Assembly: GCA_030668875.1 (NCBI GenBank)
Contig: DAOVER010000024.1
Location: 1-44,427, forward strand
Direction of reading: 5' to 3'
Length of the DNA stretch: 44,427 bases
DNA from: Candidatus Heimdallarchaeota archaeon
GTDB taxonomy: Archaea > Asgardarchaeota > Heimdallarchaeia > Heimdallarchaeales > Heimdallarchaeaceae
A program made the translations under genes and the position numbers. Every line of letters begins with the position of its first letter. Within the stretch, counting starts at the first letter, position 1. The notes under the pieces were generated by a model that saw only the letters and a program-made list of their open reading frames with translations, did no database searches and was not told where the DNA came from. Below, piece after piece: positions 1 to 44,427 of this stretch.

Positions 1-97
1 TGTCGGAGTAAATGCGCACTCCCTTCCTTCCTTCCCCAATCATGATCCTCATGATTCTTCCCCTCAACGCACGTGAGGGGACCCACTTAAACGACGG
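1..97. other. GC-richer window edge with two hairpins
   Basis: This stretch looks unlike the AT-rich rest of the window: it is C- and G-rich and begins with a CTTCC-type repeat tract at about 21-35. It holds two perfect inverted repeats. The first is AATCATGA (38-45) and TCATGATT (49-56) around a 3-base loop. The second is CCCCTCA (60-66) and TGAGGGG (74-80) around a 7-base loop. No convincing reading frame crosses it. It could be a mobile-element end, an RNA element, or an assembly artefact at a contig edge; nothing here decides between these. Confidence 0.4.
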
Positions 98-472
98 TTA
101 GACCGCCTTTGGCAAGTTTAACCAAGTTTCATAACGTGCGTAATCATTTGCGTCAACATAGCAGTTATGAATAGTAAAATATTTTGTTGTATCAGTGATA
201 TGAATACCAGTGCTATCCGTTGTCGTAATATTGTATCCTTCAATAAGATAAGGATCTCCAGCTGTTCCTAATCCAGGAAAAACCTCAAAATCACTATCAG
301 AAGAAATTTCAATAGAATCATGTGGAATTAGTGAGGAGTAGGAGGGGGGTTCAGTAGATACTGTTGTAGCATTTATACTCATACTAGAGAACGAAAGCAT
401 TATACTAATCATCAGCAAAAAACATAAAACGCTTCTAATTAACATTTTAGACTTTTTTGGTTGCAGGTTCAT
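98..472 (-). pseudogene. Secreted right-handed beta-helix protein, truncated (124 aa)
   Basis: The N-terminus has a signal peptide: basic MNLQPKKSK, then a hydrophobic run at about residues 11-35. After a Ser/Thr-rich stretch comes GTAGDPYLIEGYNI and a TTKYFTIHNCYV motif, typical of NosD/CASH-type parallel beta-helix surface proteins. Such proteins usually run for hundreds of residues with repeated coils, whereas this one stops after about one coil, next to the anomalous GC-richer edge. The start ATG at 472 has a GGTGA ribosome binding site about 5 bases upstream, so the 5' end looks intact. I read it as a gene cut by a rearrangement or a misjoined contig end; a genuine short secreted protein is possible but less likely. 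Confidence 0.6.
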
Positions 473-652
473 TTTTTCACCATTATTTTTTAAATAGATA
501 TAATAATTCGCTTTATGAATTATAATTCTATAGTTAGGGGTCAGAGGAATATCATAGAGAAACTTCAGAGTTTATTGTAGATATAATACTATCTAATAAT
601 CTCAAGAATTTTCAAATTAGAAGATTTAATAATAACCAAGCTATTTTAATTA

Positions 653-2227
653 ATGATGTCAAAGAGAACCATTCACAGAATTAATCATGTCATCGGATAT
701 ATATTCTATGTGTCGTTTATTGTCTACCTAATTCTATCTCTAATTTCTATAATTCAGAAAAGCGTAGAATTAGGTGTGGGTGGCATCATATTGAATATAT
801 TATCATTGATTTTAGAAATATTAGGACCGATTTATATGATTTATTTCCTTGTCCAACTTATTGATGGTTTTCTCAAAATAGGTGAATTGGCCTATGATAT
901 AAATGCAATAGATGGTCAAAAGAAGGTTAGTGTCATTATCCCCATACACAATGTTCCAATTCCAGTTTTAGAGGAAACTTTGGTGGGTTTAACTAAACAA
1001 ACTTACAAAAATTTTGATGTTTGGGTTGGCGATGATAGTCCTGATAAAATTCTAAGGAAAAAATATGAAAATCTGTGTAATAAGTACAATTTTACCTACT
1101 TTCATGCAGAAAATAAGAAACTTAAGGCTGGGATGTTAAATCTTGTTATTCCAAAAACAAAAGGAGATTATGTTATATTTTTTGATGTAGACCATGTTCC
1201 TACTGAAGACATTCTCGCGAAATTTGTTGCAATTTTAGATCAATATCCAGAATATGAATTTGTTCAAGCAAAATATGGTTTTCGCAATGCTACTAATGTA
1301 CTCCATGTATGGTCAGCAATGACTACAAGCCAGATTTTTTGTTCTCAAAATGCACGACGTACTTTTGGAGCAGTTCTTTTCCAAGGAGCATCTGCTTGTT
1401 TTCGCAGGAGTGGAGTTCAAAACATACCTGAGAATGTTGTTATAGAAGATTATTCCCACTCAATTTCTCTTATGACTCAAAAGAAACAAGGTTACTTCTT
1501 AGATGAATTTGCATCTCAAACATTACTACCAAGTACCCTAGATCATCAGATGTCACAATTGTATCGGTGGATAAAAGGGCAAACTAGTTCCTTTGTTGCT
1601 CATATCAAAGACATTCTTATGAGGAGATTGAGCTTTAAACAATCAGCAGATTTATTCTTTACATCCACCATTATATTCGGGGTCACAAGTTTCTATGGAC
1701 TTGGATTTGTTTATGGTTTTATGTATTTATTCAAAACACCCTACTTTAGAGCCGGAGGTTTAGATGAATACTCACAAATTATCATACCAATATTAATCAT
1801 GATAATTTACGGAGGTACGTTCGCTATTATGATAATTTATTTCATCAGATCAAAGTTTCTAAAATTGAAAGCTTGGCATGTTCCGTTCTATGTAATCTTT
1901 GGTGGATTAGCTTCACCTTTTCTAAAAGTAGCAGCGATAGATGGACTATTTACATCTCTATTCAGGGTAAAGAAAGTTGAATGGAATAAAAGACTAAAAT
2001 TAGGATTATGGGGAGCATTCTTTTCATCAATTGGAATTCTATTCCTTGGTCTTACAGTGATTTCAACACTGGATCTAGCAGGGATAATAAACTATTATGG
2101 GATGAATTTCTACTTTGCGATTTTTCTGGCAGTAGGTTTTGCTCTTACTTTTGTATTACCATTCATCTTAATGGCAAGGAACAAGTTTCAAACTGCAGAT
2201 TTCGAAGAAAAGCACATTTTCCACTAG
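653..2227 (+). CDS. Membrane glycosyltransferase family 2, cellulose-synthase-like
   Basis: This is a processive-type inverting GT2 enzyme of 524 aa, expected to use a nucleotide sugar at the inner membrane face to build a polysaccharide or glycolipid. Two hydrophobic segments lie near residues 12-75. The GT-A domain follows, with VSVIIPIHN near 92, a DDS aspartate pair, the metal-binding DVDH, the IEDYS acidic motif and the QLYRWIKGQ (QxxRW) motif. The C-terminal part has about five membrane segments. That arrangement matches the BcsA/hyaluronan-synthase class. No PilZ domain is visible and the product is unknown. The next gene on the strand encodes a membrane protein that may work with it. 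An ATG at 656 is an equally possible start. Confidence 0.85.
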   Translation: MMSKRTIHRINHVIGYIFYVSFIVYLILSLISIIQKSVELGVGGIILNILSLILEILGPIYMIYFLVQLIDGFLKIGELAYDINAIDGQKKVSVIIPIHNVPIPVLEETLVGLTKQTYKNFDVWVGDDSPDKILRKKYENLCNKYNFTYFHAENKKLKAGMLNLVIPKTKGDYVIFFDVDHVPTEDILAKFVAILDQYPEYEFVQAKYGFRNATNVLHVWSAMTTSQIFCSQNARRTFGAVLFQGASACFRRSGVQNIPENVVIEDYSHSISLMTQKKQGYFLDEFASQTLLPSTLDHQMSQLYRWIKGQTSSFVAHIKDILMRRLSFKQSADLFFTSTIIFGVTSFYGLGFVYGFMYLFKTPYFRAGGLDEYSQIIIPILIMIIYGGTFAIMIIYFIRSKFLKLKAWHVPFYVIFGGLASPFLKVAAIDGLFTSLFRVKKVEWNKRLKLGLWGAFFSSIGILFLGLTVISTLDLAGIINYYGMNFYFAIFLAVGFALTFVLPFILMARNKFQTADFEEKHIFH

Positions 2228-2295
2228 CTTTTCTCATTGCAATTCTCATAACATTTATTATATTTGAAAGATTAAGAAGAACAGAAGCGATTTCA

Positions 2296-3336
2296 ATGGA
2301 AAAAGACTTGGAATATATGATCCCACTAAAAGAACGAGATACTAAGAATTTCTTTTTTAAAGTAATTAAACCTTCAAAAAAAGTATGGTTCATTAGTGTA
2401 TTAATATTTCTCAGTTGTTATGTAGCATGGTTTTTATCGATCTGGTTTCTAAGTGGCGCAGAAAGCCCTTCACAAAAACTATTAATCACAATTTTAGTTG
2501 TTATTACTTCTATAGTATCTCCACTTTTAGGTTTATTTCTCTGGAAACTGGTTGGTGGATGGGTCTCTAAGAAACTGATATTTGAAACATTGAAAACAAA
2601 ACATGAGAAAAGAGGGGAAATACGAGAAACCTTAAGCAAACTAAAAAAAGACAGAGAATATCATAAATTTAGTTTCTTCCGCATTTCAATTGCACTTTTG
2701 TTTGGTTTTGATTTAACAACAGATTCAAAGTACTATTTGGAGGAAAAAACACATAGTATTGATATTGGAAGTTTCAAATCGTTTGTAGGTACAAGACTAT
2801 ATGATATAATGTCAGCATCTCTTGGAGTAGGATTTCTCATTGCAACTATAGTTAAATCTGCTATATCAGATCCTTTCGTTGGATTTACAACAGGGGCTCT
2901 TGTATTACTATTTGCCCCCATTCTTATATGTTGGTTAACACCAGTTGTTTGGGCTATAAAGGATGCACAAATTAAGTATATTAAACCAAACAATCGTGAT
3001 TATGAATTATCAGATAAGGTAAGAAAAAGTCTTGTAAGCATGTTCTTTGGCATATCTGCATGGTTAGCAGGATTCAGTTTCTTCGTAAATCTAGCAGAAG
3101 AAATGACTACATTTGATGATAAATTTGCAGCCAAAGTGGCTATCTTCTTCATAGCTTTTGCAGGAGTACTAATTGTCACGATATTAGCTTTTGGAACCTT
3201 GTATCTATTTGGTATGCTGTATCTCAATTTCTTCCATGAGAAAAGAGTTAATGATTTAAGAGGGGAACTAAGTGAGATCTTACCTTATGCGCAAACAAAT
3301 GCAATAGTTTCTGAAGAATCAGAACATCTAATATAA
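2296..3336 (+). CDS. Polytopic membrane protein of unknown function, uncertain start
   Basis: About 346 aa from the first in-frame ATG. It has roughly six hydrophobic segments and a charged, Lys/Glu-rich loop after the second one (KTKHEKRGEIRETLSKLKK), probably cytosolic. I recognise no family. The frame stays open upstream, and bases 2224-2280 encode a further good membrane segment (LAFLIAILITFIIFERLRR) with no ATG, GTG or TTG in front of it after the glycosyltransferase stop. The true start could therefore be an ATT codon, or the two genes may be joined by a frameshift. Position and strand suggest co-transcription with the glycosyltransferase, perhaps as an export or assembly partner; this is inference. 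Confidence 0.65.
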   Translation: MEKDLEYMIPLKERDTKNFFFKVIKPSKKVWFISVLIFLSCYVAWFLSIWFLSGAESPSQKLLITILVVITSIVSPLLGLFLWKLVGGWVSKKLIFETLKTKHEKRGEIRETLSKLKKDREYHKFSFFRISIALLFGFDLTTDSKYYLEEKTHSIDIGSFKSFVGTRLYDIMSASLGVGFLIATIVKSAISDPFVGFTTGALVLLFAPILICWLTPVVWAIKDAQIKYIKPNNRDYELSDKVRKSLVSMFFGISAWLAGFSFFVNLAEEMTTFDDKFAAKVAIFFIAFAGVLIVTILAFGTLYLFGMLYLNFFHEKRVNDLRGELSEILPYAQTNAIVSEESEHLI

Positions 3337-3369
3337 TCTAGTAAATCTATTACCATTGATATTATTTTT

Positions 3370-3744
3370 TTAATTATCAGGTATCACTAAGTCTACAGAT
3401 TCTATTGTTAGATTTTTCATGTTAATGTGAGTGTCCCTTGAACCACATTTTGGACATATAAAATTGTAAGCAAATTCAGGATCTCCTTTTTCATCTGGTT
3501 CTCCCTTGTAATCGCATTCTAGACAGCTTATCTCTGCCTTACTGATTTGTATTTCAAGTGTAGAATTTTTAAATTTATCTAGCTCATGAATTATTATCCC
3601 ATATGCTTCTATCAGAAGCTCTGGTATGATCATTTCGTATGGACTAGCAGACACGATAATCTTTTTCACTTGAATAGCTTTGTGCTCTTCTACAATTGCC
3701 TTCACTTGGTCAACAATTGCAGAAGCAACACTATATTCATGCAT
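3370..3744 (-). CDS. hypA: Hydrogenase nickel-insertion protein HypA
   Basis: HypA (124 aa) works with HypB to load nickel into the large subunit of [NiFe] hydrogenases. It shows the N-terminal Met-His-Glu of the nickel site (MHEYSVASAIVDQV) and a structural zinc site made of two Cys pairs, C74/C77 and C97/C100. The length fits the family. It lies 12 bases downstream of hypB, and a good AAAGGA ribosome binding site (3753-3758) sits 8 bases before the ATG, overlapping the hypB stop, so the pair is an operon. No hydrogenase structural genes or other hyp genes lie in the window, so the target enzyme must be elsewhere. Confidence 0.93.
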   Translation of the reverse strand: MHEYSVASAIVDQVKAIVEEHKAIQVKKIIVSASPYEMIIPELLIEAYGIIIHELDKFKNSTLEIQISKAEISCLECDYKGEPDEKGDPEFAYNFICPKCGSRDTHINMKNLTIESVDLVIPDN

Positions 3745-3756
3745 TTTTATCGTCCT

Positions 3757-4407
3757 TTAGGGTTCAATTCCAAGCGCTTTGATAAGTTCATCAATCCCTT
3801 GTCCAGTTTTTGCACTTGTTAGAATAACTTTCATTCCAGATTTTAATTTTGAAGCGTCTTCCGCTAAGACATCAGAGTTAAAACCCAATCCATCAAGATC
3901 ACATTTATTGATTATTGCAATTGCTGCATTTTTAAAGATAATAGGATGTTTCTTAACAACGTATTCGCCTTCTGTTATACTAACAACAGTGATGTTGAGC
4001 TGTGCCCCAATATCCCAAGCAGCTGGGCAGATTAGATTTCCTACATTTTCAGCAATGAAAATATCATAATCATCAATATTTATTTTATCTAATTCATTTT
4101 GGATTAGTTTTGCACTCAGATGGCAACCACCACCTGTGTTTATCTGTACTGTTGTTGCTCCCTGTTTAGCTATTCTATCAGAATCTATTGTAGTAGCTAC
4201 ATCTCCATTGATAACGAAGACACGATATTTCGAAGAGAGTTTTGCAGCCAGCTGCTCTAAAATAAGAGTTTTTCCTGCCCCGATTGAACCCATCATATTG
4301 AAAAACAGTTTATTCTTACTCTTCATTGATTCTCTAATTTTATCTGCAAGTTCATCATTTACTTGATAAGCATGCTTCTTTACAACAACTTTTTTCTCTG
4401 GGGACAT
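3757..4407 (-). CDS. hypB: Hydrogenase nickel-insertion GTPase HypB
   Basis: SIMIBI-class GTPase that drives nickel transfer to [NiFe] hydrogenase together with HypA. From the ATG at 4407 it has 216 aa. Walker A is GSIGAGKT (residues 40-47). It is followed by INGDV, the GGGCHL motif with metal-binding C95 and H96, ENVGNLICPA, and the guanine-specificity motif NKCD. There is no N-terminal CCxxGC motif or His-rich stretch, so this is the short archaeal form without a nickel store. A TTG at 4419 is in frame, but the ATG fits better. hypA follows 12 bases downstream. Confidence 0.93.
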   Translation of the reverse strand: MSPEKKVVVKKHAYQVNDELADKIRESMKSKNKLFFNMMGSIGAGKTLILEQLAAKLSSKYRVFVINGDVATTIDSDRIAKQGATTVQINTGGGCHLSAKLIQNELDKINIDDYDIFIAENVGNLICPAAWDIGAQLNITVVSITEGEYVVKKHPIIFKNAAIAIINKCDLDGLGFNSDVLAEDASKLKSGMKVILTSAKTGQGIDELIKALGIEP

Positions 4408-4537
4408 AATATCAAACAACGAACGCTTTAAAGTAATTATAAGTTATTCCATCCAACTATTTTTGGCACTAGCACAGCAACAAAATTTATTACCTTAAAA
4501 TTCATAATATCTTTAGTAACCGGTTAGAGGTATATGG

Positions 4538-6337
4538 ATGAAACTACCAATTTTCAGAAAATCAAAGAGAGCAGTATCGCCTGTTTTAGCAACAGTGATG
4601 TTGATTAGCCTTGTTGTAGCAGCTAGTGCGATGGTTTATTTTATAGTTGTACCTATGTTAAAAGGCAGTTCTAATGTAGATTTACTTACAGTTCAATGGT
4701 TTGATAGTGATGGAGACTCTGTTACTGATGTAGCATATGTTACACTACAGAATTCAGGAACAGCAACGGCTATTGTAAAAGGCCTCAATGTTACCATAAC
4801 TACAGATACTCAAAATGAAACTGAGATTCTCAATGCATTTGTTCAAGGTTATGAGTTGCCTTTGGCTATAGATACGACACAGAGAGTAGATTTAGTACTA
4901 GTTTTTGATCCAACCAGCCATGTAGAAATTGGAGAAAATGTATTTAGAATTAAGATAACTTATGATAACGATTTAGTAGCCTTTGCTCCCGATAATCTCA
5001 GAAACGTCAATGTTATTGAATCGCTAGATTTGACCGTTCTCAACCCTATAAATGGCAGCTGGGTGAGTGGGATTATTGACCCTCAAGCTATTGCCATAGG
5101 TGGATTTAAGACATCAGCGATTACTTATGATTTTCTTCTACCAGATGACTCTGTGGTTCTAAATGATCAAGCAATTACGACTAATATTGATTCTACACTA
5201 TATCTAGATGCTAATGACTACAAGATAGATTTTTACGTTAATGATAGTCTTGGTCAGTCATCGACAATCAGAAGGACCTTCGGAATAGACAATGATGATA
5301 TTGGGATAACTTTTGGAGTAAACAGTTCAATTATCAATCCTGGAGACTTCTTGAGCGCTTCATGGACATTAACTATCGTTGGAGCTGAATTAGTTAATCA
5401 AACATTAGTCCTTGGAGGAGATGTTTTTCCATACCAGCAAGTTTTCACTTCAACTGAACCCACTGTAACAGAATATATTCTAACTGGATCACAAACTTTA
5501 CAGATGGCAGAAGATGACCTAGTTTTTACTCTGTATGTCAAGGATGCAGCAGGAAATCTTAACAGCGCTGGAGATACCTTTTCATTAATCGACAATATTG
5601 CTCCAATAACATATTTCATTACTCCTGAAAACGATACTAGTGAATCAGGCACTATTCTCTTAGAGGTTTATGCTTCTGACCCATCAGGTATCGATACAAC
5701 TAGATTTGATGTGTATTTCTTCAGCTTAACTACATCTTTCAATTACCTCTACCAACAAAGTGTTCAAGGAGAAGCAACATTCATTGTTAATCAGAATAAA
5801 TGGGTATTATACTTCAGCAGTTATGTTTTACCTGATGATAATTACTCAATCGTTGCACAAGTTTATGATCTATCAAGCAATGGAAACGGTAATTCTGCTG
5901 TAGTTGATATCATTGAAATAGATAATGATGTAATAGATGTCTATGGGGCTGCTGCAGTAGATGGCAGAGGAGGATTTTTCTTCAAAAGAAGGGGAGTGCT
6001 TTCCTTCTATGTCAGAAGTCTTGTTCCATCTGAAACTCTTACAATTGAAACTATCAAACTCAGTTGGGGAGGAAACAATAGAGTTACACACGTATGGGAT
6101 GTTTATGATGATACAATCTCACAATATTGGGTTGAAGGTGCAGTTCATGCAGAAGATGCAGAAATGCCGGTAGCAGCGATTCAAGGCGGTGTGAACATTA
6201 CAGCAACATTAGATCATCATCTAACTATACAATTCGACTTCGGAGATAAACCTACAAATGTTGCCTTCATTGTTTCATTCTACATTTCTAGCTCTATCTT
6301 TACTGGCTGGGAATCTTTTGTTATAGATTCAGTTTAA
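4538..6337 (+). CDS. Type IV pilin-like surface protein with Ig-like domains
   Basis: The N-terminus is a class III (prepilin/archaellin-type) signal: a basic stretch ending KSKR, then AVSPVLATVMLISLVVAA and a hydrophobic helix to about residue 38. Cleavage is expected just after the basic residues by a PibD/FlaK-type peptidase. The remaining ~550 residues are Ser/Thr/Asn/Asp-rich beta-strand sequence reading as several Ig- or cadherin-like modules (for example around DNIAPITYFITPEN). At 599 aa it is far longer than an ordinary pilin, so a minor pilin, adhesin or pseudopilus tip protein is likely. An AGAGG ribosome binding site lies 7 bases before the ATG. It appears to be a single-gene unit, with a T-rich terminator-like run after it. 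Confidence 0.8.
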   Translation: MKLPIFRKSKRAVSPVLATVMLISLVVAASAMVYFIVVPMLKGSSNVDLLTVQWFDSDGDSVTDVAYVTLQNSGTATAIVKGLNVTITTDTQNETEILNAFVQGYELPLAIDTTQRVDLVLVFDPTSHVEIGENVFRIKITYDNDLVAFAPDNLRNVNVIESLDLTVLNPINGSWVSGIIDPQAIAIGGFKTSAITYDFLLPDDSVVLNDQAITTNIDSTLYLDANDYKIDFYVNDSLGQSSTIRRTFGIDNDDIGITFGVNSSIINPGDFLSASWTLTIVGAELVNQTLVLGGDVFPYQQVFTSTEPTVTEYILTGSQTLQMAEDDLVFTLYVKDAAGNLNSAGDTFSLIDNIAPITYFITPENDTSESGTILLEVYASDPSGIDTTRFDVYFFSLTTSFNYLYQQSVQGEATFIVNQNKWVLYFSSYVLPDDNYSIVAQVYDLSSNGNGNSAVVDIIEIDNDVIDVYGAAAVDGRGGFFFKRRGVLSFYVRSLVPSETLTIETIKLSWGGNNRVTHVWDVYDDTISQYWVEGAVHAEDAEMPVAAIQGGVNITATLDHHLTIQFDFGDKPTNVAFIVSFYISSSIFTGWESFVIDSV

Positions 6338-6344
6338 ACACCAT

Positions 6345-6363
6345 TCCTTTTCTTTCTTTTTTT
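6345..6363 (+). terminator. T-rich archaeal-type terminator
   Basis: A pyrimidine tract with a run of eight T follows the pilin-like gene stop directly. Archaeal RNA polymerase commonly terminates at oligo-T runs without a hairpin, and no stem is visible. The next gene starts about 80 bases later with its own ribosome binding site. Confidence 0.45.
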
Positions 6364-6444
6364 TCAGTTTTGTTAATCTTTTAAACATCAATTTTCAATT
6401 AGTACTGACGAAAACCTAATAACTTAATTTGGAGTTCTCATATT

Positions 6445-7347
6445 ATGAAGGTCACTTACGATCGATATCCGGAGTTACCAAAATTCCTGAAAACTTTCGT
6501 AGAATACGCTGTTACGACCTTACAAACTCGTTCTATACTTCTAACAGGTGATATTGTTTTAGATGATTTTTCAAAAAGATATAGCTCTATTGATATTGTA
6601 ATTATTTTAGAGAAAAATCTCTGGGATAAAGATTATGATACTATTGATGAACTGGTAAATCGATTGGTTATTGTTAACAAAGAATTTGCTCATATTTGTA
6701 GGGTATTTTTTATACCTTATGCTATGCTTTCCGATACTAGAGTAACTCATCATGATATTGAAGGCATTATTGTTAGTAATTTGCAGCAAGAAATCATAAA
6801 TAGATATCCCCTTGAGCAATCAGAAGATTTTCTTGTTCGTGAAAAAAGTCAAGTTCTTTATGGCGAGGATTTAAAACAACTTTTTCCAATCCCACCAGTT
6901 GAAGGGTTTTGGTATGAGTTTTTAGAAAAATTCTCTAACTTGGAAAAGGCTGCCAAAAACTTTCCATTTCAACCTACAACATCTCCAAACTATGAACTAG
7001 CGATGGATTGGATTTTGTGGTTTTCAAACCTCCTATATTCATTGAAAAACAATGACTTAATCGGTAAGATGAAAAGTGCTTATTGGTTTACAAATGAATA
7101 TCCTGGTAAAATGGGCGATTTTGTAGTAGAAGTAGCAAACTGTCGAAAAAGGAATATATCTCTTACAAGTATTATGGAACTTGTACATAAATCCAGAGAA
7201 TTGATGATGTTTGCATTAGAAAGAGCCTTTAGAATAAAGGGGATTCAAATGACATACTTGAAAGATTTGATGAAGGTAGAAAATGATATTGCGAATTTCA
7301 GTAGAGTTTTCATGGAAGTACGTAATATAATCGAAAATCTGCGATAG
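6445..7347 (+). CDS. AadA-like nucleotidyltransferase-fold protein, probably inactive
   Basis: A 300-aa protein with the layout of Pol-beta-type (aminoglycoside adenylyltransferase-like) nucleotidyltransferases: a small alpha/beta domain, then a helical domain from about residue 150. The VLYGEDL motif near residue 137 is typical of the family. In active enzymes the core reads G-S ... S-D-I-D; here it reads TGD ... YSSIDIVII, so the first aspartate of the metal-binding DxD is Ser and the GS motif is GD. A loss of transferase chemistry is therefore likely, leaving a binding or regulatory role. The start has GGAG 10 bases upstream. The stop is 8 bases before the next gene, whose N-terminal domain looks related, so the two probably form a functional pair. 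Confidence 0.65.
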   Translation: MKVTYDRYPELPKFLKTFVEYAVTTLQTRSILLTGDIVLDDFSKRYSSIDIVIILEKNLWDKDYDTIDELVNRLVIVNKEFAHICRVFFIPYAMLSDTRVTHHDIEGIIVSNLQQEIINRYPLEQSEDFLVREKSQVLYGEDLKQLFPIPPVEGFWYEFLEKFSNLEKAAKNFPFQPTTSPNYELAMDWILWFSNLLYSLKNNDLIGKMKSAYWFTNEYPGKMGDFVVEVANCRKRNISLTSIMELVHKSRELMMFALERAFRIKGIQMTYLKDLMKVENDIANFSRVFMEVRNIIENLR

Positions 7348-7355
7348 GAATTATT

Positions 7356-8723
7356 ATGAATTTCAGAGAGGAAGTACTTCAATCTTTTATAGAGAAACTT
7401 CAATTAGTTGCACCTGATACAATCGCAGTATATAGTTTTACAAGAAAAATTTCTCAGTTTGATAAGTGGCTTAAGGATAAGAAAGGATTAGTTATAATAT
7501 TAGAAGGGAGAGACTTTTCTATTCAAACTTTCATATTGATTGATCTGATTTATGATTCAATTCAGGATGAGTTTGGATGGGATGGTGGTTTGGAATTAGC
7601 AACTTCCTTCTCTAGGAATTATGTTAGAACAAGAACAAATCTATGGCATATGAATGTCCAAAACCCACAATGTTTACTACCTGAGGACCAACTAAACCTA
7701 ATAGAAACAGGTGTTTTAGTTTATGGTAAGGATGTTTTAAAGGAAATATCTTTCCCACATAACAGAGAAGAAATTCTGAAGATCGATATTGGTTTGACTA
7801 GAAAAGAAGCAAAGGAAATTGCAAACAGGCATAAACAATATGAACCTCTAGTCAATCCAGAATGTTGTTGGCAGAGGCATAGTTTTACTATTAATCATTC
7901 AATTGTTGACATTCTAAGAGGAGAGTTTGAGAGAGTGTCCAATGGTATTCAACCAGAGAAAAATGCACATATTTATGGCAGATATGGTGGTTCAGGAAAA
8001 ACACAGATAATATATTCTTTAATGAAATTATGTAAAGAACTTAAGCTACCATTCATCTATAGAACAGAATTTTGGAAGGATGAGAATGGGTTCTATAAAG
8101 AGGTTGAGAAGAATCCAGAAAATGAACCTAATGAAGTAGCAAACTGGTTAATCCAGAACATATCTACTACCAGAGTTGTAATTTTTCTGGATGAAATAGA
8201 TGTTGAACTAAGTTTATTTGAGAAGAAAATGGATAAGAAGTTTGAGAAAACCAAATGCCCATATCTAATTATCTCAGCGGGGAAAGACATACCTAGTTTT
8301 ACAAAAAGTAAATTTGATTTATTTGATATAAGCAAAGAATATCCATTTTCTGGTAAACAGTACTATGAATTAATCGAAAATTTATTAGACAAATCTAATA
8401 TCGATGAAAATCTTTTTCCCAAAAACCTCATAAAAATCTTAATAGAAAAAACAAAACTTTGGAATTCACCTATATCTCGAAGAACGCCTACTTCCATTAT
8501 TTTAGCAGCCAGTTTATCCTTCATTGAAGCCTTAAAGATAGCTGAATTAAGGAAACAACCTATCAATGTTACAAAAGAGCTTGTTGAGAAATGGTCATTG
8601 CTGAGTACATCACCTTGGTATCAAAAATACGGAGATATTCATGATGTTCATGCTGAATATTTAGTTTTTGATGGTAAAGATTATACTGAAATCGATCAGC
8701 ATTACAAACATCCTCTTCCTTAA
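7356..8723 (+). CDS. P-loop ATPase with N-terminal NTase-like domain
   Basis: 455 aa in two parts. Residues 1-130 resemble the degenerate nucleotidyltransferase domain of the gene just upstream: a beta strand GLVIILEGRD, helices, then GVLVYGKDVLKEI, matching its SQVLYGEDLKQLF. No catalytic aspartates remain. Residues 180-420 form an AAA+/STAND-like ATPase with Walker A GRYGGSGKT (208-216), Walker B VVIFLDEID (274-282) and a sensor-1-like strand YLIISAGKD. The helical C-terminus resembles an AAA+ lid or winged-helix region. An AGGAA ribosome binding site precedes the ATG. It ends convergently with the next gene, the two stops overlapping by 4 bases. Its partner and substrate are unknown; a signalling or defence switch is only a guess. 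Confidence 0.65.
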   Translation: MNFREEVLQSFIEKLQLVAPDTIAVYSFTRKISQFDKWLKDKKGLVIILEGRDFSIQTFILIDLIYDSIQDEFGWDGGLELATSFSRNYVRTRTNLWHMNVQNPQCLLPEDQLNLIETGVLVYGKDVLKEISFPHNREEILKIDIGLTRKEAKEIANRHKQYEPLVNPECCWQRHSFTINHSIVDILRGEFERVSNGIQPEKNAHIYGRYGGSGKTQIIYSLMKLCKELKLPFIYRTEFWKDENGFYKEVEKNPENEPNEVANWLIQNISTTRVVIFLDEIDVELSLFEKKMDKKFEKTKCPYLIISAGKDIPSFTKSKFDLFDISKEYPFSGKQYYELIENLLDKSNIDENLFPKNLIKILIEKTKLWNSPISRRTPTSIILAASLSFIEALKIAELRKQPINVTKELVEKWSLLSTSPWYQKYGDIHDVHAEYLVFDGKDYTEIDQHYKHPLP

Positions 8724-9496
8724 TTATCCAATTGCTTAAAAATCTGTAAGTTGACACTAGAGGTTGTACTATATGATTCATTTAGATTTATTTCTTCATC
8801 TCTGATTTTGAGTTCCAGAAGTTTCATTGCTTGTTGATAAATTGGTTCTGGAACATCCCATAACCAAGAGAAGTAACGCTTCTGTAAGCTTTCAAAGATA
8901 GAAGCGTGGTCCTGGGAATTGTAGATTGTTTCAGAAAATTCCTCAACTTCAAATCCGTGCTTTAACATCGCGGTTACAAGATGATCGTTTATTGATTTCG
9001 ATTCTTGTTTTGTCCATCCTAATGTTGATAAAATGTTAAGGAAGTATGAGTATAACTTACTTTGATATGCATCTGTATAAACATCTCCAAAAATCACCAT
9101 TTGAGATGTTCTTATTATCTCGTTTAGAAAATCCTCTTGATTTTGTATTAAGTGAATCACATGAATTGCAATGGTTAAATGAAATTTACCTCGAAATGGA
9201 AGATTGCATGCATCAGCTTGAAGAATTGAGATACTTTCAACCAAACCTTTCTTTTTGAGCTCTTTTAACATTAGTTCTGAAATATCAATACCAAAAAGAT
9301 GGTTGTCTGTAGAGGAAAGGTATTTCTCAACCCTCCCAGAGCCTATTCCTAAGGAAAGTATTTGGTAAGGAGGAGAACCAAATGTAATTTGTAGTTTTTT
9401 GTTTATCTCTCGAGTTAAAATAATTATAGTTTCCATAGGAACTGCTCTTGTTCTATCATAAACCTCTGCAACTCTATCAAAATTAATGTAATTCAT
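8720..9496 (-). CDS. Class I SAM-dependent methyltransferase
   Basis: A Rossmann-fold methyltransferase of 258 aa. The opening FDRVAEVYDRTRAVP is common in UbiE/COQ5-like and small-molecule methyltransferases. The SAM-binding motif I is LSLGIGSGR, the acidic residue after strand 2 is in LFGIDIS, and the motif with QADACNLPF follows. The substrate cannot be told. I chose the ATG at 9496, which has GGAAG 5 bases upstream; a GTG at 9508 would overlap the prolidase gene. The prolidase stop lies just before this start, so the two are probably co-transcribed. Confidence 0.78.
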   Translation of the reverse strand: MNYINFDRVAEVYDRTRAVPMETIIILTREINKKLQITFGSPPYQILSLGIGSGRVEKYLSSTDNHLFGIDISELMLKELKKKGLVESISILQADACNLPFRGKFHLTIAIHVIHLIQNQEDFLNEIIRTSQMVIFGDVYTDAYQSKLYSYFLNILSTLGWTKQESKSINDHLVTAMLKHGFEVEEFSETIYNSQDHASIFESLQKRYFSWLWDVPEPIYQQAMKLLELKIRDEEINLNESYSTTSSVNLQIFKQLDN

Positions 9497-9498
9497 TT

Positions 9499-10584
9499 TT
9501 ACTTCCACAAATGCCGATCAAATGTTACTAGTCTTTTAGTCTTATCTCCTACAAGAATGTCATCTTCAATTCTAATACCAAATTTATCTGGCATATAAAT
9601 TCCAGGTTCATCAGTATGAACATTTCCTTTGACTAATTTCCTTTTATTTCCCTTTACCATGTAGGGTTCTTCATGTACTTCTAATCCTAATCCATGTCCT
9701 AAACGATGTGTGAAATATTTCCCGTAACCTGCTTCATCAATTACTTTTCTGGCAGCAAAATCAACTTCTTCGCAGGGTACGCCCACTTTTGACGCATCAA
9801 GTGCAGTATCATTAGCTTCTTGGACGATTTCATATACCTTAAGAAATTCATCAGTAACATTTCCATAAAATGTTGTTAAGGTTATATCTGCAAAATAATT
9901 ATCGCACATAGTTCCCGCATCAATAAGCACAACACTGTTTTCCTTCATTTTTCGTGTGGAAGGTGGTCCATGGGGAACTGCACTGTTCTCATCAAACTGT
10001 ACTAGTGCCCAGCTTGGTTCTCCTGATTGTATGGTCATTTCTTTCTGGACTAATTTCAAAACTTCCAATTCTGACAAACCTGGTTTAAGTAATTCCAAGG
10101 CATTCATCATTCCTTCAACAGTATATTTACCAGCTTTTTCCAAACGTTCAATCTCTGCTTCAGTTTTGATTGATCTTTGTTTCCTTATTATCGAACTCCC
10201 ATCTACAAATTCAGTTTCTGGGAATTGCTTTTTTAATTTGGTATAGATTTCAAAGGACATTGTTGGTTCTAATGCGATTTTCTTCACATTATTATTGATA
10301 GATTCTTTGAGTACTGCAAAAGGGTCTTCTTCTTCGTTCCAAGTTATCACATCATCAAAAGGAGTACGATTTTGTATGTTTTCTTTTTCAAAGGAGGGTG
10401 CAATAATCTGTGCGTCATCATGGATGCTCAAGATACCACATATTAGTCTCTCACTCATAGACATAAATGCCTTAAACAGATAACCAAAATCTATTGAAGG
10501 TGTGATTAGAAATAAATCGATTTCTGATTCATTCATATCTTCTACAATTATTGATTGTCTTCTCCCAAAATCTAGCTGTTTCAC
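9499..10584 (-). CDS. pepQ: M24 family Xaa-Pro dipeptidase (prolidase-like)
   Basis: A 361-aa metallopeptidase with the pita-bread fold, expected to cleave peptides with proline in the second position. An N-terminal creatinase-like domain (about 1-135) precedes the catalytic domain. All five metal ligands are visible: D222 (LIDAG), D233 (YFADIT), H297 (RLGHGLG), E326 (DEPGIY) and E340 (RIEDD); H205 in VPHG is also conserved. The start codon is GTG at 10584. The gene faces the large helical-protein gene across a short divergent promoter region and leads the methyltransferase. It could be another M24B aminopeptidase rather than a strict prolidase. Confidence 0.87.
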   Translation of the reverse strand: MKQLDFGRRQSIIVEDMNESEIDLFLITPSIDFGYLFKAFMSMSERLICGILSIHDDAQIIAPSFEKENIQNRTPFDDVITWNEEEDPFAVLKESINNNVKKIALEPTMSFEIYTKLKKQFPETEFVDGSSIIRKQRSIKTEAEIERLEKAGKYTVEGMMNALELLKPGLSELEVLKLVQKEMTIQSGEPSWALVQFDENSAVPHGPPSTRKMKENSVVLIDAGTMCDNYFADITLTTFYGNVTDEFLKVYEIVQEANDTALDASKVGVPCEEVDFAARKVIDEAGYGKYFTHRLGHGLGLEVHEEPYMVKGNKRKLVKGNVHTDEPGIYMPDKFGIRIEDDILVGDKTKRLVTFDRHLWK

Positions 10585-10640
10585 AACTTCCGTTAGAAAT
10601 CACCATATTTAGATGTTTTGCATTCAAATCTAATATGCAA

Positions 10641-10653
10641 AAGGTTTATTTTT
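10641..10653 (+). promoter_or_regulatory. BRE/TATA promoter of the helical-protein/GTPase operon
   Basis: A purine-rich AAGG element runs directly into TTTATTTTT, whose centre lies about 26 bases before the ATG at 10674. This spacing fits a leaderless transcript starting at or next to that ATG, and is the main reason for choosing it over in-frame ATGs further upstream (10551, 10635). Confidence 0.45.
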
Positions 10654-10673
10654 GGAAAGTACCATTTTTAGCT

Positions 10674-12968
10674 ATGAACTTATCACTATTAGACACTAGG
10701 CCATTCAACAAATTCGTTGAAATGGAACTAGAAAGAGATAATCTCTACAGTTCCTTTACTGAATTAGATGAACCAAGAGAGATATCGGAAGCGTGGGTTA
10801 TTTTTGCAGAATCTTGTTCAAAAAACTTGTCAACAATAAACAGTTTAGCAGATATGGCAATTGAAAGAATATACGATGTTTATCGAGATATACAACAAGG
10901 GAAAGATAATCCATTAGCTCTTCATGAACTACTTTATGGTGATTTTCCAAATCAAATAATGGCTCTAAACAAATTTGAATTACAGCTAGGTGTCTTAACT
11001 TATGTTTATTCTCAGGTGAGAAATAGAGGAGTATTCAAGCACAAACCAGAAACAAGTCAATATTCATACTATATAATTGCAAAAGAAACAATTGATCGAA
11101 TAGTATACAGAATCCTATCTGATTCATTACCTGAGGTCGAAATATCCGGATTAACCCCAACTCCAACAAAGGGGGATCTTCTTGAAGTTATCATGCCCTT
11201 GGTTCAATTGGAAAATTTGAAGCGATTATTACCTATTTATGATAGTTTACCTAATAGCGATACAGACCCTAGAGTGCTTTCAAAGAAAGGGGAATACGAT
11301 TATCTTCAAGGTGTTACTTTACTAACTCATATCATAGACATCTCTCGAAAGACATCTCAGGATTTCTGGTGGTCCGACCCTATTTCCGAACTATCCATCT
11401 TGAATCATGCAAAAGAGCATTTTGAGACTGTAATAAAATTATGGAATAAAGCTCCAGAATCTGTAGGAAATAAGGGGATGGCTATTAAAATGGATTTTTT
11501 GCCAATAGTTGATGCACAAAGTTCTGTTTCAATGGTTCAACATTTCAAACTACTTGGAGAAAGTGCACTTGAAGGAGGAGATCTTAATCATGCATCAAGT
11601 TATTATGCGAGGGCACTATCTGAATACAAAAAGGCTTACAAAATTCTAAAGAAATCAGATAGTTCTCAGAGTAAATATCTTTACAAAAGAATACAGGCTG
11701 AAGAATCTGAACTTAAAATCCTGAAATCCATCACAGAGCTTGCGCTAAAATATACAGATATAGTTGATAAGTTATATTCTCAAGATAATGAAGGAGCTTT
11801 AGCTTCTTGTTTGGAAATAAATGAAATACTAAAACAAATTGAAGGAGCAGGATCACTTCCATATGTTTATGGAGTGAGTGTAACTTATTCATCCGCAGTT
11901 TCTATGATAAATGATTTACTAACACAAGAAACTGCTAATTTGAATGTAATCGATAGATTAATTTCCCAATTCAATTTTCCATTAAAAGCTATGAGTACCG
12001 CCTTATCTGAAGTGCCATTACTGTACATCAAAGTTGATCACGATAATCCAATTGCTAGCTTCGATGAACTTCAAGAAATAGATGAAAAACTTTACTACTT
12101 GGAGAAAGCGATAGAACTATTACCTCAATTCATTCAGGAAAAAGATAAGCAAAGAAATAAGATTCACGCAATGAGAAATTTTATCAAATCAGTAATTGCA
12201 GAGAATAAAATCTATCTATACAGCGACTATAACATAGTTCTAGATTTAATCTTAAGAGCCAGAGCTCATTATTATGCAAAAAAGGCAGAGCAGAGTATAT
12301 CAGAGATTAAAAAAGGAGAAAAAGAGTTAAAGAAATTAATAAATCAAAGATTGATTGAAACTAAAATTTCCGGAATGGTTACAGAATCTAGTTTGGTTTC
12401 TCTAGGTCTTCAAAGCTCCTACAAAAATAATAAGAGAGCATCGATGGAAGAGATGATAACTCTTATTTATGAAACTGAGAAATTACCTGAGTTTATTGCG
12501 GAATCTGTTGAAGCTCAATTCAATGAAATAACAGACTTCCATGAATTACTTGATTTAATTCTGCTTGATACTCAAGAACTGTTAGCTGCCAATGAAAACG
12601 TTTCTATAAAAGGTAATGATATCAATTTTGATTTTGTTAGGAGAAGAGAGGTTTTCATACCTGTAATTAAAACAATGGTTGAAGCAGTCGAAAACGTTAT
12701 TTTAGGAGAACTTTTTGCAAAAAGCAGTAAAATGACTAAAGCTGAAGGTAGTTACAATCGAGCTAACAAATTATTCTTTGAGGTTAGTGAATCTCTAGGT
12801 AGAATCATAAATTACTTAGAAGATCAAAAAGAGCTCCCAAAATTCATTTACCAATTGTCATTGTTCAGTAGAGAAAATGCTTCTTCTATAAGAAACAGAA
12901 GAAAAAGACAAGAACCGCCATACTCAGATATGATTACAACTTTGGATTACCTCATACTTAACCTTTAA
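10674..12968 (+). CDS. Large all-helical protein with TPR-like repeats, GTPase neighbour
   Basis: A 764-aa soluble protein, almost entirely predicted helix, with no signal peptide or membrane segment. Segments such as LNHASSYYARALSEYKKAY and KMTKAEGSYNRANKLFFEV have the small-residue spacing of tetratricopeptide-type hairpins, but the repeats are weak and no family is recognised. The coding frame extends upstream to 10551, but only the ATG at 10674 fits the TATA position. A small GTPase gene starts 38 bases downstream on the same strand. A role as scaffold, effector or regulator of that GTPase is a reasonable inference, without direct sequence proof. Confidence 0.7.
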   Translation: MNLSLLDTRPFNKFVEMELERDNLYSSFTELDEPREISEAWVIFAESCSKNLSTINSLADMAIERIYDVYRDIQQGKDNPLALHELLYGDFPNQIMALNKFELQLGVLTYVYSQVRNRGVFKHKPETSQYSYYIIAKETIDRIVYRILSDSLPEVEISGLTPTPTKGDLLEVIMPLVQLENLKRLLPIYDSLPNSDTDPRVLSKKGEYDYLQGVTLLTHIIDISRKTSQDFWWSDPISELSILNHAKEHFETVIKLWNKAPESVGNKGMAIKMDFLPIVDAQSSVSMVQHFKLLGESALEGGDLNHASSYYARALSEYKKAYKILKKSDSSQSKYLYKRIQAEESELKILKSITELALKYTDIVDKLYSQDNEGALASCLEINEILKQIEGAGSLPYVYGVSVTYSSAVSMINDLLTQETANLNVIDRLISQFNFPLKAMSTALSEVPLLYIKVDHDNPIASFDELQEIDEKLYYLEKAIELLPQFIQEKDKQRNKIHAMRNFIKSVIAENKIYLYSDYNIVLDLILRARAHYYAKKAEQSISEIKKGEKELKKLINQRLIETKISGMVTESSLVSLGLQSSYKNNKRASMEEMITLIYETEKLPEFIAESVEAQFNEITDFHELLDLILLDTQELLAANENVSIKGNDINFDFVRRREVFIPVIKTMVEAVENVILGELFAKSSKMTKAEGSYNRANKLFFEVSESLGRIINYLEDQKELPKFIYQLSLFSRENASSIRNRRKRQEPPYSDMITTLDYLILNL

Positions 12969-13006
12969 ACACTCAGATTTCAATGATTAGTAATTAGGGA
13001 AGCATC

Positions 13007-13912
13007 ATGGAGAATCTATTTCGGTTAAAGCAAGACACAATACCAATCGTACTTATTGGTCTTCAATATGCTGGAAAAACTACACTTGTAAGCTGGTTAA
13101 AGGAGAAACGTTTTACTCGTCCAAAACCTACTGTTGGAGTAGTAGTTGAAAACATAAAAATAGGTGATATACTTTTCAATATTCACGATATATCAGGGCA
13201 AGAAGTTTTTCGAGAAAATATATGGAAGTCCAATATATTAACATCCATGGGAGTTGTTTTTGTTCTTGATTCTTCTGATACTTCAAGGTTAGATGAAGCT
13301 TTCACTTGGTATTGGAAGATGGTAAAGGAATGGTTAATTGAATCTTATTCAGATAAAGCAATTCTCTTTCTAGCTAACAAATCTGATCTGAAAACCGCCC
13401 TTAGTCTAGATGACATAATTAGCAAGATGAAACTGGATGAAATGTCTTCATATCCTAATATTTCTTTCCAATTCTTCAAAACTTCAGTAAGAAATGAAGA
13501 AAACATTGAACTTTCTTTTAAATGGTTTATTTCTAAGATTAAGAGTTTTAGGAAACTTCAATTCAAGAAATTCAAGGCACTCATTGTTTCCGATATTTTT
13601 GGAAATCCGCTATATGTTTATGACCCTGATAAAATTGCACAAGACACCGGAATGTTTGTCGGTTATATTAAAGCTTTGAGTGGGTTTGCAAATGAGATTC
13701 TAGGGCATGAGCAATTTAAAGTTCTGAAAGTTGATACAAACCACTTCTTCATTTCAGAGATTAATGAACACGTTGTGCTCATTGCAGTTGATCAAGAAGA
13801 AGCACTTCCTGAAGCGCGTAGACTATCTATATTGTTACATGAGTATTTAAAAAATAAGAATGTTGATATAACTACAGAATTGAACGTGCTTTTGAGTGAC
13901 TATGTAACATAG
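13007..13912 (+). CDS. Arf/Rag-like small GTPase with C-terminal longin/roadblock-like domain
   Basis: 301 aa. A complete G domain fills residues 10-180: G1 GLQYAGKTT (18-26), G2 T42, G3 DISGQ (61-65) with the catalytic-type Gln, G4 NKSD (124-127), G5 TSV (159-161). About 110 more residues follow (188-295) with an alternating strand/helix pattern (ALIVSDIFGNPLYVY, then helices, then HVVLIAVD and a long helix), compatible with a roadblock/longin (profilin-like) fold. This layout recalls Rag/Gtr GTPases. Two more GTPases at 33956-35956 share it. No CaaX or other C-terminal Cys is present. It is co-oriented with the helical protein upstream. Confidence 0.85.
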   Translation: MENLFRLKQDTIPIVLIGLQYAGKTTLVSWLKEKRFTRPKPTVGVVVENIKIGDILFNIHDISGQEVFRENIWKSNILTSMGVVFVLDSSDTSRLDEAFTWYWKMVKEWLIESYSDKAILFLANKSDLKTALSLDDIISKMKLDEMSSYPNISFQFFKTSVRNEENIELSFKWFISKIKSFRKLQFKKFKALIVSDIFGNPLYVYDPDKIAQDTGMFVGYIKALSGFANEILGHEQFKVLKVDTNHFFISEINEHVVLIAVDQEEALPEARRLSILLHEYLKNKNVDITTELNVLLSDYVT

Positions 13913-13999
13913 AAAGAATTTTAAAAGCAAAGAAGTTCCTTCCACAAAGAATATAAAGACTTTAAATTTACTTAATATTGAGTTTCGTGGTGATTATTA

Positions 14000-14584
14000 A
14001 TGGACTGTAAATTCTGTAAACTTGAAAATATTGATTTGTTAGAAGATGGTATTACCTTTAAGTGCAGTCATTGTGGTTATTCATTTGATGTTGGTAAAAC
14101 AGCTATACTATATGATAAAATGATGCAAATGCCTCTTTCTTCATGGTTGTTAGCATCTCTACTCTGGTTTTCTGCAATGGTAACAGGAGTTTTATTAGGT
14201 TTAGGATTTAGTAGTGCATCTTTATCGTCTACTATTTTGTTCCTATTCATATATGGAGCATCAGCTTTCTTATATGGTATATCCGCATCTATTGATTTCT
14301 TCAGTGCTATTTGGATATACATTAAAGGAACATTCTCAAAAGAGAAAATTTCATTTGATGAAGCTAAAAATGAAGTTCAAGTGAAAAGAAAAGAGAAAAT
14401 AGTAAGTGAAATGGCGACCGGTCAAGTAATTGATGAAGCTACTGGAAAAACTGTTGACACAGATATTAGACCTGGGGAGAAGCGTGTTCCAAAAATTGCT
14501 CCTTCATTCTTAGCAGGTATTTACACAATCGTTCTAGCTGTGCTATTTGTTATTGTGTTTACTACATTCTTTCCACCACCTTAA
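14000..14584 (+). CDS. Membrane protein with N-terminal zinc ribbon
   Basis: 194 aa. The first 30 residues hold a CxxC...CxxC zinc ribbon (C3, C6, C22, C25). Residues 45-110 contain two to three membrane segments, followed by a charged loop (KEKISFDEAKNEVQVKRKEK) and a last membrane helix near the C-terminus (YTIVLAVLFVIVFTTFF). The function is unknown; such proteins are common single genes in archaea. GGTGAT at 13989-13994 lies 5 bases before the ATG. The gene ends in a perfect hairpin shared with the convergent endonuclease IV gene. Confidence 0.7.
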   Translation: MDCKFCKLENIDLLEDGITFKCSHCGYSFDVGKTAILYDKMMQMPLSSWLLASLLWFSAMVTGVLLGLGFSSASLSSTILFLFIYGASAFLYGISASIDFFSAIWIYIKGTFSKEKISFDEAKNEVQVKRKEKIVSEMATGQVIDEATGKTVDTDIRPGEKRVPKIAPSFLAGIYTIVLAVLFVIVFTTFFPPP

Positions 14585-14610
14585 ATAGAAAAAATCTATT
14601 TTTTCTATTT
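14583..14610. terminator. Bidirectional hairpin terminator
   Basis: A perfect 12-base inverted repeat, AAATAGAAAAAA (14583-14594) and TTTTTTCTATTT (14599-14610), with loop TCTA. It lies between two convergent genes and overlaps both stop codons. Each strand reads a stem ending in a T-rich arm, so it can serve both transcripts. Confidence 0.65.
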
Positions 14611-15471
14611 ATTTATTAAAGAACGAAGATATTTGATATTGTCTACATCTGTACGTCTTTCATCGACAGGAGTTTCAAGTATCCATGGTTTCTTCCTCAA
14701 ATCTGAATCCTTAATCAATTCAGAGAAACCAATTTCACCTATTTTTCCCAAACCCAAGTGTTCATGTAAGTCTCTTTTTGAGCCCACTTCTGTTTTTGAA
14801 TCGTTTGCGTGAACTATTGTTATTGATTCCATCCCAATAGTTGCTTTTATTTCTTCAATAAAATTAGATACGCCAAGTTGATTACTGATGTCATATCCAG
14901 CAGAAAATGCATGACATGTATCAAAACAGACCTTTACTTTCGAATCCTTAATTTCCTCAAGAATAGCTTGAATATTTACAAAAGTACCAGTAAGAGTTTT
15001 TCCCCCACCCGCTGAGTTTTCAACTAAAATAGTAACTTTACGTTCTCCAAAATCAATTCCTTTCTGAATAGATCCAACATATTTTTCAAAACCCTCTTGA
15101 AAAGTCCCTCCTTTGTAAGATCCAGAATGAACTACAAAATAAGGAATACCTAAAATTTTACATCGTTCTATTTCTTTAAGAAATGAATCCATAGATTTAG
15201 TATAAATTTCATCATTTAATGAAGCGAGATTGGGAAGATAGGATATATGGGCTACAACTGGTGAGATATTATAATTCAAATGTTTTTCCCTAAATTGATC
15301 AATTTCCTTTTTGGAAATCACTTTGAAAGCCCATCCTCGAGGATTTTTGGTAAAAACTTGAAATGTAGAACAGCCAATCTTTTTAGCTCTATCAAAAGCC
15401 AAATCAATGGATTTTGCAATAGAAACATGACAACCAATTTTCACTTCTTCAACCAATTCTTTCACAATCAC
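14605..15471 (-). CDS. nfo: Endonuclease IV (AP endonuclease)
   Basis: TIM-barrel zinc enzyme that cuts the backbone 5' of abasic sites in base excision repair. The family zinc-ligand motifs are all visible: AHISYLPNLAS, VVHSGSYKGG, LVENSAGGG, CFDTCHAFSAGYD, VHANDSK, RDLHEHLGLG and LETP. The length of 288 aa is normal. The start at 15471 is GTG. A second GTG at 15444 would give the usual family N-terminus (KIGCHVSI directly after Met), so the first nine residues are uncertain. CTTTATTAG at 15502-15510 on this strand may be the TATA element. Confidence 0.93.
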   Translation of the reverse strand: MIVKELVEEVKIGCHVSIAKSIDLAFDRAKKIGCSTFQVFTKNPRGWAFKVISKKEIDQFREKHLNYNISPVVAHISYLPNLASLNDEIYTKSMDSFLKEIERCKILGIPYFVVHSGSYKGGTFQEGFEKYVGSIQKGIDFGERKVTILVENSAGGGKTLTGTFVNIQAILEEIKDSKVKVCFDTCHAFSAGYDISNQLGVSNFIEEIKATIGMESITIVHANDSKTEVGSKRDLHEHLGLGKIGEIGFSELIKDSDLRKKPWILETPVDERRTDVDNIKYLRSLINK

Positions 15472-15543
15472 AAATGATGATACTAAACTAGTAACAAATT
15501 ACTAATAAAGTATTTGTAGGGTAATATGATTTTTGGGATTATA

Positions 15544-16533
15544 TTAGAAATCATAGGATGATGCAAGAACCATATATTCTGACACCAATGATTTTAACTC
15601 TTGTTTTTGATCTTCTGAATCTTCTTGCAAGGCTAAGGAATAATATACTTTGGCTCTGACATAAGCTCTATATGATTTGTAAAAATCAAGCAGCTCAAAA
15701 TGATCTTCAATCTTTTCTCCCATATTGTTCATGTATTGTTGAATGAAGAACTCAGATGATCTAACCTGTTTATGAAAATCCAAGTCCATTGAAAGAAAAG
15801 CTACTTCTTCTAGAATATCCTGAATCCTCAACATTTTGTTAAATTCAATACAGTCAAAAATTATTACTTCATTTTGATTATAGAAAATGTTTCCTACTAT
15901 TAAATCTCCATGTCCATCTATGATTTTTCCCTCTTCTTTTCGTTTATCGAAGATTTCCTTATTTGTTTCTAGAAACTTGTAAACTCTTTCTTCTAAACTC
16001 TCATCAAAAGGGAAGCCAAGGTATGTTTTAGTAGTTCTGAAATTCTCATCCCATTTCTCAAAAATACTATCATAAATGGAAAATTCTGGATAAACTATAT
16101 TTTGCTTATGGAATATGGATATTTCAACAGCTATTTTCTGTAAAATATAATCATCTATAGAACCTTTGTCCTTTAAGATGCTCAGAAGCAAAGAAGACTG
16201 AGGAAGTTGAACCATCTTAACAAGATATTCAACGGGATTAGATGTCAAACCAATTTTCCCTTGAGAATCAACCATCTCGACACTTAGATATAAATCTGGA
16301 GCCATTCTTTTGTTCAATACTAGTTCAGCTTTTATTGTTTCATGCCTTTTCTCCAAGGATGTGAAATCTAATACATCGCCAAATTTGATAGATTTCTTCA
16401 TTTTATAGGCGTATTTACCGGTAAGGAAAATCCAACTTATGTTTGTTTCAATTACATTAATGCTTTCTTGAACCTCGTGTGGATAAGTTGATGGGTTCCT
16501 AAGTGTTCGTACTACGTCTTTCTGTGATAGCAT
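15544..16533 (-). CDS. Aminoglycoside-phosphotransferase-like kinase (COG2187 type)
   Basis: About 329 aa with an APH/choline-kinase fold. A Brenner-type motif GHGDLIVGNIFY (HGDLxxxN) supplies the catalytic Asp, and IFDCIEFN carries the metal-binding Asp. The N-terminus (YPHEVQESINVIETNISWIFLTGKYAYKMKK) matches the COG2187 group, known in bacteria as bifunctional proteins joined to a P-loop kinase domain. Here the P-loop kinase is a separate gene immediately upstream, overlapping by 35 bases. I use the ATG at 16533; a TTG at 16539 is also in frame. The substrate is unknown, and antibiotic resistance should not be assumed. Confidence 0.8.
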   Translation of the reverse strand: MLSQKDVVRTLRNPSTYPHEVQESINVIETNISWIFLTGKYAYKMKKSIKFGDVLDFTSLEKRHETIKAELVLNKRMAPDLYLSVEMVDSQGKIGLTSNPVEYLVKMVQLPQSSLLLSILKDKGSIDDYILQKIAVEISIFHKQNIVYPEFSIYDSIFEKWDENFRTTKTYLGFPFDESLEERVYKFLETNKEIFDKRKEEGKIIDGHGDLIVGNIFYNQNEVIIFDCIEFNKMLRIQDILEEVAFLSMDLDFHKQVRSSEFFIQQYMNNMGEKIEDHFELLDFYKSYRAYVRAKVYYSLALQEDSEDQKQELKSLVSEYMVLASSYDF

Positions 16534-17074
16534 TTCCAATCATCTCAAGTGTTTTGTAGTGATCTTCTGCCATATCGACTTCAATATGTGATAGATTTGT
16601 AGGTTCAAAGAGTTCTTTGTATTTTTCTAATACTTTTATATCAGCATCGCTTAAGGTTCTTCTGTTTCTTTTCGCTCTTTCTTCAAACCTCTTACGAATT
16701 AAGTCTTCTGGGGCTTTTACTATAACTAATAAAAATGTTGCATCAAAACGAGCGCAGATTCTACCAACCTTGCTTCTAAGTTTATCTTGATAAAATGTTC
16801 CATCTAACACACAACCAACGCCATGTTTCAGAAGGGTATAGAGAACGTAGTAGATAGTATCATAAACCACATTCCTCTGCCTTTGTGAATAAGATCCTCT
16901 ACCGAAAGAATTTTGTCTGACATCACGAAATATTCTTTTTCTGACAGAATCTGTGCTTATGTGCTCCAATCTATATTTTCTTGCTAGTTTTCTAGCTAAC
17001 GTCGATTTCCCAGTTCCTGGTAAACCTGCTAGTAAAATTACTAAAGGAGTTCTTCTACCTATTCGAGAACCTAT
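16499..17074 (-). CDS. P-loop kinase (AAA_33 type), no canonical start codon
   Basis: The frame encodes a small-molecule kinase-like domain of up to 191 aa. Walker A GLPGTGKST lies at 17000-17026, followed by HISTDSVRK, CVLDGTFY and the lid-like RKRFEERAKRNRR. The frame opens at 17074, just after an in-frame TAA, and is preceded closely by the HerA-like gene stop at 17080. No ATG, GTG or TTG occurs before Walker A; only ATA codons (17074, 17062) and one ATT are available. The first TTG (16969) would remove the P-loop, so a start there makes no sense. A rare start codon, a sequencing error or coupling to the upstream gene could explain this. It pairs with the APH-like gene downstream. Confidence 0.7.
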   Translation of the reverse strand: MGSRIGRRTPLVILLAGLPGTGKSTLARKLARKYRLEHISTDSVRKRIFRDVRQNSFGRGSYSQRQRNVVYDTIYYVLYTLLKHGVGCVLDGTFYQDKLRSKVGRICARFDATFLLVIVKAPEDLIRKRFEERAKRNRRTLSDADIKVLEKYKELFEPTNLSHIEVDMAEDHYKTLEMIGNAITERRSTNT

Positions 17075-17079
17075 TTATG

Positions 17080-20064
17080 TCACTTCCTTTTCTGATGATC
17101 AGGACAGAGTATCACTGTTTCTTCTTTGAAGAGACTCTTTTTAACTACTTCCTTTCCATGAGTACTACAAACTACTTTTCCGCATTGTGAACATTTCTGA
17201 ATATGATCATTACAGGAAAAATTTTCGCAGAATTCGCATTTCTCTGCATAATCAGTAGAAACAACACTTTTGCAGGATGAGCATACAACAGCATGATTTG
17301 TACAAATTATCTTTTTAGACAATGAACCTTCTATAGTATGATCTTGACATAAAACTTTTCCACAAACACTGCAAACATTAGGAGTGGAAACAAACAACAT
17401 TTTGGAAGATTTCTGTTCTAGACATATTTCACAAAGAAGATGAATTTCAGTGCCTAAAGCTGATTCAGCTATCCCTTTAAGTTGGAGTTTATTGCCTTTC
17501 TCATCTGCTATAGATATTTCTGCGAGGGATACAGGTATATAGATAATTGCGGCATAAATATCTTTAATTTCACTAGCTTTTGGAATGATAAAATCCTTTT
17601 TACTTAGAGTAAAATTACTGTCTTGTAGAAGCTTAACTCTTGGAAATGATTTAAGCTGAGTATCGATTGATTTGATTTTTTCAACCCCTTCCTCAATTTC
17701 CTTTATGTGGTTCTTAATTACTTCTGGACCAAACTTTATTGTTTCTAGAGCTTTATTGTAATCCCCTACCTCACTGTTGCTCTTAAATTTGTATTTGTCT
17801 GTCATCAAAGGTTTTAGAGCAACATAAATTCCCTTAGCTTGTTCAATTTGAGCATGGAATTTCTTCACTCTATTTCTCTTACTATCAATTACTTTGAAAA
17901 TCTCAGTTCTTTCATTTTGCAGTTCTTCTGCCCAGTGATCAATTTCAGCTTTATGTTCTTTTTCGATATTCACTAATCCTTCCTCAACAGATTTCGTCCA
18001 TGCTTGCCCATAGAAGGTTTCATCAACAAGCAACACATCATGAAAGGATTCCAATATTATTTCAGGAGTTCTTTGAATTTCTAACTTTCTGATATTTGAA
18101 GATGTAGCACCATATAAACTACCAAGATTTTTGAGAGGAAGAACTGAAATGAGCTCTTCGAAAACCTCCTCAGCTTGAATAGGTATTGATTTCTGCCCCC
18201 AGATTTCTTCATCTCCTCCAAACTCTATTTTATCAAGTAATGGGAATATTCTTTTGATCGGTAAATCAAGAGTTACTTCTCCCCAACGATCAGCATTTGC
18301 ATAATTTACTCGAATTCTTCGTTTAGCTTTGATTCTGAAATCCAGGTACAAGAATGGTATGTAAGCTAGCTCTAGGTTTTGAGTCCCCAGATAACTTAAT
18401 TTTTTGTTTCCGAAGAATTTTTCCAATAGTTCCTTAAATTCAACAGGTTCGTATTTCAGATACTGATCTTTCATTGTTTTTATTATGTTAGAAAGATCAA
18501 TTAGTTCCACTTCTGGTTCTTTCTCAATGACTTCATGGAAATCATCCTTTGTTTCTGTAGGTAAGGTTTCTAGTCCTTCGGGTTGAGTTTCTGATTCTGA
18601 ATCAGAAGTCTCCGTTTTATCGATTCCTGCTTGTTTATCTAAGAGACTTGTTCTGCTAGAAAACTTTCTTATTGAAGCTAATTCTTTCTCTAAATCATCT
18701 AAACTAAGTTCCTTTGAGATATCCTCTAAATCCATAGAATCGATATCGTGATCATAAGCGCCGATTTGCTTACATAATGTTGGTGGAGGAAAATCATACA
18801 TTTTAGCGACGTCTTCATCTGATAGAGTTTTGTGGACTGAATAGAGTCTGCGAGTGCTTATGTGAACTGGATCAGGGAAGACATCAGGTGAAAGAATGTA
18901 AAATTCACCACTTTTGAATTGTTGTAACTGGTCAACAATGAACCGTGCTTCTGGTTGAGATTGAAGCATGTTATCAACGATTCTGAGATCTTGAGGAGTA
19001 ACAAAACGACCAAAGAAGAAAGTACTCACTTGTCCAAAAGCCTTGTAATCGACATCACTGATATTTTGCGTTGCAACAAGCATTGACAAACCAAATTTAC
19101 GTCCTTGTTTGAATAGTAATTGCAACCATTGTTTCGTTACAGGATTTTTCGGATGAGGGGGTATGAGTTGTGGTGGTCCTGCTAATTCATCTATATAGAA
19201 AATCAATTGAGGATCGGGTGAAGGGTTAGATCTGATGTATGTATAGAGGCTCTGAGCCAAAGTTGTTATGTAAATTTCTCTTAGTCTTAAATTTGTCAAA
19301 GTATTCAGGTAAATTATAGAAATTCTGACTTTGTTAGGATCTGTTGGTGTTATTAGAGTCTGAATTGAGAGTTTTGGCCCTAGATTGAATACTAATGAAG
19401 GTGCTCCAACATTGATAGATTTTATTCTTTTAATCAACGAATCTTTTTCTCTTTGTGAAAGCAGTGTTCGTATATTTTCTGGTAAGTAAGCAACTTCTGT
19501 TTTTATTAAATCAATCAACATCTCAAAATCTGCTATCAGAATATCTTTGAGTAGACACTGTTCAAAAAGCGACACCAAATAAGCTTTAATTGCTCCTCCT
19601 CTTTCAGAATTTAGTTTATAACCCAAAACATTGGCAATGGTTGTTGCTATTCCATCGATAGCAAGAATCTTTTCTTCTCTGTCTAACTCTTGAGGAGGCA
19701 TGATTAGTGGGTTTATAGAAAGAGGTATTCCTTTCTCTGATGCTGGAGTGAAAACAACAATCTCAACCTTATCTTTATACTGTTCAAAAAACTCTTTAGA
19801 GATACCATAAGGCTTCAACTTATCATGTTCCTCAACAATAACAAGACTAGTTATATCCCCTTGTGGATCAATGATAATTGCTGGGATATTATTCCTTACA
19901 GCTTCTTCGATGAGAATCTTACAAACGACAGTTTTTCCTGAACCACTCTGACCAAAAACACTGATGTGTTTGCTCAAAGCTTTAACAGGTAAATAAACAT
20001 CTTCCTGTGTGGAAAATTCTTTTCCAATATGCATTGATGGGTTCTGAGCATTTTTCTCTGGCAT
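17080..20064 (-). CDS. HerA/VirB4-like ATPase with C-terminal multi-zinc region
   Basis: 994 aa. The N-terminal half is a HerA/FtsK-superfamily ATPase: Walker A FGQSGSGKT (near residues 37-45), DPQGD, Walker B LIFYIDELAG and an arginine-finger-like region after VATQNISDVD. An acidic linker follows, then a middle domain and a coiled-coil-like stretch (about 690-790). The last ~120 residues carry many CxxC and CxxH pairs (CEIC, CSVC, CTNH, CSSC, CEFC, CSQC, CPDH), reading as several B-box- or ribbon-like zinc modules. Classical HerA acts with NurA in end resection; no nurA is nearby and the zinc tail is unusual, so another role is likely. ATG 20064 fits the promoter better than TTG 20073. Confidence 0.82.
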   Translation of the reverse strand: MPEKNAQNPSMHIGKEFSTQEDVYLPVKALSKHISVFGQSGSGKTVVCKILIEEAVRNNIPAIIIDPQGDITSLVIVEEHDKLKPYGISKEFFEQYKDKVEIVVFTPASEKGIPLSINPLIMPPQELDREEKILAIDGIATTIANVLGYKLNSERGGAIKAYLVSLFEQCLLKDILIADFEMLIDLIKTEVAYLPENIRTLLSQREKDSLIKRIKSINVGAPSLVFNLGPKLSIQTLITPTDPNKVRISIIYLNTLTNLRLREIYITTLAQSLYTYIRSNPSPDPQLIFYIDELAGPPQLIPPHPKNPVTKQWLQLLFKQGRKFGLSMLVATQNISDVDYKAFGQVSTFFFGRFVTPQDLRIVDNMLQSQPEARFIVDQLQQFKSGEFYILSPDVFPDPVHISTRRLYSVHKTLSDEDVAKMYDFPPPTLCKQIGAYDHDIDSMDLEDISKELSLDDLEKELASIRKFSSRTSLLDKQAGIDKTETSDSESETQPEGLETLPTETKDDFHEVIEKEPEVELIDLSNIIKTMKDQYLKYEPVEFKELLEKFFGNKKLSYLGTQNLELAYIPFLYLDFRIKAKRRIRVNYANADRWGEVTLDLPIKRIFPLLDKIEFGGDEEIWGQKSIPIQAEEVFEELISVLPLKNLGSLYGATSSNIRKLEIQRTPEIILESFHDVLLVDETFYGQAWTKSVEEGLVNIEKEHKAEIDHWAEELQNERTEIFKVIDSKRNRVKKFHAQIEQAKGIYVALKPLMTDKYKFKSNSEVGDYNKALETIKFGPEVIKNHIKEIEEGVEKIKSIDTQLKSFPRVKLLQDSNFTLSKKDFIIPKASEIKDIYAAIIYIPVSLAEISIADEKGNKLQLKGIAESALGTEIHLLCEICLEQKSSKMLFVSTPNVCSVCGKVLCQDHTIEGSLSKKIICTNHAVVCSSCKSVVSTDYAEKCEFCENFSCNDHIQKCSQCGKVVCSTHGKEVVKKSLFKEETVILCPDHQKRK

Positions 20065-20091
20065 CTTCTTCAATTAAAAAGAATAATCAAT

Positions 20092-20101
20092 GTATAAAAA
20101 C
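20092..20101 (-). promoter_or_regulatory. TATA box of the HerA-like gene
   Basis: On the minus strand this reads TTTTTATACA, centred about 32 bases before the ATG at 20064. The expected transcript start would give a leader of only a few bases. Confidence 0.45.
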
Positions 20102-20123
20102 TATTTTAAATGAAATGAAATAG

Positions 20124-20149
20124 AAAAAAAGAAGAGTTGTAAACTCTTT
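20124..20149 (-). terminator. Hairpin plus oligo-T terminator
   Basis: Directly after the stop of the 20150-20506 gene, the minus strand forms a stem between AAGAGTT and AACTCTT (20132-20148, 3-base loop), followed by TTTTTTT. It resembles a bacterial intrinsic terminator and separates this gene from the HerA-like operon. Confidence 0.6.
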
Positions 20150-20506
20150 CTACAAACCAGCAATTAAGAATAGTATTCCACCAATTATAACTAATAGTCC
20201 ACCGATTCCGCTTCCTACAATACCAAGCACAATTAGTAGGATACCCAAAATTATCCAATCTAATCCGAATCTTCCAAGTGCCAAGAGAATAGAAATAACA
20301 CCGATTGCAATCAATATTATACCTATGACCAGAGCTTCTAATCCTCCACCAAGTTCACTAACCCAATTAGCTTTATTAAAAATATCAACAATACCACCTA
20401 AGGCTTCTCCAAGTATTGTTAATACTCCTACTGCAACTTCAATTGCTCCTCCTAGAACTGCTAGAATGGAACCTACATGTGAAAGTGATTTATTTCGCTT
20501 TGCCAT
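20150..20506 (-). CDS. Small Gly/Ile-rich membrane protein
   Basis: 118 aa with three to four membrane helices: VGSILAVLGGAIEVAVGVLTILG, ALVIGIILIAIGVISILLALG and a last one ending VIIGGILFLIAGL. The short basic N-terminus MAKRNKSLS is probably cytosolic. Its C-terminal helix pattern (LG..G.G..G..IIGG) resembles that of the next gene upstream, so the two may be tandem relatives. Small glycine-rich membrane proteins of this sort have no assigned role that I can support. Confidence 0.6.
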   Translation of the reverse strand: MAKRNKSLSHVGSILAVLGGAIEVAVGVLTILGEALGGIVDIFNKANWVSELGGGLEALVIGIILIAIGVISILLALGRFGLDWIILGILLIVLGIVGSGIGGLLVIIGGILFLIAGL

Positions 20507-20573
20507 GTTAGTGGGAACTAGTTTTATTATTTAAATTTTTAGGAAAAAGATATTTGTTTTTAATGAAAACATA

Positions 20574-20936
20574 TCAACGATTTCTTGTTGAAGCAACAAT
20601 ATAGATGCTTCCCCCAATAATGATTATCACGCCTGGAATACCTAATCCTATAATTCCAACTAGAATAACTAATATTCCTCCTAGCAGGATTCGCTTTTCC
20701 CAACTCACGAGAATTATTGCCGATGCACCAAGTGCTATACAAATAACTGTTAAGATTAAAGGGTGCAGTTCAGTAATATAAAAAGGTGTCCCAATAATCA
20801 GTCCAATAGCAAAACTAGGTAGGTCAACAGTCATAAAATGGTATATGATTAGAACGATACCACCGATGATAAAGAGTATACCACCACCAATTGAAATCCC
20901 TTGACTAATTCTAATATACCCTTGTTTAGTCACCAT
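20574..20936 (-). CDS. Small membrane protein, related to its neighbour
   Basis: 120 aa with about four membrane segments and no soluble domain. Its end, GIPGVIIIIGGSIYIVAST, parallels the end of the gene at 20150-20506, and both have a glycine-rich first helix, suggesting a local duplication followed by divergence. They lie about 67 bases apart on the same strand and may be co-transcribed. The function is unknown. Confidence 0.6.
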   Translation of the reverse strand: MVTKQGYIRISQGISIGGGILFIIGGIVLIIYHFMTVDLPSFAIGLIIGTPFYITELHPLILTVICIALGASAIILVSWEKRILLGGILVILVGIIGLGIPGVIIIIGGSIYIVASTRNR

Positions 20937-20980
20937 TGTATTTCATTATTGATAATCCCTTTTAAGATTATGGGGAGAGT

Positions 20981-21811
20981 CTACTTAAAGGTAGCTCTTG
21001 CAGATATTATATGTGGACTTACTCCTTTTTGGAATCGTACTATAACAACATTGTTTCTGGAAGAATTTTTACCATGAATGCGTGATATTGTACCAGTTAA
21101 TTGCTTACCTGATTTAACATAATTTATGCTTACCTTTCTTCCTAAATAACTGCTAATTGGCAATTCAATATCATGAAGATGTAAAATTACAGATCTATTA
21201 GTTGATTTACCTGATGCATCATGAAGCACAGAATGGACAATTCCATATGTCTTAGACAAAGTAACTTTCTTCTTAGCTTTTGCTTTCTTTTTAGAAGTTT
21301 TAGATTTTATCTTTCGCATAGCTTTTGCTCTTTCAATATACTTTACAGTAGCTGGCGAAACACCTTTCTTCACGGCAATAGTTGCTTTGGGTTTGACTAC
21401 AGGTTTCTTTGTTTCAGATTTTACTGCGGGTTTTTTAACAACGGTTTTCTTTGCTGGAGTTTTAGCGGCTAGTTCAGGTTTTTTAACAGATGGTCGCACG
21501 GATGTTTTCTCTACTTCTTTCTTCAAAGTGGGAGGTTTAGGTATTGTTGCTTTATCTACTGTTTTTACTTTGGATTTAACTTCAGTTTTCTTTGCGGGTG
21601 CTTTAGCAACAGGTTTTTTAGCTGGAGTTAATACTTCGTTTGCACCTAGAATCATTTTTTCAGCAGTTGATTTTCCTATACCAGGTAATTGTGATAACTC
21701 GTCTGCTGAAGCTTTGGCTAGTTTTTCAACTGTGTTGAAACCACAATCTACAAGAGTTTTAGCTGCTTTGGGTCCAATTCCTTTAATATTCTCTATTTCG
21801 TTAATTGCCAT
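20981..21811 (-). CDS. Fusion of HhH domain, Lys-rich linker and ribosomal eL33 (L35Ae) domain
   Basis: 276 aa in three parts. Residues 1-62 are a double helix-hairpin-helix with GIGPK (11-15) and GIGKS (44-48), the DNA-binding fold seen in RadA N-termini and NER proteins. Residues 63-185 form a histone H1-like linker of Lys/Pro/Ala. Residues about 188-276 match eL33/L35Ae: YGIVHSVLHD, SYLGRKVSINYVKSGKQL, the signature GTISRIHGKN, then VRFQKGVSPH. eL33 is normally a stand-alone ribosomal protein of about 85 residues. An AAGGG ribosome binding site lies 7 bases before the ATG. It may be this organism's eL33 with an extension, or a nucleic-acid-binding protein that took over the fold. Confidence 0.8.
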   Translation of the reverse strand: MAINEIENIKGIGPKAAKTLVDCGFNTVEKLAKASADELSQLPGIGKSTAEKMILGANEVLTPAKKPVAKAPAKKTEVKSKVKTVDKATIPKPPTLKKEVEKTSVRPSVKKPELAAKTPAKKTVVKKPAVKSETKKPVVKPKATIAVKKGVSPATVKYIERAKAMRKIKSKTSKKKAKAKKKVTLSKTYGIVHSVLHDASGKSTNRSVILHLHDIELPISSYLGRKVSINYVKSGKQLTGTISRIHGKNSSRNNVVIVRFQKGVSPHIISARATFK

Positions 21812-21974
21812 TATATAACCCTTCTGAATGTCAAAATTGAGAAGATTCTTTTTAAAAATCTTTAGATTGTAATGTTTTTGTCTTTTGAATGTGTTTCAGA
21901 AAAATGTGAAAACTTTTATCTTGTAGATTAATATATGTCTCAAGAGTAATTCGAATTTAAAGAAGTGATATTAC

Positions 21975-22607
21975 TTGTCAAAAAAGATAATATTGACCGG
22001 TTTCGAGCCTTTCGGAGGATCAAATGTTAATCCCTCAACATTAGCTTGTCAAGTTCTCGATAAGAAGACAATAGAAGGATATGAAGTAAAAGCAATTGAG
22101 ATTCCATTGCGCTATAAAGAAATAAAGCAGACTATTGAGAGTATTTTGATTAAAGAAAAACCGGAAATACTGATATGTACTGGTCAATCCACAAGATCAG
22201 TTATTTCCTTAGAAAGGATTGCAATAAATATAGCTAGTTTAGAAAAATCTGCATATGGTTGTGGGACAAAACCAAAGGATGAAATTTTAGAAACTAATGG
22301 TAGAGAAGGGTATTTCTCCACTTTACCAATCAGAAAAATCAAGGATTATCTAGAAGAAAATATGATACCATGTGAAATATCGAATTCTGCAGGCACTTTT
22401 GGATGTAATCAGATTTTCTACCATTTAATGCACTTTATAAATAACAATGAGATTAACATTCCCGCTGGATTTATTCATGTTCCTTCACTCCCTGAGCAGG
22501 TTATTGGTAAAAATATCCCTTCAATGACATTGGAATTGATAATCCAAGCTTTAAAAATGTCACTAATAACAATTATCAAGCATCTACATGAGGAGAGTGC
22601 AGAATGA
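21975..22607 (+). CDS. pcp: Pyroglutamyl-peptidase I
   Basis: Cysteine peptidase of family C15 that removes N-terminal pyroglutamate from peptides. The catalytic triad sits at E80 (SLERIAIN), C144 (SNSAGTFGCNQIFY) and H168 (GFIHVPS), close to the positions in characterised bacterial enzymes. The N-terminal ILTGFEPFGG motif is intact. The length of 210 aa is normal. The start is TTG, with no strong ribosome binding site. The stop overlaps the next gene by 4 bases (ATGA), so translation is probably coupled. Confidence 0.93.
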   Translation: MSKKIILTGFEPFGGSNVNPSTLACQVLDKKTIEGYEVKAIEIPLRYKEIKQTIESILIKEKPEILICTGQSTRSVISLERIAINIASLEKSAYGCGTKPKDEILETNGREGYFSTLPIRKIKDYLEENMIPCEISNSAGTFGCNQIFYHLMHFINNNEINIPAGFIHVPSLPEQVIGKNIPSMTLELIIQALKMSLITIIKHLHEESAE

Positions 22608-23047
22608 AGAAGTTTCAGTTCTTAGCCTTGAAATCAGAAGAATTTTTTGATATGATAGAGAAGATTTCCCGAGAAAGAGATTTATTAAAACAAAGAAAAA
22701 GAACTGATAATGTACTGAAAATAGTTTGTTTCATTGTTATTCCAGCATCTATTATCACATTCAATGTAAAAGAAGAAAATAATCACTTAACTGTTTCTAG
22801 ATCAATCAGTTTTTTACCAGTATTGCTTTTATCCATACCTATTCTAGCAGCACTTGAAGCAATAGTTTATGGTATTTTATTTCTTATTGACTATTTCAGT
22901 AGCGTTACTTTCATTCTTGTTGAATATTTCAGTAACGTTACTTTCATTCTTGTAGGTGGTTGGATTATGGCAGTTATGTTTCTAATCTACCAAACATATG
23001 TTGAAGTAGACGAAATAAACAAGAAATTATACAGAGTCAAGGTATAG
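22604..23047 (+). CDS. Small membrane protein with an internal duplication
   Basis: 147 aa. A charged helix (residues 1-35) is followed by hydrophobic segments near 42-54 and 70-130, and a charged tail EVDEINKKLYRVKV. Residues in the last hydrophobic stretch repeat as DYFSSVTFILV and EYFSNVTFILV, encoded by a 33-base tandem duplication. No family is recognised. The gene starts inside the pcp stop codon and ends 4 bases before the PHP gene, so the three form an operon. A link to peptide or nucleotide turnover is not demonstrable. Confidence 0.6.
   Translation: MKKFQFLALKSEEFFDMIEKISRERDLLKQRKRTDNVLKIVCFIVIPASIITFNVKEENNHLTVSRSISFLPVLLLSIPILAALEAIVYGILFLIDYFSSVTFILVEYFSNVTFILVGGWIMAVMFLIYQTYVEVDEINKKLYRVKV
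22887..22952 (+). repeat. 33-bp direct tandem duplication
   Basis: Copy 1 spans 22887-22919 and copy 2 spans 22920-22952. They differ at two bases, with no gap between them. The unit encodes 11 residues in frame, inside a membrane segment. Confidence 0.9.
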
Positions 23048-23051
23048 AACC

Positions 23052-23909
23052 ATGAAAATAGATCTACATTGCCATTCAAGTTATTCAGATGGAATATTTT
23101 CTCCTCAACAACTGCTAGAAATGGCAGATAAGGAGAGACTCACCATTTTTTCTATAACAGATCATGATTCAGTTAAGGGAACCGCAATTGCAAATAGGGA
23201 GGCAGTAAACTATTCCTTTTCATACATTACAGGAATTGAAATTTCCGCTAGATATAAACAAGAAAAAATAGAAATCCTTGGTTATAATTTTAACGCTGAT
23301 AATCCAGCTTTTAAACAAAGTTTAGTGAAACTACAAAATGCTAGAAGGGACAGGATATACAAAATACTTGTAATACTTCAAGAAATTGGGATAAACATAT
23401 CTTACGATGATGTTATCAAAGAAGTTGGTGATGCTTCTAGTCCTGGAAGACCACATTTTGCTAGAGCGCTGAAAACAAAAGGGCATGTGAGTTCTGTTAA
23501 AGAAGCTTTTAATGAATATCTAGCGGAGGGACGTCCAGCTTACGTACCTAGACTCACCATAGAACCAAAAGAAGCCATTAATCGAATTAGTAAGGCAAAT
23601 GGGATAGCTGTTCTTCCCCACCCATTATTCGTTGAGAAACATGATATGGGGAGAATGGAAAAATTGTTAGATCTGCTTGTTTCATGGGGGATGAAGGGAA
23701 TTGAAGTGTATTATAATTATGAATATGCTTTCTCGAATTTTTCTGCAAAGAGAATTCAAGAAGTTACAAAGTTTCTTTTGGGTTATTGTAAGCAAAATGA
23801 TTTATTGGTAACTGGTGGAAGTGATTTCCATGGTGATAAGGGGGTGCTTGGTGGAGTGTATGTGCCAAAAGAATATATTTTACAAATACAATCATTTTTC
23901 AATTTGTAG
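23052..23909 (+). CDS. PHP-domain phosphoesterase (RNase AM / YciV-like)
   Basis: 285 aa, a PHP-fold metal-dependent hydrolase of the COG0613 type, whose characterised members hydrolyse 3',5'-nucleotide bisphosphates or trim RNA 5' ends. The metal-binding motifs are present in order: HCHSSYSDG, TDHD, GIEIS, RPHFAR, LPHP and GSDFHG. The insert between GIEIS and RPHFAR is the usual helical one. It is last in the run pcp - membrane protein - PHP, with 4 bases to the gene before. Its 3' end overlaps the convergent GDPD gene by 11 bases. The natural substrate is uncertain. Confidence 0.85.
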   Translation: MKIDLHCHSSYSDGIFSPQQLLEMADKERLTIFSITDHDSVKGTAIANREAVNYSFSYITGIEISARYKQEKIEILGYNFNADNPAFKQSLVKLQNARRDRIYKILVILQEIGINISYDDVIKEVGDASSPGRPHFARALKTKGHVSSVKEAFNEYLAEGRPAYVPRLTIEPKEAINRISKANGIAVLPHPLFVEKHDMGRMEKLLDLLVSWGMKGIEVYYNYEYAFSNFSAKRIQEVTKFLLGYCKQNDLLVTGGSDFHGDKGVLGGVYVPKEYILQIQSFFNL

Positions 23910-24714
23910 AATCGAGAACTTTAATCAATAATTCAGGATTGTCAGTAAAGATTCCATCAACTTTCCATGCTAATAAGGAAAGCATAATTTCCTTATCATT
24001 TATTGTCCAGGGATGCACTGCAATATTGTTTCGATGAGCCTTATTTATAGAACTGGCAGTTACAATTTTAATAGAAGAACGTGTCATAGGAACCTGTAAT
24101 GCACAGTAATCCTTCTTTGAGAACATCCAAAAATTGGAAACAAAAGTTCGAACCTCTTTTGGATTTGCACTTGTTGGTATTTCAAGATGTTTGCTAATTT
24201 CTCTAAATCTAAGAATTTGTTTATTGTGGAATGAACCAACTAAAACTCTGTGTTCAGCTCCACTTTCCTTTATTGTTTCAAATATCATTGAGGAAGCTTT
24301 CTTAAAATCATCTTTGATATCCAGATTAATTTTCACCTTTGGAAATTTTTCAAATAATGTGTAAAGAGGTAAGATTTGCAACCCTCTATTTCTGAAGGGA
24401 TAATCCTCTTTCTCTTTATTTAAGTACCAATAGCCAAGATCAAATTCTATAAGCTCATCCAGATTAAAGTCTGAGATTCTTCCTTTGCCACTAGTAGTTC
24501 TATCTAAAGTTTCATCGTGAAATATAACAGGAATGTTATCTTTAGTGATTCTAATATCTGTTTCCAAAACGTCAACGTTTAAGGCATAAGCCTCTTCAAA
24601 CGCTAATAAGGAGCTTTCTGGTGTGAAAGCACTTCTTCCACGATGAGCCATTACCAGAGGTCGGTTACCTTTAATGAAAGGAATTTCTGATATCTTCCAA
24701 ATGGGTTGAAACAT
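23899..24714 (-). CDS. Glycerophosphodiester phosphodiesterase
   Basis: TIM-barrel GDPD enzyme (271 aa) that splits glycerophosphodiesters to glycerol phosphate and an alcohol. Motifs are MAHRGRSAFTPESS (catalytic His, metal Glu), LETDIR, and FHDETLDRTTSGKG with the second catalytic His. KINLDIK supplies the later acidic ligand, and WTINDKE and GIFTDNP complete the barrel. No signal peptide is present, so it is cytoplasmic, probably in lipid turnover. A good AAAGGTGA ribosome binding site precedes the ATG, and the stop of the membrane HEPN gene is 15 bases upstream, so they share an operon. Confidence 0.9.
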   Translation of the reverse strand: MFQPIWKISEIPFIKGNRPLVMAHRGRSAFTPESSLLAFEEAYALNVDVLETDIRITKDNIPVIFHDETLDRTTSGKGRISDFNLDELIEFDLGYWYLNKEKEDYPFRNRGLQILPLYTLFEKFPKVKINLDIKDDFKKASSMIFETIKESGAEHRVLVGSFHNKQILRFREISKHLEIPTSANPKEVRTFVSNFWMFSKKDYCALQVPMTRSSIKIVTASSINKAHRNNIAVHPWTINDKEIMLSLLAWKVDGIFTDNPELLIKVLDSTN

Positions 24715-24729
24715 TATCTCACCTTTGCA

Positions 24730-26151
24730 TTATTTATTCAATCGATCCAGAATCTCATTCATTAACATAAGGAGTTTTTCCATTGTATTCTTACCGATGT
24801 CTATTGATTTTCCAGGTTCATGGAATAGAAGATTACGCTTAAACCTTATTTCATGTAAAAGAGTAACCTCATCTTTTGTTAACATTTTATTCTTTTCTAA
24901 AATGTCAATCAGTTTTAAGAAGTTAATTTCATCGTCTTCAACATCTGTCTTTATACTTGACAATGAACGTCTAAAAATTGTTTCAAGACTTCTGTAGATT
25001 AGAAGAAAAGATAAGGTTTGTTCTTCACTTCTGATTTTATCCCATTTTACAATTTTTTCTTTAATATAATCTATATCAGCTTTAATTGCTTGCTCTTCAT
25101 CTGAAGTAAGAATTTGGCTTGATATTAAATGAGCTAATGGATCATACATGAATTGCTTTTCTATTTTCTCTTTTGTTGCTTTAGGAATATGAATTTCCTC
25201 TAAAACCTCTTTATATAACTTCCATGCAATAGATTTTGCCATTTCATCTCGAGAATACCAGGAAATTGTCTCAACAAGTTTTGTAAAAAGAAGCTGTTTC
25301 TTAGCTTCATCAATAATCCCAAAAAGCTCTCTTTGTGTTCTTCGCACAAATAGATTGCTGATTGGGAATTCAGCAATTGCTAATATTTGTAAAATTCTTT
25401 TTTCTCTTTCCTCCTCTGGTTCAAAATAGATTATTGGAAGAACTCGAGGAATTAATGAACACAGGTTCCTTGAGGAAGCATACAAGAGATATAAGCTAAA
25501 TCCTAGTAGAATTCCAAATACACTTGCAAAGATAATCACATTTGTTAGATTTGATATCTGATCAAGTTCAATGAAATCCAGTTTAATAATAGTAAATCTC
25601 ATAATTATTACAAGAATAAAATTAAGTAAGAGTAAGCTTGATGATACGAAGCTAAAAAGAAATAAAGACTCATTATATGTTAGTAATTTTTCATTTCTTG
25701 TAGTGTGTGATCGATCTATGAAATTTTGACTATACTGACTTTGCGCTTCCTTGGTTAAGTCTGGTATTAAGTCATGTTTTATCTTTCTTTCCAAGAGCTC
25801 TTGTTCATCTTTTTTTAATTTTATCTCCATAGAAATAAGTGGGACTGCTTTCTCTTGAAATCTAAATTTTCTTGGTTTTAAGAAAATTTTGTCGTAATTC
25901 AAAGTAAGATTTCGAGTTATATGCTTCTTCACTCCACCTATTTGGAAAAGTAATCTTGGTGTTAACAAATATAGAAAAAGAATTGGGATAACTAAAAATG
26001 TATAGAAAAGAATTGCTGAAAACTGAAAATCACCTGTTCTAAGTCCAGTGTACACAATATAGACTAAAAGTTCTAGTAACAAAGGCAAAATTAATCCAAA
26101 ACCCACTCTGATAAGTAGGGGAACTATACTTGAATTCGACCTAGTACTCAT
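24730..26151 (-). CDS. Four-TM protein with C-terminal HEPN-like domain
   Basis: 473 aa. Four membrane helices lie in two pairs: around residues 8-60 (IVPLLIRVGFGLILPLLLE; ILFYTFLVIPILFLYLL) and around 150-220. Between and after them are large soluble regions. The C-terminal ~110 residues are helical and contain IRFKRNLLFHEP; RNLLFH (about 439-444) fits the R-x4-H signature of HEPN domains, which are often ribonucleases in toxins and defence proteins. ATG 26151 is used; a TTG at 26199 would add a doubtful leader. GDPD follows 15 bases downstream. Its job is unknown; a membrane sensor coupled to RNA cleavage, or a HEPN used only for dimerisation, are both possible. Confidence 0.6.
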   Translation of the reverse strand: MSTRSNSSIVPLLIRVGFGLILPLLLELLVYIVYTGLRTGDFQFSAILFYTFLVIPILFLYLLTPRLLFQIGGVKKHITRNLTLNYDKIFLKPRKFRFQEKAVPLISMEIKLKKDEQELLERKIKHDLIPDLTKEAQSQYSQNFIDRSHTTRNEKLLTYNESLFLFSFVSSSLLLLNFILVIIMRFTIIKLDFIELDQISNLTNVIIFASVFGILLGFSLYLLYASSRNLCSLIPRVLPIIYFEPEEEREKRILQILAIAEFPISNLFVRRTQRELFGIIDEAKKQLLFTKLVETISWYSRDEMAKSIAWKLYKEVLEEIHIPKATKEKIEKQFMYDPLAHLISSQILTSDEEQAIKADIDYIKEKIVKWDKIRSEEQTLSFLLIYRSLETIFRRSLSSIKTDVEDDEINFLKLIDILEKNKMLTKDEVTLLHEIRFKRNLLFHEPGKSIDIGKNTMEKLLMLMNEILDRLNK

Positions 26152-26226
26152 TATTATTAAAAACAGTTCTTCATTTAAATGTATGATGGTTAGAAGCAAT
26201 TATCTTAAGATTTCTTCTATAATGTA

Positions 26227-27309
26227 TCAAGATTCTAAATTGTCTTGCAGTAATTGCTCTTTCAATAACTCTATTTCTTGTTCTATACGATTTATCTCAG
26301 TACATTCTCCTTGATTCAACTCTTTAAGATCATGTAAGCAGACTAATTGTAGCCTTTCAATTCCTTCAGCAGAATAGCTCTTCATTTCTTCCTTTAATGA
26401 CATCTTTCCTAGTTCAAGCATTTTAGCAAGATTCCAATCAGGCGGATATCTATCAATTTTCTCTGCAATTTTACTGAAGAAAAATGGAGCTTGAAAAGCT
26501 AGTCCATAATGACCATTATCCAAAAACTTCTGGCTCTGGGTTAGTAGTTGTCCTAACTTGAAGTGTGAAGAAATGGTTCTATTTTCTATAACGTCATCTT
26601 TCATCACATTGAGCAAAGCAATTAGTTTAACAATTTCTTGCACATCAATAGGGTTCTGAAAGAGAATAGGAGATATAATTTTCTTTCCTTTTAAGTTCTG
26701 ACTCTTTCCAGAAGATGTGTTTTCACTGGAAATTTTTACAATTTTATCATTATCACTTATACGTAGAAAGGCAGTTTTATTTGAAATTCTAAATAACTCA
26801 ATTAAATTCTTTCTTCCATTTAATCGTAGTAATTGTATTTTGAATCTATTTATCCATTTATCATAATAGAATAAATTAGATGTTATGTTACCTTTTTGAC
26901 CCACAAATGTTGTTAAAGGATAATTATAATAAATCAATAATTCGATTCTCCATGGCTCAATAAACAAATAAGTAGGAACAACTATTATCTTATCATTAAT
27001 ACATTGTTTTAGAGCCATTTCAAAAGCAATAATTTCGTTTTCACTAATATTCTGTTCTAGCTCCAGAACTTTGATAGGCAAGTCCAATTGGTTGATTTTG
27101 TCACAATCTATAATGTCATTTTTTGGGACAGTTAAGATAATTTCACTTACGAATTTCTGTAAAAGATGAATCTTTTTGAAGATTAAAGCAATTGAATCTT
27201 CATCTACAGTATAACAAAATATGATACCGGATATGCTAGTTCTATCTATCCTATGTTTAGAAATTTTCTCTTGTGCTTTTTCTAGTAGATTTCTTAACGA
27301 ACTATGCAT
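26227..27309 (-). CDS. Unrecognised protein encoded beside MobB
   Basis: 360 aa. The first half alternates strands and helices (ISGIIFCYTVDEDSIALIFKK, then EIILTVPKND, LPIKVLELEQ, DKIIVVPTYLF), giving the outline of a nucleotidyltransferase such as MobA, but the MobA signature LAGGxSxRMG is absent. The second half (from about 240) is helical and ends in a Glu/Leu-rich coiled-coil-like tail. The gene starts one base after the mobB stop, so the two are co-translated. A degenerate or divergent MobA-like partner is the best guess; I cannot support a catalytic role. Confidence 0.5.
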   Translation of the reverse strand: MHSSLRNLLEKAQEKISKHRIDRTSISGIIFCYTVDEDSIALIFKKIHLLQKFVSEIILTVPKNDIIDCDKINQLDLPIKVLELEQNISENEIIAFEMALKQCINDKIIVVPTYLFIEPWRIELLIYYNYPLTTFVGQKGNITSNLFYYDKWINRFKIQLLRLNGRKNLIELFRISNKTAFLRISDNDKIVKISSENTSSGKSQNLKGKKIISPILFQNPIDVQEIVKLIALLNVMKDDVIENRTISSHFKLGQLLTQSQKFLDNGHYGLAFQAPFFFSKIAEKIDRYPPDWNLAKMLELGKMSLKEEMKSYSAEGIERLQLVCLHDLKELNQGECTEINRIEQEIELLKEQLLQDNLES

Positions 27310-27310
27310 A

Positions 27311-27850
27311 TCAATCCTCTGTTCTGTTATTTACAAAGTAGGAATAAATATCATCTGTATCGAATAGAACAACTGTAGAGAGGTTTTTTTCAAGTTTTTT
27401 TAAGTCCTCTGAATGGTTGTTGTATTTATCCTTTTGACAATAAATTAGTTTGAGATTAGCAAGATTGAATAAAGTGATATTTTCCTTAAAATCTTCAGAC
27501 CAAACAAGAATTTTATCATATTCCTCATCTTTGTAACCTTCTACCAAAATTATGTCAGGATCACTCAATGACTGAATATTCTTTAAAAGTTCAAACAAAG
27601 GGGTTTTCTTATTTGTTGTAATTTGTGTTATATTTGAAAAAGAGACGGTGGAAGATATAGCTCCTTGTGTAAGAAATTTGTCAGAATCTTTATCAGAGGA
27701 GCTTATAGTATGACCCCTAGCAGATTTTATTGTTGCTACAGATAGATTTTGTTTTTCGAAAAGTTTTAACATATCAAGAATTAAGCTTGTTTTCCCAGAA
27801 TTTGAAAGACCCACAACCTGTATAATTCTTGATTTCTTCATTTTATCCAT
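27311..27850 (-). CDS. mobB: Molybdopterin-guanine dinucleotide adapter MobB
   Basis: 179-aa P-loop GTPase of the MobB family, which helps attach GMP to molybdopterin when the Mo/W cofactor is finished. Walker A is VVGLSNSGKTSL near residues 13-24. A switch-like SARGHT follows, and DIILVEGYKDEEYDKI is the highly typical MobB motif. The C-terminus extends a little past the family core. It leads a two-gene unit with the unrecognised 360-aa gene. Its presence suggests the organism uses molybdo- or tungstoenzymes, none of which lie in this window. Confidence 0.85.
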   Translation of the reverse strand: MDKMKKSRIIQVVGLSNSGKTSLILDMLKLFEKQNLSVATIKSARGHTISSSDKDSDKFLTQGAISSTVSFSNITQITTNKKTPLFELLKNIQSLSDPDIILVEGYKDEEYDKILVWSEDFKENITLFNLANLKLIYCQKDKYNNHSEDLKKLEKNLSTVVLFDTDDIYSYFVNNRTED

Positions 27851-27893
27851 ACTTTCATTTAACTTTTTAAGTATGATGTATTAATGAAATAAT

Positions 27894-27927
27894 CTGTGAA
27901 AAAAATAGTTTTGAGGATTTAATCCTC
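27894..27927 (-). terminator. Hairpin plus oligo-T terminator
   Basis: After the stop of the 27931-29337 gene the minus strand folds GAGGAT with ATCCTC (27913-27927, 3-base loop) and continues into a run of seven T. Confidence 0.6.
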
Positions 27928-27930
27928 TTA

Positions 27931-29337
27931 TTATTCCCTAATTAAGGTATTTGCACCATAGATAAGTTTCTTTGCTGAAGTTATCCCTATACCTCTTATT
28001 TTGCTTAATTCTTCAGGTTTAGAGTTTGCAAGCTGATCAATTGTTTCAACGCCACCATCTTTAAGCAACATAGCAATTTTTTCTCCAACTCCTGATATAT
28101 CTACTATCCTCAGTTCAGCTTTCTTATCTGTAAAAATTTCAGTTGAATCTATTGTTTCTTCTCCATCATCAATAATTTCTATTTCGAATGGTAGAGTTTT
28201 TTTTGCTTTAATTGAAGGTTTACTTACAGACGGGAGTCTTCGAGTTTTCTTTCTTTTACTTCCTGGAGGTGCAGGGATTTTATCTATCTCAGGATCTATC
28301 TTCCTCACAGGATGAATAAAAGCTTCAGATTCATTTCTGATAAGTTCACTCGGCTTTCGAAGATGCTCAACTTCTTCAAATACAGTTTCCTTATCCTTAA
28401 GATAATCTGAAGGTTTTAACAGTCTCTCACTTTTAGGAGGAGTTAGCTTCTGTTCAACTATTTCTTTTTTCTTGGTTGGTTGTTGAACAAGTTTCTTAGT
28501 TTTTGTTTCTGTTTTTACTGTTTCAATAGTTTTCTCATGTGAGAGTTCGCTTGGTTTAACTGTTGTATCAGCCACTGCATCGATTGTTTCTCGCTTTTTC
28601 AGATACTGTGTGGGTTTGAGTATGTCAACAGATTCAACCTTTTTCTCTTTTTTGGGTGAAGGTTTTGTAACAATTGGATCACCCATAATTTTCTTTGGAG
28701 CTTTGGGTTTAATTGCTTCTGGCTCAAAAATTGTATCGCGTTTCTTAATAACATCACTTGGCTTAAGTAGAGTATTTACAAGAGGTGCTTCTGGTTCTTC
28801 TTCCTCTTCTTCTACTTTCACTGGAGGCATTATTGTTACACTAGGAGATATTATCTCGTCTTTTTTAAACAGTTCACTGGGTTTAACAATTTCTGAAGCT
28901 GGAGATACAAGACTTTCAACGTCAGTTGTCATTTCTCTTTTCTTTGAAACAGATTCAAGAGGTTCTTGTACAACTTTGGCTTCTCTAATATCCAAACCAG
29001 AAGAGTGCAATGAGGCACCTTTACCCAAGTTTCTTACTAGTTCAATAAGTTGATAGAAATTGATATTTGTAATACCTACATCTGAAAAATATTCTGCTAA
29101 CCAGTTTGCAAAACGGTGGACATTTACCTCAGATCCTAGCATTTTTTCCCAAAAATTCATTATTATCGTTGTAAGTTGATCAAATGAAGAATATTTATGA
29201 GTCTGTGTTATATGTTTACCATCATATAAATCTAGAACACCTGTCATGTGCTCACTAAATACATTCTCATTTGGTTTGATGACGACACTATATCTATAAC
29301 TTCCAATCAAACTTCTACGTTGTGGTCGCGATGACAT
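27931..29337 (-). CDS. Disordered KPS-repeat protein with C-terminal HhH domain
   Basis: 468 aa in three parts. Residues 1-105 form a folded domain of unknown family. Residues 106-400 are disordered, rich in Lys/Glu/Pro/Ser, and contain six copies of a short motif [LV]KPS-[ED]-x-L-x-KK-x-ET-[IV], near residues 151, 191, 240, 260, 307 and 327, spaced 20-50 residues apart. Residues 408-468 are a tandem helix-hairpin-helix (ISGVGEK, IRGIGITSAKK, ending YGANTLI) resembling the HhH at the start of the eL33 fusion protein. Regular motifs in a flexible chain suggest repeated docking sites for a partner. A clear TATA box precedes it. Confidence 0.7.
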   Translation of the reverse strand: MSSRPQRRSLIGSYRYSVVIKPNENVFSEHMTGVLDLYDGKHITQTHKYSSFDQLTTIIMNFWEKMLGSEVNVHRFANWLAEYFSDVGITNINFYQLIELVRNLGKGASLHSSGLDIREAKVVQEPLESVSKKREMTTDVESLVSPASEIVKPSELFKKDEIISPSVTIMPPVKVEEEEEEPEAPLVNTLLKPSDVIKKRDTIFEPEAIKPKAPKKIMGDPIVTKPSPKKEKKVESVDILKPTQYLKKRETIDAVADTTVKPSELSHEKTIETVKTETKTKKLVQQPTKKKEIVEQKLTPPKSERLLKPSDYLKDKETVFEEVEHLRKPSELIRNESEAFIHPVRKIDPEIDKIPAPPGSKRKKTRRLPSVSKPSIKAKKTLPFEIEIIDDGEETIDSTEIFTDKKAELRIVDISGVGEKIAMLLKDGGVETIDQLANSKPEELSKIRGIGITSAKKLIYGANTLIRE

Positions 29338-29365
29338 TTTCTCACAAAATACATATGTTCAATCT

Positions 29366-29373
29366 CTTTATAA
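29366..29373 (-). promoter_or_regulatory. BRE/TATA promoter of the KPS-repeat gene
   Basis: The minus strand reads AAAAGGA then TTATAAAG, centred about 32 bases before the ATG at 29337. This is a good archaeal BRE/TATA arrangement and predicts a leader of only about five bases. Confidence 0.55.
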
Positions 29374-29470
29374 TCCTTTTCTGTTATGCAATCAAAACGA
29401 TTTTTTCTGAATTTAATAGAGGTTTAACAAATAAATATAAAGAAAAAGAAAGGAAAAAGGGAAAAATGGT

Positions 29471-30976
29471 TTAGAACTCAGCTGGTTGTTCTTGCTTGTC
29501 AATCTTGTCAGATGACCAAGATGTTCTCTCTTCTTTGTCGTAACTTACCATAATGTTTTCTCTGACTTTAGAGATACTTTCTTGAACATCAGCTGACAAC
29601 CTTGTTTTGCGTCCTGGCTTTCCTCTGAATGGATCTGCGATATAGAAGAATAAGATTGTTTGATATGCTGTATTGAGTGGTTTGAGTAATGCAGACATAG
29701 GCAAATAACCAAAGATGAAGAAGAACACAGCTACAACAGCTCCAAAGAGAGCCAATACACCAACATCAGTTGAGAGCGAAATACCAAACCAATATCGTCC
29801 AACAAAGAAACCTGCTACAACAAATATGGCAAAGGTCATCACTGAGAATAATCCTTTAGCAATATTGACACCAGTTTTTCCTATGATGATATCTGCACCA
29901 GAATCTAATGCTAAATCAGAGGATCTAGCAATGCTTCGAATGAAGCCTTGTTTCTCTACAACTATGATTGTTAAAGTGTAGTAGTTCAGGAATTTAATAA
30001 TCTTGAACAACCATTTGAAGAGCAGTACGAATATGATAAATACCCAGTAAAGCACCTTTTTTATGATAGTAAAAGCTTTATAGAATTTTGAAGTTTCTTT
30101 GATCTTCTTCGCTCCAAAATATTGAACTATTTTTACAATCCAATCAAAGAATGCCATGAACATTCCAAACATTACTATGCTTCCTTTTACTTTCCAAACT
30201 TCCTTCATAGCATAACGAATACTTGCTTCTTTGTAATTATTCCATCTTTTGAACATGCAAATATTGATAGCATCAAGGAAGTACATTGTTGTCCAGTAAA
30301 TTGCCAGATACACATAAATAACAAGGAATAACACTAACCATTGAACCCATGTTTCTTGATCACTTAACCAGGATAGGTTAATGACCCACACACTTGCTGC
30401 AGCTCCAAGAATGAATATTATAATTGATGCAACAGCAAAAATCAGAATAGGAATCAACGTACGTTTATTTTCATTTACTGCTTCACAGCTTGTTTCGAAT
30501 ATTTTAGCTCCAAGAACTATTCTTCTTGAAACTAGAAGTATCACTACTATAAGCATAGCAGCAAGAGCTACTACGCCAATCCCTATCCAGATCGGTTTTA
30601 AGCCTATTATACAGTATATACCTCCACCTAAGATTACTAGAGGAATTCCAAATACAACTACACTAACAAATTCAGCACCAACAAAACTCATAATCCATAT
30701 TTCTAGATATGCTAGCAAAATTCCAATTAGGAACAAAGCAGCGACACCACCGATTATCCAGTATTTCATTGCTTCTAAATCTGGAACTAGAACTGGAACT
30801 GTTGAGATATCTATATCAGCTATGAAAGCAATTGCATAATCTAAAAAACCAATACCCTCACTGGCAAAGTTTGTGATAGCATAAATCCCTAAGGCTAATG
30901 CTGCAAAAGCTAAAAGAGACCATAAGTAAAAGAATAATCCAAAATCTCTTACTCTTTTTTCTTCTTGTTCAGTCAT
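29471..30976 (-). CDS. Multi-spanning membrane protein of unknown function
   Basis: 501 aa with about ten hydrophobic segments and short loops. A conserved-looking C-terminal block, around EKQGFIRSIARSSDLALDSGADIIIGKTG and later LKPLNTAYQTILFFYIADPFRG, lies near the membrane and ends in a charged cytosolic tail. The arrangement is reminiscent of uncharacterised prokaryotic multi-TM families that carry a similar KPL..AY end, but I cannot name one with confidence. It is a single-gene unit with a T/C-rich tract downstream on its strand (29440-29466), a likely terminator. A sugar kinase gene is divergent from it. Confidence 0.65.
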   Translation of the reverse strand: MTEQEEKRVRDFGLFFYLWSLLAFAALALGIYAITNFASEGIGFLDYAIAFIADIDISTVPVLVPDLEAMKYWIIGGVAALFLIGILLAYLEIWIMSFVGAEFVSVVVFGIPLVILGGGIYCIIGLKPIWIGIGVVALAAMLIVVILLVSRRIVLGAKIFETSCEAVNENKRTLIPILIFAVASIIIFILGAAASVWVINLSWLSDQETWVQWLVLFLVIYVYLAIYWTTMYFLDAINICMFKRWNNYKEASIRYAMKEVWKVKGSIVMFGMFMAFFDWIVKIVQYFGAKKIKETSKFYKAFTIIKKVLYWVFIIFVLLFKWLFKIIKFLNYYTLTIIVVEKQGFIRSIARSSDLALDSGADIIIGKTGVNIAKGLFSVMTFAIFVVAGFFVGRYWFGISLSTDVGVLALFGAVVAVFFFIFGYLPMSALLKPLNTAYQTILFFYIADPFRGKPGRKTRLSADVQESISKVRENIMVSYDKEERTSWSSDKIDKQEQPAEF

Positions 30977-31072
30977 GAATATTATTTCTATTCCTTATTC
31001 AAAAATGTTTGCTAGGATTGTAGTTGTAAGCACGTAAGAAGATTTAAGAAAGGATTCAGAGAAATACATAAT

Positions 31073-31981
31073 GTGAAGGTTGACCTTAATATTATTAGTC
31101 ATGCAGTTTTAGATGATAAAATGTTTTTCACAGAAACGGGGAAAAAAGAAGTGAAAAATCAATTAGGGGGACCAGTTTCTTTTGCCTCTACTATTTTTCC
31201 TGTTTTATCAATTAAAGGGAGATGTATAACTACAATTGGAAGAGATTTTCCAAAGGAGTACTTAGAGTATTTTTCACAAATCAAAAATTACCATTTTGAG
31301 TATGAATTTAGTGAAAAAACAACACGTTTCCTCCACAAAATTTACGAAAACTTTAGATTTTTATATTTATTAGAACAAGCATCAAATTTAGACGAATACA
31401 TTACAGAATTTCCAGGCGCTAAAGGTTGTTTGATATCTCCTATTTATCATGAGGTTACATCAAAAACAGTAGATTGGGCATGTGAAGAACATGATTATAT
31501 TGGAATAGATGTTCAAGGTTTTATGAGAGGTTTAGATGTAAATAACAAAATAGTTCTTCTATACAATCCACAAATATTATCAGAGTTAACTAAAAATGCA
31601 AGTTTCGTAAAATATTCTCTGAATGAAGCACAACATTATACCCAGAAGAAATCCTATATGGAAATCTTGGAAGGATTACCCTCTAATAATACACAAATAG
31701 TAACACTTGGTAGTGAAGGATTACTTTTTTCAAAAAATGAACAATACTACAAATTATCAGCCCCATATAGAATAGAAAGAGACCCTACAGGAGCTGGTGA
31801 TGTACTTGTATCAGGCATTTTATCAAAATTAGTAGAAACAGGTGATCTTGAAATATCGATTGCTTTTGGTATGGCTCTTGCTGCAGAAAAAGTACAGATG
31901 AATAGATTGCAACCCTTAGCTTCCAATGATTATATGAAGATAGCAGAAAAAATACTTGAATCTTTGGAACAATTAAGATAA
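31073..31981 (+). CDS. PfkB-family carbohydrate/nucleoside kinase
   Basis: 302 aa of the ribokinase/PfkB superfamily, which phosphorylates sugars or nucleosides. The N-terminal substrate-side motif is NQLGGPVSFAST, and the C-terminal anion-hole and catalytic motif is DPTGAGD, whose last Asp is the catalytic base. VTLGSEGLLFS is the usual strand before it. The start is GTG at 31073; an overlapping ATG at 31071 meets a stop at once. The substrate cannot be assigned from sequence. It ends 2 bases before the end of the convergent ThiI-like gene. Confidence 0.85.
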   Translation: MKVDLNIISHAVLDDKMFFTETGKKEVKNQLGGPVSFASTIFPVLSIKGRCITTIGRDFPKEYLEYFSQIKNYHFEYEFSEKTTRFLHKIYENFRFLYLLEQASNLDEYITEFPGAKGCLISPIYHEVTSKTVDWACEEHDYIGIDVQGFMRGLDVNNKIVLLYNPQILSELTKNASFVKYSLNEAQHYTQKKSYMEILEGLPSNNTQIVTLGSEGLLFSKNEQYYKLSAPYRIERDPTGAGDVLVSGILSKLVETGDLEISIAFGMALAAEKVQMNRLQPLASNDYMKIAEKILESLEQLR

Positions 31982-31983
31982 AA

Positions 31984-32607
31984 TCAACTAAATAACAATT
32001 GAAGGCTTTTCATAGAATTTTCAATCAGACTAGAAATATCCAATTTACCTTCTTCATTTATTGCATTTGCTAGTACAGCATTTGTAACCGGATGCTTTGG
32101 TCCCAATAAATCGCATATTTCCGGCCCAGCTGAAATATCAAAGATTTTTAATGAACGAGTATAATCGATAATCTTCTCTTTATCAAAAGTGATCAAAGGT
32201 TTCAAAACTCTATGTTCTGCTGCTTGTTCGATAACAGAGATATTGGCTAAAGTTTGACTTGAAACTTGACCAAGACTCTCTCCAGTCCCAATATATTTGG
32301 CGTTTTCAATCTTAGCAATTTCTCCCGCCAATCTCAACATAAATCGTTTCATCAGTACGAAATAATACGAGTGTTTACATTTATCAACAAAGGTTTGAAG
32401 AATATCAGCAATATCAATTACATATATTTTTTTCCACCCAAAAACTCTTGCAATTTCTTTGCTCTTCTCAATTGAATCTTCACCTGCAAAGTCAACATTA
32501 GAGAGGTGTAAAGGGATAATTTGATAATCTTGTTCTTGAAGTAGATAACCCGCTATGCTACTGTCAAAACCACCACTCAGCAATAAGACTACTTTGCGGT
32601 TTATCAT
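31984..32607 (-). CDS. ThiI-type PP-loop sulfurtransferase without THUMP domain
   Basis: 207 aa. The PP-loop SGGFDSS near residue 11 binds ATP. TGESLGQVSSQTLANI and PLITFDKEKIIDYTR are hallmark motifs of the ThiI adenylation domain, and ICDLLGPKHPVT corresponds to its end. Full ThiI has N-terminal ferredoxin-like and THUMP domains for tRNA binding; these are missing, so the protein is only the catalytic part. It could make 4-thiouridine with a separate THUMP protein, or modify another substrate. ATG 32607 is chosen over TTG 32610. The GNAT gene is divergent from it. Confidence 0.82.
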   Translation of the reverse strand: MINRKVVLLLSGGFDSSIAGYLLQEQDYQIIPLHLSNVDFAGEDSIEKSKEIARVFGWKKIYVIDIADILQTFVDKCKHSYYFVLMKRFMLRLAGEIAKIENAKYIGTGESLGQVSSQTLANISVIEQAAEHRVLKPLITFDKEKIIDYTRSLKIFDISAGPEICDLLGPKHPVTNAVLANAINEEGKLDISSLIENSMKSLQLLFS

Positions 32608-32684
32608 CAAGTTATCTGAATTTCAACCTTTTAGAATGTTTAGATAAGGAAAAAATTCTTTAAGCATCCATTCTCATAAAATTC

Positions 32685-33119
32685 ATGGAAATTTCTAATT
32701 TCTCTATTGATATGTACGAAGATGTTTACAGATTGTGGGAAATAACAGGTATTACTTTAGGTACTTCTGATACAGAAAAACAGGTAGCAAGAGTGTTAGA
32801 TTATAACCCCGAATTATTCATTGTAGGGAAAGTAGAAGGTAAAATCATTGCTGTTGTAATGGGTGCATTCGATGGAAGAAGAGGATATGTACATCACTTA
32901 ACAGTTGATCCTGAGTTTCAAAAGAAAGGATATGGGAAGGTGATTGTGGAGGAATTGCACAAGAGATTTCTAGAAAAAGGAGTGGTTAAGGTTCATCTAT
33001 TTGTTGAAATTGAAAATGAAGGAGTGATTGAATTTTATAAAAAAATGGGCTGGTACATAAGAGACGACCTTGAAATGATGAGTTATAATCCCGATAACAA
33101 TTATTCTGATAAAAGCTAA
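32685..33119 (+). CDS. GNAT family N-acetyltransferase
   Basis: 144 aa with the GNAT fold. Motif A for acetyl-CoA binding is LTVDPEFQKKGYGK (Q/RxxGxG/A type), and the C-terminal NEGVIEFYKKMGW matches the motif B region. It resembles the short YpeA/RimI-like group. The target (protein N-terminus, amine or metabolite) cannot be told. It is convergent with the longin-like gene of the GTPase operon, with about 50 bases between their stops. Confidence 0.87.
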   Translation: MEISNFSIDMYEDVYRLWEITGITLGTSDTEKQVARVLDYNPELFIVGKVEGKIIAVVMGAFDGRRGYVHHLTVDPEFQKKGYGKVIVEELHKRFLEKGVVKVHLFVEIENEGVIEFYKKMGWYIRDDLEMMSYNPDNNYSDKS

Positions 33120-33171
33120 CTTAGAATCAACAGAGAAATAATAGAAATAAAATAGAAAAAGGAGAATGGGT

Positions 33172-33942
33172 TTATACAGGAGATATTTCTATGTTGAGTA
33201 TCTCTAAAATACTCACCATTTCTTTTACATCTTCAACTGTTTTTACTCTCATTGAACTCTTAAACATACTAGAATTTAACTCTGATGCTACTTTGTAGAT
33301 ATTCCTTCTTCTCCATACATCCATTGAAGGATTATATAGGAGTATATACATTACATTTTTGTGCAAATCACAAAGAAGGTATGTATCAGCATATTCTAAT
33401 CTCTTACCAATCATTTCTTTCAAAGAATTATCTTGATTAACTCCAAAAATTCTGGGGATTTTTCCAGAGAACATATCAACCATTTTTAAGAAAACCTGTT
33501 TAATGGACGAAGGATTAATATCTGCTTCTGCGTTAAGACTTCTCGCTATTAGGGTGAAATAGGGTATAATGAGACCATAACTATCTAAAACTTCTCGTAC
33601 AGCTGAGCCTTCAAACAGGAAATATGCAACACATAATCTGAATCCTGCTTGCTCTATTCTCACATCAGTTGATGAGGTTATTTCTGTTTCAAAAGGAATA
33701 GCTATAGCTTTCAAACTTTCATTATCTGGGACAGGGATTGGACCAAGCATTTTTGGTTTTTGGCTTCCATCCAATCTACCGATTGAAGACTTATCCATTT
33801 CAACAAGGGTCATACCTGTCATAACTAGTGTTAGAGCTGTATTTTCTTCTAATGTAGAATTATTGAACAATATTTCTGGTCCATAATCTTTGAATATACT
33901 GAACACCAATGTTGGTTCTTTGGAAATGTTTGGATTTATCAT
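33172..33942 (-). CDS. Longin/roadblock-like partner protein of the GTPase operon
   Basis: 256 aa, soluble, no signal peptide. The first ~100 residues read as a small alpha/beta domain beginning PTLVFSIFKDYGPEILFNNS, a pattern like roadblock/longin folds (strand, G-P turn, strand). A second part with RIEQAGFRLCVAYFLFEG and a helical stretch follows, then a last domain with YADTYLLCDLHKNVMYILLYN. The fold assignment is an inference from the pattern. It is last of three genes after two GTPases, so it may bind or regulate them, as longin/roadblock proteins do for Rag or Rab GTPases. ATG 33942 has an excellent ribosome binding site; ATG 33963 is possible. Confidence 0.6.
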   Translation of the reverse strand: MINPNISKEPTLVFSIFKDYGPEILFNNSTLEENTALTLVMTGMTLVEMDKSSIGRLDGSQKPKMLGPIPVPDNESLKAIAIPFETEITSSTDVRIEQAGFRLCVAYFLFEGSAVREVLDSYGLIIPYFTLIARSLNAEADINPSSIKQVFLKMVDMFSGKIPRIFGVNQDNSLKEMIGKRLEYADTYLLCDLHKNVMYILLYNPSMDVWRRRNIYKVASELNSSMFKSSMRVKTVEDVKEMVSILEILNIEISPV

Positions 33943-33949
33943 TATTTTT

Positions 33950-33953
33950 CTCC
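33950..33953 (-). promoter_or_regulatory. Ribosome binding site deciding the longin-like gene start
   Basis: AAAAGGAG on the minus strand, with GGAG ending 7 bases before ATG 33942. It favours that start over the upstream ATG at 33963, which overlaps the preceding GTPase gene. Confidence 0.7.
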
Positions 33954-33955
33954 TT

Positions 33956-34945
33956 TTAATCATCCTTTATAGGTTCTTGATCTAAAGCAATTGCAATTTC
34001 AGGAATTTTGCTTAAGATTTCGTATTTAACTTGTTTTGGCATTTCTTTAGTCGGATCTCTATTCCGTTCTTCAATAAATGCTTGAAGGATTTCCTCGGCA
34101 AGAGATTGTGCTTTAGACTCACTATCATCTCTACCAACGAATAATACTATACTCCATCCACTTACTTTTCGAATAATCATCTTCATAGCGCCTAGTTTTA
34201 CAACATCCATCACAGATTCGCTTTCAAAGATAGTTGTAGCCATGATATTTAGTGCACTAATCAATCCGCCTAGCAATGTACTATCGTGCTCCTCAATGGA
34301 AGCATCAAAGGTATAGTCAAATGCGGGCACGCCTCCCTCTTGAAGAATAATAACTCTCCTTGGAGTTACATCTTCACGTAATGGTGTCCTCCCTGTCATT
34401 CTTGAAATAATCCAATCAAAAGCGGTATAGAAAGTTTCTCCTGTTTTGGCACTGATTGGATAAATTGAAACAGAACGATTTATATCGTCCATAATTATTT
34501 GAAATGCTGGATCTTGAAGTAAATCTACAAAAGGAACAGCATTTGGTTTGTCTATCTTGTTAGCAAGGAAAAGAATTGATGTCTTTTGAGGGATTCTATC
34601 AAGTAAGGTAAAAATATATTCAAAAGAAGCTTCAATATGTCTATTTGACTGAGTATCTATCACGAATACTACTCCATTAATCTCACCAAGAATATCTTGG
34701 AAGTAAGGACTTTCGCGAGCAGTTTCTTCACCTGCTTCAACAACTGAAAGAATGGTTGTACCATACTTTACATTAATGAAACAAGTAGATTGTTCAGGTT
34801 GTCCCTCAGCAATAGTTCCAAACATTAAACGATTAAGAACAGTAGACTTTCCTGAACCTTCTAGACCAAGAATAACTATTTGAGGGATTTTTCTATCCTT
34901 CTCAGACATCATCTTATCTCGTATAAATGAGAGATAGTTGCTCAA
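33956..34945 (-). CDS. Small GTPase-like protein with degenerate G3 box and C-terminal domain
   Basis: 329 aa. G1 is intact, GLEGSGKST (27-35), as are G4 NKID (129-132) and G5 SAK (165-167). The G3 box, normally DxxGQ, reads VEAGE (69-73): the Mg-coordinating Asp and catalytic Gln are both replaced, so GTP hydrolysis is probably weak or absent. Residues about 196-295 form a strand/helix domain (RVIILQEGGVPAFDY ... LLGGLISALNIM ... WSIVLFVGRD) that looks roadblock/longin-like. The start is TTG, directly after the upstream gene's stop, with GGAGG about 10 bases before it. The likely partner is the complete GTPase encoded upstream, as in Rag heterodimers. Confidence 0.8.
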   Translation of the reverse strand: MSNYLSFIRDKMMSEKDRKIPQIVILGLEGSGKSTVLNRLMFGTIAEGQPEQSTCFINVKYGTTILSVVEAGEETARESPYFQDILGEINGVVFVIDTQSNRHIEASFEYIFTLLDRIPQKTSILFLANKIDKPNAVPFVDLLQDPAFQIIMDDINRSVSIYPISAKTGETFYTAFDWIISRMTGRTPLREDVTPRRVIILQEGGVPAFDYTFDASIEEHDSTLLGGLISALNIMATTIFESESVMDVVKLGAMKMIIRKVSGWSIVLFVGRDDSESKAQSLAEEILQAFIEERNRDPTKEMPKQVKYEILSKIPEIAIALDQEPIKDD

Positions 34946-35956
34946 TTATCGTCTTCCTCCCTCTACTTCAAGTGGGAACTTACTTTCGAAGACTTCTCCT
35001 AAGTTTCTACTTACTTCAGCAGGGTTCCTACTGAAATTCTCTAAAATTCGCAGTTGAATCTGTTGAGCTCTTGTAACTGGATCAATTGGGTCAATCATTA
35101 CGGAAAGACAGTATGCTCCACGTTTAACATGACTAACATGTTTTTTATATAAATTCTCTAATTTTATTGATTGAATGCTTTCCTTAGTTTCTACTGCGAA
35201 CATTTTAGTTAATTCTTTTAATTTCTTAAAATCATTTGCTACAGTAGCTTGCTCATTGGGGTTACCAAAGATGGCTTCAGATATAATGGTACCTGAGATA
35301 TCTGTCAATACAGCAGCACCTATCTTAACTTTCCATTGCTGAGCACCGCAGAGCACATCAACTACCCAGTCCCACGCTTCATAGACACCTTGTCCTGTCA
35401 AAGCTGAAACTTTCTTAATATTGAATGGTCTGAGATTTCTTAGAAATTTATCTAATTCAAAATGTTCATTGATTTCAGATAATTCTTTAGAATTGGGTAA
35501 ATCACTTTTGTTTGCTAAAAATAATACAGGAGCATTTTGTTTTGCAAAGTTAATATAATGCCAAAATGTTTGTTTGGATTCGTCAAATCTTACATGATCA
35601 GCTGAATCTACCAAATATATCACAGCATCAGCTCGTTCAATAAATTTTTTCCATAAACTCAATCTAAAAGGTTGATGACCTCCTAGATCAAAGCAAGTGA
35701 AGTTTAAATCTCGATATTGATAGTTTTCTAAATTAATTCCATAAGTGGGTCTAACAACGATATCCTCTTGTTTTAACAGTTTTTTAACTAGCGAGGTTTT
35801 TCCAGCTCTTTCTAACCCTAATAACGCTACACTAAATTTGTTTCTCCCAACCACTGACTCTTGTTGAGCTGTTGTATCTGTCCTAGTTTTCTTTTCTTGC
35901 TTCTCTCGCTTAGCTTTTTCCTGCATTATACGTTTTCGAAATTCATAGAAAGACAT
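34946..35956 (-). CDS. Sar1/Arf-like small GTPase with C-terminal domain
   Basis: 336 aa. A basic helix (1-25) and flexible stretch precede the G domain: G1 GLERAGKTS (47-55), G2 T71 in RPTYGIN, G3 DLGGH (90-94), G4 NKSD (149-152), G5 SAL (184-186). The DLGGH box, with His where Arf has Gln, and the following LWKKFIERADAVIYLVDSAD strongly recall eukaryotic Sar1. Residues about 210-310 form an extra domain (GAAVLTDISGTIISEAIF ... YCLSVMIDP) with a roadblock/longin-like pattern. No lipidation Cys is present. It is first of three tightly packed genes. A GGTGA ribosome binding site lies 4 bases before the ATG. Confidence 0.87.
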   Translation of the reverse strand: MSFYEFRKRIMQEKAKREKQEKKTRTDTTAQQESVVGRNKFSVALLGLERAGKTSLVKKLLKQEDIVVRPTYGINLENYQYRDLNFTCFDLGGHQPFRLSLWKKFIERADAVIYLVDSADHVRFDESKQTFWHYINFAKQNAPVLFLANKSDLPNSKELSEINEHFELDKFLRNLRPFNIKKVSALTGQGVYEAWDWVVDVLCGAQQWKVKIGAAVLTDISGTIISEAIFGNPNEQATVANDFKKLKELTKMFAVETKESIQSIKLENLYKKHVSHVKRGAYCLSVMIDPIDPVTRAQQIQLRILENFSRNPAEVSRNLGEVFESKFPLEVEGGRR

Positions 35957-35960
35957 GTAA

Positions 35961-35966
35961 TCACCT
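35961..35966 (-). promoter_or_regulatory. Ribosome binding site of the Sar1-like GTPase
   Basis: AGGTGA on the minus strand, 4 bases before ATG 35956, a textbook archaeal Shine-Dalgarno site that fixes the operon's first start. Confidence 0.7.
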
Positions 35967-36124
35967 ATCTTGTTGTCAGTAAAGGAGTTGGAACATACTA
36001 TCAGTACATTCTAATATCGTTCTCAATCATTTTAATGTTTTCGCTACTTGTAATATCTTTTTTTACCTTTGTTAATATCGTATTTAAATCATTCCGAACT
36101 CTCAATTTGGGAGGGGGTTCCATG

Positions 36125-36949
36125 TTAACTTGGTATCCATCTTAAAACAAATAAAAGGATAGTAAGAATACCCAGGATAATACATACAATTGCGAAATTA
36201 TACTTGCGTGCAATAAGGAGGAATAATTCCATAGTGAGATAGCCAATGATAGCAGTTATCAAAACAGCTAAAATAAGCATCCACCAATCAGCGGGGAATA
36301 TGCTTTCATGATTAAATAGTTTAAATGTTAAATTAAGAATAAAACCTCCGAGTACAGCAGGTATACTCATAATGAAACTTCCTTTAATTGCATCTTCTTT
36401 ATTCACCGATAACAGAAACAAACCACTCATTGTGACGCCTGATCTACTAATACCGGGGATGATTGTGAACCCTTGGAACAGACCAATAATTGTCATTTCT
36501 TTTTTTGAGAGATCTTCAATTTTCTTCCCCGATTTCTGTTGCTTTTTTGCATAGAAGAGCAATCCAGCTGTCACAAGAAGTGCAACACCAACAATTAGCA
36601 TAACATACTCACCTATAGAAGGTTCAAGGTCTAGATAGTAAATAAATAAAAGATAGCAAGGTACACCTATGATTATTGTCCCGAGGGTGCTTAGAACTAA
36701 AAACCATCTCCATTGTACGGTTACAGAATCCCTAACTCTTGGATTAATATAGAGAACTATTTCTTTGTGATACTTTACTGATACAGCAATAAGCGTCCCC
36801 AAATGAAGCCACAAGGCAAGATCTAGAGCACTAGTAGAAGGAACTCCTAGTAAAGTTGAAACAGTTATTATTTGTCCTTCAGAACTCACAGGTAACCATT
36901 CAAGAATGCCTTGAAGAAATGCGAGCAGTAGAAGTATCCAGAAAAGCAT
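36125..36949 (-). CDS. uppP: Undecaprenyl/polyprenyl-diphosphatase UppP (BacA)
   Basis: 274-aa membrane enzyme that removes a phosphate from polyprenyl diphosphate so the lipid carrier can be reused in glycan assembly. The two active-site motifs are QGILEWLPVSSEG (13-25) with the catalytic Glu, and PGISRSG (165-171). About eight hydrophobic segments fit the family. In archaea the likely carrier is a dolichol-type lipid, used for N-glycans or surface polysaccharide; the glycosyltransferase at 653 could draw on that pool. It lies 34 bases after the lipoyl-carrier gene on the same strand and may share its transcript. Confidence 0.92.
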   Translation of the reverse strand: MLFWILLLLAFLQGILEWLPVSSEGQIITVSTLLGVPSTSALDLALWLHLGTLIAVSVKYHKEIVLYINPRVRDSVTVQWRWFLVLSTLGTIIIGVPCYLLFIYYLDLEPSIGEYVMLIVGVALLVTAGLLFYAKKQQKSGKKIEDLSKKEMTIIGLFQGFTIIPGISRSGVTMSGLFLLSVNKEDAIKGSFIMSIPAVLGGFILNLTFKLFNHESIFPADWWMLILAVLITAIIGYLTMELFLLIARKYNFAIVCIILGILTILLFVLRWIPS

Positions 36950-36983
36950 CTCGAGAATAGAAGGAAAAAATGGTTATAAAAAT

Positions 36984-37424
36984 CTATTCTTGGCTAATTC
37001 TCCACCGAATGTATTCTTCTAGTTTTTCTCCAACGGGTACAATGTTTTCATTTTCCGCTATAGCGACTTCAAAGTTTTTTATTTTTAATAAAAGAATCCA
37101 ACCTTCTCCATAAGGGTCGGAATTCAAGAGATTTGGTTCATTTTTTAGTCTTTCATTCTTTTCTAAAATTACTCCATTAAAAGGAGATTTTATTTGTCCT
37201 ATCCATTTACCACTTTCATAAGTTCCTATCACTTGATCTTTTTTCACTCGTTTCTCAATTTTCATTGTACGAACATATTCAATATCTCCAGCTCTTTTTG
37301 ATACATAATCATCAACACCCAAAATAACTTCAGTGTCAGATTTTTTCTTTATCCAAAAATGACCGGGTTCGCCGGTTACATAAAGCAGATTGTCAGGGAA
37401 GATATATTGTTCTATATTTATCAT
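36984..37424 (-). CDS. Lipoyl-carrier protein resembling glycine cleavage H protein
   Basis: 146 aa with the H-protein layout. The lipoyl-lysine hairpin is K73 in TYESGKWIGQIKSPFNG, where ordinary H proteins have ESVKA, and the later LLNSDPYGEGWI motif is fully typical. The N-terminus (DNLLYVTGEPGHFWIKKK) follows the family but is altered. The gene overlaps the flavoprotein gene by 4 bases and belongs to a redox operon rather than a glycine cleavage cluster; no P or T protein is near. An electron- or thiol-carrier role, as seen for lipoyl carriers tied to Hdr-like complexes, is more likely than glycine cleavage. Confidence 0.8.
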   Translation of the reverse strand: MINIEQYIFPDNLLYVTGEPGHFWIKKKSDTEVILGVDDYVSKRAGDIEYVRTMKIEKRVKKDQVIGTYESGKWIGQIKSPFNGVILEKNERLKNEPNLLNSDPYGEGWILLLKIKNFEVAIAENENIVPVGEKLEEYIRWRISQE

Positions 37425-38833
37425 GAAAACTCACTTGCTATTCGAATAACGAATTTTAACTTAAATAGGGGGAAAAATCTCATCTTAGGTGAACATACTT
37501 TCCCAGGATTGCTTATATTTTTTGGATCAACTTTTTTCTTGAATTCCTTATAGCGTTTATACATTGCTTCTCCATAGATTTGAGGGTAGTAACCTGCAAA
37601 CCACAAACCTGTAGAATATGGAAATCCACCAATTTTTCTGCTTTTCAAAACATGTTTATTGATTTTGAGTATTAGGAGAGACTTCTTGAAATCATTAATT
37701 GGTTCTTCAATTGGAAGATAAAGTAATAACGCATAATGAGTCTTGGAGATTAGTTCACCTTCAACTCTTAATGAACCTTCGAAAAGACCAGCTAATTTCC
37801 TAAGATATTTTGCGCTAGTTTCAATTGGTAGTATCACTTCAGAGACTAGAAAATCAGGATACTCTTTTAATAGTGCAAGTGTTTTGAAACGAAAATCCCA
37901 GATATCCGTTATGTACCTTTTGTCAAGAATTTGACCACTTGCTTTTCTTATTGTATTATTGAAATTATTACTAAATGTAAGTTCTTCCTCCTCATAACTG
38001 ATTTCTTTTGAGATAATAGCAACATAACTACGAGGAAGGTTATATCCAAAATAATCATTGAAAGCTGAAACTTGAGAAGGATTAAGGAACCAGACAGAGA
38101 AAGGATCAACATTTTGCAATTCCTTCAATCCTTTCATTAATTCTACAGGAGAATCAAAAATACAACCAAATTGCTTTAGAGGAATGTCAAATTTGATTTT
38201 AAGTTTTATCTCAGTTATAATACCTAAAGTCCCATTAGATCCAAAGAATAAAGCAATATCCTCTTTTTCATTAAAGGATTGTACTTCTCCATTTGGAAGA
38301 ACAACTTGCATTTCTGCAATTTGATCAACAACATTTCCATATTTTACACTGCCAATACCATGCCCACCATGAGATATCCAACCACCAACTGTGGCAGAAT
38401 AGTAACTTGATGGGTATGAGCAGAGTGAGAATCCTTGTAACTTCAATTTTTTCTGTAATTCTGAGAAGATGATTGATGGAGATGTTGTAACGGTTTGATC
38501 AATTGGTTCAATAAGAAGCTCTCTGTCTAATCCTTTACAATCTATGACTAAACCCTTATTGCAAGGGATACTACCTCCAAAACCTGTTGTTCCTCCACTA
38601 CGAGGTACAATGGGTGTTTTTGTTTCAGTAGCTAAATTGTATACTCTTTGAATATCTTCAACATTTCTGGGTAAAATAATCCCATCTGGTGTGCTATTGA
38701 AGAGTAATTTTGTGAGATTAGGGAGCTCTGCCATATCTCTAGAATAAATTTGTAACGCAGTATAATCTTCCTTCATTTGTTTTCCAAGATATCTGACAAA
38801 TTTTGTTCTAGTTTTCTTCTTCATATTCATCAT
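37421..38833 (-). CDS. FAD-linked oxidoreductase, GlcD/LldD2-like
   Basis: 470 aa of the VAO/GlcD flavoprotein family, which oxidises 2-hydroxy acids such as D-lactate, glycolate or 2-hydroxyglutarate. The FAD-binding PP-loop region has IVPRSGGTTGFGGS, followed by PSSYYSATVGGWISHGGHGIGSVKYGNVVDQI, both hallmark motifs. LFFGSNGTLGIITEIKLKI completes the domain, and the C-terminal FAD-oxidase_C half ends in NPGKVCSPK. It overlaps the Fe-S gene upstream and the lipoyl-carrier gene downstream by 4 bases each, so the three proteins are probably made together as one enzyme system. Confidence 0.88.
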   Translation of the reverse strand: MMNMKKKTRTKFVRYLGKQMKEDYTALQIYSRDMAELPNLTKLLFNSTPDGIILPRNVEDIQRVYNLATETKTPIVPRSGGTTGFGGSIPCNKGLVIDCKGLDRELLIEPIDQTVTTSPSIIFSELQKKLKLQGFSLCSYPSSYYSATVGGWISHGGHGIGSVKYGNVVDQIAEMQVVLPNGEVQSFNEKEDIALFFGSNGTLGIITEIKLKIKFDIPLKQFGCIFDSPVELMKGLKELQNVDPFSVWFLNPSQVSAFNDYFGYNLPRSYVAIISKEISYEEEELTFSNNFNNTIRKASGQILDKRYITDIWDFRFKTLALLKEYPDFLVSEVILPIETSAKYLRKLAGLFEGSLRVEGELISKTHYALLLYLPIEEPINDFKKSLLILKINKHVLKSRKIGGFPYSTGLWFAGYYPQIYGEAMYKRYKEFKKKVDPKNISNPGKVCSPKMRFFPLFKLKFVIRIASEFS

Positions 38834-40011
38834 TCTCCTATTGCTCTTCTAACTAGTTCAGCAATATCGATGACTTCAACGTCAAGTCCCTTCTTTTTCA
38901 CACCTTGTTGTATTGTATCTAGACATGTAGGACAACCATTTACTACAATCTCTGCTTCTGAATATTCGATCTCCTCGATTAATCGAGAATTAACTTGACG
39001 TGTTAAATCTTCATCATTAAGCTTAAGCAATCCTCCACCTCCACAGCACAACGCTTCTTCTCTGTTTGATGGAAGATCCTCATATCTTATTCCAGGTATC
39101 TTTTCAATTATTTCTCTTGGAGGTTCTATCAACCCACAATGCCTGACTAATTCACATGGATCTTTGAATGTTATTTTTTCCTTGATTGTTTTCTTATATT
39201 TCAATTTCTTCTGTTCCAATAATTCGGCAACAAATTCTGAGATATGTAAAACTTCTAAGTCCCATTTGTCACCTAGAATGCGGGGATAAACAATTTTAAA
39301 AGCTCTATAACAGCCAGCACAAGCAGTCACCACTCGCTTAACACCTAGTTTTTTGAATTGTTCTAGGTTATGTTTAGCAAAGGTTTTTCCAACAGAGTAT
39401 CCTCCTGCCAAGAACACAGGGGATCCGCAACACCATTCTTCGTTTCCTAGTATAGTAAAATCCACTCTAGCTTTTCTTAATATTTTTACTACACTAGCTG
39501 CAACACCTTCCATCTTACCAGAATATGAGGCTTGACAACCTACAAAATAAGCTACTGAAGCCTTTCTCTGTGTTCTTTTTGTCATGACCATATTGGCCAA
39601 ATCTGCCCAAGAAACTCTCTCTTCTTTAGGAAGACCAAAGATATTTTGTGTGTCTTTAACTTTGTTATATATAGAAAGTAGAGCAGGGTTCCATCTACCT
39701 CTTTTGAAAGCTTCTTGTCTTACTTGTTCCCAAATTTTTAGCAATGGGATATCTGCAATACAGATATTTTCACATGCTTTGCACATTGTACAAGCAAAAA
39801 TTGAATCAAAGAGAGATTTAGAGATGTCACCTTTAAGTTCCTCTTTCGTAGTTTCTAGAAAATACATTTTTATTTGTTCCAAAATACCACGAGGATGGTA
39901 AGTTTCCCATTTTAACTCTCTAAATGTGGGACATACAGAACAATAGCCACAATATACACATTGTTGTGCTGCTTCTAAAATATCAACTTGCCATTCATTA
40001 GACGAACTCAT
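38830..40011 (-). CDS. Fe-S oxidoreductase with CCG domains (GlpC/HdrD-like)
   Basis: 393 aa. Two N-terminal cysteine sets for [4Fe-4S] clusters come first: C18, C21, C24, C27 (QQCVYCGYCSVCP), then CTMCKACENICIADIP. Two CCG domains follow, each with paired cysteines: FVGCQASYSG with EEWCCGSPVFLAGG, and FKDPCELVRHCG with ALCCGGGGLLKL; CAGCYR and GCPTC complete them. In GlpC and HdrD such domains pass electrons between flavoproteins and thiols or quinones. The first set has only two residues before its last Cys, one fewer than usual. ATG 40011 is preferred to TTG 40017. Confidence 0.88.
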   Translation of the reverse strand: MSSSNEWQVDILEAAQQCVYCGYCSVCPTFRELKWETYHPRGILEQIKMYFLETTKEELKGDISKSLFDSIFACTMCKACENICIADIPLLKIWEQVRQEAFKRGRWNPALLSIYNKVKDTQNIFGLPKEERVSWADLANMVMTKRTQRKASVAYFVGCQASYSGKMEGVAASVVKILRKARVDFTILGNEEWCCGSPVFLAGGYSVGKTFAKHNLEQFKKLGVKRVVTACAGCYRAFKIVYPRILGDKWDLEVLHISEFVAELLEQKKLKYKKTIKEKITFKDPCELVRHCGLIEPPREIIEKIPGIRYEDLPSNREEALCCGGGGLLKLNDEDLTRQVNSRLIEEIEYSEAEIVVNGCPTCLDTIQQGVKKKGLDVEVIDIAELVRRAIGE

Positions 40012-40070
40012 AAACAATAAAAAAATCGCTTTATTCCTTTAATGTCTTGTGGTTATGTTCGCTAATACAA

Positions 40071-40622
40071 TCAAGGTTTGTATCTATTAAAAACAAAAAA
40101 GTGAGGTTTCTTCTTAATAAGAGAAGCAATTACAAAATTTTTGCGAACAGTTGTAGCTAATCTTCCAGCTCTCACCAGTTCAATTGGATCTAGTTTTCCA
40201 TTCCTTTCTATAATCTGAACCATGTAAGGACTATGTTCTAATCCAGGACCTTTGTTGTATACGGCAAAATCTACTCCAAATTTCAGACCAGGCCTAACTA
40301 CATATCCCTTTTTTCTAAGATGTTTGTAAACTAACATTTTATTATCAAAACCGGTGTATTTATCTAAACACCTTTCATGAAACGAACTCTTAGTTAAAAG
40401 AACTCCATTTTCATCAAGAACTTGCAGTTTCTTCTTTTCTATTAAATAAAGACCTTCAAAAAAGGATATCTCTGAGGGATCACGAAAATCATCATCTAAT
40501 TGGGGTTTCCTAACACCGATTGGTTTACCATAGAAACCATTTTTGTAGAGAGTCTTTCCTTGTTTTATATCCCATACAATAATTCTATTTCCAATGAATT
40601 GTGCAGTAAACTTCGGTGACAT
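40071..40622 (-). CDS. endA: tRNA-splicing endonuclease EndA
   Basis: 183 aa, the homotetramer-type archaeal enzyme that excises introns at bulge-helix-bulge sites in tRNA and rRNA precursors. The catalytic triad is visible: Y122 (VDFAVYNKGPG), H130 (LEHSPY) and K161 (TVRKNFVIAS), with the family motif YKHLRKKGYVVRPGLKFG before it. Length and single-unit layout match the alpha4 class. From ATG 40622 the transcript appears leaderless, given the TATA element about 28 bases upstream; a TTG at 40628 is less likely. It is divergent from the KaiC-like gene. Confidence 0.92.
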   Translation of the reverse strand: MSPKFTAQFIGNRIIVWDIKQGKTLYKNGFYGKPIGVRKPQLDDDFRDPSEISFFEGLYLIEKKKLQVLDENGVLLTKSSFHERCLDKYTGFDNKMLVYKHLRKKGYVVRPGLKFGVDFAVYNKGPGLEHSPYMVQIIERNGKLDPIELVRAGRLATTVRKNFVIASLIKKKPHFFVFNRYKP

Positions 40623-40644
40623 AGACAAATAGACGCGTTTTTGA

Positions 40645-40655
40645 TTATTTAAATA
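40645..40655 (-). promoter_or_regulatory. TATA box of endA
   Basis: The minus strand reads TATTTAAATAA, centred about 28 bases before ATG 40622, which predicts a leaderless mRNA and supports that start. Confidence 0.55.
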
Positions 40656-40721
40656 GATAACGTTTGTTTAGTTTGAGAAAATAAACAAATTGCATTAAGT
40701 CAATTACAACATAAGATAGCA

Positions 40722-40729
40722 TTTTATAT
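40722..40729 (+). promoter_or_regulatory. TATA box of the KaiC-like gene
   Basis: TTTTATAT, centred about 32 bases before ATG 40758, fits a transcript starting a few bases before or at that ATG. It is the best-looking TATA element in the window. Confidence 0.6.
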
Positions 40730-40757
40730 CTGATTAACGACAACTATTTTGAGAATC

Positions 40758-42164
40758 ATGAATATCTCAACTGGGATTAAAGAATTAGATTATATGATTG
40801 ACGGAGGATTGAGAACTGGGCAATGTTATGCCATAAAAGGAACTGCTGGAGCAGGTAAAACTGTTTTGTCACTTTTCATGACTTTAGGTGCTCTTAAGCA
40901 AAATATTCCAGTATTATTTATTTCAACAGAGGTTGAGCCTTCAAAAATTATAGATTATGTAAAATCTTTTGGGATGGATTTTGATGATTATATCAAAAAA
41001 GGTCTTCTTGTAGTTGATAAAATAGCTCTAAAACCACAAGGTATCAATGTAGTCCAAACTGATAAGTTTGATTTATCAGCTATTATTGCAAGAACCAAAG
41101 CCAAAATGGATGCAATTAAAGCTAAACTTGTTGTATTTGATTCTATCTCCGCATTTATAGCAGAATTTCAATATGAAAAAACAGCTAGAAGTGGATTTAT
41201 GGATTTCATCAGAGAAATTACCAAAGAGGATGCAGCATTAGTTCTTACAGCTGAATCTCAAATATCTCAGGAGCATGCAACACTTGAGGAATTCCTAGTT
41301 GACGGTGTTATAAAAATACGATCAGAACTTATAGGTAATCAACTTGTGAAGAGGATTTCAGTCCCCAAATTACGATCAGCTCAACCAATTAGTTTTGAGA
41401 ACAGATTTATCATCAATAAAGACGGAATTATGATCCTTCGTTCAGAAAATCCTCCCACTATCTATATTCAAGAAGAGAAGACAGGTATTGCTAAACTCGA
41501 TGAACTATTAGGAGGAGGAATTCCTGCAGGTAGTGTAATTCTTATTGAAATTGATGGTGAGACAAATTATTTCCCATTATTTCTAACAACACTATTCCAT
41601 CAACTAAAAAGGGACAAAGGCGTAATTATACACTCTAATGTTCATATGCATTCAGCAAGGATACTTGAGGAGTTTAACAGAGTTGAATGTGATATAACCT
41701 CCCATCTTAATGAAGGTAATCTTGTTTTTATTGACAAATACAATAGAACTGTCACAGCTGTTGAAGCTAGAGAAATGAGCCAACATATAACTACCGACGA
41801 CATGATTTCTGTTACAGTTGAATTGATGGAAGCTTTCACTAGAACAGAGCAAAGAAGTGTGATTTATGGAGACTTGACTGATGATGTTAATATTCTCTCG
41901 GAGACAGATTTCTTGAGATATTTCGCTCTCCAATCTTTCAATGTAAAAGAAAAAAGAGGTGTTGCTTATTCATTCATCAACCATAATGCCATAAGCAGAG
42001 AAATATTAGCACGTTTGAGAACAACAGCTGACATTATCATAAGATTCTCCAGAGTTAATTACACCAATTATATTGAATGCTTGAAAAGCTCTACAGGAGC
42101 CACTTTCCTTCCAAAAGTAGTGAAGTTCAGAGACAAATACCCACTAGTAGAAATAATAGGTTAG
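40758..42164 (+). CDS. KaiC/RadA-like ATPase with two domains, second one degenerate
   Basis: 468 aa. Domain 1 starts STGIKELDYMIDGGLRTGQ and has Walker A GTAGAGKT (28-35) and the Walker B strand KLVVFDSIS. The strand FISTEVEP matches KaiC-type proteins. Domain 2 repeats the opening (TGIAKLDELLGGGIPAGSVILIEI) but the P-loop position reads EIDGETNYF with no GKT, so it cannot bind ATP in the normal way. Archaeal KaiC-like proteins act in signalling and motility control rather than clocks. No KaiB or response regulator is nearby. A tiny thioredoxin-fold gene follows 8 bases downstream, and an M28 peptidase after that. Confidence 0.82.
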   Translation: MNISTGIKELDYMIDGGLRTGQCYAIKGTAGAGKTVLSLFMTLGALKQNIPVLFISTEVEPSKIIDYVKSFGMDFDDYIKKGLLVVDKIALKPQGINVVQTDKFDLSAIIARTKAKMDAIKAKLVVFDSISAFIAEFQYEKTARSGFMDFIREITKEDAALVLTAESQISQEHATLEEFLVDGVIKIRSELIGNQLVKRISVPKLRSAQPISFENRFIINKDGIMILRSENPPTIYIQEEKTGIAKLDELLGGGIPAGSVILIEIDGETNYFPLFLTTLFHQLKRDKGVIIHSNVHMHSARILEEFNRVECDITSHLNEGNLVFIDKYNRTVTAVEAREMSQHITTDDMISVTVELMEAFTRTEQRSVIYGDLTDDVNILSETDFLRYFALQSFNVKEKRGVAYSFINHNAISREILARLRTTADIIIRFSRVNYTNYIECLKSSTGATFLPKVVKFRDKYPLVEIIG

Positions 42165-42172
42165 GTAGAAAA

Positions 42173-42433
42173 ATGGAAATGAAATTACTATTCTTTACAA
42201 GCCCAACATGCAGTTGGTGCCCATTTATAGAACAAGTATTAGAAAGGATAGTAGAAGAAGCTCCTCATTTAGAACTTGAGATTATAGACATTACAAAAGA
42301 TATTGAGAAAGCTGAAGAAATGGAAATTGTAGCAATTCCAACAATCGTTCTACCTAACAACCAACGAATAATAGGAGCAGCTGATGAAAGATTCATTAGG
42401 GAACAATTAGATTTCTATCTGGTTATGGGATAA
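42173..42433 (+). CDS. Small thioredoxin/glutaredoxin-fold protein
   Basis: 86 aa from ATG 42173; the frame stays open upstream, but that part overlaps the KaiC-like gene in another frame. The redox motif is SPTCSWCPFI (CxxC) near the N-terminus after strand KLLFFT, and the cis-proline loop is VAIPTIVLP, both typical of the fold. It is at the size of mini-thioredoxins and archaeal glutaredoxin-like proteins. It follows the KaiC-like gene by 8 bases, so it is probably expressed with it. It likely reduces disulfides in the cytoplasm; the partner is unknown. Confidence 0.85.
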   Translation: MEMKLLFFTSPTCSWCPFIEQVLERIVEEAPHLELEIIDITKDIEKAEEMEIVAIPTIVLPNNQRIIGAADERFIREQLDFYLVMG

Positions 42434-42463
42434 AGATATAAGGTTTAATGAAGATTTTTTTTT

Positions 42464-43819
42464 ATGGATGAATTTGACAGAATTGTCGAAACTGGACAGG
42501 GCAAAATCTTTGCATCCAGCTCAATTTATGAGACAATCAAAGATTTGTGTCTTCTTGGAAGTAGATTCGCGGGTACCAATAGCGAAAAAGAAGCACAAGA
42601 GTATTTGAAGAATTACATCAGAGATTTAGGTGTAGAACCCATAGAGCATGAATTTGAATACATGGGGTGGTATAGAGGTACGTGTATTTTCTTTTTACAA
42701 GCTGAAGAAACAAAACCTTTCCCAGCTTTTTCATTAGTATATTCTCCATCCACGGAAGATGAAGGATTTGTGGGAAAAATCGTTGATGGCGGAGGTGGAT
42801 CTGAAACTGAATTAATGCGTATTCAAGAAGAAGTGAAAGGAAACATAGTTATGATTCATTCCGGTCAAACAGAGGAAGGATGGCTCCATCGAAGAATAAA
42901 ATATGCTAATGCTGTTGAGTTCGGAGCAAAAGCTTTCCTATTTGCAAATCATAATCCTGGTCAGCTGTTCCCAACTGGATCTGTCAGGTCAAACAGAATG
43001 GGAGAGATTCCAGCTATAGGGATTTCTAAAGAAACTTATGAGTATATTAAAGAACAAATACGAAGAAAAGAGGAAGTCAACGGTAAAATCTATATTCTAA
43101 ACCATGCATCAACAACCACTTCAAAGCACATCATATGGGAGATAGAAGGAGAGGAAAAAGAGGAAGTTATTGTAATTGGTGGTCATTATGATGGTCATGA
43201 TTTGGCTCAAGGAGCAACAGATAACGCAGGATCAGTTGCAGCTCTTTTGGAACTGACTAAACTGATGAAAGAAATGAATTACGTTCCTAAAAGAACGATA
43301 CGTTTTATTGCTTTTGGAGTAGAGGAATTCGGCGTTGTGGGATCAACAATATATGTTAATGATATCAATGTCGAGAATATCAAAGCCATGATCAATGTTG
43401 ATGGATTGGTAGGACACATCCCAAAAATAGTAGCGTGTGGAGGTTATGATGAGATGTTTAATCTCGTCAAAGATATAAGAGATCAACTGCTCTATGACCC
43501 TATAGTTCTAAAAACAATAATCACTGCCAGTGATAACTACCCATTTTTACTCAAAGGGATACCTAACGTTTGCATTTATGGTCAAAATCCAGATCCTAAA
43601 TCAGGTCGAGGATATGGACACACTTCAGCAGATACATTTGATAAGATAACAAAACTAGATGCAAAACTAGCTTTAGGATTCATTTTCAGTTTTCTTACGT
43701 TGTTTGTTTCTATAGACAAACTACCCAAAAGAATTTCTGAGAAAGAAGTTATCACCCTTCTAAGGGAAGCAAATCTGGAAGAGAATTTGAAAGTGCTTGA
43801 GAAATGGCCATTTAACTAA
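42464..43819 (+). CDS. M28 family zinc aminopeptidase
   Basis: 451 aa. The M28 zinc-ligand motifs are all present: GGHYDGHD (His), GATDNAGSVAALLE (bridging Asp), GVEEFGVVGS (catalytic and metal Glu), NVDG (Asp) and YGHTSADT (His). A PA-like insert with VKGNIVMIHSG precedes the catalytic part. There is no signal peptide, so it probably acts in the cytoplasm on short peptides, unlike most secreted relatives. A run of T directly before the ATG may end an upstream transcript. Its stop is immediately next to the end of the convergent ICMT-like gene. Confidence 0.87.
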   Translation: MDEFDRIVETGQGKIFASSSIYETIKDLCLLGSRFAGTNSEKEAQEYLKNYIRDLGVEPIEHEFEYMGWYRGTCIFFLQAEETKPFPAFSLVYSPSTEDEGFVGKIVDGGGGSETELMRIQEEVKGNIVMIHSGQTEEGWLHRRIKYANAVEFGAKAFLFANHNPGQLFPTGSVRSNRMGEIPAIGISKETYEYIKEQIRRKEEVNGKIYILNHASTTTSKHIIWEIEGEEKEEVIVIGGHYDGHDLAQGATDNAGSVAALLELTKLMKEMNYVPKRTIRFIAFGVEEFGVVGSTIYVNDINVENIKAMINVDGLVGHIPKIVACGGYDEMFNLVKDIRDQLLYDPIVLKTIITASDNYPFLLKGIPNVCIYGQNPDPKSGRGYGHTSADTFDKITKLDAKLALGFIFSFLTLFVSIDKLPKRISEKEVITLLREANLEENLKVLEKWPFN

Positions 43820-44427
43820 TCAAGATTTTATTTTCTTTATTTTGGGTATAATCTTTCCAACATTTTCACAGTATTCAATATATTCCTCATCAAAGAATTC
43901 CAATAACCCTTCCTCTTCATACTTGATAGTGGTTAGGTATCCAGGGATTCCAAATAATAGAATAAACAGATAGGGAGAGAAAGCAACTAGTGGGAGACTA
44001 ATAAAACCTGTGATATAGAGAAAATAAGAAGGGTGACGAACAATCGCATGACCCAATTTTGTTGCTAATTCATGTTCATCCTTACTTAAATAAATTCCTC
44101 TATCAATCCTACCTAAACACCCAATGATTAACCCTAGAAACATGAAAATGGAACCAATTATAAAAACTGGTAATTGAATCGTTTCATCAACACTTGTTAA
44201 AGTTAATATTGAAATATCTGAAACAAAGTAGACTATAGGAGCTACTAAAAGAAAAATCCAAAAGATCATAGTTGGTATAACAATGGAAAGCCCTTCATAA
44301 AGAGAGTGGAAGGATGCTCGCGGATAACTTGCTTTTCCTTTTCGAATTAACATATAGAAATCTAATGGAATGTGAATGAGTAGATAAAATGATAGATATG
44401 AAATCAAAAAGATATATCTGACTAATG
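43820..44427 (-). CDS. ICMT/PEMT-like membrane methyltransferase, 5' end beyond window
   Basis: At least 202 residues. Five hydrophobic segments are followed by the C-terminal signature of the isoprenylcysteine methyltransferase-like family: AIVRHPSYFLYITGF, then EEEGLLEFFDEEYIEYCENVGKIIP. Family members methylate isoprenylcysteine, phospholipids or other small membrane substrates. The frame is open to the window end, where bases 44408-44427 continue a membrane segment, so the start lies outside; a TTG at 44407 would cut the first helix. None of the GTPases here carries a CaaX box, so a link to GTPase processing is not supported by the sequence. Confidence 0.75.
   Translation of the reverse strand, partial: LVRYIFLISYLSFYLLIHIPLDFYMLIRKGKASYPRASFHSLYEGLSIVIPTMIFWIFLLVAPIVYFVSDISILTLTSVDETIQLPVFIIGSIFMFLGLIIGCLGRIDRGIYLSKDEHELATKLGHAIVRHPSYFLYITGFISLPLVAFSPYLFILLFGIPGYLTTIKYEEEGLLEFFDEEYIEYCENVGKIIPKIKKIKS

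Follow-up and report, generated by a model that had tools for sequence, protein, structure and literature searches.

The question raised by this locus is whether three adjacent genes of a Candidatus Heimdallarchaeota archaeon encode a GTPase switch together with the protein that turns it off. Asgard archaea have many Rag-like and Arf-like GTPases. Excerpts of a structural survey describe the pairing of MK-D1 GTPases with GAPs or GEFs by genome layout as difficult (PMC10933270), part of a review asks whether Rag homologues could make nutrient sensing in archaea accessible to study (PMC4917890), and the class of this lineage has been proposed, in a passage of PMC10307638, as the ancestry of eukaryotes. 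In the window, by which we mean the whole 44,427-nt stretch analyzed (contig DAOVER010000024.1, assembly GCA_030668875.1), we detected an operon with three products: A, a GTPase of Arf type; B, a GTPase-like protein lacking the catalytic motif; and C, a predicted longin–gelsolin protein. C is likely the GAP of A, and A and B likely pair via their homologous C-terminal domains. We hold this reading as a whole tentatively, at slightly less than an even chance.

The three ORFs lie on the minus strand at the positions given by the first-pass annotation, and its claim of three genes in series was borne out. Gene A (34,946–35,956; 336 aa, ATG start) encodes an Arf/Sar1-like GTPase with a C-terminal domain, as judged from the ORF, PF00025, and PDB matches; gene B (33,956–34,945; 329 aa, TTG start) encodes a degenerate Arf-like GTPase with a C-terminal domain as in A; and gene C (33,172–33,942; 256 aa) encodes the candidate GAP, with predicted longin and gelsolin-like domains based on an AF2 model and fold matches. 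The TAA stop of A (34,946–34,948) abuts the TTG start of B at 34,945, in frame and with zero gap. Among the examined loci of the window's family (f1, 23 genomes) that have both genes (n = 20), this junction has zero gap in 16, a 1-nt overlap in two, a 4-nt overlap in one, and a 3-nt gap in one (PR6), and the A–B gap in a second family (f6, nine genomes) is 107–149 nt. The start of C is likely the ATG at 33,942, which is preceded by a Shine-Dalgarno-like AAGGAG (33,950–33,955, minus strand) read from the sequence, rather than the ATG at 33,963, which is not conserved. C is 255–256 aa long in 20 of 22 f1 loci, with the window's copy at 263 aa by the first ATG and another truncated at a contig end; the start at 33,942 therefore leaves a B–C gap of 13 nt and a protein of 256 aa.

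Gene A is an intact member of the Arf/Sar family, matching PF00025 (Arf) at 136 bits where the family cut-off is 22.3; Gtr1_RagA (PF04670) reaches 27.1 bits and is not its best family. The complete G domain with DLGGH that had been read from the sequence is present, comprising GLERAGKT in G1, the switch I Thr, DLGGH in G3, NKSD, and SAL. The P-loop (residues 47–54; 35,795–35,818, minus strand) has the form GxxxAGKT in 69 of 70 A sequences, with one gapped, and G3 (residues 90–94; 35,675–35,689, minus strand) is DLGGH in 68 of 70, DAGGH in one, and a gap in one, so that the catalytic form DxGG[QH] is found in 69 of 70. This DLGGH is of Sar1 type, with His occupying the Gln position as in Sar1. 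The best PDB matches of A were Arf/Arl proteins and the Asgard ArfR1. An N-terminal helix is predicted at residues 3–24 (AF2/DSSP), but its hydrophobic moment was equalled by 1203 of 2000 shuffles, and in six peptides tried the moment expected of an amphipathic N-terminal helix did not rise above shuffles.

Gene B also belongs to the Arf/Sar family (PF00025, 71.6 bits against the cut-off of 22.3), with Gtr1_RagA (PF04670) at 17 bits, under its cut-off of 22. B carries the motifs GLEGSGKS (P-loop), EAGEE, NKID, and SAK, so that G1, G4, and G5 are kept beside a degenerate G3 (residues 70–74; 34,724–34,738, minus strand), as first described. The alignment of B holds 56 rows, one of them gapped at G3, and among the remaining 55 the catalytic DxGG[QH] does not occur: the DxxG Gly is replaced by E, K, R, or Q in 55 of 55, and the catalytic Gln/His position is E or D in all of them. 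The earlier statement that Gln was lost thus stands, whereas the stated loss of Asp does not hold throughout, that position being D in 30 sequences and E in 25; the Gly is lost in all.

Both GTPases extend beyond the G domain. The first-pass annotation gave each about 100 extra residues with a strand/helix pattern, and the C-terminal domains are confirmed, but at a length of about 130–140 aa in each. That of A (residues 206–336; 34,949–35,341, minus strand) is modelled by AF2/DSSP as b-b-a-b-b-b-a, with pLDDT blocks of 74–91 over residues 211–310, and that of B (residues 190–329; 33,959–34,378, minus strand) has blocks of 48–80, lowest in the central helix; confidence in this prediction is thus good for A and low in part of B. 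HHalign of the two domains gave 93.8% (E 1.8e-7), which shows them to be homologous, and the models predict a roadblock/longin topology for both. A comparison with 20 Asgard roadblock proteins showed no sequence link, HHalign giving 0.5% for A and 1.5% for B. The likeness to Rag/Gtr that had been drawn for the pair holds for an intact and a degenerate member with homologous C-terminal domains and fails for the G domains, which are Arf-type by Pfam. An A:B heterodimer is unproven because a read-through (fused) A–B model reached a pTM of only 0.39, leaving the arrangement without confidence; among the listed fold matches of this fused model there were G-domain matches only.

The AF2 model of C (pLDDT 85.8, pTM 0.75) has a longin fold at residues 8–162 (33,457–33,921, minus strand) and a gelsolin fold at residues 163–256 (33,175–33,456, minus strand), in agreement with the suggestion that the third protein was longin-like. 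Its best 50 fold matches included 15 longin rows, 14 of them from Rag/Arf GAP complexes (Lst4, FLCN–FNIP2, C9orf72–SMCR8, GATOR1, and SEACIT) and one an Asgard (Lokiarchaeal) longin; FLCN and NPRL2/Npr2 chains were identified by name among the longin matches, and no SNARE, AP, or TRAPP longin is among the 50 listed, an absence that carries no weight against such longins. Foldseek against the PDB returned no match at E ≤0.001, the best being 1.7e-3 (8yqg_B). At the sequence level, C matched nothing in Pfam (E 1), NCBIfam, or PDB sequences, nine relatives of C gave only sub-cut-off Pfam matches, no longin or gelsolin family being among them, and HHalign of C against single NPRL2 and FLCN sequences gave ≤0.2%, that is, no detectable homology.

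Two arginines of C are candidate arginine fingers. Arg102 (33,637–33,639, minus strand) is the second residue of predicted strand 5 (residues 101–111), and Arg95 (33,658–33,660, minus strand) lies in the strand 4–5 loop within DxR[IL]; each is Arg in 74 of 74 close relatives. On the predicted model their location at the strand 4–5 junction is near the finger site of longin GAPs. Excerpts of the literature place the finger of DENN-type GAPs in their longin part, between its strands 4 and 5 (PMC12803157), SMCR8 R147 in the ARF1 site (PMC8213707), and NPRL2 R78 on a loop of the longin (PMC8534245). Across a wider set of 57 rows (56 proteins, as L150 was entered twice), R95 is kept in 55, while R102 is kept in 22 of 22 GTPase-linked rows (eight trio orthologues, of which the window and PR6 show the linkage directly, plus 11 from family f5 and three from f7) and in 28 of 34 other rows. 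R102 is lost in all four f3 rows without a GTPase neighbor (four of eight f3 genomes examined). Because R102 is present even in those 28 of the 34 rows without counted linkage, and some C relatives have no related GTPase as neighbor, these arginines may instead be structural.

The proposed check of gene-order conservation came out in favor of the trio. The order A–B–C was found in 21 of 23 f1 genomes (a gene being cut by a contig end in four of these and A split in one) and in seven of nine f6 genomes; a 22nd f1 genome has B–C at a contig edge. The trio also occurs in Ca. Heimdallarchaeum endolithica PR6 amid different neighbors, and its flanking genes vary between lineages while the trio persists. 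The same order in two families whose flanks differ is more than chance. In the tree, 11 sampled B rows from both families formed one clade (100/99), and 11 A rows with four A-like proteins formed another (100/98); we rely on these two clades only, several G000 paralogues being long-branched and uncertain in placement.

Relatives of C also sit beside Rag-family GTPases in related archaea. We found an operon of GTPase, degenerate GTPase, longin, and GTPase, with two GTPases of PF04670, in 11 of 12 f5 genomes, the exception as scored being G054, whose two C matches lie outside the count. In f5 and f7, the families covered by the count, the C family has 61 rows; at least 23 of these longins lie within 2.5 kb of a PF04670 GTPase among those listed, and in three single-contig genomes at least six of 14 do so against 0.07 expected, a count reached in none of 20,000 rotations. 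For the operon GTPases at the f5/f7 loci L157 and L164, Gtr1_RagA (PF04670) is the best family. Other relatives of C, in f3, f4, part of f5/f7, and an f6 paralogue, have no related GTPase alongside, and W210, R211, and R213 of the gelsolin-like domain are not kept in 11 f5 Rag-operon relatives. These Rag-family operons with C-like longins, the gelsolin-like domain of C, the GAP-longin matches, and the conserved arginines all go beyond the earlier annotation.

We suggest that the trio may be a switch of Arf type and include a longin GAP of its own. A would alternate between GTP and GDP forms, and B would bind nucleotide without hydrolysis and give A and C a fixed scaffold. C would then dock on the A/B pair and put Arg102 (or Arg95) into the site of A, turning A off, and the gelsolin-like domain might tie the switch to a further protein, possibly actin. 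Also against the GAP reading, the trio encodes a single longin, whereas known longin GAPs work as longin heterodimers, and longins also function in GEFs.

In the signal recognition particle receptor, a longin-like domain (SRX) is bound to the Arf-like SR-beta, and C could similarly be a longin scaffold rather than a GAP, permanently bound to a hydrolysis-dead, GTP-locked B, with A recruited by the C-terminal domain of B. We consider this unlikely: B is Arf-like with a lost G3, and A and B both match SRPRB (4.6e-10 and 3.3e-5, the latter under cut-off), but scaffolding has no need of invariant strand 4–5 arginines. No SRX chain is among the fold matches listed for C, which by itself carries no weight. 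About equally improbable is that C serves as a GEF or as an effector platform, its longin activating A or reading A-GTP, as in Mon1–Ccz1 and TRAPP; such a role fits the tight gene run, with C starting closely behind B, and the use of longin folds in GEFs (excerpts of PMC8534245 and PMC10933270), yet the longins among the matches listed are GAP subunits, not GEF longins. We give very little credence to a switch that regulates actin, with the gelsolin-like domain as its output, the GTPases bringing that domain to the membrane, and the longin only docking, as the absence of W210/R211/R213 from the f5 relatives speaks against it.

If C is the GAP of A, Heimdall archaea may hold a simple forerunner of Rag/Arf GTPase switch-off control, because the trio pairs an intact GTPase, a motif-lost GTPase, and a protein with a predicted GAP-like fold. 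A broader proposal, possible but in our estimate well short of even, is that these archaea carry complete operon-encoded forerunners of Rag/Arf control, each with an active GTPase, a dead GTPase, and an arginine-finger longin GAP, in an Arf-type form (the trio) and a Rag-type form (f5/f7). Longin GAPs of the FLCN/GATOR1/C9orf72 kind would then be pre-eukaryotic and would have been single longin–gelsolin proteins first. A search of open-licence PMC papers, covering partial texts, found no description of the trio and none of a longin GAP from Asgard archaea. Together with the Rag-family operons that carry related longins, the trio points to specific GTPase–regulator pairs for expression and assay.

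Among known systems, the Rag longin GAPs FLCN–FNIP and GATOR1 (NPRL2/NPRL3) have the longin fold in common with the predicted model of C, and an arginine at a hydrophobic strand edge recurs in NPRL2 (R78), FLCN (R164, which by its residue number we take to be the catalytic arginine), and C (R102), as checked by residue. As proposed for the trio, their substrates are paired GTPases carrying C-terminal domains, but C is a single longin without detectable sequence homology to them, has a gelsolin-like domain where they have DENN or the NPRL2 C-terminus, and has a presumed substrate that is Arf-type by Pfam rather than Rag. Sec23, the GAP of Sar1, contains a gelsolin-like domain, and its chains appear in the Foldseek list of C at E 0.01–0.08; A shares DLGGH with Sar1, while C differs from Sec23 in having only 256 aa and two domains. 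Among solved G domains, those closest to that of A include Arl3, Arf1, and the Asgard ArfR1 (8ouk, 8oum), though ArfR1 chains are single-domain, of about 180–190 aa, and A has an extra C-terminal domain. C9orf72–SMCR8, an ARF1 GAP, matches C in its longin fold (chains 6lt0_C and 7mge_C of the complex) and has an Arf-type substrate as proposed for C, with its arginine finger in SMCR8 (excerpt of PMC8213707), but we recognized no DENN or WDR41 part in C and no sequence match. Rag/Gtr heterodimers and the Rag-like gene pairs of Ca. Prometheoarchaeum MK-D1, as described in part of PMC10933270, resemble A/B in adjacent GTPase genes and in a C-terminal roadblock/longin topology, which for A/B is predicted, but A/B have Arf-type G domains and one member with a lost G3. 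Finally, the trio carries its longin gene inside the operon, whereas in MK-D1 such linkage is not general according to the same excerpts (PMC10933270).

Three minus-strand genes form a series in the window, which derives from a Heimdall archaeon, running from A (34946-35956), the upstream-most, which encodes an intact Arf/Sar1-like GTPase, through B (33956-34945, TTG start), a GTPase with a degenerate G3 box, to C (33172-33942), a predicted longin with a gelsolin-like domain. The TAA of A abuts the TTG of B in frame with zero gap in the window, and at the loci of the window's family (f1) that hold both genes the junction is gap-free in 16 of 20, overlaps by 1 or 4 nt in three and has a 3-nt gap in one; in a second family with the trio (f6, same class, different order) the gap is 107-149 nt. 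The start of C at 33963 in the ORF list is probably an artefact, since AAGGAG precedes the ATG at 33942 and the protein is 255-256 aa long at 20 of 22 f1 loci.

This gene order, whose conservation in relatives the first-pass annotation had suggested testing, is kept, with A-B-C found in 21 of 23 f1 and 7 of 9 f6 genomes. These 21 include four with a gene cut by a contig end and one, G014, with A split by an apparent frameshift; a further genome (G013) holds B-C only, at a contig edge, and the trio was not found in G016. The split A (L010:491-1500) resembles the named locus L070, and an assembly error is possible. At a threshold of 1e-5, a profile of C had matches in 56 of the phylum's 227 genomes, 55 of them within the window's class (58 genomes). 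Among the relatives of C that bear a name are HM4_B41, AB_125 and Ca. Heimdallarchaeum endolithica PR6. Within the named collection, flanks were similar at most f1 loci and different in PR6 (L087) and f6 (L090-L097). Upstream of the trio in the window lie BacA-like, GcvH-like, FAD-linked oxidase and Fe-S/CCG genes (36125-40017, minus strand), and this BacA-like to Fe-S/CCG group accompanies the trio at most f1 loci but was seen with it neither in PR6 nor in f6. The gene directly behind C in f6, on the strand of C, encodes a small GTPase extended at its N-terminus (L090:3921-4391, L091:6893-7444 and equivalents).

A belongs to the Arf/Sar-type GTPases (PF00025, 136 bits) and has every G box, and its homologues carry DLGGH at G3 in 68 of 70 rows, the others having DAGGH or a gap (one each). 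B, Arf-type as well (71.6 bits), retains its P-loop in 54 of 56 aligned rows (two gapped), with NKxN or similar replacing NKxD in some distant rows. Its G3 had been read as lacking both the Asp and the catalytic Gln: the DxxG glycine and catalytic Gln/His are replaced in all 55 aligned orthologues (one of 56 rows gapped), whereas loss of the Asp does not hold generally, this position being D in 30 and E in 25. Because its operon place, P-loop and C-terminal domain are all retained, B seems to be a GTPase conserved in its degenerate state and not a gene in decay. In our tree, the 11 sampled B rows, from both families, formed one clade (100/99), as did the 11 A rows with four A-like proteins (100/98); the A/B split thus looks older than f1 and f6.

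A and B carry homologous C-terminal domains (HHalign 93.8%, E 1.8e-7) with a shared predicted topology, b-b-a-b-b-b-a, the core common to roadblock and longin folds. Model confidence was good for A (pLDDT blocks 74-91) and partly low for B (48-80), and no sequence link was found between these domains and 20 Asgard roadblock proteins. The sole attempt at an A:B complex, a read-through model (pTM 0.39), supports no arrangement. A further Arf-like GTPase with a C-terminal extension, a 301-aa paralogue of A and B, lies at 13007-13912 (plus strand), and contig C18 of the same genome carries four more Arf-like GTPases of ~300-316 aa as two adjoining pairs (L002, L003, L005).

DENN-type longin GTPase-activating proteins (GAPs) such as Avl9 are described as having a finger between longin strands 4 and 5 (PMC12803157). 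The corresponding stretch of C reads S-x-D-x-R95-I-x3-G-x-R102, and all 74 close relatives keep D93, R95, G100 and R102 unchanged. Strand 5 is predicted to span residues 101-111, which would place R95 in the loop and R102 where the strand begins. Like NPRL2 R78 and the FLCN arginine, which we take to be R164, R102 stands directly ahead of a hydrophobic stretch, and in NPRL2 and FLCN this stretch would be strand 5. Across a wider set, all 22 rows counted as GTPase-linked (8 trio orthologues, 11 f5, 3 f7) retain R102, and it is absent from all four rows of another family, f3, that have no GTPase neighbour. The association of R102 with GTPase linkage is suggestive, not proof, because 28 of all 34 rows not counted as linked keep it too.

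C-like longins also recur beside Rag-family (PF04670) GTPases in related archaea. Eleven of 12 genomes of f5, probably Hodarchaeota since an f5 GTPase clusters with proteins that include one bearing this name, carry an operon of a PF04670 GTPase, a degenerate GTPase, a C-like longin and another PF04670 GTPase (L157:2511-6255; also L150, L154-L156, L158-L160, L162, L165 and L166). At L157 the first and last GTPases match at E values of 1.4e-33 and 4.4e-32. Across 10 loci the degenerate one has a GLSHSGKD P-loop and NRGH replacing NKxD. One f7 genome (L164) has two PF04670 GTPases (8.8e-35, 4.9e-36) followed by a C-like longin. Across f5 and f7, at least 23 of 61 C-family genes have a PF04670 match, among the matches listed, no farther than 2.5 kb away; in three single-contig genomes, related to each other, at least 6 of 14 do, a count that none of 20,000 rotations reached (mean 0.07).

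Several other arrangements were seen around these genes. The L157 operon is followed by a 183-aa unknown protein and an M50 peptidase, and in at least 8 of 12 f5 genomes a C-like gene and an opposite-strand PF04670 GTPase are no more than 2.5 kb apart. L147:4027-9769 encodes a tandem pair of C-like longin proteins (341 and 345 aa) next to two GTPases (DCGGQ, DLGGQ), one of 739 aa. In f4, a ~200-aa protein follows the C homologue (L134:4852-5445, L135:4866-5483); both copies weakly match the C-terminal domain of B, and that of L134 matches Fuz_longin_1 under the cut-off (1.2e-4).

The first-pass annotation had suggested a Rag/Gtr-like heterodimer with the third protein as a possible partner. 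Most likely, A would act as the switch, B as its nucleotide-bound, hydrolysis-dead partner and C as a candidate GAP; we infer the A:B pairing, the binding and GAP activity of C and any role of its gelsolin-like domain. That C instead forms a permanent scaffold with B seems unlikely, and we give about the same small weight to C being a GEF or an effector; a trio with actin output appears more improbable still. Of this proposed switch with a GAP, the gene order, the G-box states, the shared C-terminal domain and the invariant arginines are observed, and the folds are predicted.

The single components are already known from Asgard archaea: longins, gelsolins, Rag-like genes in pairs, and Arf-like GTPases that carry a roadblock or longin domain (PMC10933270, PMC4917890). 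Our open-access literature search found no conserved intact/dead/longin operon, no longin-gelsolin protein and no GTPase-tied candidate longin GAP in archaea. In its mode of action the trio would resemble the longin-GAP systems of Rag and Arf GTPases, although its sequence does not place C in the FLCN or NPRL2 family and the GTPases are not, by their G domains, Rags.
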